Shown here in pieces: positions 1 to 64,000 of a DNA stretch of 64,000 nucleotides. The DNA lies in NCBI GenBank assembly GCA_017506865.1, contig JAFCMP010000023.1, positions 1-64,000 of the forward strand. The letters are read 5' to 3'. The position numbers and the translations under genes are program-made. Below the pieces are notes generated by a model. The model ran no database searches. It saw only the letters and a list, made by a program, of their open reading frames with translations, and was not told where the DNA came from. Position 1 is the stretch's first letter. Each line of letters starts with the position of its first letter. The stretch comes from Tribonema minus (taxonomy: Eukaryota; Sar; Xanthophyceae; Tribonematales; Tribonemataceae).

Positions 1-234
1 CCCCCCCCCCACCCCCCTTTGTCTGCTATCCTCACAACAAAGACACGCAAACACTTGTGAAAGACTTCGTCGAAAGTGCTGTTCTCGTGCCACGCTCACA
101 TGTCACCGCCGTGCAGCAATCTTGTAGCCTTCTGCTGCCCGAACGCCCACCCGCTCTCTAACACTTCCACGCATCGCATCTGCCCCCTCCACCGCCGCCG
201 CCACCGCCGGCCGCACGCGCGCGCGTGCACGCAG

Positions 235-1982
235 GTCGTGTTCGCCTGCCACGCCGACACGGCGCTGCAGCTGCTGGGCGCGTCTGCGAGCGACGCCGAG
301 AAGGACGCCCTCGGCGCCTTTGCGTTCGCGCGCAACACCACGTACGTGCACTCGGACGCCGCGCTCATGCCGCGGCGCCGCGCCGCGTGGAGCGCGTGGA
401 ACTACATGGGGGACTCTGCCGACGCAGCGGCGCGGGGCGGCGGCGGTGCCAAGCCTGTCTACGTGACCTACTGGGTGAGTCTTGCGCAGTGCGGCGCGGC
501 GCTCGGTCGCGCAGAGCTCGTGAGCTCCGCAGCGTGGCTGGTTCGTTGCTTGAGTACCTGAGTTGAAGTACGTTCAGTGTGCGAGCGCAACGCACGGCGA
601 TGCTGCGGAGGGCGAACACGCGCAGCGGCAGCAGCGCTGCGCCCTGCCTCCGTAAGCATGCTCCCAGGGGGAGGCGCTGCGGACAGACATCTGATGCGAT
701 CTCGGCCGCGTCGCACGCACGGCGGCACACTGCGCCCGCGCCGGCACACGTAACGCATGCACATTGAAATCGACACCGTCCCCCCCCCCCCCAATCCCGC
801 CCTGACGCAGCTCAACAAGCTGCAGAACCTGGACTGCCGCGACAGCGTCTTTGTGAGCCTCAACCCGTCCGCGCCGCCGGACCCCGCCAAGACGCACCGC
901 GTCATCGAGACCACGCACCCGCAGTTCACGCCCGAGGGCGAGCGCGCGCAGCGCAAGGTGGCGGCGCTCAACGGGCGGCGCGGCCTCTGGTTCTGCGGCG
1001 CGTGGATGGGCTACGGCTTCCATGAGGACGGGCTCAGGCAAGTGTCGCTGCGTTGCCCGCAGCAGCGCTCGATAACGGCGGCGGCGGCGCCCTCTGCTGC
1101 CGATGCACACACAGCCGCATGTTACGTTCCGTCTCTGACACACAGCCGCATGTTGCGTTTCGTCTCTCATACTAGCAGCGCATCGTATCGTTGCTGGTTC
1201 CTGGAGCGTACGTCAATTGCTCGCTCACCATTTTGCACGCTTCACGGCAACGGCAGTTACTCCCGCCGGTGAGCAGACTTCCACTCACTTACTCTCTGAC
1301 AAAAGCTCACGGCCGGGCAACCTACCAATGCACGACGGCGCGGGCCTGCCACTGCTGCTGCATCGCACCAGTAACAGGCATCCTAAGCGCTCACGGCTGC
1401 CCGCTCACGCGCTGTCGCCGCCGCCGCTGCTTGCGCGCTGTGCGCAGGTCCGGCCTGGAGGTCTCGAGCGCCATCACCGGCAAGCCCGTGCCGTGGGCGA
1501 CCGGCAAGCAGCTCGTGGTGCCGCAGGTGAGAACGATGCGGAGCTGCATGCCTCGCGCTAGCCAGGGGCTGCTTGATGTCGGCTCGCACTCGTGAGGCGC
1601 GTGCGCTAGTAGTCCCGCAGGTACAAAGGAGCTGCAGTGCTTGACCTAGCCGCGGCTGGTTCGATGCCGTCTTGCACTCGTGAGGCGCGAGCCTGCGCGC
1701 GTACGCATTGCTGCAAAGTCACATTCCTGGTATTCCGCGGCATTGCCGGCGGGGGCTAGGCTAGCAATTGGCGTCACGCCCATGTCGACCTCTCCAGTCA
1801 GTGACGTCCAAGTTGGGTACGAGACTGCAAGAACGCAGTTATGAGGGTAGTGTAACGTCACGAACAGAAGGTTAGAAGCAGGTTTTTGAACTTGAGTTGT
1901 AGGCTTGTCCGGCGATATGGCAACGCTCTGAAATCTCTGCACGCTCTGAAAACTCTGGATGCTCATGTTATGATGCTCATTA

Positions 1983-2022
<40 letters not shown>

Positions 2023-5000
2023 CGTTGCACGCGCTCCGACAGCCCTGCCTGCCCCGCGCCGAAACGCTCGGCAGCAGCGGCACCGGCTGGGCGTACCGAG
2101 CCATCACGGCCATCGCGTTCCGCTCCATCCGCGCGTTCCTGTCGCGCACGATACGCGTTGGGCGCCTGGTCATCACGTGCCCCGACGGGCAGCAGCTCGT
2201 GTTCGGCGAGGTGCTGCCGCGGAAGAGCAAAGTGGTGAGTGCTGCTGCGAGAGACGCTGGGGAACGGGGGTGTGTGCTGAGCGCGTGCGTGCGTGGTGCA
2301 TGGTGTGAATAATGCAGGCGGAAGCGCGTGCGCTGCATTGACGTCATTGGAAGCGCGCTCGGGCAGTGAAAAAGAGGCCCGACGTGGTGTTTGCTGCACA
2401 GCCTCTGGAGTCTAGTTGTCGATGCATGTCTCATTGTGCACATAATGCCAGCGGGTCTTCGCCCAGGCCGCGCTTCACTTCAACCTCGGCTGCACAGGCT
2501 AATTGACCGCGCACCGTCGCACTGCCCTTAGAGGCACTTCAACAAGTGCTTACTGAATCGCCGCAAGCTGTTGAGCCGCCCACCGTCCAGCCGCACAACT
2601 GCCTGCGCGCAATTCATTGACTCCATTTACTGTGTGCATGGCACTACAAGCTGCTCTGCACGCCGTTGCCACGAACCGCACCGCCGTCACCGCGCCAGCG
2701 CTCTGACGTCAGCAACGCTCCGCACGTCACCACCTACCCCACCCTCTAGCCCCCCCCCCCCCCCGCCCCCTCCCCCCCTTCACGCACCGCGCGCACCGGC
2801 AGATCCACCTTCGCGTCTTCGACTGGTGGTTCTTCGTGCGCGTCGCGCTCGAGTACGACCTCGGGCTCGCGCGCGCTTACATGGCGGGAGAGTGGGCGGT
2901 CGCGGACGACACGCGCTACGCCGACGGCCTGCGCGCGCTCTTCCTGCTCTTCGTCGACAACCGCGACGCCGAGGGCGGTGCCGCGCTCAGCGTCTCGCGC
3001 CTGCTCACCAGCTGGGGCGGCTACATGGTGAGCGCTGCTGCTGTGCGCGCAGCGTCGCGCTGCGCGTGCGCACGCGCTGGTGCTAGGACCGCGTGCGTTG
3101 TGAACTCCGGTAGTGTCTCGTAAAGTGACACTTCGCACGACAGGCCTGCACACCAGCTGGGGTGGTTACATGGTGAGCGCTGATGCGTGCGGTGTGCGCG
3201 TGCATGCGGCTGCGTCGCGCGCACGCACGCGCTGGTGCCCTGAAGGGCCCCGCGCCCATAGAAGCGACCATCACCAGTGACAGGACGCTTGACACGTGCG
3301 TTGCGAACTCCTGTAGAGTCCCGTAAAGCAGCACTTCACACGACGGGCCTGCACACACAAGCTGGGGCGGGCACAGTACATGGTGAGCTGGCGCGCGCAG
3401 CGTAGCGTGCGCGCTTGCGCTGTTACCACACGCGTTATGAACCCTGGTATAATAGGACAGCCTTGCGCATGACAGGCGCGCACGCGCCGCCGTTTTCTTG
3501 CTGTCCGTCGAGCGCGCCGTTGCCAAGGGGAGGCGCGCTGGGCACCGTGTGTCGGCCGCTGCTCCGACTTTACGCGCTTTGTCAGCAGTCGAGACATCAG
3601 AATGGCAGCACCCTGCATGTTGGACGGGGTCGTCAGCAACGCGGGGCAGGCGTTGAACGTGGCGCCAGCGGTAATGCACGCAGCAGCTGGTTCCTACACA
3701 GTGCCAACCTGTCCTGATGTGGACACTTCACTATGTATGACCAATCGCCGCCTTGGTGTGCAACGGCACTCCGTGTCGTAGCTGCTGCTGCCGCTGCTGC
3801 TGCTGCTGCTGCTGCTGCGGACCACTGGGTCACACACATACACATCATGACTTGCTCCGCCCCATCTCAGTTCTTGAGCAGGGTAGCTGCGCGCTCAGTC
3901 GCACATTTTGCGCGACGCCGTTGACCCCCCCTCCCCCACTTCCCCCCCACCCACCCCCCGCCACCGCAGCTCAACTTTGTGCGCTACCGCCTCTCCATGG
4001 ACAACTCCCTCAGCGGCTCGCGCAGCAACATTCACGCGCACTACGACCTCTCCAACGACCTCTTCACCACCTTCCTCGACGCCGAAACGCTAATGTACTC
4101 GAGCGCCATCTACGACGCCGCGCTCGCGCCCGTGCCCGCCGCGCGCCGCGAGCTCGCGCGCCCGCCGCCCGCCGCCGACGCCGCCGGCGCCGCCGCGCGC
4201 ATGGAGGCGGTGGTGGCGGCGGCGGCGGCGGCGGGCGCGGCGCCCGAGGAGTACGAGCTCGTGTTCAGGTGAGGAGTGTGAGCTGGTGTTGAGTGTGAGC
4301 TGATGTTTAGGTGAGGGGTGCGCGCATGGGAGAGAGCGCGGTGTGGTTCCGGGGGCACCTGGCGTGGGGGGTTGTGTGGCGCGGTTTCGGAGTGGCGCGG
4401 GGGTGGGGGGGGGGGGGGGAGGGGGCATGGGGGCGTGGGGTGCGAGGTGCACGATGTTGCACAGGCATCGTCAGTGAGCAAGCGGGGAGAGAGGGGAGAG
4501 AGAGAGAGGCAGAAGCAGGGACTCGAGGTTTAGCCGCGCTGCGTTGCGCGCAGCAGCGCAGGCGCACCCAATTGCCCTCAGCATGCTTCTGAGTAGGGCA
4601 TCTCATACTCAGACATCTGTGCAGATACGTCAGTGCCGAGGAAGTACCTTTGAAGTCTCCCGCCCCCCGCGGAACCTCCTGCGTCGAACGCTTCCTCACC
4701 GCGCCCCCCCCCCCTCGCCCCCTCCCCCCATGCACGCGCGGCCAGGGGCACCCTCGAGGAGGCGCAAATTCGCAAGATCGACACGCTGCTCGCGCGCGCG
4801 CGCGTGCAACGCCACCACACCCTGCTCGACATCGGCTTCGGCTGGGGCGGCGTCGCGATCCGCGCCGCGCAGACGATCGGCTGCCGCGTCTGGGGCATCA
4901 CGCTGAGCACTGAGCAAAAGGCGCTCGCGGAGGCGCGCGTGCGCGAGCGCGGCCTCGAGCACCTCATCACCTTCGAGCTCGTAGACTACAGGTGAAATGC

Positions 5001-7979
5001 GGCGGTGCGCGTAACGCAGGCGCTGCGGGCTTGAAAACGTTGTGCGCGCGTGCGCTGGCGCCGTTGGGCGCTGAGCAGAATGTACAGTAGTCACTGGCTT
5101 CTCAATCACCTCATCACCTTCGAGCTCGTAGACTGCAGGTGGGGCAGTCGCGAAGGAGGGTTGTGCGCGCAATTCAGTCGCTGTGGGTTTCGGATTACGT
5201 GAAACCGTTCGTTGAGAAGCAAAAGGTAGTCACTGGCCTGCCAAGCACCTCATCATGTTGGAGCTCGTCGACTGCAGGTGGGGCGCGGAGAGAGGGCCGT
5301 TGGTTTTTAAAAAGCATTGGTGATTGATTCGCTGAGCACTGAGCAGAAGGTACAGTGGTCACTGGCGCCCAAGCACCTCATCACCATCGAGCTCGTCAAA
5401 CTACAGGTGGGGGCGGGCGCGAAAGACGGCGGTGCGCGTGATGCAGGCGCTGTGGGTTTCGAATGTTGTGAATGCGTGCGCTGACAAGTGAGCAGAAGGC
5501 AGTCAGACACTGGCTTCCCAAGCACCTCGTCACCTTCGAGCTGGTACACTACAGGCGGGGCAGCTGCGAAAGGCCGCGGCGCGCGTGATGCAGGCGCTGC
5601 GGGTTCACAAATGTTGTGCGTGCGTGCGCAAACGCCACTGAGAGCTGAGCAGAAGGCAGTCGCTGGCTTCTCAAGCACGTCGCCACCTTTGAGCTCGTTG
5701 ACTACAGGTGGGGGCGAAGAATGGGCCGTCAGAGGCGCGAAAGGCGGCAGCGCGCATCCAGCAGACTGTGTAGGCTTCAGGTGTTTCACATGCGTGCACT
5801 CAGAGCTGAGCAGAACGCAGTCGCAGGCTTGGCGAGCACCGCATCACCTCCGAGCTCATCGACTACAGGTGGAGTAGGAGTTTGTTGAAGCTGCAGAGGC
5901 AGCGGCGGCACGTGCACTGCAGGCGCTGTGGGCCTTGAACGTGTGAATGTTCACGCGCTGGCGTTGCGGCAGAGGGCGCTCGCTGTGCAGCGCGCACGTC
6001 GCGTCCAGCCTCCTTCGGCGGCAGGCACAGGGCAACAGCGCCGTCGGAAATGGGCGAACAGAGGCCGCAGATCATACTACCAACAACAGTGTGATCGGCA
6101 GCCCTTGTAAACAGCTTTGCGTTGTGCGCTGGGGTGTGAGGAAGCAGCCGCACGAGCGTTCGCGCATGCTCAAGCAGCGGCGTGTCGACCACGCGTCGAC
6201 CACGTGGCACTTGGCACGTGACGACTACCCGCTGTGAAGCACCTCGGGCGGGCTCAGCAACGAGAACGTTTGTGCATCGGCACATGTGTCCCGTACCGGT
6301 TGCTCGTCGAGTAACAGCCGCTTGCGCTCCGCTTCGGTGGCGCCGTTCTCCCGTGACAGGGTCGCCCGCTGATGTGCGATACTAGCGGCAGTTGCGCTCA
6401 AATGTAACCGCTGTCTGACGTTGCCGCTCTCCCACGACAGGGTCTTTGCGCGGCAGCACCGTGGCGAGTTTGACCGCATTATCTCGTGCGAGATGATAGA
6501 GGCCGTCGGGCACAACTACCTGCCGAGCTACTTTGCCGCGGTGGAGGCGCTGCTCGCGCCGGGCGGCGTGTTTGTCATGGAGGTGAGCGCTGCTGCTGCT
6601 CTCAACCTCAACTCCGATGTTGCCTTCTTTCATCTTCAAGAATGGGTACTTTCAGGTCGAATTCACCTGCCCGCCGCTGCGGAGCTGGAATAAATGTGCA
6701 GTCTGAATAGGGGGCCGGCGACATCGTACTGCCATGAACCGCTGCCTCGTCGTTCAGAGCCTCGCATGTGTTGATATTGCCTCTAGTGGGTTGGCGATGT
6801 TCTGCCTGCCACGAGCTGGTGCCCCATCAAAAGCGAAGCTGGACGCAAAACGCACTGCACTTCAACAGTCAGAGCATCGATGCTGTACACTTATCTGGTC
6901 GTCGTCTCGCATTAAGAGGAAACTCAATACACTTGTACTTCAAATGTGCACGACTCAAGTGCAGCTTGCAATCTGCATGCTGAAAGGTCTCTGAGGCGTC
7001 CTTGTGTGATTTTGCCTGCGCCAGGCTGTCTTGATCTTTGCTGGCCTTCCTGGGTCTTCAACCGTCCTTTTTGTATGTGCTTGTGCCTGTGGTGTGCAGG
7101 CCATCACCACGCCGGAGAGCCGCTACAAAGAGTACCTTCGCAGCACGGACTTCATCAACACCATCATTTTCCCTGGCAGGCAAGTGACTTGCGCCGCATG
7201 GCCATGCGTGCTACAGTATGGGAAAAAACATAGAAACTGCTGCACTTGTTCCAGCGCTCGCCTGAAAGCCTTGTGACAGCTTCAAAAGGGGCGTATGCTG
7301 TGCGGTGCAGCATTTCTGTGTTGCGCCGGGGGGAAAACACGCACTATCAGCAGCAGCCTCTCTCTAGCAGGCAGAGGGTATCATCTTCATGAGCTTAAGG
7401 TAGCAGTCGCTTCCTCGTCAGTGCACGGCACACATAGTCAAAGTTTTCCCTCTATGCACAGGACAGTGTTCTATGCAGGCAAGCCCCACACTAACTTACG
7501 CACAATACGCCGTCGCGCTCACTTACTTACATACCCCCCCTCCCCCCCCCCGCGCCTTTCCCGCCGCGCGCAGCTGCTGCCCGAGCCTCACGGCGCTCAT
7601 GGACGCCATGGCCTCGCACTCGCGCCTCTCCCTCGAGGGCTACGAGAACATTGGCGTGCACTACGCCGAGACGCTGCGCGAGTGGCGCTGCCGCTTCACC
7701 GACGCGCTCCCCGCGCTGCGCGCGCGCGGCTTCGACGCCGTCTTCGCGCGCTGCTGGCACTACTACTTTGCGTACTGCGAGGCGGGCTTCGCGTCGCAGA
7801 CGGAGGGCTGCCTCATCCTCACCTTCAGCCGCCCCGGCAACGCCGCGCTGCTCGTGGACGCGGAGACGCACCGCGTTCTCGCCAAGAACGCGACCAACGC
7901 GGACGCCGCCGCGGCCGCGGCCGCGGCGCGCCGCGGCAGCGTCGGCGGCGCGCGGCGCAGCAGCAGCGTCGGGCTCTAG
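235..7979 (+). CDS. FAD-dependent amine oxidase / cyclopropane-fatty-acyl-phospholipid synthase fusion (5' partial)
   Basis: Ten exons are visible: 235-474, 811-1037, 1448-1526, 2043-2234, 2803-3027, 3970-4268, 4746-4991, 6441-6582, 7100-7179, 7574-7979; they give 711 residues in one frame. Exons 1-3 match the C-terminal part of the FAD/NAD-binding oxidase domain that plants fuse to this enzyme (LMPRRR, SAWNY, GLWFCGAW). From exon 4 on it reads as CFA synthase: HYDLSNDLF, MYSSAIYD, SAM motif LLDIGFGWGG, SCEMIEAVGH and ENIGVHY. The known reaction transfers a methylene from S-adenosylmethionine to the double bond of an unsaturated phospholipid acyl chain at the membrane. The cysteine of the bacterial YSCAYW motif is serine here, as I recall for plant forms. 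An alanine/proline-rich insert (exon 6) precedes the SAM domain. The N-terminal Rossmann part lies before the window. Introns 2 and 9 (after 1037 and 7179) begin with GC. Family is sure; exact splice points are inferred. Confidence 0.9.
1985..2021. repeat. 37-nt pure C tract before a 3' splice site
   Basis: An uninterrupted run of 37 C ends 21 nt before the AG at 2041-2042 that opens exon 4 of the CFA synthase gene. It occupies the place of the polypyrimidine tract. Shorter C-rich runs stand in the same place at 780-792, 2751-2778, 3926-3960, 4706-4730 and 7535-7551 of this gene. Confidence 0.9.
3000..3400 (+). repeat. Degenerate tandem copies of an exon end plus donor inside intron 5 of the CFA synthase gene
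   Basis: The exon end at about 3001-3027 with its GTGAGC donor recurs at about 3146-3180 and again, with small insertions, at about 3350-3393. The sequence between copies also repeats, including TGTGAACTCC and GCGAACTCC followed by GTAGnGTC. The period is roughly 150-210 bp. The real exon is taken as the first copy because it continues the open frame; the later copies are not needed for the protein. Confidence 0.75.
4900..5875 (+). repeat. Six extra degenerate copies of the exon-7 end and donor in the following intron
   Basis: The end of exon 7 (GAGCTCGTAGACTACAG, then GTG) is repeated with AG|GT or AG|GC junctions at about 5138, 5277, 5406, 5554, 5707 and 5868. Each unit also carries part of the upstream exon (GCTGAGCAnnGAGCAGAAGG, AAGCACCTCATCACC) and part of the downstream intron (GGCGGTGCGCGTGATGCAGG). 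Units are about 130-160 bp and diverged from each other. They lie inside the 1449-bp intron 4992-6440 and are not required by the protein. Confidence 0.85.
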
Positions 7980-9955
7980 ACGCGACGCTGCCGCGCAGTG
8001 CTTGTGGCGCCGTCACAATGGCGGCCCGTTGCAATACACTGGTCTGTGATGTGGGCCCAGTGGCCGCTGCAGCAGCGGCGCCAGAGTTGCGGATGGCGGC
8101 CGTGGCTCGTGGACAGGTTGCTTTAGTGGATCTCATGCGACCACCAACTGCGCCGTCGCATCATGAGGCGGCGGCGGCGGCGGTCTCGTAGAGTGACGGC
8201 GTTCGCAAAAGAGGCTTTGCGATGTGCGTCGAGGGGAGCGTGTGACGGCGCTGACGGCCTCTGTACTCGCAGTTGAGCTCGGTGCTGGCCGCGGGCGGCG
8301 CTGCTGCTGTTGGTGCACCTAGAGGCAGCGGCGCAGCGGTCGTGAAGAACGGTGCTGAGGACGGACGGCGGCACGGGCAGCGCCAAATGGCCGTTTATCA
8401 GAACGTGCTATCAGCAGCTGCTGCTGCGGTGGCACAGCGATCATACTAATCCGTAGCATGATGCAACGGCGCGTGCTGATGCGGCGCGCAGGGTGCTGAG
8501 CTGTGCTGCGGGTCTGCAGCGCAGCTGGCGTCCGCGCCGCTGTCGCCAACGGGACCCGCTGGCGTGTTTGAGCGTGCGGTCGTGCAAGGCGTGGTGTGCA
8601 GCTGGCAGCGATCAGGCGTGCTGGTTTGCTGCTACCACGTCCCCAATTCTCATTTACGTTTTTCGGCGGTGGCCGAGAGTAGGTTCAATTAGCATCTGAG
8701 TCGCACTCCTGTCGGCCATTCGGCGGACAGCACTGCAGCGGTGCTACCTTGGCATTATGGCGGTATGTCGGTCGTGCAAATGCGTGCTCCTCTGAGGTGA
8801 ACCCCCATGATTTCAGGTCGCAAGTTACGACACTTAAGGAATTGGAGTCACTTAAACCCACAGCCTTGCAGGGCTGCTGCGCACCACATGTGGTTGGCGC
8901 TTCAGTGATTAATAGCATGAGCAATGATGACATAGTGCATGCCTTGCTCGTTTCGACGTTGGTGATTTCAGCGTCGCCCGCCCCTAACCCTATGCTGCTC
9001 AGAGGCTGTGCAGCAGTGCAGCACCATGCTCCCTGCTTGTTGCTGCAAGTGCTGTGTGAGAAGCACAACAGCTAGAAGCGGTCATGTTCATGTACTGACG
9101 TGCGGTCCTGACCAGGCGATGGCTTGCAGATGGGGAATACATCAGACCGGATGCCATCCGATTAGGTAGACACACAGGCACTCTTGCTGACGCAGCAGTG
9201 CTGCTGCAGTCAACTATGTAGGTGATGCCTGGGCAGCCTTGGCTGCATGATTTGCACTCAGGGACTTCTTTGGTTCACAATTTGTGAAGCGCACGCGCAC
9301 GCGCCTGACTCTTGAAATGTGAGCAGTGCCTAGACACCACGAACCTGCAATCATTGTTGGCTTGCCATGCTTTCTGAAAGCAGTTGGAGTCTTGCTTGCG
9401 ATAATGCGCATAGTCTGTGCCCAAAGCGCCCGACGCTGTGCCAGAAGCGGGCATTGACAGCACCAGACAGCACCGACGCGCTGCGGTGTCTGGGCATGAG
9501 ACCATTGAAGCGCAGGACATCGCAGAAGCTGATGCGGCGGTCGAGAAGCTGCTCCAGTGTGGGAAGAAGAGTTGCTTTCCCACCTCTGCCACTGGCTACA
9601 TACTGCAGCCCGGGACATCGGAGCCGCTCACCTTCCAAGCGGAGCAGAGCATGCTCAATATCCGGCCCTCGTAGACATCTGACAGCCCTACAGGCACAAC
9701 AGTCAAAACTCAAATGGCACTGTACCACACAGCAAGGCCCTCCATGCTCCTCACATGAGCAGACACGGCATCTATGCGAGGTACAAGATTTGCACGTCAA
9801 TAATATGACTCATATTCTCCATAATCACCATGCATCGTCATGAAAGTTGGCAGGCCAGGTGCTGCTGGCATGCAGCAGACTCGCACACCGGTAAAGCTCC
9901 GCACACACCATATATTTGCGCCTGTGTTTACTTGACCGATTGTCTACGACCGAGG
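7980..9955. other. Intergenic stretch, no gene recognised
   Basis: Between the stop of the CFA synthase gene and the stop of the bL27 gene no ORF shows a family match or a convincing exon pattern. Part is expected to be the 3' UTRs of these two convergent genes. ORFs at 9351-9800 (-) and 9417-9674 (+) overlap in opposite directions and neither is recognisable. Confidence 0.5.
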
Positions 9956-10555
9956 CTATGCAGCTGCTTTCTCCCACCCCTGCGCGATGCGTTCGAGCCT
10001 GAGGGCTTCCGCCGCTACACGCCGCGCCGCCGTCGCCGCCAGGTGCTCCTTGCAGCGCTGCAGCCACCGCTCCTCGGTCTCCACACTGACCACCTGTCTC
10101 TTCTTGTTGTCCAAGTCGAACCGCACTCGCCCCTGCCCCAGCGCGTACAGCGTGTGGTCCTTGCCCATGCCCACCCCCGCGCCTGGACGGTAGCGCTGTC
10201 CCCTCTGGCGTATGATGATGTTGCCGCCTATGACGGCCTGTCCCCCGATCTTCTTGAGGCCCAGTCTGCGGCCTATGGAGTCCCGGCCATTGCAGGAGGA
10301 CCCCCCTGCCTTCTTGGTGGCAGTCCTCACTCCGCCCAGCAAGGTGGAGAGCACTGCAGGACGAAGAGACCAGCAGCATCGCAGTGTAGCTGCAAGTGAG
10401 CACAGTAGCTGTTCCTACAGCCATGCGTGGTGTAGTACTCTATGCGCGACCTCTGTCAACTAAACGTGCAGGCTTACAACAGACTCACCACCTCCTTGGT
10501 ACTGCTGCCGTTGCAAGAATGCACAGCACCGCACGCCTGATAGTATTGCTTGCAT
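9956..10555 (-). CDS. mrpl27: Mitochondrial large-subunit ribosomal protein bL27
   Basis: Two exons, 10555-10489 and 10353-9956, splice in phase to 154 residues. After the junction the protein reads [48 protein letters not shown] and GRVRFD, the typical bL27 core; the bacterial protein is about 85 residues. bL27 sits near the peptidyl-transferase centre and helps place tRNA. The first about 40 residues ([22 protein letters not shown]) contain Arg, Lys and hydroxyl residues but no acid, as in a mitochondrial presequence, and a C-terminal extension of about 45 residues is typical of mitochondrial forms. The start ATG at 10555 was chosen because exon 1 joins exon 2 in frame at a GTGAGT donor and CAG acceptor; no ATG precedes the core in exon 2 in its frame. 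A plastid destination is less likely but not excluded. Confidence 0.9.
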
Positions 10556-11869
10556 GACGCCTAGCGCAGCCACTCCACGCTGCCCCAATTCAAAACAAAG
10601 TGAGCCCAAAAAGTAGGCCCTGCGATGGCGGGTTGAAGTGGGTACTTGAAGTTTGGAGCATACACACAGTCTATGCCACAACGTCAACTTGAAGGTGCGT
10701 GGCAGAACGTGGCTAAATGACCATCCTACAGTTGCCTCGCAGCAGCAGCAGCAGCAACAAGCGAACAACTGCATTGCGCTGAATTGCGCAGAGTTAATCG
10801 CAGCATCACAATGGACTTACTTCCAGCAGTGTTGTGCAGGCCCACGTCGCTGAAACGGGTGCATGATCATCACCACGAAATATCACATTGCGCAACAGAC
10901 CCAAAGTCAGTACAACCCTCACACGATGAGACATGGATAGGTGGCGAGCTGATCTCTACTTTATGCACTAAGTAATACATAATCCATGTATGCCAGCCTG
11001 TCTTCAACGGACATTTCAACAGTGGCACGAGAGCATCAAGTCGCGATGGCTTTGGCTGGGTGATGATGTGACATAAGTGCACGCTGACATCGGCTGTGGA
11101 AGCCACTGCGGCTTGCTGGTGCTGCATCTCAGTGCGAGGGGCTTGCACACAAAATAAGCACATCCCCCATTACTTACAGAAGGCAGTATACTGTAGGTAC
11201 ATGGGGGGGGGGGGGGGGCAGGATCAGCCGGGATGCTCCGCATGGAGTTGGTCGAGCTTCATCAAAGGGAGCGGTGTGCCGTGTACGCTAGCGCCATTGC
11301 ATTTGTGGCAGTCCTTTTGTGACAGCCCATGGACACTGTCAAGGCATCAGCCTTGCAGTCGCAGGGGCATCGCGTGTCGTGTGCGCCGACTTCTTGAATC
11401 ACCATCTTTGCTTTGTTTTCGAGTTGTTGACCGTATCAGAATCAAAATGGGTAATTCGCGGAACAGCCCAATCAGGCTTTGGAAAGTGCACGCGCACTGC
11501 GCAGTGGATTTGAATCAGCGAAGACACACTGACGGTACCGTGCAGCAAATGGCATTGCAGACGCTGGGCATTGGCAAGTGCGTACTGCGCTGGTGTATCT
11601 GTGTGCCCGCCAAGAGCATCATGGGGCAGCTACACGTAAACATATGAGCAGCTTGTTAGCACTTCAAAGCTGCGGTAGTGTGTCTGCTGGCCGCTGCATC
11701 TGCCAACTAGCAAGCGCAATTCACACTTGCACAATCGCACTTGGCACGCTGCGCTTGCACTCGCACAACACTCCTCTCTCAATATCAGTACTGACCAGCA
11801 TGACTCTCTTTTCCGTCAAGCCCACCGGCAATGCGTTTGGCCCGTCGGCACCTTGGCAACTTGTAGCAG

Positions 11870-12234
11870 GGCCCACAAGTCAAAGCTTGGCAAGAGCAGC
11901 AGCGGCAGTGGCAAGAAGGCGAAGACTTAGACTTTAGTGTTCGGTAAGTAGTCTCACGCGCTGGCCGAGCGCTTCGAAGAAGATGATGATCATCTACTTC
12001 GACGCGCTTGGCGAGTCCGTGTTCGGTCGCCTCACTCGCCAAGCGCATCAAAGAAACATGATCGTCTCTTTTGACGCGCTGGACGACGCCGCTCGCGAAG
12101 CGCGTCGAAGTAGGTGATCATGGCCTCTTCGACGCGCTTAGCAAGCGCGTGTAAGGCTACCGAACACTGAAGTCTGAGTCTTCGACTTCCTGCCACCGCC
12201 GCTGCTGCTCTTGCCACGCTTCGGCTTGTGGGCC
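11870..12234. repeat. Large inverted repeat with about 77-bp arms
   Basis: The left arm 11870-11946 and the right arm 12158-12234 are imperfect reverse complements, with many point differences but almost no gaps. Read in the same frame both arms encode a Lys/Ser/Gly-rich peptide (AHK, then GKSSSG, then KT), with a stop after KT only in the left arm. The left arm is preceded by TTGTAGCAG, a possible acceptor; the right arm is not. A transcript through the element could fold into one long hairpin. Confidence 0.8.
11961..12145. repeat. Tandem array of three GATC-centred palindromes
   Basis: Inside the larger inverted repeat a unit of about 27 bp (CTTCGACGCGCTTGGCGAG and variants) occurs six times in alternating orientation. 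This makes three palindromes: 11961-12015, 12035-12087 and 12092-12145. Their centres are GATC at 11988-11991, 12060-12063 and 12116-12119. Arms differ by several substitutions each. Confidence 0.8.
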
Positions 12235-12837
12235 GTGCTTGGTGGTGTGGCAGGGCTGCATGACCCTCAGTGTCCGGTTCAACCGTCGGGAGATCTTGAG
12301 TTTTTGCTGTTGAAGTTGAGGTGAACAGAGGAGAGACGAGCAAGGAGTAAGGACGTAGAGCTCGCCTGGCAACGCAGGCAGAACAGGTACGAGTTTGTGC
12401 TGAGACAAGAAGAAGTCAGAGAGGAAGTTCGCCCTGCGAGATCAGATTACCAAAAACATACAGTTAGACTACAGAGACGTGCTCGTGAAACGTGCCGTAT
12501 TCAATCATGTTTCGTCAGCTTCATGATACAAACTACACAATTGTTTGGGGTGCATTCATCAGAATACCGAGTTTCTGATAATTCATTCATGATTGTCAGG
12601 CAAAGGCACCAGCATTCTGGGACCAGCAGCTTGCAACAACAGGAGAGCTGGTTCTATGCAAGGCGAGCTACACGCACATCCAACGCGCTCAACACCATGG
12701 TGCACTCACTTTTGTAATTGCCTAGGTGATGCCATGACAACAAGTACCTTGCATGCTTCAGGACAGCTCTGCCAATCGTTTACATGCCTAACGCACGATG
12801 CGATGCTGCCTTCGCCAACGCCACGCAGTAGCGAGCC

Positions 12838-15800
12838 ATGTGGGAGGGTCGGTCGCGCAACGTGCGGCTTGTGTTCGCGTACAGCTTCCTGGCGGGCATG
12901 TGCCGCTCGCTGTGGAGTGCGACGGTTATGAGCACGTACATCTACTTGCTGACGGGGTCCGAGGCGCGTGTGGGCTACGTGACGGGCATACAGGGCACGG
13001 GTACGCAGTCCATGCGCGCAGACCTGCAAATGAAGTTTGACGATTAATGTCAATGTAGGTGTGCCTCATAAAAATTGTGCTGAGGAGCACACTTGTTGCC
13101 GGTGACATGAGGACATGGCTGAACGACAGGTCTGCATTGGACGCACGCGTAGGTCATGCGACGCACGCGTACTTGTCTAGTCATTGTGCACCATAGTTGC
13201 ATTGCTAATGCGCCAAAGTGTGATTTCGCCTGGCAGTTGACGCACATCACTTCGCAGGAGGCGGTGCATGCATTTCATGTCAAGTGTACAGAACATGTAG
13301 TGGCCGCGGTGCTGACAGCGCAAGATGCGTGTGGGCTCCATGACGGGCATGCAGGGCACCAGCACAACCATTACGGACAGGTTTGTGCACGACAAGCCCA
13401 CTCGAGCGCCTCATTGCGTATGTCTCCCAGCTGACTCACGTGTTGGCCACTGCAGCAGACATCTGAGCGCGAGCTCACTCCTGAAGCCGAGGCCAGGACC
13501 AGGATCACCCTTAGGGCTGTTTGCTGACTGCGCTTAGGGCTATTTGCTGACTGCGCAATTGGCAGGCGCAACAGCGCTCAACAACATTGCCCCCTGCCCC
13601 CACCCCCCCCTTCACACTCTCATACTCTATTTCTTTTCTTGCACTGGTGCTGCTGCCGCCACCGCCATCATCCCAGACGGTGCACCGCACGCTCTAATCC
13701 ATGTTACCCCGCCCGCCCCTCCACGCCCTCATCCTCTCTACGTACGCGCAGCTCAGGCGCTCGCCGCGCCGCTGGGCGCGCTCGTCAGCGACAAGCGCGG
13801 CCGCGTGCACGCGCTGCGCGTCGGCGGCGCGGCGGGCCTCCTCAGCGTCGCCGCGACGGCTGCCGCCGTTGCGTACGCCGAGAGCCGCGATGCTGGCGGC
13901 AGCGGCGACAGCGGCAGCGGCAGCGGCGGCGGCCCCTTCGCCGTGCTGTGCTGCGCAATGGCTGCGTGGGGCGTCACGTGGGCGGTGGCGGACCCGGGCG
14001 TGGAGGCGCTGTTTGCAGACTGCGTGCCGTGCGGGCAGCGCAGTGGCGTGTATACGGGTGAGCGATTGTAGTGTGCGCACAGGTCGGCCCGTGCGCTGCG
14101 CTGCTGGGTCGTCTGTGCGGGGCTGGCGTACGCTCTGCGCGTGGAGTGTCCTGTGTGGCGTGCGACGAACCGCTGGCAGGTCCCTCTGTGTATTGCGCTG
14201 CAGTGACGTGTGTGGCCGGCACACAACTTGCACCGTGGCGCTGCTGACTTCATCGATAGACGGACATTTGTTATAGTGCTGCCATTTGTGGACCCCGACA
14301 GAACAGCTCAGACTGACATCGCTTGCCCGCTTTCCCCCTCTCGGACGCCCCTCTTGTCCCCTGGCTCCTTCAGCCAAGTACGTGCTGACCCTGCTGTCCA
14401 GCGCGGCAGGGCCCCTCGTCTCCATCATCCTCTTCGTGCTCCTCGGCGACGTGTGGACAACGCGCGACTGCGCCGCGGTGATCCTGGTCGGCGTATGCCT
14501 GGCCGCGGTGCCGAACGTCGTGCTCTTTGCATTCCGCGCACCGCCGCCGCCGCCGCTGCTGAGCATCACCTCCGGCGTTGACAGGGCCGCCGATGACGAC
14601 CTGTCGAAGCCGCTGCTGCCGGCACATGCGGCGGAGGACGTCGCGCATGATGCAGCGCGTGACTGCGAGGGGGGCAGCAACGCAGGGGGCGCGGAAGGGG
14701 GCGGCGACGCACCGCCGGCGCGCCGCTCGACGCCTGGCAGCAAAAGCGCAGCATTTGCAGGGGGCGCCAACAAGGGCGCCGCGCCGTTGCGCTGCGGCGG
14801 CGGCGGCGGGGGCGGCATCGCGGTGCCCGCGGCGGTGGCGCTGTCGGACGTGATGAGTGGCCTCGCGAGCGGAATGAGTATACGTTTCTTCCCCATCTTC
14901 TTCATGAGCGACGTGGGCCTGCCGCCCGTCGCGGTGAGCGCCATCTACGCGGTGAGCCCGCTGCTGACGAGCGCCGCCGCGACAGCGGCGCAGCGGCTGC
15001 TCGCGCCGCGGCTGGGGCGCGCCGCGACGACGGTGAGCGTCAAGGCAAGTGACTAGTGCGTTCATCTTGCAAAGGTTTCGTGTGCCTGTAGCAGCAGTGA
15101 TGGTCGTGGCGTTGACACGTGTCTCTCTCGCATGCATGTACGGTGGAGACGATGCAAGTTTGCGCGTTTGGCGCCACGATGGCTGGCGGCGCGATCGGCT
15201 GGCCCTGGCAGTTGGCCTGCGCGTCACTGGGTCTTGGCGGCTCTACAGGTTGACGACGCCAGCGTAGCAGCCGCCTGTGTGCTGTCTGTGGAGTGCATTG
15301 CAGCACAGTCATTGCACAGCGTCTTCGCTTATGTGCCCGTGACAGCGCTACGTCGCCGCAGGTGGTGGGCATCTCCCTGCTCGTGCTGATCTGCGGCATG
15401 CGGCGCGGCAGCGGCGGCAGCAGCGCTCAGAGCAGCGCCCAGGTCGCCGCGCTGATCCTGGTGTACCTTGTGCGCACGGCGCTCATGAACTGCAGCAAGC
15501 CGCTCACGCGCAGCATCATTATGGACACGGTGAGTGCTCCGCCGCGCTGTGTTGAGCGCTGGCACACTGTCACTGACTGCAGCGCGCCGCGGGAGGCGCA
15601 CGCACGTTGTGATCGCTTCTGTTCGCGATCGATGTGTGCCATAGCATCAGACCGCCGTGCTGAATGGCGGTTGCGTGAGCTGTCGAGCGCTGTGACATGC
15701 TTGCGCCGCGCCGACGTGCTGCCAAGTGTCACCCCTCAGCCTGCGCCGGCAGCCATCGCACCAGCAGCACGCATGCAGCGCGCAACAGTGGAGCGTTGCT

Positions 15801-16282
15801 GCACCGTCAACACACCATGTACCCCACTGCCAGAGCCGCCGTACCGCGACAGCTTGCGCGCCGTCACGCGGCGGCCGTACGTAGTGCTCACGTGCGCGTG
15901 CCCGACGGCCGCCGCTGCTGCCGCGCAGGTGCCGCCGGCGCAGCGCGCGCGCTGGAGCGCCCTCGAGTCCGTCAGCACCGCGGGCTGGAGCGGCAGCGCC
16001 ATCGTGGGCGGCCTGCTCGTCGAGCGCTGCGGCATGCTCGCCAACTTTGCCGCGACGGCGGCGCTGCAGGCGACGGCGCTGGCGCCGCTGCTGTACGTGG
16101 CGTGCCACGAGCCGCGCGAGGTCGGCGCCGGGGGCGCCGCCGCCACCGCCTCCGCTGCTGCCGGCGCCGCTGCCGCCGCCGCTGCTGCCGCGCACGAGAG
16201 CAGCGGCGGCGAAGGCGCCGCGCTCGCTGCGGGCTGCGAGGTGGAGATTGGCTCGGCGGCGCCGTGCGTGAGGGCGCCGTAG
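12838..16282 (+). CDS. Major facilitator superfamily transporter
   Basis: Five exons, 12838-13000, 13752-14057, 14374-15044, 15362-15529 and 15929-16282, give 553 residues. Hydrophobic segments alternate with the MFS loop APLGALVSDKRGRVH after the second helix. In the C-terminal half TALMNCSKPLTRSIIMD, RARWSALESV and GWSGSAIVGG resemble a eukaryotic MFS group that includes plant UNE2-like proteins; the substrate is unknown. It should sit in a membrane as a 12-helix secondary carrier. The central cytoplasmic loop is enlarged by a Gly/Ala/Asp-rich insert (about residues 230-310), and the C-terminus ends in an alanine-rich tail. The ATG at 12838 is the first in frame and leads into the first helix. 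The intron after 15044 begins GCAAGT, a GC-AG intron. The joins were chosen by frame and helix continuity. Confidence 0.85.
13329..13372 (+). repeat. Decayed copy of the MFS exon-1 end inside intron 1
   Basis: The end of exon 1 (12971-13000, encoding GYVTGIQGT) recurs at about 13329-13360 with substitutions (GACGGGCATGCAGGGCAC). The copy lies 330 bp downstream in the same orientation and lacks a good donor. Confidence 0.6.
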
Positions 16283-17249
16283 TGGATCATTGCCATGCGG
16301 TGGGTTCTGATGCGGAGCACTGCCTCGGCGCGCTCGGAGTCGTGGCATTGCTTTACTGCGTACATAGGCGAATGTCACAAGTGGCGGGAATCAAGGCAGC
16401 AGGGTTGGCGCCAGCAGACTTCCCCTCAGCAGCAGCATGCTCATGACTGCACGTGGCGCTGGCGCAAGCGATGGTGCCAGCTGTGTTGGCGTGCACAGCA
16501 GGTGCAACTGGGGGCTGCTCTCGATGAACACAGCCATTACATTTCGTGTCCCTGTCAGCGGCGCTCCAGCACCCGGCAGCCGCCACAGTGACACACAACC
16601 GCGCATGCTGATGTGACTGCGGTGCTGCCAACAGGAGCCAGGCGGCGACCGGCGTCGTGGGCTTGGATGCGAAGCACACCTCAGAACTGGCAACCCAGAT
16701 GCCATGAACGTGCATTGGGCCTGCACAGTCAACGCGTGGAGTACTTCAACACGAATTTGGCATCCAGCGCAAAGGCAGCAGCGGTCGCCTCAGCCACGAG
16801 TCAACTACGCGTCACTGGCTAAGGCGATCCGCCCCGCCGGCGCGTGGCTGTTGATCCATGGTGCCAACGCGTGGGGGGCCGCAGCAGCGTCAGTGTCTGC
16901 AGCAGCAGGGACGCTGTACAGAGCTGCCACTGCCGGGGAGTCGTCAAGTTCACACAGAGTATGGCAGACTGCTCTCAGAAAGTTTGTGTCAGGGGCAAGA
17001 TGTACCAACGGGCCGAGCACGCAAAGGGGCACTGCGCGGTGCGCCTGTGCATGATTGACGTTGGCGGAACAAAGAATTCCGGCCATGTTTCGCACCGTTA
17101 ATACCTGTGTCAACCAGCGTGTGCAGCACGAGAATTTTGAGGTATGCTGCTATGCATGGTTTTCAGACAGATATGCATGAACTGCAGTTTTCGCTTCATG
17201 ATTATCTCACCTGATGAATATCTTACTGGCCTGAAAAAATTCTGCCAGG
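16283..17249. other. Intergenic stretch, no gene recognised
   Basis: This is the space between two + strand genes. It presumably holds the 3' UTR of the MFS gene and the promoter of the next. A TTCTGCCAG immediately before the ATG at 17250 could be a 3' splice site of a 5'-UTR intron. Confidence 0.45.
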
Positions 17250-19508
17250 ATGTCCGAACTTCAACGTGGGCCTGATGAACTTCAAGCTGAACTTGAACTT
17301 GAAGATGGTTTTGTTGAGATCTCCTTGTTGCGGCACACAGCGAACACCATGGCGCCACCAAAGCCTCTGCAACGCAAACGGTAGGTCTGACATCAAAGCT
17401 TCATCACGACGTGCGCCAATGCTGCAGCACTATACCTCCTTGGCTATGCCTCATTCGACTTCCAGTGCTCATAAGCGCGCTGTCTTGCTTACGCGCGTGC
17501 AGACCGCCTGGCAGCACCAAAGCGTTGAAGCCACTGCTCAGACCAAGACAACAGGTGGTGCCCATCCGGGGGGAGGAGAGGGACATTTTGATGAGCCGTA
17601 TCGAGAAGGAATTGGTGAAGCCATACATGAAAGATGGTGAGTATTGACTGCTATTCTCCTTCTGCTGTGGTACATGTTGTCAGGTGCATTGATGTCGCAG
17701 TTTGTTGCTTGTTACTCTGATACAATTCTGCGGCGCAGTTTGTGACCAGCAAGCTGCCTTGCACAGCATCGCACGTTGCGATGCTCGGCAATCAGGCAAC
17801 AAATACAGACGTCGACCTCGTGGCTGCTCCTGCTGCCATGCTGTAAGGGCAGAAGTTATATGTTTACACCGAGACATTAACTTTGTGCCTGCTGCAGCGT
17901 GTAACAGAAGCGGTGTTTTGCATTCCGAGTGGAGGAGCACCATCCTTGGACATCCCTGCGCAGCAATCCTTCACAGCAGAGGCTGAGTGACACTGGCCGG
18001 TGTCATTTCATGCTGGGCGCACACATGCAGAGCGCTAGCAGACACACTCAATCAATTTGTCAGTGCTGAACAGCTGTCGTGCATGCTTGCGCGTGTGGCA
18101 GAGCGCGGCACAGAGCACGACTACTGCGGAGCCCTCGCCAGCAACCGCAGCAGCGTGCCCACGCTGCCAGCAGCTTATGGCCCCCCTTAACACGAAGCTC
18201 AAACTCCCCTGTTGTGACTATAGCAGCACCGCATCACCCCCGCCTCATTTATCATGCACAACCTATTAATTTGCAGTCGCCACCAAGCGCGAGGCGCGCC
18301 CGCGGCTGCTGCTGGGAATGAACGAGGTCATTCGCGCACTGGAAAGGAGCGCGGCGCCGGCGGGCGCGCCGGCAGCAGCAGCCGCTGCTGCTGAGCAGTG
18401 CCGCGTGAGAGTGGTGCTGCTCTCCGTGCGCGACGTCAAGGCACCGCATCTGGTGGAGCACGTCGCGCGTATGGCGCGCACCAAATGTGAGTCGCGCTCG
18501 ATCTCTCGCTACTGTGCTTAATAGGTGCGGGGCGGCAGCACCGCGGCGCGGCGGGCTCTATGCAGCCAAATTCAGTCTGAGGTGGTGACAGAGTGGTTGA
18601 CGGGCGGCCTCGTGAGTCGAGTGAGTGAGGTATGTCAGCAAAAGTGTCTTGTGGACGCGCATCCTGTCAGGTGGTGGTCCACGGTCTCTTCCAATTTCAT
18701 CACATCGTGGCACACGGGGCTGCCAGGTTCATGGCCCGGTTCCTGCATTCATGCTTCGTCCAGATGTGGCGTGCCCATGGGTTTTTGTGCTGGTGCTGCA
18801 CAACATGATGCCGGCCTGACTTCGATAACGCTCTGCACAACATGACACCAGCCTGAGTTTGACAACGCTTTGATGGCTTGTACGCCCGGCCTAGTGGTGC
18901 CATGGAGCATCAGTGAGGCAACACCTTCATGCAGAAGACATGTGCGTCGGACTCTGCGCAGTCGGAACGCGCAGCAGATGCAGGGTCTAGCAGGCTGTCG
19001 GTGACTGCGCTTCCGCGTACCTCTGGCGCATATGCTCGAGCGCACACCGCACTGACTGCCAATTTCATCTTTTGGCGTTGTCGAGGCTGGCAGCCTTGGA
19101 CTTGACCTGCAAGCGCTGTGCTTCAACTTACTGAATAAACTGCATGCACCTGCTTCCTCTTCAGGCGTGCCTTTGCTGGTACTGCCTAACGCCAGCAAAC
19201 CGCTCAGCGAGCTCTTTGCCACCAAGACGCTAGCAGCGATGGCCTTCAGGCCAGCACCCGAGCCAACACCAAATTCTGGGGGGAGAGATGAGGGTAGTAG
19301 TGCTGCCCTTGCTGGCGCCCCCGCGCCGTCAGATGCGTCAGGCGAAACGGCCGCTGCTGCTGCTGCAAGATTTGGGATGAGTGAAAAGCCCTCTGATGGT
19401 ACCGGTGGAGGAGCAAAGGCTGGCCCGGCTGAGGCGCCACACAGTGCTGCGCTGCATGCCGCTGTGGACTCATTGATAGCGTATTTGGTAGCAAAAGCTG
19501 CCACGTGA
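17250..19508 (+). CDS. L7Ae/L30e-fold RNA-binding protein resembling RNase P/MRP subunit RPP38
   Basis: Four exons, 17250-17380, 17503-17636, 18277-18486 and 19165-19508, give 272 residues. Exon 3 carries LLLGMNEVIRALE and VVLLSVRDVKAPHLVEHV; exon 4 continues CVPLLVLPNASKPLSELF. Together these are an L7Ae-type domain (about residues 95-195) in the form seen in RPP38/POP3-like subunits of RNase P and RNase MRP, which bind the kink-turn of the catalytic RNA during tRNA and rRNA processing in the nucleus. An acidic N-terminus (about 1-35) precedes a basic stretch (APPKPLQRKRPPG). An alanine-rich insert sits between helix and strand in exon 3. The C-terminal third is low-complexity with a final short helix. 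Another L7Ae family member such as a snoRNP protein is possible, but NEVIRALE and the Lys-rich front favour RPP38. Confidence 0.75.
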
Positions 19509-20647
19509 TGCTGTGTCGTCATTGTGGACTTGCATGTTGTTTCATGAAAGTTAACGCGTCCTATGTACGTCTCGTCTCAAAGGCACGAAGTTTGGCACAG
19601 TTCCCGAATGCTGGTGGTGCACTGCCTTCCCTTGCTTCGCCTGTGTCTGTGCTGCAGTGTATGCATCTTTGGTCTGCTTGCGAATGATTTGCTGTGAGCC
19701 AGTTGCATGATGGATGTATATCATGCAGCCCTTGAAAAAAAGGAGACCTGAGTCGGCGACTCGCCTACTTCAACAGTTGATACTATTCTCAAGCTTCTGT
19801 GTGCCGCACGCCGGGGATAGAAGCACTTCAGGTACGCTGAAGTCTTGTACCGTAACCATCCTCGCTGTCTCATGAGCAGCAAAGCGCGCGCTCCTGCAAT
19901 TACAGCATGACTAGGCCTGCTTTTCTGCGATGCGATGAAAGTCTGCTGTCAATCCCCATATGCTCAGCTACTTGTCGGCACGCCAGGTACAGGTGGTGGC
20001 CGTCCTTGATGTAGCCGGCAATCGTTATTGGTGCGCATCTGTCAGCTGTTCCAAGAGGATCGACCGAGACCGTATTGCAGCACGGTTTGCTCCACCTCCT
20101 TCATCAAATCCAAGTTCATGGCAGTGCGCACATCCCTGCAAGCTAGATGTTCATGGCGTTTGAGCAAAAGCAGCTTTGGGGATGAGGTTATCCCCAAGGT
20201 CTCGCATACGCAGCTTCGGAAGGCTTGCAGGCAATACCGCTGGTGATCACAAGGTCTCGCAGCCGCGTCTGCGCAAGGCTACAGGCAATTCTGTTGGTGA
20301 TGCCACCATCATGCGCTCTCCCATGAATGAGTAAGGGAGCCGTCTCATGCGCCTCCGTAACGCTCAGAAAGAGCACAGCACGCCACGCGACGCTCGCATC
20401 GCAAGCTGGCAGCCATCACAACATGCAGCACCATGTTGTCAACGCACATGTCACGGCCCCGAGAAGGCGGCAAGGGCGTGCGTATTGCTTCCACACCGGA
20501 ATGGACTCCGCGCTCGATATGCCCGCAAGCACAAGCGCAGCATCAGACAGTCACACGGCTCAAACCTGCAGCACACCATCCGCTTGCCGCTCGTGCCGCG
20601 CACATCAGCCAAGCCCTACCCCTAACCCCCCTCCAACCCTAACCCCA
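19509..20647. other. Intergenic stretch, no gene recognised
   Basis: No coding pattern was recognised. Near the end stands a short telomere-like tract (about 20612-20647), directly before the CutA start codon. Confidence 0.45.
20612..20647. repeat. Interstitial telomere-like CCCTAA tract
   Basis: The stretch holds CCCTAACCCC and AACCCTAACCCC in degenerate succession. It ends two bases before the presumed CutA ATG and so would lie in the 5' UTR or promoter. Confidence 0.7.
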
Positions 20648-22962
20648 ATGCGCAGCGACATGGCGTCGGCGCTCATGCTCACGCGCCTCGGCGGCGCCCT
20701 CGCGGCGGCGGGCGCGCTCGCGGGCGGCCTGCTCCTGCGCAGAGCCAGCACGCTTGCGACGGCAACTCCGCCGTCATCAGCGTTCTCCGTGGCGTACATC
20801 ACCAGCCCCACCGCTGCGCACGCGCGGGAGCTCGCCGGCAAGCTGGTGCGCGAGCGGCTCGCCGCGTGCGTGAACATCGTCCCCGCCGTCAGCTCCGTGT
20901 ACGTCTGGAAGGGGGAGCTGCAAGAGGTGGGCACTGAAGTTGATGGTTCAAGGGGGGGGGGGGGGGGGGCGTTGGCACAAGTGTTGGTTAGAGCAGCCCG
21001 TTTGGGCACCGCTGGCTGGCGTTGAGCGGTTCTAGAATGTGCGAGGCGAGGCGTGCACTGGCTGCACACAAATTTGCCAAGGCGGAGCACACGGGGCTTC
21101 TATGTTGCGACAGTTGCTGTGCGCGCTGTCTGATCTGTTGTGCTTTGTGGAGAGGGGCGCGAGTTGCAAGAGCAGCCTATCAGGAGGGTGCGCGTGACGC
21201 CATGTGCCATGTGCATATCTGGAGAGAGAAGTGAGCCACGAGCCACGTGAGCCGGGCTGTTGAAAGACGTGGCTGCGGTGACAGCGCGGTGCAGGTGGCG
21301 TCAGTGCTGGTGGCGTCGCAGCGAGGGGAACGCCAGACCTGATGTGCGGTGCTGATGAGCATGTCGTGGCGGCAGGCGGCATGCATAGCACATTTGTCCA
21401 GTGCTCTGCAGGGTCAGGACCCCCGTCATGGATCTCGCTGCACTCGCTGGTTCATGTCTGCGCAGCAGCACACGGCGCGGTCGGCCGTGTTGCCCACTGG
21501 CGTCAGTATCAAAGTCTTACCCCATATGCTGATGCGCTTCACAAGCGTGTCTACCTGCCACAATGCACCACACGTCCCATGCGCTTCGGGCCCGCCACCT
21601 GATGCACACGACACTCCGGTCGCCCTTGTCTGCCCTGCCCGTGCCAGGACGAGGAGGTGCTCATGATGTGCAAGACACGGTGGGTGGCGACGCTCCGGTC
21701 CTGTCGCAAGGGTGAACTCAGCTTTCAGACACAGCTGTTAAACTCACGTACACTCTACCAGAGCACGGGCGCCAGCAATCATCGTGGCTTCAAAGTCAAT
21801 GCTCACACGTGATTGGTTGCGAGCGAGCATAACTGTAGCAGTCCGTGCAGAAGAGCTGTGTTAGGATTAGGGCTTGGGTCAGTCCAGTACACGCTGCCCC
21901 TGCGCTTCGACTTCACTGCGGCGACCTACCAGAGGTGGCACTTCACAACGCTGCATGATCTCAAGGCCTCAAGCACCGTCATCACCATGCGTGCGTGCAG
22001 CTGGAAGGAGCACAACTTGAATAAGGCACGTCTGTGCATCTTAAAAGAGTCGAAGTCACGTGTCGGCAGTGCCAGGCGCCTCCGCGTGCGCAACCTGGTG
22101 CGAGACTTCAGCGCGTCCTCTCAGTCAAGCTGCTGCCGACGCTGGTTTGCGTTGTGCGACAGCGGGTGGCAATGCCTCCAAGTAGGCGCCAAACCTGCAG
22201 CGGCGCGGTCGGCCAGGCTGGACGACAGTGCAGTGTCACGCCCAACTCACACGACAACATTGCAGCGTCGCGCGCAATATGTCACAAGTGGTGGCTGTCA
22301 CGCGCCGCTGCGTGAATGCGGGTGAACTCTAACATCTCCCCCCCGCTGTTCTGCAGAACGGCGCTGGTGAAGGAGCTGTCCGAGTTTGTGGTGAAGAACC
22401 ACCCCTACGAGGTGAGCGTGGGTGCCGCCGAGGCTGTTGAGCAATGCTGGTTGTCACATGTGTCAGTGCTCGCCGTGCTGCGGCTCAGAGCGTAGGACAG
22501 GATCAGTGTGCTTGTTCTTGCGGTACTTGGCGCTGAGGCCGCAGCTGCATGGCTGCCGGCGTCATTGGCGATGCAGGCGCCCTTGCCGCTGTGCAGACAT
22601 ACATATGAACTGCAGTGTGCGTTCAGTAGATACCGGCTAGAAGAGGTCAACAGAGTATCATATATTAAGGCATTCATTGTTTGCTCCGGCGACATCTAGT
22701 TGTAGAAAGCGACACATTATCTCATTCGGTCTGAGATGAGGCTCTCAAGATTGTCACCAGCTTGTACCCAGTACTGTTTGAGACATTCAGCGGCAGTAAG
22801 TGACCCAGAGCCCCACACCATCAACCCTGCCTTGGACGTTGACTCGCACGTGCTCCTAACGCGCAGGTTTGCGAGGTGATAACGACGCCCATACTCGACG
22901 GCAACCCGCCGTATCTCAAATGGCTCGGCGAGAGCACACGGCAGCCGCCGCCACAGTCCTGA
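20648..22962 (+). CDS. cutA: CutA-family protein
   Basis: Four exons, 20648-20926, 21648-21679, 22357-22411 and 22867-22962, give 153 residues. The CutA core is plain: FSVAYITSP, LAGKLVRERLAACVNIVP, SVYVWKGELQE, DEEVLMMCKTR, FVVKNHPYEV and ITTPILDGNPPYLKWL. CutA proteins are small trimers with a ferredoxin-like fold, linked to copper tolerance in bacteria and found in plastids or membranes in eukaryotes; the true role is unclear. The bacterial protein is about 110 residues, and the extra 45 N-terminal residues (TRLGGALAAAGALAGGLLLRR) form a hydrophobic, Arg-flanked segment fit for an organelle transit or anchor. The first ATG of two near 20648 was taken. An 18-nt G run (20952-20969) lies just after the first donor. 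Exon 2 is only 32 nt but is required by frame and conservation. Confidence 0.92.
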
Positions 22963-24090
22963 CAATATCATTACAATCCTGATGCGCGCACGGTCCTCTG
23001 CGCGCGCGTCTGCCTAAATACACAAGTGTAGATATGCCAGGGCCCGGCCGTAATAGACGCGCATGTGCGCATTCGTCTCACGATGCGCGTGTTGCCATGG
23101 ACTGTTGTGTTGCTGCTTGACACTGCCTTTGTGCGCATCATGTGAGCTCACTAACGGCCTGGATGTACTCAAGGACATGTACTCGAGTACATTCTCGTGA
23201 CATGGTGCCTGATGCGTACTGCTTGAATGCCATGAGCAGCGCCACATTACGACTTGGTGCCAGAAGATGCCGCATCAGAATCTCTGCAATGAACAGGGCA
23301 AGACTTGAGCGAGGGCCAGCGATAGGCCGCCTGCAATGACACATTGAAGCTGCCATCCGCCTCAAGAAGCCACTGGTGTGCTTAGTTGCCAATGAGAGGT
23401 TGAACAGGCTGCTGAGCAGCAGGCAGGCTCACAAGCTGCTGCGCCATGGTCCATGGCCGTATGCTGCAATGCAGATGCAAGTGCTGCTGTGGACATTCGC
23501 GAGCACTGTGGGATTCTCGTCCGCTATTGAACTGCGCGTAAGCGGCAGCAGCAGCTGGCGCGGAGCTGCCCTGCCATCACAAATGCGCACCTGCGACATG
23601 AATCACTTTCACGTAATGGCGCTCGTCTCCAGAGCCTCCACCCATGCATTGGGAAAGGTGCAGCTTCAATGTCAAGCAAGCGTCATCACCAAAACACCAG
23701 CCGCCAGAACTTGCATGACAACTGGCAAGACAGCACCTAGATCAATCTGCAGTGTGCAGTTGAGGCGTACCATGCATCTCACCTTGAATCAGTGCACCGT
23801 CTGCCGAACGCATTACTCTTCGAGTGTAGCTCAGTACATTCAACACATTGCACGCTGCCACAAGCGCATGCGCTGCAGCAGAGCACTTTCCGCGCCCCTC
23901 AGCACGCAACAACACATCAACTCCACTTCCACAGCTGCGCAGGCGCCGCTGCGCCCGCACACATGCACCAGCAGCGCAGCACCCACACCAAGAGCACTCC
24001 ACTCAACGACCACCCTCGACGTGTACATTTATTAACATCCAGGCGCGGCGGCAACGGCGGCGCGCGCGACAACCGTCTATATGCGCGCCG
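22963..24090. other. Convergent intergenic stretch, no gene recognised
   Basis: The CutA gene and the CC2D1 gene end toward each other here, so both 3' UTRs lie in this stretch. Base composition is less GC-rich than the exons. No ORF has a recognisable domain. Confidence 0.5.
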
Positions 24091-27000
24091 CTATCCGCGC
24101 TCCTCCTCGGGGACGCCCGCGAGCTCGTCCTCCATGAGGCGCACGCGCCGCGCGACGCGCTTCGCCTCCGCGGCGCGCCCGCCGCGCATGAGCCACAGCG
24201 CGAGCACCCTGTCGCGCGCCGCGCGCTCCGCGACCATGTTACAGTAGTCGCGCAGCGTCAGCTCGCCGCCCGCGACGGCGCCCTCGAGGCACCGCAGCTT
24301 GAGCTCGAGCCCCATGCGCCGCGCCGCGGCGACGGGGTCCGCGCCCGCCGCCACCGCCGCCGCCGCGATCTCGTCCTCCAGCACGTTGTTGCTGGCCATG
24401 TGCGCGGGGTCGAGCGGGTCGCTCATCTCCAGCGGCGTCAGCATGGAAAAGTCGGGGCCGCCCGCTGCAGCCTTGCCGCCCGATGCTGCCGCCGCCGCCG
24501 CCGCGGTAGGCGTCGCGCCGGGCGTCGACAGCCGCGACGCAGGCGTCGCCGGCTTAGCGGCGCTGCCGCCGGCGCCGGCGCGCTGCGTCGGCGTCACGAA
24601 CTGCGGCGCGGCGGCGGTGGCGGCGATGGGGGGCAGCGGCGTGGGGGGGGAGAAGGGGGCGGCGGCAGGGGCGAGCGGGGTGCCGCCGTTGACAATGGCG
24701 GGCCACTCGCCTAAGAGCAGGCCTTTTTCTTCGACGACGACCACCTCGCTGCCTCCCAGCGGGACGCGCATGCGCAGCTCCACCTGCGACGAGGGAGGGG
24801 GGGGCGAGGGAGGGGGGTCGCGCATGGGTATGTAGGTATGCATGCAGAGCGCTGTGGCAGTGTACGAGCGGGTGTACATTGTGCGCGTACGCAGCTCTTC
24901 CGCACAGATCGCGGGAGTGGGCTGTTGCGTGCAGCGCCACGAGAACGTACACGGGAACATCAACAGACTGTCTGCCACCGACCGAACCACTTGGGCTCAC
25001 GTATAAGCACCTGCACATCACGGAAGCACACACAGCAAGCACATCACATGCCTGGCAGCGCGTGCAAACTGAAGCTGATCCGCACGAAGAAGCTAGCATC
25101 ATCAATTGCCCTCAAAAGTTACCATATAGCATGTGATCGCCCCTCCCAGTACGTACATCCAGGTAACCCCCGATCTCCCGCCGCGCGTCGTTGACTAGCG
25201 GCGCGGCGATCTCCATGGAGCACGACTGCATGAGCGGCGCCAGGGGCACGAGGGCCTTGGCCACCACCTCAGTCGCCCGGAAGAGCCCTTTTTTCCGGGT
25301 GATCTGGGCGGAAGGGTGGGGGGGGAGGGCGGGATGCAGCGGGAAAATGCTTCAATGGCCGTCGCGCACTTGTCAAATGTGCACAACGCTGATGCTTCAG
25401 CGGCAGCGGTGCACGGCGCACCACACGCATGGAAGGACAGGCACGGGTGACATTCGAGTTCAACCGCAACTCTGATGAGCTCGACGCACCAGGTGCCTCA
25501 TCAATTGAAGAGGGATGCCTAACGATAACCCTTCCGTCAGCGCTGCCTTGGGCTGCGCGACGCTGCCACAACGACGAACGTTCCGGTTGCGTGAGACCCA
25601 TGCACCGAGGGTTCAGACTCGGCGTGCGCCCACCTCTCAAAGTGCTGGAAACGGCGCACGACATGGAGTCTGCTGATCCGCCAAGCAACGCTGGAGAGCT
25701 CCAGCCTACGGCGCACTATGTGCGCTGAGCGATTATCATGCTCTGCCGTCGAAGGAGGTGCGCACGGGTGCACGAGGACCATGCTGGCGGCACGTGAAAA
25801 CTCTGTGTGTGCATCAGGTCAAGTGAAGACGGCGGCTGGCGCGGCATGCGAGGCGCTGCGCCGTGGCGACTGCACGCACTTCCAGACGCCGCACCGCAGT
25901 GGTGACACGCCAATAGCGCGCGCTGCATCTGCGCTGCGGGTCACAATGTGCAGGGGCGCTCGTGACACAGGGCCTTGCAGCAAGCACCTGCTGGTCAGTA
26001 CGCGGTTTGTACGTGCCGCTACGCATGTACTTCCACAGACCAGCGCTGCACACTTTAACAGTCAAGTCAGCGCACAGCCCCCCTTCCCTACCCCGCCCCA
26101 ACCCTGCGCATGCGCGCACCTCGAAGGTCGCCTTGCGGTGCTGGAACGCAAGCAGCGTGCGCTTCGTCCGCCGCAGCGGCGTGTTGCCCGTGTGGCCGAC
26201 GTCCGCGTCCGCGGCGCCCGCGCCGCACTCGAACCGGAACCAGTCGGAGTCGCCCCTGCCGGCGCCCTCCTTGTCGTAGCCCAGGTCGTAGTGCACGTAG
26301 GCATTGTCCTGCGGGGGGGTGGAGGGGGGGGATGAGCAGCAGCAAGGGCATGATATATACTTGACGAATGTTGTTTTGACTGCCGAGCGCTGGCGGCAGT
26401 GGCACTGCTCTTGTGAGGGTTGGCGTGGTGGATGGCACGGCGGCGTATGCGTTGGCGCGCGAGACAGCAGGCATTCAAGTAGAAGTTAGTATGCTCGAGG
26501 CATTGTCGTGAGGTAGGGACACGCGCAAGGGCACAGTGGCGCTATGATTCGCGATAAGTATCGCTGTGAAGGATCGGTATGAGCGATGATGCGGCGGTTT
26601 TTGCGATTGGCATGCGCGGCAGCGGGCGATGCAGTACGTGAGCATGAGATGGCTTCCTTCCGGCGTTGACCTTCCAGCGTTGGCCAGAGGACGGCGCCGC
26701 AGGCAACCCAACAGAGAGGCTCCGTTCCGGACAACCCAGTGAGAGCCATTTACTACACATTATGTGCATGTTGGTGCCTGGCGGCAGTGCCGCTCCAGCG
26801 AAAGCCGCAGCTGCCAGCACGTCGCGAGGCAGCGTTGTCGCTGCACACTGAGTGTCGTGAAGCAGAGCGGCACACTTTTCCACGTGACGCAGCATTTGCT
26901 GTCGTAGCTCATCGGACTACGACGATGACATTACGCATGACGCCGAGTGTCAAAGTCGGGCAGCAGCATGGCGGCACGCCTGGCTCCCCCCCCCCCCCCC

Positions 27001-30000
27001 CCCCCCCCGCCGTGCCCCTGCGCAACGAACGCCGTGAGTGCGCCGCACTGCAGCACATCGACACGTCTTCACCTACCCACGCAGCACTAGCATCTGGCAG
27101 GATGCCGCCGACAGCGTGCGGCAGACATCCTACGAGCTCTGCGGCCGCTGCCTGCGGCAACGATCAGTACACATTTGCATAGCAGAAGGCGTCTTGCAGC
27201 GCACGCGGACGCACCTGCCCGCGGCCCTTGACAATGTCGCCCAGGCCGCGCACGGCGCGGATGCGCACCTGCAGCGCGTCCGGCGGCACGTCGTCCAGCG
27301 TGCGCAGCCGGTTGCGCCGCGTCATGGTCCACTGCCACGGCGGCGGCGCCGCGCCGGGGATGGTGCGGACCTGCGCAGCGGCGCAGGGGTCGGCAGGGTT
27401 GAGGCGCGTGGGCTCGAGACGGCGCTGCGCACGGGCAGTTGCGGCTGTGCTCAGAAGGCAGCACGGCACCGGCACGCGGTAGGGCGGGGGTCGTGACCGC
27501 GCTCAGCGCGGGTGATGGCGACAGTGCGCAGCACAGCGCGGGGCGCAGAAGCGGGAGAGCAGTAACCGCGGACGTGTGGGGATGATGGCGGTCCATGAGT
27601 GGGGCGTGGCGATGCTCAGGTAAGGACGGCGCGGGCAGGGGAGCGCGCAACGGCGCGCGGGGCGCGCTGCGGTCAGGCTACGAGCGGGCGACGATCTGGG
27701 CGCCGCGGCGGGAGCTGCGGCAGTGCGCGTGCAGCCTGCATGGATCGCCTTGCGCATCGCATCATGCGGCGTGAGCAGCGCGTTGCGGCGCTCAGCGACC
27801 GAGCTCAGCTCGTTCAGTGGTCAGTGCAGGAGCTCCGCACACGATCGGGTGCAGAGGGCGGAAGCGGCAACGCGCGCGCAGCCGCCGCGCACTGCGCCTG
27901 CTGAAGCGCCACCATCTCGCAGGCCGCCGCCACGTGTGACTGACAGTCAGACTGCTCATCGTGGAGCACTGGGCAAGCGCGCCAGCGCCCTGTCAGCGTT
28001 GGAGCAGTGCAACAAGTCGCTGGCGTCCTACGTGCCTCCCGCAGGCGCGAGCGACCTGCACGACCACAGCCGTGTATTAGCACAGCACCAGTGTCAGCGC
28101 AGTCGTCCCAGCGCTCTGTAGAGCACTCGTCAAACTTGACGCGTGCCTGGTCTTATACGACGTACCGTTCGCAGGCGCGCGAACTGCGCGGCCGTCTCCT
28201 CCGCACGCGCCGTCAGTGTACCTGACTCGGCAACGCTCAGCACACCTTAGGTTCCAGATGTCGCAACTGCCCTCCAAGCGTGCCCTCAGCGCGCTGATAC
28301 CAACTTCAACTTCACCTAACCTCAGCCAATACGCACGCACCTCCCGCAGGCGCGCGAGCTGCGCGGCCATCTCCTTGGCGCGCGCCGTCTCCTCCTCCGC
28401 GGCCTTGCGGTCCACCGCGAGCAGCTCCTTCGCACGCGCGATGTGCGCCTTCATGGCGATGGCCAGCGCCTGCTCCAGCGGCGAGAACGCGTCGACCGCC
28501 GGCGCCGCAGCGGCAGCGTTGCTCAACGCGTGGCCTGATGCCTGCGGGCGCGGAGAGGGGTGCATGACGATGATGCACAAGGCATGAGCCGGGTTGGAAG
28601 AGGTGGCGAAAAGACTGTGAGTGCGGGCACCAATGCGTGCGCCGTTGCTGCTGTGAAGGACGCGGCTGCAGTGATCCGCGAGGGTGCTCGTGCGGTGGGG
28701 TCAGAGAGGCGATGCGGCAGCGCTGCTGCGCCGCGGCATTCTCACCGCAGCGCCAATTTTGCGATCAAAGCACGCAACACAGCCAGCGTTCCCGCACACG
28801 CACCCGCCGCTGCTGCCGCTGCTGCTGCTGCGCCGGCGGCGCCTTGGCCGGCGTCACCATCTCTGCGTCATCAAAGTCCTCCTCGCACAGCGAGTGGAAG
28901 CTCGCGTCGTCGCTGCTCTGGCGCTGCAGCGGCAGCGGCGCGGCGTCGTCCATGCTCACGGAGCTACCGCCGCCGCCGCCGCCGCCGCTGGCTGCGCCGA
29001 GCGCCGCCGCGTTGGCGCTGCCCGATCTGCTGCTGCCCGAGTACCTGCGAGCCGTGAGATCCAAGACAGCCGATTTAAATGCGTTGCTGATGTCATCCAA
29101 CACCGCGTGGACGGTGCACCAGTGATTCGATACAAGGGGGCCTGAACGGGGCCTGCTCTGGCCGAGTGCGCGCACACGGAGGCGGTGGCGGCGGCGACGC
29201 GCAGTGGAGCCAGCACGCGGCGCCTGAAGCACGACGCGCGGTCGCACAGTGGCACTCCAGCAGCGCTCACTAGAACACACTTCAGCAGATGATGTGTAAC
29301 GTCGAGCGCTGTGCCATCATACCAACGTACCTGCGCACGGCGGGGACAGGCGAGCCGGAGCGCGCCGCCTGTATGCGGTCGCCCTGGTCCTCCAGCATCT
29401 TGGCGCGCCGCAGCTGCGCGACCGCCTCCGTCTTGCGCCCCTCCTTGAGCAGCGCCTGCGCGGAGACCTGCGCGAGGCGACACTCAGCGCGCGGCAGCAG
29501 CAGCAGCAGCAGCGTCAGCAGCAGCAGTGGCGGTAGTAGCAGCGTCAGCGTCAGCAGCAGCATTGGCAATGGCTGCAGCTGCAGCAGCGGCGGCGGCAGC
29601 GGAGCGCCGGTGGCGGCGGCAGCGGCAGCAGCGGGGGGGCAGTCGCAATATAGGTGCAGCGCCTGAGAGCGAGCGCGCGTGAGGGCGTTCGCTGCACGCC
29701 CTGCAGCGCCCTGCGAGTGCGCATCAGTGTCGCCTCGCTGCACCAGCGCGAGCTCGACCGCACGCGCACCTCCCGCGCGCCACCTACCGCCCCGCTGCAC
29801 AAACACGAGCGGACACTGATCGTGACGCAATTTCTACTGCTAACGCTTAATTCAACGCTAGAAGACACACCTTGAGGGCGCGCGCCTGCTCCATCAGCGC
29901 CTCCGGGTCCGGCCCCCCACCCCCCACGCTGCCGCCGTCAGACCCCCCTGACACAGACCGCGCCATGCCGCCGCCGTCGCCGCTGACGCTGCAGGAGGCG

Positions 30001-32498
30001 CCGCCGGACGCCGCGCGTGTGAGCTTGCCGCTCGGCAGCGGCGGCAGCGTGGGCTGCGCGGCGGCGGCGGAGGAGGAGGACGGCGCGGTGCTGCTGGCGC
30101 GCGGCGGCAGCTGCGGCTCCGGTATCGCCGTCACCTGCACGCGCCCGCGGGGCAAGGGGGGACGCGATGTGTCAGCGTCTTGTACACTGTGGCGCACGTG
30201 TGCTGCTGCACATACTTTGAAGTACATCGGGGACTGCAAGGTGTAGTGTGTTTACTGCAGTGTGCTGTGGACGAACCGCTGCTGCTGAGGAGCGCGGGGC
30301 GAGGCAGCGACCGACACAGGCGGTAGACGCGCCACGCAGCGGAACACGCGCGGCTCCGGTGGCGCCGTCAGCTGAGCGCGCCCGGCCGATGGGGTATCCA
30401 TACACCACATTTGCTGCGGTGACACCGCGCACGATCAGCACACGTGCAGTTGCACTGTGCATGCACGCACATGCACGGGACGACTGGCTGTGGCAGTGCC
30501 CTGCGGCCGCGCGCGCGCACCTGCGGGTCCGCCGCCAGCTGCCGCACCGCGTCCACGCTGCGCCGCACGGACAGCTCATGCTCGAGCGCGCGCCCCGCGC
30601 GCATGTGCGCCAGCGCCCCCTCCCTGTCCCCCTCCTTGCTCAGCGCGAGCGCCGCGGCCTTGAGCGCTGCCACCTCCGCCTCCATGCCCAGCAGCGCGGG
30701 GTCCGAGGGGGCGCGCACGGGGGGCGCCGGGCGCGGACCGGGAGCGGACTGTTCCTCGGACGGTTCCTCGCCGCTCGCCACGTGCGCAGGGTTGGCGGCA
30801 GCGGCAGCGGCCGCCGCGCTGCTGCTGTGCGGTGGCGGCGCGGAGGACGCTCCCGCAGCAGCGGTTTCGTCGTGACTGCCGCCGTCATCGTCGTCAGCGT
30901 CGCCGTGCAGCCCGTCGAGCTCGCCGAGGAGGTCGGCGTCGTTGAGGTCGCCGTCGTCGCCGTCGTCTAGGTCAACGTCCATGTCCTCGTCGCCCATGCC
31001 TATGCCTATTGGAGGGGGGGGAGGGGGGGGTGGGGGGGGGGAAGGGGGGGGGGGGGGGATGGGGTCCCGGGGCGAACGAGGTGCCTGATGATGACGTGGA
31101 CGATGCGGCAGCCGCCACTGGGTGGTGTTCAAGAAAGAGCGAGCTGCTGCGATGCCGAGTGAATAAAGCCTGTAGTGGAGTGCGAACGAAGCAGTTGTGG
31201 GCGCTGAGGTCTGCTGCGCCCAGGTTCACAATGGCTCCTGACAAGCTGTCTGCAGTGACGTGCGCAAGGCTTTAGGCATGTCTGTAAATTCTTATCATTA
31301 CACCCAGCTCTTTATCTGCGTCTGCACTCGTGTCCCTGGAGCTGCATTGAGCCATCAATGGGAGCGACAGCCTCAGTTTACACGCAGTGACAGACGCCAT
31401 GAATTGCAAACCCATCAAAGCCAGATTTTGGGTCAGTGGCCACCATGGGTATGTGCGTGTCCTCCCACCAGTGCCTAGCCCGCCAGCAACGCTCAAATGC
31501 CCCGCAGTGCAGCACATCTGCCGCCGTATCACAGCGCACGGTGTGAGCATGAGCTCTGAGAGTTGACGCAACCGCACTCTGCCCATGAGATCACCGCGCG
31601 TCCGAGTGCAAAGCGCGAGGTATTAAATGTTGCCAGCAGCATGTAGTAACTATGGCTGCATTTTGATTACCTCCTGCACTTGCGGCAACACCTTGCACAT
31701 GTGCAAATCGTGCCAGGCAGTTTCACTAGGCAAACCGCCTGTTGGCTGACTGCCGGCGAGCGCTAGATGAACGTGAAGCGTGTCAAAGTACCTGCAAGAT
31801 CGATTCCTAGAGCTGCAAGCTGGGGGTCCGCAGCCAGCGTGGGGGATGGCGGGGGCTTGCTTTTGCTTGCGGCTGCCTTGCTCTGCACCTTCTCCACCTT
31901 TGGCGTGCCTGTATCTCCCAGTGCCTCCAGCTCTGCACATACAGCCCATGGTAAGAGGCGGATGAAAGAAGGAGGAGGTTTTCTGGAGTAAGCGCGCCCT
32001 TGCTGACATTTGACTGAACCCGGTTCAAGCAGAACACGTGTGTGGGGCTGAATACTGAAAGACAGTTGCGTATTTTCTTGCACTTGATGATTACCAAGAA
32101 TTGCTTGTTTCATGGACCGCAATGGCGGATCTCGTCGCCTTGCAGGATCATTGCTGCAGCCCTTGATACTTACAGGGAGCAAGCAACACAGATTACTTCA
32201 AGGCAGCCCGGGGTCTCCCTTGACTGCATTTGCTAATTTCACGGCAGACGCCAGGTTCCTATGGCCAACACGCCGCGGAGCGCGACGGGCGAGGAGCGAT
32301 ATACTTGAAAGGCAATTACGTGCAGTACACGCTAGATGCATCTTTGCACTGACCTGCGAGGAGCGCAGGATCGTCATCTGAAATGTGCTGAATGCCGTAC
32401 TGAGCCAGTTGTGCAGGATCTGTCACATCGAAGTTGAGAGGATCAATGTCCTCCTGCTGCTTTTTCTTCTTCGTGTCGCTCTTGCGCCTGCCGAACAT
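24091..32498 (-). CDS. CC2D1/Lgd homologue (DM14 repeats and C2 domain)
   Basis: Eleven exons in minus order: 32498-32354, 31932-31792, 31005-30521, 30134-29871, 29467-29331, 29044-28804, 28541-28341, 27370-27215, 26308-26120, 25303-25157, 24783-24091; total about 932 residues. DM14-like repeats lie near residues 205-250 (EGDREGALAHMRAGRALE), 330-385 (EGRKTEAVAQLRRAKMLE) and 485-538. A C2 domain follows (about 560-715): DNAYVHYDLGYD, RKATFE, KKGLFRATEVV, GGYLDVELRMRVPL. A helical tail ends the protein. CC2D1/Lgd proteins bind the ESCRT-III subunit CHMP4/Shrub through DM14 and membranes through C2, so a role in endosomal sorting is expected. The start MFGRRKSDTKKKK is a basic opening followed by acidic DxD motifs. 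Poly-Ala, poly-Ser and poly-Gly inserts are frequent. Joins are inferred; the small N-terminal exons rest on phase and short motifs. Confidence 0.85.
26986..27008. repeat. 23-nt C run within an intron of the CC2D1 gene
   Basis: Uninterrupted C on the + strand, hence G in the minus-strand transcript of this gene. It lies in the intron 26309-27214, about 210 nt past the donor, so it is not a polypyrimidine tract. Confidence 0.85.
28020..28380 (-). repeat. Copies of the CC2D1 exon-7 end and donor in the next intron
   Basis: On the minus strand the end of exon 7 with its donor (28375-28335) recurs downstream at about 28216-28167 and, shorter, at about 28065-28035. The nearer copy keeps more than 40 positions in register, including GAGGAGACGGC and CGCCTGCG. 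The original is placed by the open frame. Confidence 0.7.
30110..30370 (-). repeat. Copy of the CC2D1 exon-4 start in the preceding intron
   Basis: Bases 30113-30153 span the acceptor and first codons of exon 4. A similar stretch (GCGGCTCCGGT, then CGCCGTCA, then GCGCGCCCG) occurs at about 30349-30389, inside the intron upstream of that exon in transcription. Here the acceptor side, not the donor side, appears duplicated. Confidence 0.5.
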
Positions 32499-32997
32499 GA
32501 CACTCTGCAAAGCTCGAACGACGCTCTGTCTCGGGTCAATTTGGGGGGGGGGGGAGTAGGTAGCATAGTTGATGGGTAGGTATGATCAGATGTAACCGTT
32601 CGTAACGATCAGTTGGTGTGTGCATCGCTCGCCAAAGCGAGGCACGAACGCCAGGCAGAATTTCTTGAACGCACCGAGGGCGAGCGAGGTGGCGATTGAT
32701 TTGGTAAGTCGGTGATTAATGCCATACCGCGAGCGTCTGGCTCATGAGCTCACAAATGTTTCTGATTGCAATTTGTCAGCAACACTGACGAGCTCCTGTA
32801 GACTCTTCTGCGGATTGGCATGACATCCTGGCGTTGATGACTGCTGGCTACATTCTTGCGCCGACTTCACAGTTGAATGACTGGTCGGCTGCATCTTGTG
32901 ACGCCGTAGGCAATTAGTAAACACACGCAGCCCGTGGACTCAATCCTGTCGCGACTGCGTGGACTGCAGATAACACAGGGCATCGACAGCGAGGCGA
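32499..32997. promoter_or_regulatory. Divergent promoter region of the CC2D1 and PH-scaffold genes
   Basis: The two start codons, 32498 (-) and 32998 (+), are 499 bp apart and point away from each other, so both promoters must lie here. A G run is at about 32541-32553. The rest is more AT-rich than the flanking exons. No TATA box or known factor site was identified with confidence. TTGCAG just before the CC2D1 ATG could end a short 5'-UTR intron. Confidence 0.5.
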
Positions 32998-35900
32998 ATG
33001 ACAGAACCCGTGGTTGACTTTGGCGGTACAGAGGAAAATGCTCCGTTGCCAGCGCCTGGCAGCCCGAAGGGCTCGACAGCAGGGCTGGCCCTGACAGGGG
33101 GGCCCCTCAAGTTCACCATGCATGCCGCGGATGACGAGGAGAAGCTGAGGGCCCTGAAGACCGGCTACCTGGTCAAGAGGCCCTCCCTGCGCAAGCACGG
33201 CAACGGCATGAAGATGTGGTCGGGGGGGAAGCGCAAGTTCTTCGTGCTGAGGGGGGGCTCCCTCACGTACCACAAGGACCACCACAGCGTCGACGACCCC
33301 ACGAGCTCCCGCGAGATCCTGCTCACCGCGGACTGCGACGTGGAGTACTTCTATGACCCGCCAACGGCGCCGTTCGGTTTCTGCGTCACGTCGCGTGGCA
33401 AGGTGGGCGAGGGATGCTGCATGTCCTGAGCGGTTGCACCAGCGTGCTGCGCCATTTGAAGTCGGTGCGCTTCGCATCGCGCGCTTCCCAACGTGTCGCC
33501 GTCGTGCAACTGTATACTGGAGCGACCTCGTCAGATGAGAATGCGTAGATTGCCACAGGCAGATTACTTGGGGGCAGCACTTAGCTTGGTCGTCATGCCG
33601 CATGTGCATGCAATCACCAACACGTTGTGCAGCTCCAATTTCTAGCATGCTGCCAGTGCACGGTGCAAGATCACGCACCAACGTTCCCCAGGCCAAGCGG
33701 CAGCGTGGTCATGCGCCTGCTCTTGCTTCAGGCTGCGTACACAAGCGTCGACGGCCAGTTCAGGGCACCACCTGACGGCCGCAAGTGTCCTGGCATTCCT
33801 TTGTGTTGCCACTGGCGCAGGTCCTGCAGCTGGTGGCAAAGGACGTGATGGAGCGGCAGGAGTGGAAGGACGCCATCAGCATGGTCATCAATCAGGTGAC
33901 AGTGGTGTCGCGGATGTGCTGTGTTGCAGTTGCAGTTACGCTCACTGGTGCATGTTGAAGTTGCCGTAGAAAACAGCACGTCTCACAAGCGGGTGGGCGA
34001 GAGTGGCCTCCTGCCTGTGCCACTCAGCGACGCTGCATTCATTCTCTCATCAGGTTAGCACAGCACGTCGTAGGGCTGAGCACAAGGATATATTAAGCAC
34101 TGTTATCATCGTCCTGCTAGATGGTGCACCGGCGTTTGGCATGGTGAAGCGCAGGCAAGTACCTATCACATGTGTGGCGATGCTACGTGTCGCGTCGTGT
34201 CGCGTCTCTGATGCGTGTGCTGCTGTATTTTCCTACCACAACCATCCAAGAACACAATGCGCAAAACTCTGAATCATCGCCAACATTGGCAGTGACTGAC
34301 AGCAGACAAGTGGCCTTTACACAACGCCGTATTCCAATCCGCCCCAATGTACACAGGGCTTTTGTGCTTCTTGTGCCCTGAGCAAGATTCGACGAAGAAA
34401 GCACAAGGGAGGGGGGGGGGGCGCAGAGTCAGCGCATGCTTCACCCATTTCTGAGGTGAAGCGTCATCTCTGATCTGCGTGGTACCTCGTTCCCTGTGTG
34501 ACCGCGAGCGTGTAGGGGAATTCACCTTAACTTGAAGCGCTTCAAGCGCACTTCATGCGGCCAGGGTCATGGTGCTGGCACCTAGCGCACCATCTCGTCG
34601 AAACTGTCAGTGGCTCTCACACCACACCGCCCCCAAGTTCTGAGTGCCGTCAGAGCCCCGGCGGCGGCAGTTCAATGTTCATCGGCACCCCAACCACAAC
34701 TTCAACTTGAAGTTATGTGCGCAGAGTGTATGCGCAGCGTCCACGGTGCCAGCTGCGCCAGCCCATGCGCGCACACGGCGTACTTAGCCGTACGCACAGC
34801 ACGGCAAAGTCGCTCCGGAGCAACGGCCATGCCAAGGCGCGCGTCATCGAAAGCGCCAGTCGCATGACGCCGGCTCTCGGGGTGCCGCGATGCGGACGAC
34901 GCAAAGCCTCGATCCCAGCAGGGGCTGACGTGACGCCCCCTCCCCCGCGGGGCTGCATGAGAAACCGCTGTCCCGCATCCTCAGCCTGACAGCTGCGAGG
35001 TGCGCACGTGTGCCCTCACCAGCGCGAGTGCGCGCCTTCCCTGAACCTAACCCTGACTCCAACCCTCGCCCTAACTCTTGCCCCTAGGTGCGTACGTGTC
35101 CGCCTCGCCGGGCGCAGCACTGCTCAGCGAGTGCTCGCCGCATCACACACGCGGGCTGGCAACATGCGCAATGAAGCGTGCGTCCGCACGGTGACATGTG
35201 CTCAGCACCCCCCCTCCCCCTGCTTTCAGGCACGTCCGGAGCGCTCAGGCTCTTGTATGTCCGCTGTAACGGAAACGCACGCGACACCTACGCCATCAGG
35301 CGCGCGCCCGCTCGGACTCTGCGTCATTACACGCCGCAGCGCGCGCCCGCACGTGCCGAGTTCGCTAGGCGACACGCCGCTAACCGCTGCAGCGCGCCAC
35401 ACGCACTGTCACTCAGACTCAGGACTCACGCTGCGACACATGCCCCCTGCCCCCACCCCCCTCCCCCTTTTCATGTGCATGGCACCAGGTGCGCCAGACG
35501 ACGCGCGGCTACCTGCTCAAGCGCAACGCGGGCGGCGCGCCGTACGTTGGCGGCGGCCCTCCGCCCGCGCAGTCCCTCGAGGAGGACATCCTGTGGACGC
35601 GCAAGTACTTCATACTCAACGGCACGGAGCGCTGCCTCACGTTCCACACGGACCACAGGTGAGTTTGCATGTACTGCTCTCGTGTACTGTATCTACAGTG
35701 TACTGCTCGTGTACTGTACCTGCACGGAGTGTCATCTGTACTGAACGGCACGGAGCGCTGCCTCACGTTCCACACGGACCACAGGCAAGTTCACGTGCGC
35801 GGCCTGTACTGTTTGTGTACTGTACCTTCAGTGTACTGCTCGGTGTATAGTACCTATACGGAGTGTCATCGGTACTCAACGGCACGGCAGTGCTGCCTCA

Positions 35901-38900
35901 CGTTCCACACGGACCGCCGTGTGCGTGGGTGTACTGCTCGTGTACTGTACATGTATCGGGCCTTAAATTCTACGGCACAGGGCGCTGCCGAACGTCCTAC
36001 GCGGACCACAGGCGCATTCACACTCGCATACGCAGGCTGTGCATTTGCAGTGCGCGCGCGCTGTGTGTTGTAATCGGTGGCACAAGGCTCTGCCTCACTT
36101 TGCATGCGGATCACGGGCAATGCATGTGCACGGTTCATGCTGTACACAACACTCAACACAGAAGCCTGCTGCATGTGCTCAATTCATGCTGCACACAACA
36201 CTCAACACAGAAGCCTTCTTGGGCATCATTTGATGGCAGGTCACCGGCTTGACTGATGGTGTGCCTGACCAATGGTCACACATACTTGAAGTTACCACGT
36301 GCATTGCAGGCAAACCTCACGCCCACATTTGCTGCTGTTGTCATGTCTGTTCTTCGCGGCCGTTGTCTGCAGCGCGGCATGCTGTGGCCTTGCCGCTCGA
36401 GTGACGCCCAATCAGGGTTTATGCATATAAAGCGTGCAAGCGCGTGATCATCCCAGCGATCAGGCGGTCACTGCATATCTATCGAGATTACGTCTAATGC
36501 TTCACGTGTGCTCCCGTCTGGCGCTGCGCCAACTGTAATGCTGAATTGGCAAGCGCACAGCAGCAGCGCGTGATCAGGCGCGCCTCACTGCTGTCTCGCG
36601 CGCCGAGCGCCAGCTCTGACACGTTGTTCGTGTGTTGGTGTGCGCCGCAATTTTGTCGCGCGCAGCCAAGCGCTCTCAGTGCAGGGCTCGTTCCTGCTGT
36701 CCAAGGACACGGCCGTGGAGAAGAAGCCGCACAACGTGGTGATGCTCAGGACTGGCGATAACATTATGGTGAGGCAGGCGCATGCCATTGTCGGTGAAGT
36801 TGACGAATGTTGCTGACATCGTCGACTTGGCGTCATGGTGAGGCAGTCGCACGTCATTGAAGCTGACGAAGCATGTTACTGAAGTCGTGAAAGTGACGCG
36901 AAGGAGGCGCTTTTCAGATCTGACGCGGCGTGAAGAGTCAACAGACCGGTACTTGACGTGAAGGAGGCGCAGTTCAGATCTGACACGGTGTGTGAGGTAG
37001 CGCAACACGTGCAAATGAGGTATCGACGCAGGCCTGACGCGCACGCCGCGCGTGTGCGCGCTGTGCCGCAGTGTGAGTACGCATATGCACGGATGTGTGG
37101 ACGTGTGCAGGGTTAGGGTCAGGGCCACCTAACCCTAGTCTAACCCTGGGTCTACCCCTGCAGTGCGCTCGTGTACACGCTGCTGCCAGCGACGAGGCGC
37201 GTGAGCAGCGTAGAGCAGTGCGAGTGCCGCAGTTCATTGTGTTGCTCGCGCAGCACTTTGAACCCTACAGCCTGGAAGAAGTGACGCCTAAGCGACAGCA
37301 TGCATGACAAGTAAATCACCCAACGTGGATGCCACTACAGTGAGCGTGGTCAGATTTCAACAGTACGCCGGACACCCCACCGCGCTCGGCAGCAAACTTG
37401 AGCCCGATGAGCGCGCCAACGGCACATGCTTTGAGGCGGGTTGAATCAGTCACGTACGGTGCGTCTGAAGGAACGCGCTTAACATCTTGCCTGCGTTGAT
37501 GTCTCAAAACCATTGCATGTTCATGGATAGGCTACTCCATGGCTTATCATGCATCATGAACATGATGGGCATACCGCATGACCCCCCCCCCACCCCCCCC
37601 CCATAAAAGCAAATCTGCTGCGTGTGCCCCCGCGACGACAGGTGTGGCGCGCCGACAACGCTCAGGAGTGCCAGCGCTGGGTGACCGCGATCGCCAGCGT
37701 CATCACCGAGGCCAAGCGCGTCAGCAGCAGCCCCGCTTCATCGCCAAAGGTAGGAATGCGCACTGGTCGCACTGACCGCCGTGGTGTGCTGTGCGCTCTG
37801 ACGGCAGATGAGGGCGCCAGCGGCAGCTTCTTCTAATGTGCTTTTGACACCTTTTCGGTGCACGGTGTGTGCGTGGCGGCTCAGCGGAGCGGCTGGTGGC
37901 AACGGAGCACGTGTGGCTGTTGAGCATCCCCACCGCCGTTCGCATGCACCGCGCGAATGGATGCTAGTGCGATCCTTGAGAAGCAGACTGCAGCGTTCAA
38001 GGGCGCTCAAGGACCGCCACCGCCACCACTACCGCCACCGCCACCACCCACCCTCATCCACGTGGCAGCCTTTTGCCCGGGACGTGCCATACGTTTGCGT
38101 ACATGCCGCACGCCGCGTCCACCCGACCTGCACTCCCCGCCCCACGTGCCCGGGACTACAACCCCCCCCGCGCCACCTGAAAACGCTCCGTGGCACTCGA
38201 AACACCCATGCTGAGCAACTGACACCTCGGCTCTTCCTGCGTGCAGGCCGCCGCCGCGCTCGCCGCCTTTGCCTTCGCGCCGCCCGCGCGCGAGGGCCCT
38301 CGCAATGGTGAGACCGAGCTGAGCCGTGGCTACCTGATGACGCGCGTGGCGCCCGCGGGGCGCGCCGCCGCGGAGGCGTGGGTGCCGGCGTTCTTCGTGC
38401 TGAGCGCTGCCGCGCTGTACCGCTATGAGGACGAGCAGCACGTCGTCCCGTGCGCGCGCCTCGCGCTCAACCCCAACTGCAGCGTCTTCGAGACGAACCT
38501 GCGCACGGACAGGTGAGCGCTTGCGTGCGCGCTGGGGGCGCGGGGGGGGGATGGGGGGGGGGGCATGCATGCCTGCACCATCAACTGGCCCCTCAGTGCC
38601 TGCGTTCGGACAGGTGCGGAGTGTGGAGGGGGGGGGTAGGAGGGGGGGTATACTTGCCAACATGCACCATATTGGCTCCGCCGTGCAGTGCGGTGCGTGC
38701 TGAGCAGCGCTGCTCGCTCGCGCGCCGCCCTGCAGCTTGCGGCCGAGCGCGCTGATACAAATGCGCATGCTCGTGCTGTCAGCCTTGCCCAGCGGGGCGC
38801 TGCGGCTCCCCTGTGCCGTCTCTGACGCTCATCGTGGTGGTGCGGCGGTGTGCGAGGCAGTGCGGCGGCGCAACTGGTGCTCGGCACCGCAGTTGTGTCG

Positions 38901-41900
38901 GGGTCACGAGGATCACTGCATTTTGTGCGCTCTGCGTTGGTCGGAGCGCGTGCATCATGCGGCCTGAGGGTGGCATACGGCGCCGAGGACTCGAGGGTTT
39001 GTGACTCACGAGCAGTGCAGCGTGTCCCCCAACCCTGTCGAGGTAGACAAATTTCATGTGCCGGCCGCACAGGATCGCCAAATGCGAGGCGGCGGCGGCG
39101 GCGCCGATAAAAATCAGTTGGAGAATGCACACAGCGTCACCTGGCATGCATTACATGCATGCACGCACGCCTCTACGTGCAATGCCACACGACGTCTCAG
39201 CCCCTCGCCGTGCTGACAGGAACCCTGTCCCAGTGTTCCGTGCACGCAGCGTGACTGCTCGCGAAGATGGCGTGTCATCCGCAAATGTGACGTGCGCAAC
39301 GGTGCCCCCCACCCCCCCAACACCCACCACACACACACCCCGCACGCTGCTCCCGGCGCACTCTCTGACGCACGCACTTGCCTGCCGTCGCTGTCTGCCG
39401 CTGCCAGCTTCGAGCTGGTGACCACGAGCCAGGTTCTCCACGTGCAGGGGTCCTGCAGGACCAACGCCGTCGCGTGGATAGACGCGCTGAAGACCGCCAT
39501 CGCAGGGGTGAGCTTCTGGTGAAGTACTTTGAAGCAGTTGACGAGAAAAAGGCAGACATTTTGACTTGAAGTTGAAGGCGCTTGAGGGCTGTTACTGGCA
39601 GCAACTGGAAGGTCGCAGATCCGCGCGCTTGCCAAGTGTCATGCATGGCATGGGTGGGTGCTGTTGATATGGGCTGAGCGCTGCCACCGACGTGACCTGT
39701 GCCGGGCACGCCGCTGCCTGCTGCGTCCTGATGCGCGAGAAGCGTCGGCGCCCACTACCAGCGCGCAAGCGCCAGTGTCACGTCGAGGCACGTGATACAC
39801 GCCAGTCCGTGCTGCTTGACATGCTGAACTTCATGTGTGCCGTGACCGACGAATAGGAGCTCCGCGTTGAATGCCGCCTCCACAGGCACGAGCATTTCTA
39901 GCCCCACGGTCACTGTGCAAATCCGCACACTCGCCCTGAAGGGATCAGGTTTGTAGTTAAAGCACGGTTCAGTGGCCGGGCTTGGGTAAGCGGTTGGGCT
40001 CGGACTGGGGGAAGCGTCATAAATCACCAAGTGTCGCCGCAGTCTTTGACGCTTGCTGCGATTGCGTTCTGACTCTGCTGTCAACCTTCTTGTTGTCGCT
40101 GTGTGCAGGCCGTCCATGGCGACGAGGACCCCCTGCAGGTGGAGGCCAGCACGCTGGAGGACGAAATGTACACGGTAAGCGCAGTGTCGTACCTGCCTTC
40201 GAGTGTATACAGTGCTTCTGAAACATGTGCATGGCTGTGTTTGTCAACAGCCAGTGGGCCAGGCATGTAAGACAGACGCCTCTCACATGGCGCCATGTAG
40301 CCTAGCCTGCCCCCATTGGACCCAGCAGCAGCGCTCACTTGACGCGGTACTCGCGCTCTCCGCGCATGACGCACGAGCCAGTGACCGCCGCGTGCACTCA
40401 ATCTGCATTTCTGGAGGTAGCGGGCAGAGACCTCATCGCGCATCGCAGAGTGCATGCAGCGCCGTGCTGTCTCAACGCTTGCCAGCCCCCCCCCCCCCCC
40501 CCCCTTTCCATCATGCTTACCCACCTTCATCCCAGTCTTTTGCCCTCCGACCCCCCCCAACTTTCACCTACCCAGCCCAAACAGCATTGTAAGCTGCCCC
40601 CATACGCGCTGCTACCTACCTACCCCCCCCCCCCCACCCCGGTGCTCACTCACCCGCCCGCTCCGCACTCACACTCGCTCCGCGCCGCAGGTCACCTTCG
40701 ACACCAAGCAGCCCCTGGGCGTCGTCCTGGAGCGTTCCAAGGAGTGGGCCATTGTCAAGCTTGCCAACCCGCAACTGTCGGCCATCTCCGTCGGCTCCGC
40801 GCTCGCCGAGGTCAACGGCGCGGTCGTCGCGCTGCAGCCGTACCAGACCGCCATCACGCTGCTCACGGGCTGGAAGCCGCCGCTGCAGCTGGTGCTGCGC
40901 CGAGCGCCACACAAGGTGCGTCACACGGTCCCATGCCGTTGAGCACTGCTGCTGAGCGCGCAGGCATGCGGTCGTCGAAGGGGTATGGCACGCACTGCCG
41001 TCGCGCGCACTGGTGCAGGCGGGCGGGAGCGTGCGCTCCGACTGTTGCACACGGTGTGTGGGGGGGGGGCGCTGTGTAAAGTCGTGCGTAAGTAGGTTTA
41101 GGGTTAAGGTTAGTGATGCCAATTGTGTGCCGCCCTGGCGTGTACGTGTGGCCGCGCCTGGGCGTGGTGAGTGCACTACATGCGGTCAAGCGTCAACGCA
41201 TTCATGTGAGCTTCACGCGCCTCTGGGACGGGGGCGCTCTGGCGGCTGCAGCCGCCCGCCGCCCCCTGTGGCCAATACGCGGAAATCACATCACGCATGG
41301 TCCGATATCGCAGCGGACCAGACTCAAGAGCTCCGCCAAGGGCCAGCTTTAAATCATCTTCTCTTGCCCAGCATTCCACGTTGAGTATGCCAGCGCTGAG
41401 CCGTCGTCGACACTGCGCGTGCCTGCTGCTTCCCCGTGCAGAGCGGCTGGCTCAAAAAGCAGCGCTCATCCTGGGGCAAGGGGGGCCTCCTCAGCCTGGG
41501 CACGGGGGCCGCCGCTGCTGCGGGCACCTCGCCGAGTCCCGCACCGCCCGCCGCAGACCCAGAGAGCCCCTGGACAGCCTCGCGCAGGTACGTTCTGAAG
41601 GCGGCGCTCTCATGAGGTGCAGATGCTCCGAGCGCGGATCGGCACGATATTTGAACCTTGATGTGTGACGCGGGTAGCGCAGCAGGGGCGGGCGTGCAGC
41701 CCCCACTGAGTGCAGTCAAGAGACGCGTGTGGCTGCGCAGTTAAGGTCACATCATACCTGATCCTGACCCTAACCCTCATCCTAGGTCGCGCGCGCGCTC
41801 GCTCGCCGCGCGAGGGTGGCGTCGCAGGGCAGGCAGCGCTTAGCGCGTTGCTCGACGCAAATGCATTGTCCGCCCGCCGCGCCGCGCCGGGCCGCGCCTT

Positions 41901-44900
41901 CATCGTGCAGTCTTGTTGCTTTCGCAACGAGCCGCAATTTGCGCGCCGAGCGTGGAGCCGTACGAAATGTCGACGGCCGGGCGTCAGCGTTCGCCGCTGC
42001 ATCATCGATCAATGCTGCGTCAGGTTACAGGAGCTGAAACTGCGCATCCTGCATGATGTCACGGTGCCAGCACACTGGACTGCCTGTCTCCGCGCACTGC
42101 TTGCTGCGTGCCCGTCGCTGCAAGTCATGAGACCCCCCCGTGGCCTTCCGTCCTCATTGCTAACGCACATCGCGACGCGCTCGCGCCCTTGCGCGCAGGT
42201 GGCACGCGCTGCACTTTGTGCTGGGGGAGGGCCGCCTGAGCTGGTTCACGACCGACACGGCGGGCGCCAAGCTCAAGGGGACGGTACGTCGTGGCACGCA
42301 CTTGAAGTTCAGAAGCTCATGTGCATGAACTTAAAGTGCATTTGGAAGTAAAGAAGCTCGCGTGACCGCACTGACCAGAGGCACACAACCCCCCTAGGCC
42401 TTGTAACAGCTGGTGCTGCGCGTGACTGTGCTCTTTGTTGTGTCCTATATCGGATGCAGCGGGCGCGTAGCGCACGGCAGCAGCGGATGCGTGTTGGTGC
42501 ACGCACGCCCTGTCGGCCGTTGGCGCCAAAACAGCGAGAGCTCGAGCTCGGCGTGCGAGCGCGCGGTGTCTCCCAACACTAACCCCAACCCTAACCCTGG
42601 GACACGCGTGAGCCCCCTCGGTCAGATTAGCAACAGAGCACCCGCTCCTTGCCGCAGCGCAGAGTCACCTCAACACTGGCGCCAATCCCCCGATGCAACC
42701 GCAATTACGGCTGGAGTGGGCGCGCGCGGCGCTAGCGACCGTGGCCGAAAACGGTTGCGTGCCTATTGTACAATGGCTTATTGTTTGGCGCGGACTGCAG
42801 CGCGCTCCTGCCTGCGCGGCTCAGTGGCGACGAGCGCTGCAGACACGCAGCTGATTGCACTTGGATGTCATGACGCGCGCCTCACTCACAAGTGTGCTGG
42901 GGGCGCAAGGCAGTCTGACCCCCCCCGCCCCAACACTCGTACTCTCGCTCTGACAGAACGCAGGCTGACCTTCCCCTTCCCCCCCCCCCCCGTGTGCTCC
43001 CCAACGGTGCCGCGCAGGTGGCCATGATGGGCAGCGCCGTGAGCCTGCTGCCCTTCGACGAGGCGGGTCAGCTCAACTGCCTGCGCGTGGTCAGCGGCAT
43101 CACCACGCTCACCCTGCAGGTGCGCACACAATATGCAGAGCACAATCGCAAACGTGTGCTGCCTTGCACTGTTCTGGATACGCGCCGCTGCCCTGCGCAG
43201 AGGCGTTGAGCATCACCACGCTAACCCTCCGGGTGCGCACACGCTCTGCAGTACACAGTATTAAGCATGTTTGCCGTGCATCGCTTGCGCGCCGTTGCCG
43301 TGCGCAGAGGCGTCGAGCCATGTAGCTGCTCCATATGTGTGTGAGTGAGCGTGTGTTTGCCCCCCCCCCCCCCCACTGGGCGCGTGCGCCGATGCCAATC
43401 CCCCACGATTGCTCCACCTCAAATGGGACATCGTCACGTGTAAACGCAGACGCAACCACTGACAGAGCTGCTCAGATTGGGGACAGACTGGGCTGGCCCG
43501 AGCCCCTGCGCCCGACACACGTCGCAGTGCGTTGCACACTCAGTAGGTTCAGCATTGTGCGTGTGCGACAGGACCATTGCCGACTGCCGAAAAGCTTTCA
43601 AACAGCACCGCGCCACCAGTCACCTCAAACTCCAACCACGTAACTTCAGCCCGCCCGACCCCCTAGCCCCCCACCTGCCCCCCCCCCCCGCGGCAGGGCC
43701 TCACGCACGAGGACATGCTCGACTGGGCCAAGCACCTCTACCAGGCGAGCGCCGTGGCCAATGGCGGCGGCTACCTGCTAGAGCGCGAGCGCGCCAAGCA
43801 GCGCGTCGCCGACGAGGAGAGGGCGCGCAGGGAGCAGGCGCGCGCCACTGAGCAGGAAGCCGCGGAGCGCCGCCAGGTGCGCGAAAGTGGCGGTTTATGC
43901 TTGGACTCTCGGTGAACTCTCTTGCAGGCGCTCGCGGTGCGGTGGGGGCAGCCTACGGAGCGCTGCCAATGCGGCGGTAGTATCTACGGCCGTGCGTGCG
44001 AGCAGTTCACTCATGAATTCTTTCTGCGTATGTTTGCAGCACGGTGGGGGCAGCCGGCGGAGCGCTGCTGATGCGGCGGCAGCATCTCCGGCCGTGCGTG
44101 CGAGCAGTTCACGTGTGGACTCTCGGTGAACGCTGTTTGCGTGCGCTCGAGGTACAGCGATGCAGTGCTGCTGCTGATACTGCGGCGGCAGCCTCTCCGG
44201 CCATGCGCAGAGCTCCACGTTGAAGCTGTAGATGGTGATGCTCAGCACCACACCACCCGGCGCGCCGCGCCTCTCAAGCGCCGAGGCCATGTGTGTGGCT
44301 CCCTCGGTTGCAACGCCGGCGCCCGCCGCCGCGCGCGCAGACGCGGAGGCACGGTATCACTGCTGCATGCGGTGCTCACGTGCACACGCCTCAGTACCCC
44401 CGTACTCCTCGACGCGTGTACACCGCAGTACACTTGCTCTGCTCAGCGCGGGCATGCGCGCATGCGTGCGCGCTCGCTCTCAACCGAATCTCCATCACAC
44501 ACAGACTGCACGCGGCTCACATCTATCACGTGCACGCGGCTCACCTCTATCACGTGCGCTGTTCCCGCCCTCTCAGGCCGAAGCAGAGGCCCAGGCGGCG
44601 GCGACAGCGGCGGCGGAGCGCGCCAAGACGGAGGCTGCGGCAGTTGAAGACGGCGCGCTGCAGCGCGCGCAGCACACGGCGGTGGCGGCAGCGGCGGCGG
44701 CTGCGGCGGCGGCGGCGCGCACGGAGGCCGCGGAGCTTGCCGCAGAGCAGGCTGCGGCGGCCGTCGCAGAGCTGGTGAGCGCCGCTGCGCTGGTCTTTAA
44801 GGGGCTGCACCTTCGCTGCTGCACGTCGAGCGCTGTGGCGGTTGTGGGCTGCAGGAATTGTCTGACGGCATGAGCACAGACACGGCAGGAGAGGCTGTGC

Positions 44901-47900
44901 CTTATGTGTGTCCTGACATCCGTTAAAACGCATGTGCTGTGATTATTGCTCACTGGGGCATGCGCTTCATCGGCGAACTGCAGGGTTGATCTTGCTCGCT
45001 CGCTCGAGGACCACGCCGCATTGTGAGCTCACCAGCCACGTGTGCCTCCATCCCCGCCTGCGCTGCACGCAGGAGTTTGAGCGCGAGCAGGAGGCCGCGG
45101 CGGCGGCGGCGGCGGCGCAGGAGAACGCCGCGCGGCAGCGTGCCATGGCCGCCGAGGTGGAGGCCGCGATGCAGGAGCACACACAGCGCCAGGCGACGAC
45201 GTCGCTGCACAGGTAACCCTTATCTTAACCCTCCACCTAACCCTAATCTGGACCCTAACCCACAGGTAAGGTGCGCGGTGACACGGTGGCGCCCCGCGCG
45301 AGCGAACTGCAGCAGCCTCAGTGCTAGAGCTTGGAGTGCGCAGCGCCGCACTCCCGCTGACCACGTGCGGCCATCGCTGCGCCTGCACTCATGCGTCGTC
45401 AACCCCCTGTGCTGTCTGTGGCGGCACTTCCTGAGCGCTGCAGTGCCACGTGACCGTACGCTGACAACATGGCGCCGCGCAAGTGGAATTATACCCTGGC
45501 TGAGCCGGCCCGCCGGCTCAGTTTGTAGATTTGCGCACGCTCGCGGAGCATTCGCAGCGGCGGCGCCGACGCCCTGCGCACGGCAGTTCTGCGTGCCTGC
45601 TGCTGCTACCACAGTCACCAAGCATGCGTCGCACGCTGCCGCCGCATGTGCCGCGCCCCGCAGGCACGTCCTGCGCGAGCTCGCGGTGCGCCCGCAGAGC
45701 ATCGGCGGCGGCGGCGACAGCGCGGCGCTGTCCAGGGCTATCAGGGACGACGCTGCGGCGGCGACGAGCGGCGAGAGCGGCGCCCTGGCGCGGCGCGTCC
45801 GCAGCTTCAACGTGGTCAAGGGCATCATTAAGGTGAGTGCGGCTGGCTGCCTGAGTCACTGAGTCACCGAGTCTGAGTCGCTGAGAGCGTGTGCAAGGAT
45901 CGATTGGGCTGCCGTGGCTGCGCGCACGACGGCGGTGTGCGTGGAGCAGAGGGTTTCGGGCTGCGCTGTCACGGCGCAGCGGCGGTGAGCAAAGGCGACT
46001 AGTCTGGGCCAACGGAAATTCCGTGCACGCGACTCGTGCAGTCGCCGCCGTCGCGCTCTCGGGAGCGCGTGCGTAGAGCAGACTTGCAGGCATAGAAGAT
46101 GGTGCTGGGCGCCATTTCATGTGGCCATCGTGACGTGCAGCGTCCCCAGCGCTTGCACCTAACCTAGGGTTAGCGTTGAAGTAGCCCTGACCCTAACCCT
46201 AACCCCATGCAACAAACATCCCCAACACCCTTGTACGCAGTGACGATCTGGTGCTGTCCCAGCACGTGCGTACATCACAAGTACTTCCAGGTGTACACTT
46301 GAGCACAACAATACATCACCAAGGTATCCTCCAAGGCGTGAGCATTGAAAGTCAACCGTAAACACCTACCACTGCATTGCCTCCGCAGGCGGTGTCGTTC
46401 AGAAAGGCCAGCAAGGACGACAAGAGGGCCAGCGCGACCATCGACCCCGCCGTCGCTGCCGCGGCCACCGCTGCCGCTGCCGCCGCCGCTGCCACCGCCG
46501 CGGAGGCTGCTGCCGCGGCGGAAGCTGCGGAAGCGTCCGCCGCGCGCGCCGCTGCCGATGCTGCGGCGGCGGAGGCTGCCGTTGCGGCTTTCGGCGAAGG
46601 CGATGTCGGCGACATTGGGGTCGAAGGCGTAACCGTAACAGAGGATGATGACAGCGCGGAAGAGGAGCGCGCGGAGCGCGAGAGCAGCGCCGCCATGAGC
46701 GAGCGCGTCGCCGCGGAGGCAGCGGCGGCGGCGGAGGCGGCGGCGGCGGAGGCGGCGGCGGCGGAGGCGGCGGCGGCAACAGCAGCGGCCGCGCCAACGG
46801 CAGCGGCGGCAACGGCGGCGGTGGCGGCGGCGGCGACATCTGCCGCCGCTGCCCCCGCTGCGGCGCCCGTCAAGCCCAATGTGCAGCAGTCCATCGCGGA
46901 GGTGAGAGCTGCCGCCTTACGTTGTTGTTCCTACCAGAGTTGAATTGAGAATACATCCTGACGAGAAAAAGGTGCAACTGGGGTGGAGGCCATGGCTGTG
47001 CACGCTGCAACAGTACCAGGCATGCGAGGTCAGCCAAGCTGCCACAACCGCCGGTGACGCGCGCCGTGCGGTCACAAGAGACGCTGCTGCAGTCGCACTC
47101 TTGCGCCGGGCCCCACCGCCTGCCTCCTTTCGAGTGCCCAGCCCCCCCCCCCCCCCCCCCCCCCCTGCCCTGCGCCGTCCACCCCCTCTGAGCCGCGCGC
47201 ACCCCCCGCGCTTCCCCCGCGCCTCGCTCCCCCCAGGTGGTGCGCGCGCGCCGCGCGGCCGCGGAGGCGGCGGCGGCGGCGGCGCGCCAGGCCAAGGCCG
47301 CGGCGCCGCCGGCGCCCAAGCACCGCCCCAAGGCGACCATGCTCGACCTCCAGATGCGCATCCAGGAGCAGCGCCGCAACAACAAGGGCGCCGCCGCGGC
47401 GTGGCGCGCTGCCGCCTCCGCCGCGCCGACGCCCGCTGAGGAGGCCACGCTCACGGGCTGGGTCGCCGCCGTGACGGGCGAGGAGATGCCGGCGGGGACG
47501 GGGCTCGTGGCGGGGCTGCGTGACGGCCGCAGGTGAGCAGCGCTCAGCAGCGCTCGGCATCGCTCGGCGCAGCACCGCTCAGCGCGGTAGGGGGGGCCGG
47601 GGGGGGCGGTGCATTTTCAGGGTGTGTGTGTGTGTGTGTGTGTGTGTAGGGGGGGGGGTACCGCCTGCAGTGCTGTTGTGCGTGCACAGGGGCGTTTGGT
47701 CATTGTTTGGTGTTGCTGTGTTGTGGCACCAGGGGCATGCTCTTTTGATCGGGATGATGGTTCGCAAGTGGCAAGCGCAGCCGACGGCACACTGCACGCG
47801 GGGGAGAGGCAACACGCACTGATGCAGCGGTTGTCCTTGGGCGCGTGCCCGGACCTGGTGACTGCAGCTTGGGCACGGACATCGTGACTGCAGCTTGGGC

Positions 47901-49035
47901 ACAGCCCTCACGAGCGAGGGTAGTCCCCTTGTTACCCTGAGCAGCTGAACGGCCGCCAAAATTGCTCTTGTCCACTGAGATGCGCGCGCTGCCACACGCT
48001 TACCAGCGCAGCAGCCACCGCTGCGGCACTGCCTCGCGCACCAGGCTCGGGCACGTCATGCGGCATACAAGAACGGTAATGTACAGCCACTGCTGGGTTC
48101 TAACGCGGTCCACCGGCCTCAAGTGCGCAGTGGCACGGCTCTCACTGCATACGCATTCAGGAGTTCTCTATCTGCATCCTGTACTCTCTCTGCGGCGCAG
48201 GCTGTGCCGCCTGCTGGAGGGCCTCGGCGCCACCGCCCCTCCCTCCCCAGCGGAGGGCGCCGCCGCCGAGGCCGCCGCCGCCGCCGCCGCTGCCGCCGCC
48301 CCGCGGCGCGGCAGCACCATCGCGGCCGTCCGCCGCGGCAGCGTCGTCATCAACGGCGCCGGCGCCGCCGCCGCCGAGACGAGCAACGACGCCAACGTGG
48401 CGGCGTTCCTGCGCGGTGCGCGCGCGCTCGGCGTCCCCGACGCGGACCTCTTCGCGGAGTCGGACGTGCACACAGCGGACTCGGTGGCGCTCGCGACAGC
48501 GCTCGCGCGCGCGCTGCGCAGCGTCGCCGCCGCCGTCCCCGCCGCGCTGCCCGACTACAGGGGGCCGCTGCTGGCGCTGCCGCGCAGCGCCGCCGCCGCC
48601 GCCGCCGCCGCCGCCGACTCCGACGACGACTCGGACGGCTTCGAGGATGCGGCGGGGCTGCCGCTGCCGCCGGCGGCGCGGCGCGAGGTGGCGCCGGCGT
48701 TGTCGCCGTCGGCGGCGGCGAGTGCGGCGGCGGCGCGCGGCGAGAAGCTGACGGACGCGACGCTCGAGCAGGCGTTCGCGTCGCTGGACCTGACGGCGCA
48801 GAGCGCGCACCTCAACGCGATGCAGTTCATCGCGCTGTGGCGCGTGCTCACGGGCGAGCAGTCCGTCTTCCGCGAGATGGTCGCGTTCCGGCGCTTCGAC
48901 ACGGCGGGCGACTCCATGATCGACCTCGAGGAGTTCAAGGCGGGGTTCCGCGCGTACGAGGCGGAGCTCGGCACCGCGCACCCCATCTTTGTCAACCTGC
49001 GCACGTGGGCGGACTCGCACGTCGTCTCCTTCTGA
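32998..49035 (+). CDS. Multidomain PH/PDZ/CH/EF-hand scaffold protein
   Basis: Nineteen exons: 32998-33402, 33821-33895, 35489-35658, 36666-36768, 37642-37749, 38247-38512, 39408-39507, 40109-40174, 40691-40915, 41442-41587, 42199-42283, 43018-43119, 43697-43876, 44577-44774, 45073-45212, 45664-45832, 46389-46901, 47237-47532, 48201-49035; 1393 residues, all phases consistent. PH domains: 55-160 (TGYLVKRP, KRKFFVLRGG, EWKDAISMVI), 165-285 (RGYLLKRN, RKYFILNG, CQRWVTAI), 315-409 (RGYLMTRV, AWIDALKTAI), 507-640 split (SGWLKKQR, RWHALHFVLG). PDZ-like: 432-506 (PLGVVLERS, SALAEVNG). Ala-rich coiled coil: about 640-1040. CH domain: about 1075-1240 (WVAAVTG, LRDGRRLCRLLEGLG), interrupted by a low-complexity insert. 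An EF-hand-like end holds FRRFDTAGDSMIDLEEF. PH binds phosphoinositides or proteins and CH often binds actin, so a membrane-cytoskeleton scaffold is inferred. Intron 2 is 1.6 kb and could hide an exon. Confidence 0.85.
34996..35104 (+). repeat. Telomere-like tract flanked by a direct duplication in an intron
   Basis: CCTAACCCTGAC, CCAACCCT and CCCTAACT at about 35043-35084 lie between two copies of AGGTGCG(C/T)ACGTGT, at 34996-35011 and 35087-35102. This is in intron 2 of the scaffold gene. Confidence 0.65.
35611..36120 (+). repeat. Degenerate tandem copies of the scaffold exon-3 end and donor
   Basis: The end of exon 3 (CTCAACGGCACGGAGCGCTG, then CACACGGACCACAG before GTGAGT) is copied at about 35735-35790, 35873-35925, 35967-36015 and 36078-36120. 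The intervening intron sequence (GTACTGCTCGTGTACTGTACCT) also repeats two to five times. The second copy ends ACAG|GCAAGT, a usable GC donor in form. Confidence 0.85.
36133..36215 (+). repeat. 50-bp tandem duplication
   Basis: A 33-bp stretch beginning TTCATGCTG at 36133 recurs at 36183 with one difference (ACACAACACTCAACACAG in both). It follows the exon-end repeats of the same intron but is a different unit. Confidence 0.85.
37108..37160. repeat. Telomere-like tract in both orientations
   Basis: GGGTTAGGGTCAGGG is followed at once by CCTAACCCTAG and CTAACCCTGGG, in intron 4 of the scaffold gene. The join of the two orientations makes a small hairpin. Confidence 0.75.
41095..41118. repeat. 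Short telomere-like tract (G-strand orientation)
   Basis: GTTTAGGGTTAAGGTTAG lies in intron 9 of the scaffold gene. Confidence 0.6.
41755..41786. repeat. Short telomere-like tract (C-strand orientation)
   Basis: CCTGATCCTGACCCTAACCC followed by CATCCTAGG, in intron 10 of the scaffold gene. Confidence 0.6.
42570..42602. repeat. Short telomere-like tract (C-strand orientation)
   Basis: AACACTAACCCCAACCCTAA followed by CCCTGGG, in intron 11 of the scaffold gene. GTGTCTCCC before and GGGACAC after it form a small inverted flank. Confidence 0.65.
43085..43330 (+). repeat. Copy of the scaffold exon-12 end and donor in the next intron
   Basis: Exon 12 ends GGCATCACCACGCTCACC, then CTGCAG before GTGCGC. 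At 43207-43239 GAGCATCACCACGCTAACC is followed by CTCCGG and GTGCGC. A second pair in the same intron is CGCAGAGGCGTTGAG (43196-43210) and CGCAGAGGCGTCGAG (43304-43318). Confidence 0.7.
43855..44215 (+). repeat. Tandem units derived from the scaffold exon-13 end
   Basis: The exon end GCCGCGGAGCGCCGCCAG with the following GTGCG resembles CTACGGAGCGCTGCCAATGC at about 43954 and CGGCGGAGCGCTGCTGATGC at about 44055. These lead into shared blocks (GGCCGTGCGTGCGAGCAG) and a weaker third copy near 44160-44213. GGACTCTCGGTGAAC also occurs twice (43902 and 44112). Confidence 0.65.
45208..45270. repeat. Telomere-like tract flanked by duplicated 5' splice site
   Basis: Exon 15 ends at CACAG|GTAA (45208-45216). 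A degenerate CCCTAA tract of about 45 bp follows and is closed by a second CACAGGTAA at about 45260-45268. Either copy could serve as the donor. The layout looks like an insertion with a 9-bp target duplication. Confidence 0.7.
46155..46206. repeat. Telomere-like tract in both orientations
   Basis: CACCTAACCTAGGGTTAGCG and, after a short spacer, CCCTGACCCTAACCCTAACC, in intron 16 of the scaffold gene. Confidence 0.75.
47142..47165. repeat. 24-nt pure C tract before a 3' splice site
   Basis: The run lies in intron 17 of the scaffold gene, about 70 nt before the acceptor at 47235-47236. The space between is also C-rich. Confidence 0.85.
47621..47648. repeat. (GT)n microsatellite
   Basis: About twelve GT dinucleotides, in intron 18 of the scaffold gene, followed by a G run. 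Confidence 0.85.
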
Positions 49036-50701
49036 GCGCGCAGCGGCGGCATATTGCGCGCAGCACAGCAACGGTGTCGCACGCGCCGCGGACCGTGCTC
49101 CGCAAGGCGCTGCAGATGCGGCGACATATGTGCGGGGGTGGGGGGTGGGGGGAGGTGGCACTTGTTGCGTGCGGCGCATTCGGCGCAGCCCGTGCTGCTG
49201 GCGCGACTGCCTATCCTTTGACAACGGCGATGCAGTTGCCTTACCAGCAATCCGCACGGCAGCATGCGACGTACTTCAAAGTACCACGGTGTTACTGGAT
49301 GTACATGGGACATGTGCGTTTGTATGCAGTGGGCAGGGTGTGGGGGGAAGGGGGGGCATTCGGGGGGGAAGCTTGGGGGGGCCATTGTGCACTGCAGGTT
49401 GCAGTGTGTGTGTGTCGGGCAGCCTGATGGCAGTTGCTGAATTTAAGTCGAGTGTGTCGGAGGTGTGCACGTGGACGAGGCGAGGGGGCGATCACACCCA
49501 TGTGTTGTGTGCAGCCACTGGCTGGTCCTCTGTGTTGAGCGATAGCGTGCCGCGTTGGACTCGTTGAATGCGACTTGGGACTAGTACATTCCCTCTGACA
49601 TCATCTGCCTCATCAGCACTGCTTCTTGACCACGATGCATGCCTCCACGCTTCGCGTCCAACATTCCATCTTGGTCGTCGCCCGTGCCTCATGCACGCCC
49701 AGCGTTTGCACAAGCTGTGCCAGGCCGCCCATTGCGCCCATGAGTTGCTCCATGCGCCACATGCTTGCGCACGCAACGGAGCCTTGGAGGCACCGCCTGT
49801 GAGTGGTGCTGCTGTCGGGAGCAGCGCTTGTGCAATGGGGCCGATGCTGCTGGCTGACACAGGCGATGAAAACTGGCTGCAACCGCTGTGTTTTGATGAT
49901 ACAGCGAATGCAAGCACAATAACTATCAATGGCAATCTTTGCATGCGCACCTAAATTGTTGGATTCATTCGCAGGTAGAGAGTCAGTCTCGAAGAGTGGT
50001 CATCACTTGGTGGTACATGCCATCTACAATGTCCTGCACTGAAGTTCATGTATATGCATCCCTCAAGCCCAATGTCACGAGCCTACATCATAAAACGGTT
50101 GGGCAGGTGGTCCTACAGCACACCATGAGAACTTACAGTGACCGAAGCATGCCAGTATGTTGACAACAAGGAGTGTTCTCTAACTGAAGCATAGCAAGGT
50201 GATCTACGCGACGTCAACCAATGATTAATGCTGTCAAAGATGCATGTCCACGCCAGCAATCTCGCACAACAACAGCAGACGGCCAGCATCTCATGCCGCA
50301 GTGTTGCGCATTGACACGTGCCAGCAGGTTCCACCCGACAATCGACCTGTCGCATTTCTGAACTGTCGCATTTCTGGTCAGCATGTGATGTTCTGCGCAA
50401 TGAGCGGCAGCGGCAAGCGCTGTCTTGGACCTCGCTAGGCCACCAACGGCATGCCTGCTACGGGCAGCGGCATTGCTGAAGGCCACGACCAGACGCCGCA
50501 AACCTCTGCAGCAGACGGTGCGCGTGGCCCCGCGCGTACAGAGCGGCCGGCTGCCATAGCAGACTTTGCCGCTCACTATTAAGGAGGTGCAATAACGACA
50601 TTGCTGGCGTAAATATGCTGCTGCAAAGCGCCGCGCCGCGCCGCGGCGCGTGGCCATGGCAGCAGCAGCAGCAGCAGCAGCGCTCATCACGAGCCGCGCC
50701 T
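49036..50701. other. Convergent intergenic region
   Basis: The scaffold gene (+) and the cytochrome b5 reductase gene (-) end toward each other. Apart from a weak ORF at 49492-49944 (-) nothing was recognised. G runs occur at 49136-49152 and 49340-49380. Confidence 0.5.
49492..49944 (-). CDS. Hypothetical protein with signal-like N-terminus
   Basis: An uninterrupted frame of 150 residues opens MQRLPLIVIVLAFAVSS, which looks like a signal peptide or anchor, and then becomes Trp- and Arg-rich without a recognisable domain. The rest of the frame could be chance; another minus frame (49882-49613) overlaps it and has an equally plausible composition. It lies between two convergent genes. I do not recognise it, and treat it as a weak candidate only. 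Confidence 0.2.
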   Translation of the reverse strand: MQRLPLIVIVLAFAVSSKHSGCSQFSSPVSASSIGPIAQALLPTAAPLTGGASKAPLRAQACGAWSNSWAQWAAWHSLCKRWACMRHGRRPRWNVGREAWRHASWSRSSADEADDVRGNVLVPSRIQRVQRGTLSLNTEDQPVAAHNTWV

Positions 50702-53700
50702 CTAGAACTTGTAGACCATTTCCTCTGTGAAGCCGCACGCCTTGAGCGCGCCCTCGAGCGGCCCCTGCGACTTGTCCTTGGCCTTGTCGCCGGAGATGGA
50801 CTGCAGCAGTGTGCAGCAGGGGCATGCAGAAACGGTCGCGACCGGAGGGTCAGCAAGCGCTCTTTGCAGTAGGCGGCCCCTAATCTTTCGCAGCCTGGCT
50901 GGGAAATGCAAAATCTATCATTTGATTTGCAGCACCCTGGCTGCGGTCATCAACTTGTCTATCTGCCTGCAAGTACATGCCAGACCTGAGTAGTGCAAAA
51001 ACGCGCTTGTTAGTGTGTCGTGCAAGCGCGCAGTCGCCGTAGCCATGCACCCTTAGGGCGCATGCGGTTTGACTGCAGAAAGGTGACGATGACGCATCAC
51101 ACGCTGCCAGCATTGACCAAGAGTGTAGCTGCCGCGACTTCGCGGCAGACTGAAGAAGGCAGCCTCGACCATCACAGAGGAGCTGCAGCTCGCCCCAATT
51201 TCTGGGGCCAGTTGTGAGCCAAATACGGTCCACGGCAGGCGCAAGCTGCAAAGATGCCACATCGAAGCGGGTGGTCGCCCGTTCCATTGCAGCCGCAATA
51301 AAAAAAAATGCAGAATCAACGACGGTAGTCTATGCCTCCTGTGCATTCCGCGCAGCCCTCCACGAAATAAAATGCTGGAACGCGCCAGGCTAGCCCTCAG
51401 AACAGCACCCAAAGCTGGTATGATCAAGCTGTTGCAACGTCGCCACACTCATAACGAGGAAAAACATCTTGCACAATGACTACTTCAAGCACCTCGAGAC
51501 TACCAGTAACCCCCCACTGTATGGTGCAACGGAGCCAGCCACACGGCAATCGTCGCAGCTCTCCATGACCATGACATGTGGTCATGGACAACAGGTGCGT
51601 GTTCTTGATAGCAAGCTCACCTTCATGAGCGGCGGTGGCCCGCACACAAACACCATGTTGTCGGCTGACGGCGGCGGCATGTATTTCTGGCATGCGAAGG
51701 GACACGGAAAGGACGGGGGGGGGGGGGGGGGGGGGGGCAAGGGAGGTGAGGCACACAGCTGCAATCATACTGGCTAAAATGAGCTGGAAAAAGTGCAGCA
51801 GTGGGCAGAGCACGCTGTGAGGGCTTCTTGGCACAACGTCAGAGTCATGTCGTATCCGCATGCAGTTCAGAGTCACGTGTGGCGTGACGGCATGCGCATA
51901 TGGCACATGGTGCCCACAGGTGCCACAAAGCCTGCCACTGCGATGCACACATGCATGCTTGTAGGCCGAGCGGTGTACGGTTGGTTTGGCGGTGCAGCCC
52001 CCGGAATCACAACAGGGGGGGGGGGGGGGGGTCATATCACATGGACTCTCATTGTCAGGATGAAACGGTGCAACAGTACATCTCAGGTGCTGCCGCATGC
52101 ACGCAAGGCGGCCGCAGGCAGCTGCAGAAGCAGGCAGTAAAGCTGCTGCAGGGTCCAATGCTGCAAGTGTGCTGCAAGTCAACGTGGAAGGGGATTGCCC
52201 TGCGCATTGTCAGCGGCTCAGACCCCTTCAACTGCTGTCGACATCTGACGTGTGCGGTCAGTCATGAGAGCGTTGTGCAAAAGCCAAGATAGAGCGCCGA
52301 GCACTCCTACTTGCATGCGGATATACGCATCAGGTGCTCAGCCAGCAATGGCGTGCGCCGCAAATGTGAACAAGTGCCGCGCTTGCGGTTGAAGTTCACG
52401 TTGACACACCTGGATCTCGTTCGCTGTGATGTAGCCGGAGAGGCCCTGAGACACCAGACATTGCAGAAGGACACGCATGCGAAACGGACCATAGTTAGGC
52501 ATGTGTGCATGGCTTGACGTGGCCAAGAACAATGCAAGTGGGTTGTGCGCTGCTACTACTTCGAAGTACCTCAGGGGAAGAAGCGTACGATAGCGCACTG
52601 CTGAAAGGCAGTGCCAATGCGCCGTGGGTACATTGTCCGGCTGCTACCGCAGCTCATCAATAGTGCAGGTATGGTCACGTCACAACTAACAACACGTTGA
52701 GCGGCCACCTCTTGTTGCGACGTACTATACCGTATGCGCTATGCGGGCTGGCTTGCGTGCACCTGCCACCAACCCCTGACGCTCGGTAGCAGAGCACTTC
52801 CCAATCGTGCCTCATATACCTGCCGAACCTAGCGCACAGAAGTACCTACCAGCTGCTCGATGGCTGCATGCCTGCCCACCAGCTGCACGGACATGCATGC
52901 CTTCACGGCTGCCAGACGCGCGCACCTTCCAGCTGCTGTCGGGCTTGTCGACGATGTACACGAGCTTGAAGCGCGGGTGCGTGGCGGCGAGCGCGTCCAG
53001 CTCCGCCTTGAGCAGGATGTCGGACGGCGTGCGGTTGCCGAACAGCAGCGTGATGTTGGTCGCGTCGTCGGACGCGTCGAGGAGCTCCAGGATGCACTGG
53101 TACATGGGCGTGATGCCCGTGCCGCCCGCGATCATGCCGATGTTGCGCTTCATGTTCGGCGTCACCTTCAGCTGCGGCGGCGGCGGCGGAGAGCGGCGTG
53201 GCGCGGCACGGAAATTCAGAAGCACCCGAGGTCATGGCGATCAGTCGTTGGCAAAGTCAGGCGGTCAGTATAGGCACCGTCAACCCTATCCCCCTAGTAC
53301 TGACGCCGCAGGGCATGGTCAGTGGCAGTGTCTTGGTGCTGTGATGATCTTTGCAGACGCTGCCAGGCAGATGACTGCGGTAATTGCTCAAGGGCCAGGC
53401 GCAGCGGCACAAGCTCGAAGCATGCGGGAACACACTGCGCAAATTACGCGTGCGGGGGGGCCAGCGGCATTCGGCGCTCACCTTGGGGAAGGGCCCCTGC
53501 ACACGTGTCGGCGCCACAGACATGAGAAGGGGGAGGGGGGGGAAGGGGGGGGCGATGAACAGGGCAGGGGCAGCACGCGTGTCAGTGACGCATTCGCACA
53601 GAAGGGCGCACGTGTAGGCGAAAAGGAATCACCAACGACACGTCCTGCTGTCAACGACGTCACCAGCAGTGGCTGCCGCTCGCGCGCAGTACATCTCGAA

Positions 53701-56700
53701 CATACCGTTGCTTTTGCAGACGCTCATCCTGGCAGATGACAGTGCATGCCGCAGAGTTCACCCTGACAGCAGCTGCAGGACCGTCGTCACATGGACGAGA
53801 CCTGGCTCGTGCGCATACGCATGCAGCAGCGCGTTGGCTATGGGGAAAAACAGACAACGTTGCTGCGGCATGGGATCTCATGTGGCGTGCGCGCCTCGCG
53901 GCTGACGGAGCGGCGCGTTGAGCGGCATCGTGACGCTCTGTACACTCCGCGCTACATTGCACTTCTGAAGCGAATCACGCGCTTGAATTGCTCTGCTCCT
54001 CAAGTACTTTTGAACGGTGCCATTGGCTGTACGCTTCAAGGCTGACACGCCGGATTGACAGGCAGGAATGCGGTGCATGCGCATGAACCGACCCACGCGC
54101 TCAACTTCAATGAGTCACGGTGAAGTTGTGAAGAGGCCAGCAGTCAGCGCGCTCTGGCACTTGGATCGGCGTGCACGGCGGCAGAATGACATGCGGCAAC
54201 GCAAGTGCCACGGGCACCACTCAGTCGTGAGCAAACCAGCCATCCATGCCAGGCACCGTGGCTCTAGAGTCTTGACTCAAAGTCTTGAGCATGGCCACAC
54301 CGAGCCGCGACGTGAAACCCGACAGCACGCACGCGCGAGGCAGACGAGAGAGGCTCGCTGCTGATTCGTGGCGACACGCGGCATCAGCGGCGGCGGAAGC
54401 GCACCTTGACCATGAGCTTGTCGCCGGGCTTGAGGCCGTGCATGTAGCTCGAGACCTGCGGCGGGCGCGCAAGCAGCAGCAGCAGCAGCGGCAGCAGCAG
54501 CGCGCACGTCAGACGGCGGCGGCAGTGGGCGCGCTGGCGACGGGGATGCCGCGCACGCGTCTGCACATGGGGGTGCTGAAGCGCGCTGCACCCAAGCAAC
54601 GCAGGTGCAGCTGCGAATCACAAACAAGTCCACGGGCGCACGCAGCCGTGCGCTCCAGGAACGTCGCGTGGGGCAGCGAAAGCGTCGCGTCTGCTGCCAC
54701 GCGAACAGTAGGGCATGTATGCCACGTATGTGTACACCAGGCATGTGAGCATGCATCAGTAAGACATGGAGGCTTGTGGCGGGCGCGGCCGGGGCGCATG
54801 CATCGTGACCGTGTCGCCGCCGGACGGCAGGGGCGCGGCCGCCTATTGTTGCGCCGCGTGGCTGGCAGGCAGGCTGACGCAGCATCACTTCGCGTTGCGG
54901 TTATGGTGGCCAGTGAACTGTGCGCGCGATTCAATGAGCGAGGCGATGCGCACGCATGTGGGGAATGACGCTGCATCGTAGTAAAGTTCCACGAATAGTT
55001 GTATGTGATTGTCATGTACATCATGCTCCTTTCAAGTAGGTTGGGATATTACTCTACCACTAGGCGTGGGTCAAAACACTGTCTGGGGGTAGGCAAGAAT
55101 GAAAAAAAGAGTACAGCACGGAGGCTTCCCACGTGGTCCCCAACCGTAGTACTAGCTCCGCTCAAGGGTGCTTAACTTCAGCGATCGGACGAGAGCTGGT
55201 GCTGTCACCATGATATGGCCATACCCATCATCAGATTTCTAGGAGACCATGTGATGTCGATATCGACGTTGGCGCAGGCCTAGCTCAGTGTGGGAGAGTC
55301 ACGAACTGCTGAAAGGCATGGTGTGGGGTCACGACAACAACATGGACTCACCACCGAGCATACAAATGGGCATCAGGGTGGGCTCCATGTACTTTGCACA
55401 GCTTCTTGGGCTCGTACACGTATACCGAGCTGGGCTTCTATCGCCGATGGAGCGCACAGCAGCGAGAATGCAAAAGCTTAGGGGAGTCCGCACTCAATAC
55501 CTTTTGGAGAGCGCGCCCGCTGAGCAGGCAATTTTTAGCGCTGCCACCTGCAATTCCGCTTCGTGTACAGCGCGTATTGCATGGAACAGTATACCACCTG
55601 ACGCCCCTGCCGACTGTAACCCCAGCGCCGCCCTCACCCGACGCCCTGTGCTACCCTACCCCCCCTTATCCTCAGAGCAAGTTGGGAGCAAGTTCAAATG
55701 TGCAGTGCCACACAGAGCCGCCGGCGCGCCGCTCACATTGCCCTCCGGGTAGCGCTTGATGACCAGGTCAAAGTGGCCCAGCGTCTTGTTGAGCGTTGTG
55801 GGGGTGTACGGCCGCACGGTGGGCTTGCCGTCGAGCCCCGTGCCCTGAACCAGCAGGCACGACGCCGTTTCGAGCCCCGTTTCTGGCGGCACGGGGCACG
55901 AGGACGAGAGTGCGGGGGGGGGCAGGTGAGGGAGAGTGCACATGTCGATCGTGCACAGAGAGCTTGGCGGTTGTCTGCAGGTGTACATATATTAGAGCTG
56001 GGAGCGCACACACACAAGAGCAGTGCGCTGGTGGCGCGATGGTTTATACTTCAAGTCTGAGTCTATGTACTCGCTCGCTCTCGCATGCCGCCAGGCGCGC
56101 CCGCTCCCCACCAGATCCGCGTGCTGCAAGCACGGTGCGGCTCGGTCGCCTGTGATAGGCTGGGGATCATGTTCATGGGGAGAACGAGGTGGCGCGCCGC
56201 GTGCTGAGCACTGTCCAGAGCGCAGGCGGCGCAGCACGGCGGTGCTCACCTGCCACGGCCGTCGTACTTCAAGAGAAGATTGATGCAGCCCGCAGCATCA
56301 GTCGCGGCTGCTGCGCCTGCGGCCCTCCGCGTGCAGCGGCGTGCTCAGATTTCTAACGCTTAGTTACGCTCAGCACCGATAGCCAGACACTTGCCGGCGT
56401 CAGCTCTTCGTGCTTGACGTGCGGTGCCTGCATTGCAGCAGCCTCGCCGCTGGTCTGATCCACTCCGCATAAGGCTTGTACATCAACAAGACAGGCTGGC
56501 GCGCTCCAGGAGGAGGTGTCGCACTGAACGCCACGCAAGCAGCTGCCTTTACCAATGATGACAACATGTTCTATGGACACGACTGGGCTCTCACCATGTT
56601 TGGAGGAAGGCAGCTGTATTTTGAACATCTTTGTGTCATGGCTCAGCGTGTGCACCTCGCTCACAGGAAACTCCCGCCACTCCTTTGGGCTCAGGGCCTG

Positions 56701-57375
56701 CGCATCAGCCAAATAAGTTGATGAAGCTTTTTGCATCAGCTTTCGCTCTCAACATCAGAGCGAGGAGCACACGGGGACAACGCGAGGCACAGAGCACAAG
56801 CGCCGGAGCCAGCAGGCTTGCGTACGTAGAAGCAGTCATCCCTGGCCGGACATTTAAGGAAGCTGCACGTAGTTGCAGCACTGGAAGTGTCGTAAAAAGC
56901 TGCTGGCAGCAGCACAGAAATCCAAAGTCAGCTCGACAAAAGCTGCACAAAGGCAAGCTTCACCCAGGCAATACTGCCGCCAATGCACGGATTGCAAGCC
57001 TCGAGTTGGATGTACTGATGAAAGAGAACCAGATCTTTGGGGAAGACCATAGTACTGCACTCTACAAGCTGAAATACACCAAAGCATGACGCATTCCGTG
57101 TTGCTCGACAAAACATGATCCCCCTGGTAAGACAAAACCGAGAGCAGACAACCGAGCGGACGGTACCTTCGAAATCTAGTCATGCATCCAATGATAATGT
57201 TTTACGATCATCTGAGGTTGCGCTGCGAGGATGGCAGCGAGAGCTAGGTACTTACCACAGTGGTCTGTGTCGAAGTCGCAAAAGACTGACTTGCATAAGC
57301 GGCCGTCGCGGCTAGCGTGAGTCCCAGGCATGCCGTGGCCCTCTGAGCAGTGAAAGCTGCGCCGAATCGAAGCAT
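50702..57375 (-). CDS. NADH-cytochrome b5 reductase, mitochondrial type
   Basis: Nine exons in minus order: 57375-57256, 56697-56595, 55882-55737, 54455-54405, 53496-53482, 53171-52926, 52445-52410, 51686-51621, 50800-50702; 293 residues, the usual length. Residues 1-40 form an Arg-containing presequence and a hydrophobic helix (ATACLGLTLAATAAYA). The FAD domain has RPYTPT (98-103) and GNVSSYM; the linker is KGPFPK; the NADH domain has TPNMKR, GMIAGGTGITPM (157-168), VFVCGPPPLM, and ends EEMVYKF. The enzyme passes electrons from NADH via FAD to cytochrome b5 or similar acceptors at the outer mitochondrial or ER membrane. Exon 5 is a 15-nt microexon coding GPFPK, flanked by GTGTGCAG and GTGAGC; without it the family's conserved linker would be missing. 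Start and joins rest on phase and conservation. Confidence 0.92.
55101..55108 (-). terminator. RNA polymerase III terminator of the 5S rRNA gene
   Basis: A run of seven T on the minus strand directly follows the 5S rRNA sequence, as expected for Pol III termination. Confidence 0.8.
55109..55226 (-). rRNA. rrn5: 5S ribosomal RNA
   Basis: On the minus strand about 118 nt match the 5S consensus: GGCCATA near the 5' end, GTGACAGCACC, CTCGTCCGATC, the internal control region CTGAAGTTAAGCACC, TAGTACTA, TTGGGGACC and TGGGAAGCC, with CCGTGCTGTAC at the 3' end. The first bases (GTATGGC) pair with the last (GCTGTAC) to close helix I. A T run follows. The gene lies inside the intron 54456-55736 of the b5 reductase gene, in the same orientation. 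Ends are set by helix I and may be off by one or two bases. The internal box A and box C look intact, so it may be a working single copy rather than a relic. Confidence 0.92.
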
Positions 57376-57628
57376 GCTGCTGTCTTGCGAAGCACTCGAG
57401 GTGTGTGTGAACAAGTTTCGCCAGTTTCCCGAGTTTGGTACCGCCAGTTTTCGGCTTGCAGAAAAAAAGTTTCGCCAGTTTTGTTTATTCCACCAAACTT
57501 GGGGATACGAATTATCTCAAAAGCACAAACCCCTAAGCCCCGAGCGCGCGCACTCTCCCGAACACATGCCATCGGCATCCCTGATATCAACAGTCCACGA
57601 CCGGCCTTTGGCGGCAGCGGCGCCGCCA
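57376..57628 (-). promoter_or_regulatory. Upstream region of the b5 reductase gene with a triple repeat
   Basis: Between the stop of the upstream minus-strand gene and the ATG at 57375 lie 253 bp. Close to the ATG an AT-richer stretch (about 57413-57495) holds AAACTGGCG three times on the minus strand, at intervals of about 17 and 40 bp. The position suggests a promoter element, but no known factor is assigned. Confidence 0.4.
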
Positions 57629-58527
57629 TCAGCACCGCCCCTGCGCGCGGCTGGCTTCCCACCGCCGCCGCCACCGCCGCGCCACGCGATGCTGATGCTG
57701 CAGCAGCGACACTGAGGCCAGCGCCGTTTTCAGGTCCAGCCGCTTGACGTCATTGCGCAGCACAGCCATGGCGTCATTCACGGCGTGCAGCGCGCCCACG
57801 CCCGCCGCCGCCTCCGTCGTGCGCGCCATCGCCGCCGCCACCGCCGCCGCCGCCATCGCCGCCGCCGCCGCCGCTGCCGCGTCCTCCGAGTCCTCCGCCT
57901 CCGCCGCCGCCAGCGCCCGCACCCGTTCCACGGCGGTGTTGGCGCGCGCCCACAGCGTGCACGGCGTCACGCACGTGGCGGTATTCGCTGCCTGCGGCAG
58001 TGCCGCCGCGAAATGCGTTGAGCGAGCGTCCTCAGTCAGGCCTCCAGTCAAATTTAATGCAGGCAGTCAGGCCTTCCACAGTGCTTTGTGCAGCTCATAG
58101 TACATGTAGAAATGCCAGCAGCCCTTGACAGGCGCGCTTGCGGCTGAGTTTTCATTTTTGAAAGAATGAGCCGTTCCACTCTATGCATGCGTGACAGCTG
58201 ACCACCCCGAGGAGCTGCAATGACTACAGTAGAGCATCAAGATTTCCAACGGTGCACCGGCAGCGCGCGTTGCTGGCCCGGATCCCTCACAGTGGCGCAC
58301 GACAATGTCGCGTCGCGCAGCAGCGGCACGCCCAGTGCACTCTCGTGTTCGGTATCCAGCTCCCGCAACGCGCGTGCCAGCGCCGGTATGTTCAGGTAAA
58401 GATTCTGCCGGACGTAGTCGTTGCCCTCCAGCATAGCCGCCGCCTCCGCGCGAGTGAGGCCGGCGTCCCCGCTGCCGCCGCCGCCGCCACCGCCGCCGCC
58501 ACCGCCGCCGCCACTGCCGCCGCCGCC

Positions 58528-58574
<47 letters not shown>

Positions 58575-59647
58575 CACCCGCGCCAGCGCTGAGACAGGCG
58601 GCGCTCGCGCTGCGCTGCGCCGCGGCGCCGCGGCAGGCGTCGCGGTACGCGCGCTTGAGCCACTGGTACATGCGCTCCTCGCGCCGTTCCGCGATGTCGT
58701 GGTCGGGGTAGCGCACGTGCTCGCGCAGCGCGCGCGCCATAGCGGCGCGCCCGATCCTCTCCGGCTGCGCGCGCGGCGGCGCGCCCTCCGCGTCCGCCAG
58801 CACGTCCGTCGCGCACGCGCTCAGGATGACGTGCACGCGCTGCTGCCAGGAGCCGTCTGTGGCCACCGCGCAGAGCCCGGTGACGTAGACAAGGAATGGG
58901 GCTGCTGGGTGCGCGGGTCGCGCGGCGCGCGGCTGGATGCTGGTGCTTGCGCTGGGGTGCTCCTGCACCGCTGGGGAAGATGCTGCCGCTGCGGGTCAGC
59001 ACACAGCGGCCGCAGAACAGCAAGGCAGTGCATTTATCGTGCAAAATCAGGTGCGTGGATGTCGTGGCATGTGGTGTGCTCTTGTTTGGTGGGGGGCGCA
59101 AGTGCGGATGATAGCCAAGGTCAGTGGATCAAGCAGTGACTCAAACATTTTCTTTGTTGCCTTTCCAGAAACCGAACGAATGATTGCCGCTGGGTGCTGC
59201 ACCTACTTACAAATGCATGTCAGCTGTGCTCACCATCTGAAAGGTTTTGAGAGTCCTGTCCAGAAGCGGTGACGAGCAAACTTGCCCTGCTCGGCTGGCC
59301 TTGTTGCTCCAGCTCACGCTCTTCTGCCTGCCGCAATCGGCTCACCTTTTTGGCGATGTGCATACACCACTGGTGATGGTTGTAAAGATCTAAACATACT
59401 GGTATCGCAGCCTCATAGCTTGATCCCATGCAGCCAGCTACCGTCTTGATCTGCAGAACGTAAGGATCACCGCCAGCACAGTCGTTAATATGCAAGCGCG
59501 ACTCCGACGGTGGCCACACAAGAACACATTGGCGCTCACCTCTGCGCGAAGCTCGCCCCGTCTCAGAGTCTGTGCTGTCTTGGCCTTCAGCGATTTTCCG
59601 TCACTGAGGCCATTTGCGATCGCTTTAGGCGACTCATCCAGTCTCAT
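57629..59647 (-). CDS. Unknown protein with a polyglycine tract
   Basis: A four-exon model in minus order, 59647-59540, 59450-59346, 58962-58291 and 57991-57629, gives 415 residues with all phases zero. I do not recognise it. Exon 1 opens MRLDESPKAIANGLSDG; exon 2 holds EAAIPVCLDLYNHHQW. Exon 3 has a helical, charged block (ERREERMYQWLKRAYRDA), about 40 glycines with serine, then LTRAEAAAMLEGNDYVRQN and LNIPALARALRELD. Exon 4 is alanine-rich and ends in a basic tail (ARRWRRRW). Donors GTGAGC and GTGAGG and CAG acceptors are present. The start of exon 3 has an alternative acceptor nearby. The gene stops 254 bp before the ATG of the b5 reductase gene, same strand. Exon 3 is the safest part. Confidence 0.5.
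58472..58575. repeat. (GCC)n / (CCG)n trinucleotide repeat coding polyglycine
   Basis: About 33 trinucleotides with a few substitutions inside exon 3 of the unknown gene. Read on the minus strand they code glycine interrupted by serine, so the frame is kept. Confidence 0.85.
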
Positions 59648-61059
59648 GTCAGCACTCCAGCATGAATAATGAATCGGCAAACTCCGGCAGCAACCGACGG
59701 CAGTTTTGCCGAGGGTGCGGTTTTTTCGCTGCCGGCGCAGTTTGGGGGTCGACTAAAGAGGGGCAGCTAGTAGTGCAACTAGCTGGCTGTGAAGGCGATG
59801 GAGGAGCAAGCTTCTCCTTGTAGAACCTGGTGCAGAAGCTGAAACCTTCGCCAGATCTAGCAAAAGGGTGTCAAGTACTTCCCGCACACTCATTTGCAGC
59901 TCACTCCGGTTGCTGTGGCGGGCGCTGCTGCCAATTTCGGCTGTACGGCGAAGGGCACAGGCCTGGGAGACGCGTGTACTGAGTGCTGATAGTTGCAGCT
60001 CAAACGCACATGGATACTATCTGCTTGACGCGCGTCAGGTACAGAGATATTCCCATCTGCAGGTATTTGTGAGCAAAAGCTGTCCGGCAAAGAGGTCAGT
60101 CACGGCACTTCGCAACAAGGCAGGCAGTCTGCTTGTGCATCCGATCTCAGTGTGACACCATAATTTCAAGTTGTGCAGTGCAACAAAGCAAGAGCGGCAT
60201 CGAATTGCATTTCAACCCTGTTGACGTTGAGTACCCGTGTCGAAGCGCCAGGGCGTCGTGGAGTAGCACCATGGTCGTCGTTGACATGCTGTTCTGCTCA
60301 GACCCCCTTTCGGTATTCATTTGCTGGCCAATAGGACGCCTGTAACTGATTTGACTAATTCTCCTTGATGGCAGCGGACCGCAGTTGCTGGCGCTGACAT
60401 TGTTTGTTATGTAGTCAAGTGGAGACATGAAGTCACCCCAATGCTTAAGAAGTGCGTAACCATGCTTGGAAGCAATAATGTGCATTTCAGCGACATTTCC
60501 ACCATAATGATTGTCGTCGCAACATGCAGCAGCCTGCACGCCACTGTGCTCATTGAAGCGACAGCGCGGACTACCACGAGCCCTTGAGTATCATGACATT
60601 TACATGCACAACTACAGCTGATGAATAATTTTAAACATTTGTGTGCTGCGGTACAGGCGCTCAGCAGGCTGCAGGCCTTCCTTGACAAACAGCAAGCTCA
60701 ATAGAGTCATCAGCCAACAAATGGGCGCCGGGGATCACAATGAACTGTCAAACATTGATTGTGTGCTGGTGGTGGTGCGCAAGAGAACACAGCGAACTAT
60801 CAACAATGAATTCTGTGCTGATGGTGATGTCCAAGCGAAGCGCAGTGTGAGCTACGGGCACCGTTTCCTTGATGTACTTGTAAACACCGTAGCAGATGAC
60901 GTGTGATAAGCAACATATCAATACATCAAGCATTGCCGGTGGCTGCAAACGCTGATCGGGAGCTGTACCCGCCTGCATCGAGCCCGCTAGCAATAGAACG
61001 AGCAGTGTCACTAACCGCGTGCATTCAGCTCTGGTTGTCGGATGCAATGCCAGTTACAT
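59648..61059. other. AT-richer intergenic stretch
   Basis: Base composition is visibly less GC-rich than in the rest of the window. An ORF at 60147-60485 (-), about 112 residues, opens MHIIASKHGYALLKH and has no recognisable family; it may be chance. No RNA gene was recognised. Confidence 0.4.
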
Positions 61060-61494
61060 CTACGGCTTGATCGCACCAAAGACAATTGAAACCCACTTAG
61101 GCAGGTATTGGGCGGAGACCATCACGAGGCAAACCAAGGCGAGCCTATAGTCCAGCGTGCCGTTGTCCTTGACAAGTGCGGACATGTCCTTGGTGAGTTT
61201 GGACACATTTTCAGTGAGTTGGGACACATCCTCGGAAAGCTTGTCTTGCGTCGTTGAAAACTCGTCCTGCTTCGTGCTGAGTGTCAAAAACATTTCCTCC
61301 TGCCTGCGCAGAGACTCCTTTGTTGCCTCCTCCCGCCTGCGCAGGGACTCGTTGAGCGCGGTTTGAATGGTGAAGTTGAGGAGCTTGCCCTCGGCCTCAA
61401 TCTTTTTGGTTGAGGCGAGCCCGGCGTCACTATCGCCATCGCCATCGGGGATGAGGGGGTGAGGATCGTGGTCATTGTCGGAGGAAGCGGTCAT
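61060..61494 (-). CDS. Small coiled-coil protein with C-terminal membrane segment
   Basis: From the first in-frame ATG (61494) 144 residues follow. An acidic front (DNDHDPHP, DGDGDSDAG) leads into a long heptad-like helix (SLRRREEATKESLRRQEEM, LSEDVSQLTENVSKLTKDM) and one hydrophobic segment (LALVCLVMVSAQYLPKWV) near the C-terminus. The frame stays open upstream to 61578 without ATG, and a CTGCAG there could be an acceptor, so an upstream exon may exist. The regular repeated pattern argues for a real protein. The layout recalls tail-anchored coiled-coil proteins, but I assign no family or function. Codon use is less GC-biased than in neighbouring genes. Confidence 0.55.
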   Translation of the reverse strand: MTASSDNDHDPHPLIPDGDGDSDAGLASTKKIEAEGKLLNFTIQTALNESLRRREEATKESLRRQEEMFLTLSTKQDEFSTTQDKLSEDVSQLTENVSKLTKDMSALVKDNGTLDYRLALVCLVMVSAQYLPKWVSIVFGAIKP

Positions 61495-62727
61495 CCATAA
61501 AGCCTTGTGGCGGCGGTGCCTGGTCTTGACGCCAGCCCCAGCAAAGGCAGCAAGCACCCCCTGCAGTAGCAGCAGCACACGCGCGTTGCGTCAGCTTTTC
61601 TTGGGACTCCACATGCATGTCAGAATGCTGTCGAGGACGGCAGCATAAACTACCAGACTTCTGGTTTTTCACATCTGAAGCCATGCAGCTGCAGAGGGGT
61701 TTCAGCGTACACCTCTCGACTTGCATTTTTCAACAAGAATGCTGCTTAGCGTCGTCGCACTGGAAGTGAAGTGCAGTGTGAGGTGCAGGTGGCGGCAAGC
61801 TACACCAAGAGGGGATGACTGACTCTGACAGAAGCAGGGCACACAGAAAAGAGCTCATGATTGAAAGCAAGGAAAAACAAACACAAATTCTCGATCGCGG
61901 CTTTCACAGATGCAGATCAACAGTCAGGGCTTTGCAGCAATGGTGCACAATTCTTCGGAGCAAAATAATCAACATTCTGGTTTGAGAAGGCTGCTGCAAC
62001 ACACACATGCTACCGCGCTGCTGAACCCAACTCTGCTCTGTAGCTATTTGCCGTTTGCTTTGTAGCTTGACAACGTACATTCTGCTGCGAAGTTCTGACT
62101 TATCCTAGAGTCAGTCGCTGTGGAGCGCAGGCTGGCTAGGCGCCCACCAAAACCGTTGCACACATCGATGCCAAGGGCAACGCAACACGCCGACCCCAGC
62201 AACCTCATCATGCTGGTGATGAATACGGATAATGACAGAGGTGACAGCAAGCGCTGTGCAGTGTGTGGGCCTTTTACGTACATTTTATTCTGCAAGGGAC
62301 TTCAACAACTTGAACTTTGACGGTGAAAGTGACGCTGACGCTGTCCGCTCTAGTGGCGCCAGCCATAGATGCCGCGCCTCACAAGATGTGGCCAGCAGCA
62401 GCCCTGCGCCTTGTCCCTCTGCGCGCAAAAACCTTTGTAGAAAGTTTTTGCAGTGCCCCAGGCACACACGATTGAAGTTGATTCTGAAGGGACTTCAACA
62501 ACTTTCTAAAGACAACAAAAAGGGTGCAGCACAAGAGACCAGTGTCCCGACTGACAGGCCAGTAGCGATAAGGACCGCCAAGGCGCAGGTAGTTCTGATC
62601 ATGAACAGAAGGCGCCAATATTACTCAGAGCGGGCAACACGGAACAGGAACAACAGCGAAGAAACAAGGGGAGTGGTATTTACATCTGGTATCAACACAC
62701 GCGCCATGCACGACCGCGTGCGCGCGC
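61495..62727. other. Intergenic stretch, no confident gene
   Basis: Less GC-rich sequence between two minus-strand genes. A minus ORF at about 62207-62044 starts like a signal peptide (MMRLLGSACCVALG) but is short. A + strand ORF at 62232-62768 covers repeats and the antisense of the RING exon and is not taken as a gene. Confidence 0.4.
62296..62513. repeat. Direct repeat AGGGACTTCAACAACTT
   Basis: The 17-bp sequence occurs at about 62297-62313 and again at about 62489-62505, preceded by CTGCA and TCTGA respectively. Both copies belong to a family of ACTTCAA-type motifs scattered over the window. Confidence 0.75.
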
Positions 62728-63437
62728 TCAGAACACAACGGGCAGCAGGCTGGTGCGGCCATCCCTGAATGCCGTCGGCAGCGGGTCTGTCGTCGTCGTC
62801 TCCGCGCGGCACAGGGGGCACGTCCGTTCCCGCTCCAGCCACTCTGAATCACGCGAAGCGAAGGACACGTGCAGCACGGGATTAGCAAACTGCAAGCGGA
62901 AGCAGACGTAGCACGACGACAAGCTCTCTGCATGTGGGCAGTGGTTGTTTGTATGCAGCTGGTCACCTAGAGCTGTACAATCCTTTGACTCATTTCCATC
63001 CAGACCTGCCGATGCGCGTGCGAGGTGCGCGCCTGTGCCCGAAGCAACAGCTGCCCCGACAAACGAGATCAACCAGAACATGTTTGCGCACGCATGGCAT
63101 CAGCGTGCGCCGCGGTGGATGGCCGCTGTGCCTCACAACAGTTCCATTCATGGCGTGCTTGCGGCCGTGCATACCTACATGAAAACGAATCAAAAGATCG
63201 TAGAGATCTAGGTGACAAGGGATGGTTAGCCGCAAGTGCCTTCCACCATTAACCGTGGTCGCCGCTGCAGCAGCAGTTGGCCACGAGTCAAACAGTACCA
63301 CCGCATCCACTAGTCAAGAAGACTTACGTGTGCTACATACCTGCTAGGCAGACCTCGCAGAACATGTGGTCGCAGGGCAGCTTGACGGGCTGCGTCATGG
63401 CCTCGTAGCAGATGCTGCAGTCGCCGGCCGCTTGCGC
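62728..63437 (-). CDS. RNFT-like RING-finger E3 ubiquitin ligase, C-terminal exons (partial)
   Basis: Two exons, 63437-63341 and 62843-62728, join in phase to about 70 residues ending at TGA. They form a complete C3HC4 RING: CSIC, 11 residues, CDHMFCEVC, then WLERERTCPLC. The wording LPCDHMFCEVC and WLERERTCPLCR is closest to RNFT1/RNFT2, multi-pass membrane E3 ligases with the RING at the C-terminus. The transmembrane part should lie upstream, in unidentified exons in 63438-64000 or beyond the window. The RING would recruit an E2 enzyme and transfer ubiquitin at the ER membrane. The C-terminal tail is short (TDPLPTAFRDGRTS). RING identity is sure; RNFT membership is probable. Confidence 0.8.
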
Positions 63438-64000
63438 CTGCGGCCGCGGCAGAAAAGCAGCAGGCGCACATGGTGATCATCAGCTCTGGCGTGCCGCAGA
63501 GAGAAGTGGCGTTTGCGGCGCTGCCTGGCACGCATGGCTATGCTTTTGGTGAATCCGTGTTGGAATCGAGGTTTCCAGCTGTGCAAAGCTGCAACGGTAG
63601 ATGAGCAGCAGGCAGTTTGGGCACAACTCAATGCTGCCGTGAAGATGGCGCAGAGCGTTACATGCACTGCACTTTTTGAATGCTGACATCAAGCACCTAC
63701 GGTGGACCAGATGGTACACCCCCCACCCATCCCTGGATGAGAGCGATAGACACAAATTGTCACACATCGTGACAAGAAAGCCCTTGCCAAATTCAGCAGT
63801 GCACTGGTGACGCGCCGCTTCAAGTTGAAGTGTGCTCAATGCCAGCTCCCCCCCCCCCCCTGCCAAATATTTGAGCAAAGCGTCACCCTCGGGGCGAAGC
63901 AGCAACCCCCAGATTCACAGACTCGCAGCGCCTCGTGATGAGGCTGTCGCAGTGGCAGCCCAGGCGCCCTGCGCGAGCGCGGCCGCGTGGCGCGGCTCTC
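63438..64000. other. Window edge upstream of the RING exons
   Basis: Presumed intron and possibly a further upstream exon of the RING gene near the window end (64000 to about 63925), where the composition rises in GC, but frame and splice sites could not be fixed. A short C run lies at about 63849-63860. Confidence 0.3.

Follow-up and report, generated by a model that had tools for sequence, protein, structure and literature searches.

An array of exon-end copies in an intron of a CFA synthase gene, probably left by tandem duplication across the 5′ splice site of an older intron

The origin of intron sequence has mostly been argued from single cases. Intron 7 of a CFA/cyclopropane synthase gene of Tribonema minus raises the question anew: downstream of its 5′ splice site the end of the preceding exon recurs several times, and the splice site recurs with it. 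Are these copies alternative exons, splicing points, the traces of a newborn intron, or intron sequence left behind by duplication? The DNA analysed (the window, 64,000 nt) comprises the first bases of contig C23; the genome totals 158 Mb in 554 contigs. The gene models are predictions of our own gene finder, which stand in for an annotation.

Copies of the exon-7 end in intron 7

The 3′ part of the CFA/cyclopropane synthase gene lies at bases 238-7979 of the plus strand. Its ten predicted exons give a single open frame on joining, and a profile search places a Pfam CMAS match (5.5e-40) on exons 7-9, which crosses the joint 4991/6441 between exons 7 and 8. Exon 7 (4746..4991, plus strand, 246 nt) ends with CAG at 4991 and is followed by the donor GT at 4992. 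Intron 7 (4992..6440, 1449 nt, phase 2) ends with the acceptor AG at 6439-6440, and the CMAS match and the open frame carry on in exon 8 (6441..6582).

Intron 7 contains six diverged copies of the exon-7 end, each with its donor region, that are arranged head to tail from 5063 to 5962. The source is the last ~89 nt of the exon (4903-4991). The units occupy 5063..5203, 5204..5330, 5331..5478, 5479..5633, 5634..5795 and 5796..5962 of the plus strand and abut without gaps; their exon-end copies run to 5138, 5277, 5406, 5554, 5707 and 5868, respectively. From exon 7 through the six copies, the exon ends are spaced 147, 139, 128, 149, 153 and 161 nt apart. The first-pass annotation had reported six extra copies with their donors and had proposed a self-alignment as a check. 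The top self-alignment of the window indeed bears them out (819 columns, 67%, E 1.2e-56), and all six junctions could be located. That every junction reads CAG/GT (the slash marks the splice junction) is correct for five of the six, and the copy at 5554 has CAG/GC. The copies also fill most of the intron, as had been stated, that is 971 of 1449 nt if the first intron stretch is included (4992-5962), and the array runs to ~5962 instead of the 4900..5875 assigned to it at first. The 90-nt donor window of 4992 scored 79 against the remainder of its own intron, and the array is far above chance. As contiguous head-to-tail copies of one unit, the six units qualify as a minisatellite-like tandem repeat; the array was absent from the list of Tandem Repeats Finder at the threshold used. 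Compared with the genome, the array stretch had a single match among the best candidates scored, which was the window itself, and no unrelated loci.

Exon-like sequence followed by a donor, six times over, could be read as a set of alternative or mutually exclusive exons. Like tandem exon duplications in general, the array consists of exon sequence in tandem copies within a gene, but only the 3′ part of the exon was copied (~89 of 246 nt), without an acceptor and without the frame. Not one whole exon with both splice sites is thus present, a stretch of 14-19 nt is missing in all six copies, and reading through leads to a stop. Furthermore, the differences between copies and exon follow no codon pattern (14/78, 10/78 and 8/72 at codon positions 1, 2 and 3). 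We regard alternative exons as very improbable.

Probable history of the array

Since the units span exon end, AG/GY and intron start, head to tail, the tandem duplication must have crossed the junction, as proposed in the first-pass annotation. The further proposal, that the process ran repeatedly at this one junction, did not survive. Repeated duplication at the exon-7 junction was rejected on account of the deletion of 14-19 nt, which is common to all six copies and is not seen in exon 7. In line with the deletion, the distance from AGCARAA to a CACCTC-like motif is 47 nt in the exon and 28-33 nt in the copies (the 28 nt of the copy at 5868 is measured from the first motif match; a second match gave 36). 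Over exon positions 4922-4953, identity is 0.78 among the copies and 0.25 between copies and exon. In the exon-end part, identity is 0.86 between copies and exon and 0.79 among the copies; in the intron-start part, the values are 0.67 (to the original at the exon-7 junction) and 0.58.

It is the copies that represent the derived state, because the length of exon 7 agrees with the CMAS profile (154 residues on 151 positions) and the protein of a paralog, described below, is equally long in the deleted stretch when compared by eye. Since the deletion and a motif absent from the exon are common to all six copies, it was apparently the intronic copy that was multiplied. A single duplication across the junction followed by multiplication of the intronic copy would be the simplest account of the sequence. 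A tandem duplication would first have run across the 5′ splice junction of a pre-existing intron; the founder copy, then situated within the intron, would have lost 14-19 nt and would have been multiplied head to tail to six units, which would finally have diverged from each other. Splicing would have continued from the original donor with the protein unchanged, so that the duplications would have been tolerated and would merely have lengthened the intron. We infer this order of events, the use of the first donor and the near-neutrality of the copies. Altogether, the array is probably what remains, in decayed form, of a tandem duplication across the donor of an older intron, which was lengthened by it.

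Age of the intron

The units are in tandem and carry AGGT, and the first-pass annotation had accordingly invoked intron birth through duplication of an AGGT-bearing segment. As required by the Rogers model, the motif is present in the duplicated segment (CAGGT in five, CAGGC in one of the six). However, there is a second CFA-type gene on contig C549, with matches at 582893-583210 and 584342-584788, that has an intron at the same place in the protein and in the same phase 2 (GLEHLITFELVDYR/VF in the window, GLANVTVITGNINT/FD on C549, aligned by eye). This intron of 1089 nt has no donor array, its donor window scoring 19 versus 79 in the window gene, and no repeat family links the exon end to it. 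Within this genome, the intron is therefore present where the duplication is absent. In addition, intron 7 begins and ends outside the array, and the acceptor at 6440 belongs to no unit. Because the corresponding intron of the paralog matches it in position and phase and has no array, intron 7 apparently predates the array, and what we see would be the growth of an old intron. The paralogous intron makes intron birth very improbable.

The C549 gene is also the site of an acceptor-spanning duplicate, which lies in the intron preceding its CMAS exon (1219-1286 and 1455-1522 of L027).

Splice sites in the copies

Could the copies function in splicing, as recursive-splicing points or as decoy donors by which removal of the intron is directed or delayed? 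If the original donor at 4992 is used, the frame is open for 710 residues; if exon 7 ends at a copied donor instead, all six give a stop after 502 residues, immediately past exon 7, because the junction reads AG/G TGA. In a splice-site model trained here, all six copied donors score below the original (0.72-3.70 versus 4.19), which speaks against a function. In favour of it, four of the six copied CAGs outscore the true acceptor when taken as acceptors (2nd-28th percentile of the predicted acceptors; true acceptor, 11th percentile). However, exon 7 itself already scores as an acceptor at the 11th percentile, and the copies therefore need not have gained any acceptor quality. The same applies to AG directly before GT inside an intron, by which recursive-splicing points and stwintrons are recognized. 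It is retained in five of the six copies, with GC in the other, which is in keeping with a function but is also expected, because copying an exon end yields AG/GT.

Selection on copied donors was considered and dropped, as no significant effect was seen with 33 copies in 14 arrays: the copied GT was retained at 0.91 versus 0.87 on the exon side (p 0.11 by array; the 14 arrays were hand-picked from 15 donors tried, one of which had no copies). When copies were compared with each other, the exon-derived half was more alike than the intron-derived half in all nine arrays with at least two copies, a third point in favour of a role in splicing. Detection bias, as simulated, explains 0.005-0.026 of the mean difference of 0.136 between the halves. 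With gaps left out, over 40 nt, the exon half was higher in seven arrays, equal in one and lower in one of the nine. Indels and the composition of the intron start may be the cause of this difference; weak constraint on the copies is possible, and the greater likeness of the exon-derived halves could count against an explanation by neutral decay. Judged from the sequence, a function of the copies in splicing would nevertheless be improbable, and the array is most likely without function.

Junction copies at other splice sites

Missed by the first-pass annotation were junction copies in other introns of the CFA gene and in other genes. By self-alignment and junction test, the exon-5 end with its donor (3028) recurs twice in the next intron of the CFA gene (3144..3420, plus strand). 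The junction at donor 1527 has a weak copy at 1605..1684 (plus strand, self-alignment), which is below the threshold of the test on 142 introns described below. Across donor 4269 there are short tandem copies of 17-25 nt (4246..4315, plus strand), which are evident from rows of Tandem Repeats Finder and from the sequence and gave no copy in the junction tests. Donors 3028 and 4992 are the only ones of the CFA gene that passed the 142-intron test. In a predicted gene with PH-domain matches, self-alignment shows the junction at donor 35659 copied three times (35739..36012, plus strand); this donor is outside the 142 tested introns, as the next predicted exon is just 4 nt long. In the same gene, one copy of the junction at donor 43120 (43210..43280, plus strand) was detected by self-alignment and junction test, and so was a copy, at 28155..28214 of the minus strand, of the predicted donor junction by exon 28341-28541.

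Twenty loci of 10 kb (100001-110000 of C1-C20) were sampled in addition. Junction copies were found there in a gene with EF-hand matches (L018), in a kinesin gene (L014) and elsewhere; a UPF0029 gene (L021) has them at two junctions, the first covered by the Pfam match and the second just beyond its end. For the kinesin, the profile match reaches position 166 with the exon that precedes the array and resumes on the genome at 167 (C13:110105), which supports the donor independently of the gene finder.

At 3272-3629 of L019, three copies (~87% alike) of a poly-C tract with acceptor and exon start are modelled by the gene finder as three in-frame exons with a repeated stretch of 19 residues. The junction copy at 1288-1410 of L018, in the EF-hand-match gene, includes a 36-nt piece that would give an in-frame mini-exon repeating ARGFIEEDRLLE. 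L010 has long local repeat arrays at 1142-2463 and 6521-7880, with offsets of ~110 and 145 nt, and as far as examined they have no link to splice sites.

Frequency of junction-spanning duplicates

The gene finder, seeded from the CFA exons, predicted 213 introns on 314 kb (the window, 50 kb beside it and the 20 sampled loci). Of these, 142 were tested; 2 in short genes, 45 shorter than 200 nt and 24 beside exons of less than 30 nt were omitted. A local duplicate scoring at least 42, with at least 12 nt on either side of the junction, was taken as junction-spanning. The models have known errors: the acceptor copies in L019 and the 36-nt copy in L018 were called exons, the first CFA exon was extended to 540, and the 4-nt exon was placed after 35658. 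The known copies at 1527, 4269 and 35659 are not included in the donor counts.

Spanning duplicates were found at 11 donors and 7 acceptors of the 142 introns. When donor windows were compared with the introns of other genes, none of 1346 comparisons reached 42 with the junction spanned, and in an earlier run there was likewise no spanning match in 470 acceptor comparisons. Some local duplicate was present in 31 of the 142 introns. Similar local tandem duplication thus occurs at other donors, at acceptors and in intron interiors of this genome. The median length of introns with a donor duplicate was 1283 nt versus 568 nt (p 7e-5), which is partly due to the fact that long introns offer more room for a match.

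An earlier run (264 kb, score 50) had given 9 spanning donors and 3 acceptors of 94 and had suggested a process restricted to donors. This was dropped once more sequence gave 11 versus 7 of 142 (Fisher p 0.47) and, with the window excluded, 7 of 98 for either kind of site; a clear preference for donors over acceptors is not evident. The window alone contributed 4 donors and 0 acceptors of 44, the sampled loci alone 7 and 5 of 59.

Is tandem duplication then directed to splice junctions, for example by transcription, RNA-DNA structure or breaks and their repair? In the interiors of the same introns, a duplicate was present in 97 of 2231 downstream and 100 of 2204 upstream windows, from which 3.2 donors (over 138 introns) and 3.5 acceptors (over 137) are expected. 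Conservation of the exon half that stays in place makes duplicates at junctions easier to detect, by a factor of 1.32 when evenly spread divergence was simulated. After this correction, the donors in all data remain above the interiors (P 0.0043), and the acceptors give P 0.18. Outside the window, the observed counts compare with 2.66 donors and 2.57 acceptors expected before correction. On the other hand, the corrected P values there are 0.067 for donors and 0.058 for acceptors, and 0.067 and 0.25 in the sampled loci. The window itself had been chosen for its array. Moreover, in the earlier run, which used other windows (interior 52/807 and 49/720, exon 43/566, intergenic 103/2533), the interiors were near the donor rate and junctions were hardly above them. 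An enrichment of junctions over intron interiors of about twofold is therefore suggestive only. A junction-directed process is compatible with the history of this array, and we consider it rather unlikely.

The array looks like one example of a frequent process, a common way of intron growth, and not like a new splicing device. It is tempting to speculate, though we hold this only tentatively, that local tandem duplication crossing junctions on both the donor and the acceptor side is a main and somewhat junction-biased route of intron growth here. About every tenth intron would then be left with surplus copies of a donor or an acceptor, from which alternative splice sites, small exons or recursive-splicing points could arise later.

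Comparison with known systems

The Rogers model, the ATP2A1 case and fission-yeast genes with several 24-bp AGGT copies are recounted in PMC4974935. Like these cases, the array involves tandem duplication of an AGGT segment, with a protein that would be unchanged, and the yeast genes also share the presence of several copies. Here, however, an exon-intron junction was already present within the duplicated segment, and it is an older intron that became longer; no new intron is seen. In the potato RdRp gene (PMC4974935), a tandem duplication over one intron-exon boundary is likewise seen; there it was a single duplication across the acceptor side that gave a new, RNA-supported intron, whereas the array has six copies on the donor side and gives no sign of a new intron. 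For Lipomyces, PMC7138796 proposes donor duplications of 4-7 nt on the way to stwintrons. A second donor arising beside the first through duplication is common to both, but stepwise splicing is shown for Lipomyces, and the units here are ~130-160 nt long. Introners, as portrayed in PMC9860276, copy themselves into many genes and are another route by which intron sequence is added; they recur at many loci, whereas the array stretch has one place in the genome.

What sets the present case apart from those known is the combination of donor-side arrays of many copies, growth of an old intron and frequency within one genome. In the literature searched, which leaves out most subscription journals, we found single-gene cases only and no count of junction duplicates on a genome scale. 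The recurrence of junction duplicates is of greater interest than the one array in intron 7: they can be counted here and cover a range of divergence, so that their rate, the junction bias and the recruitment of spare sites become measurable in one genome.

Some observations were made in passing on the 314 kb. For a phosphoglycerate kinase predicted in L004, the best solved relative is 7zy7, which we take to be an algal chloroplast enzyme. According to our own models, among genes whose coding sequence reaches 600 nt or more, 30 of 199 predicted donors are GC instead of GT, and many predicted acceptors come after long C tracts.
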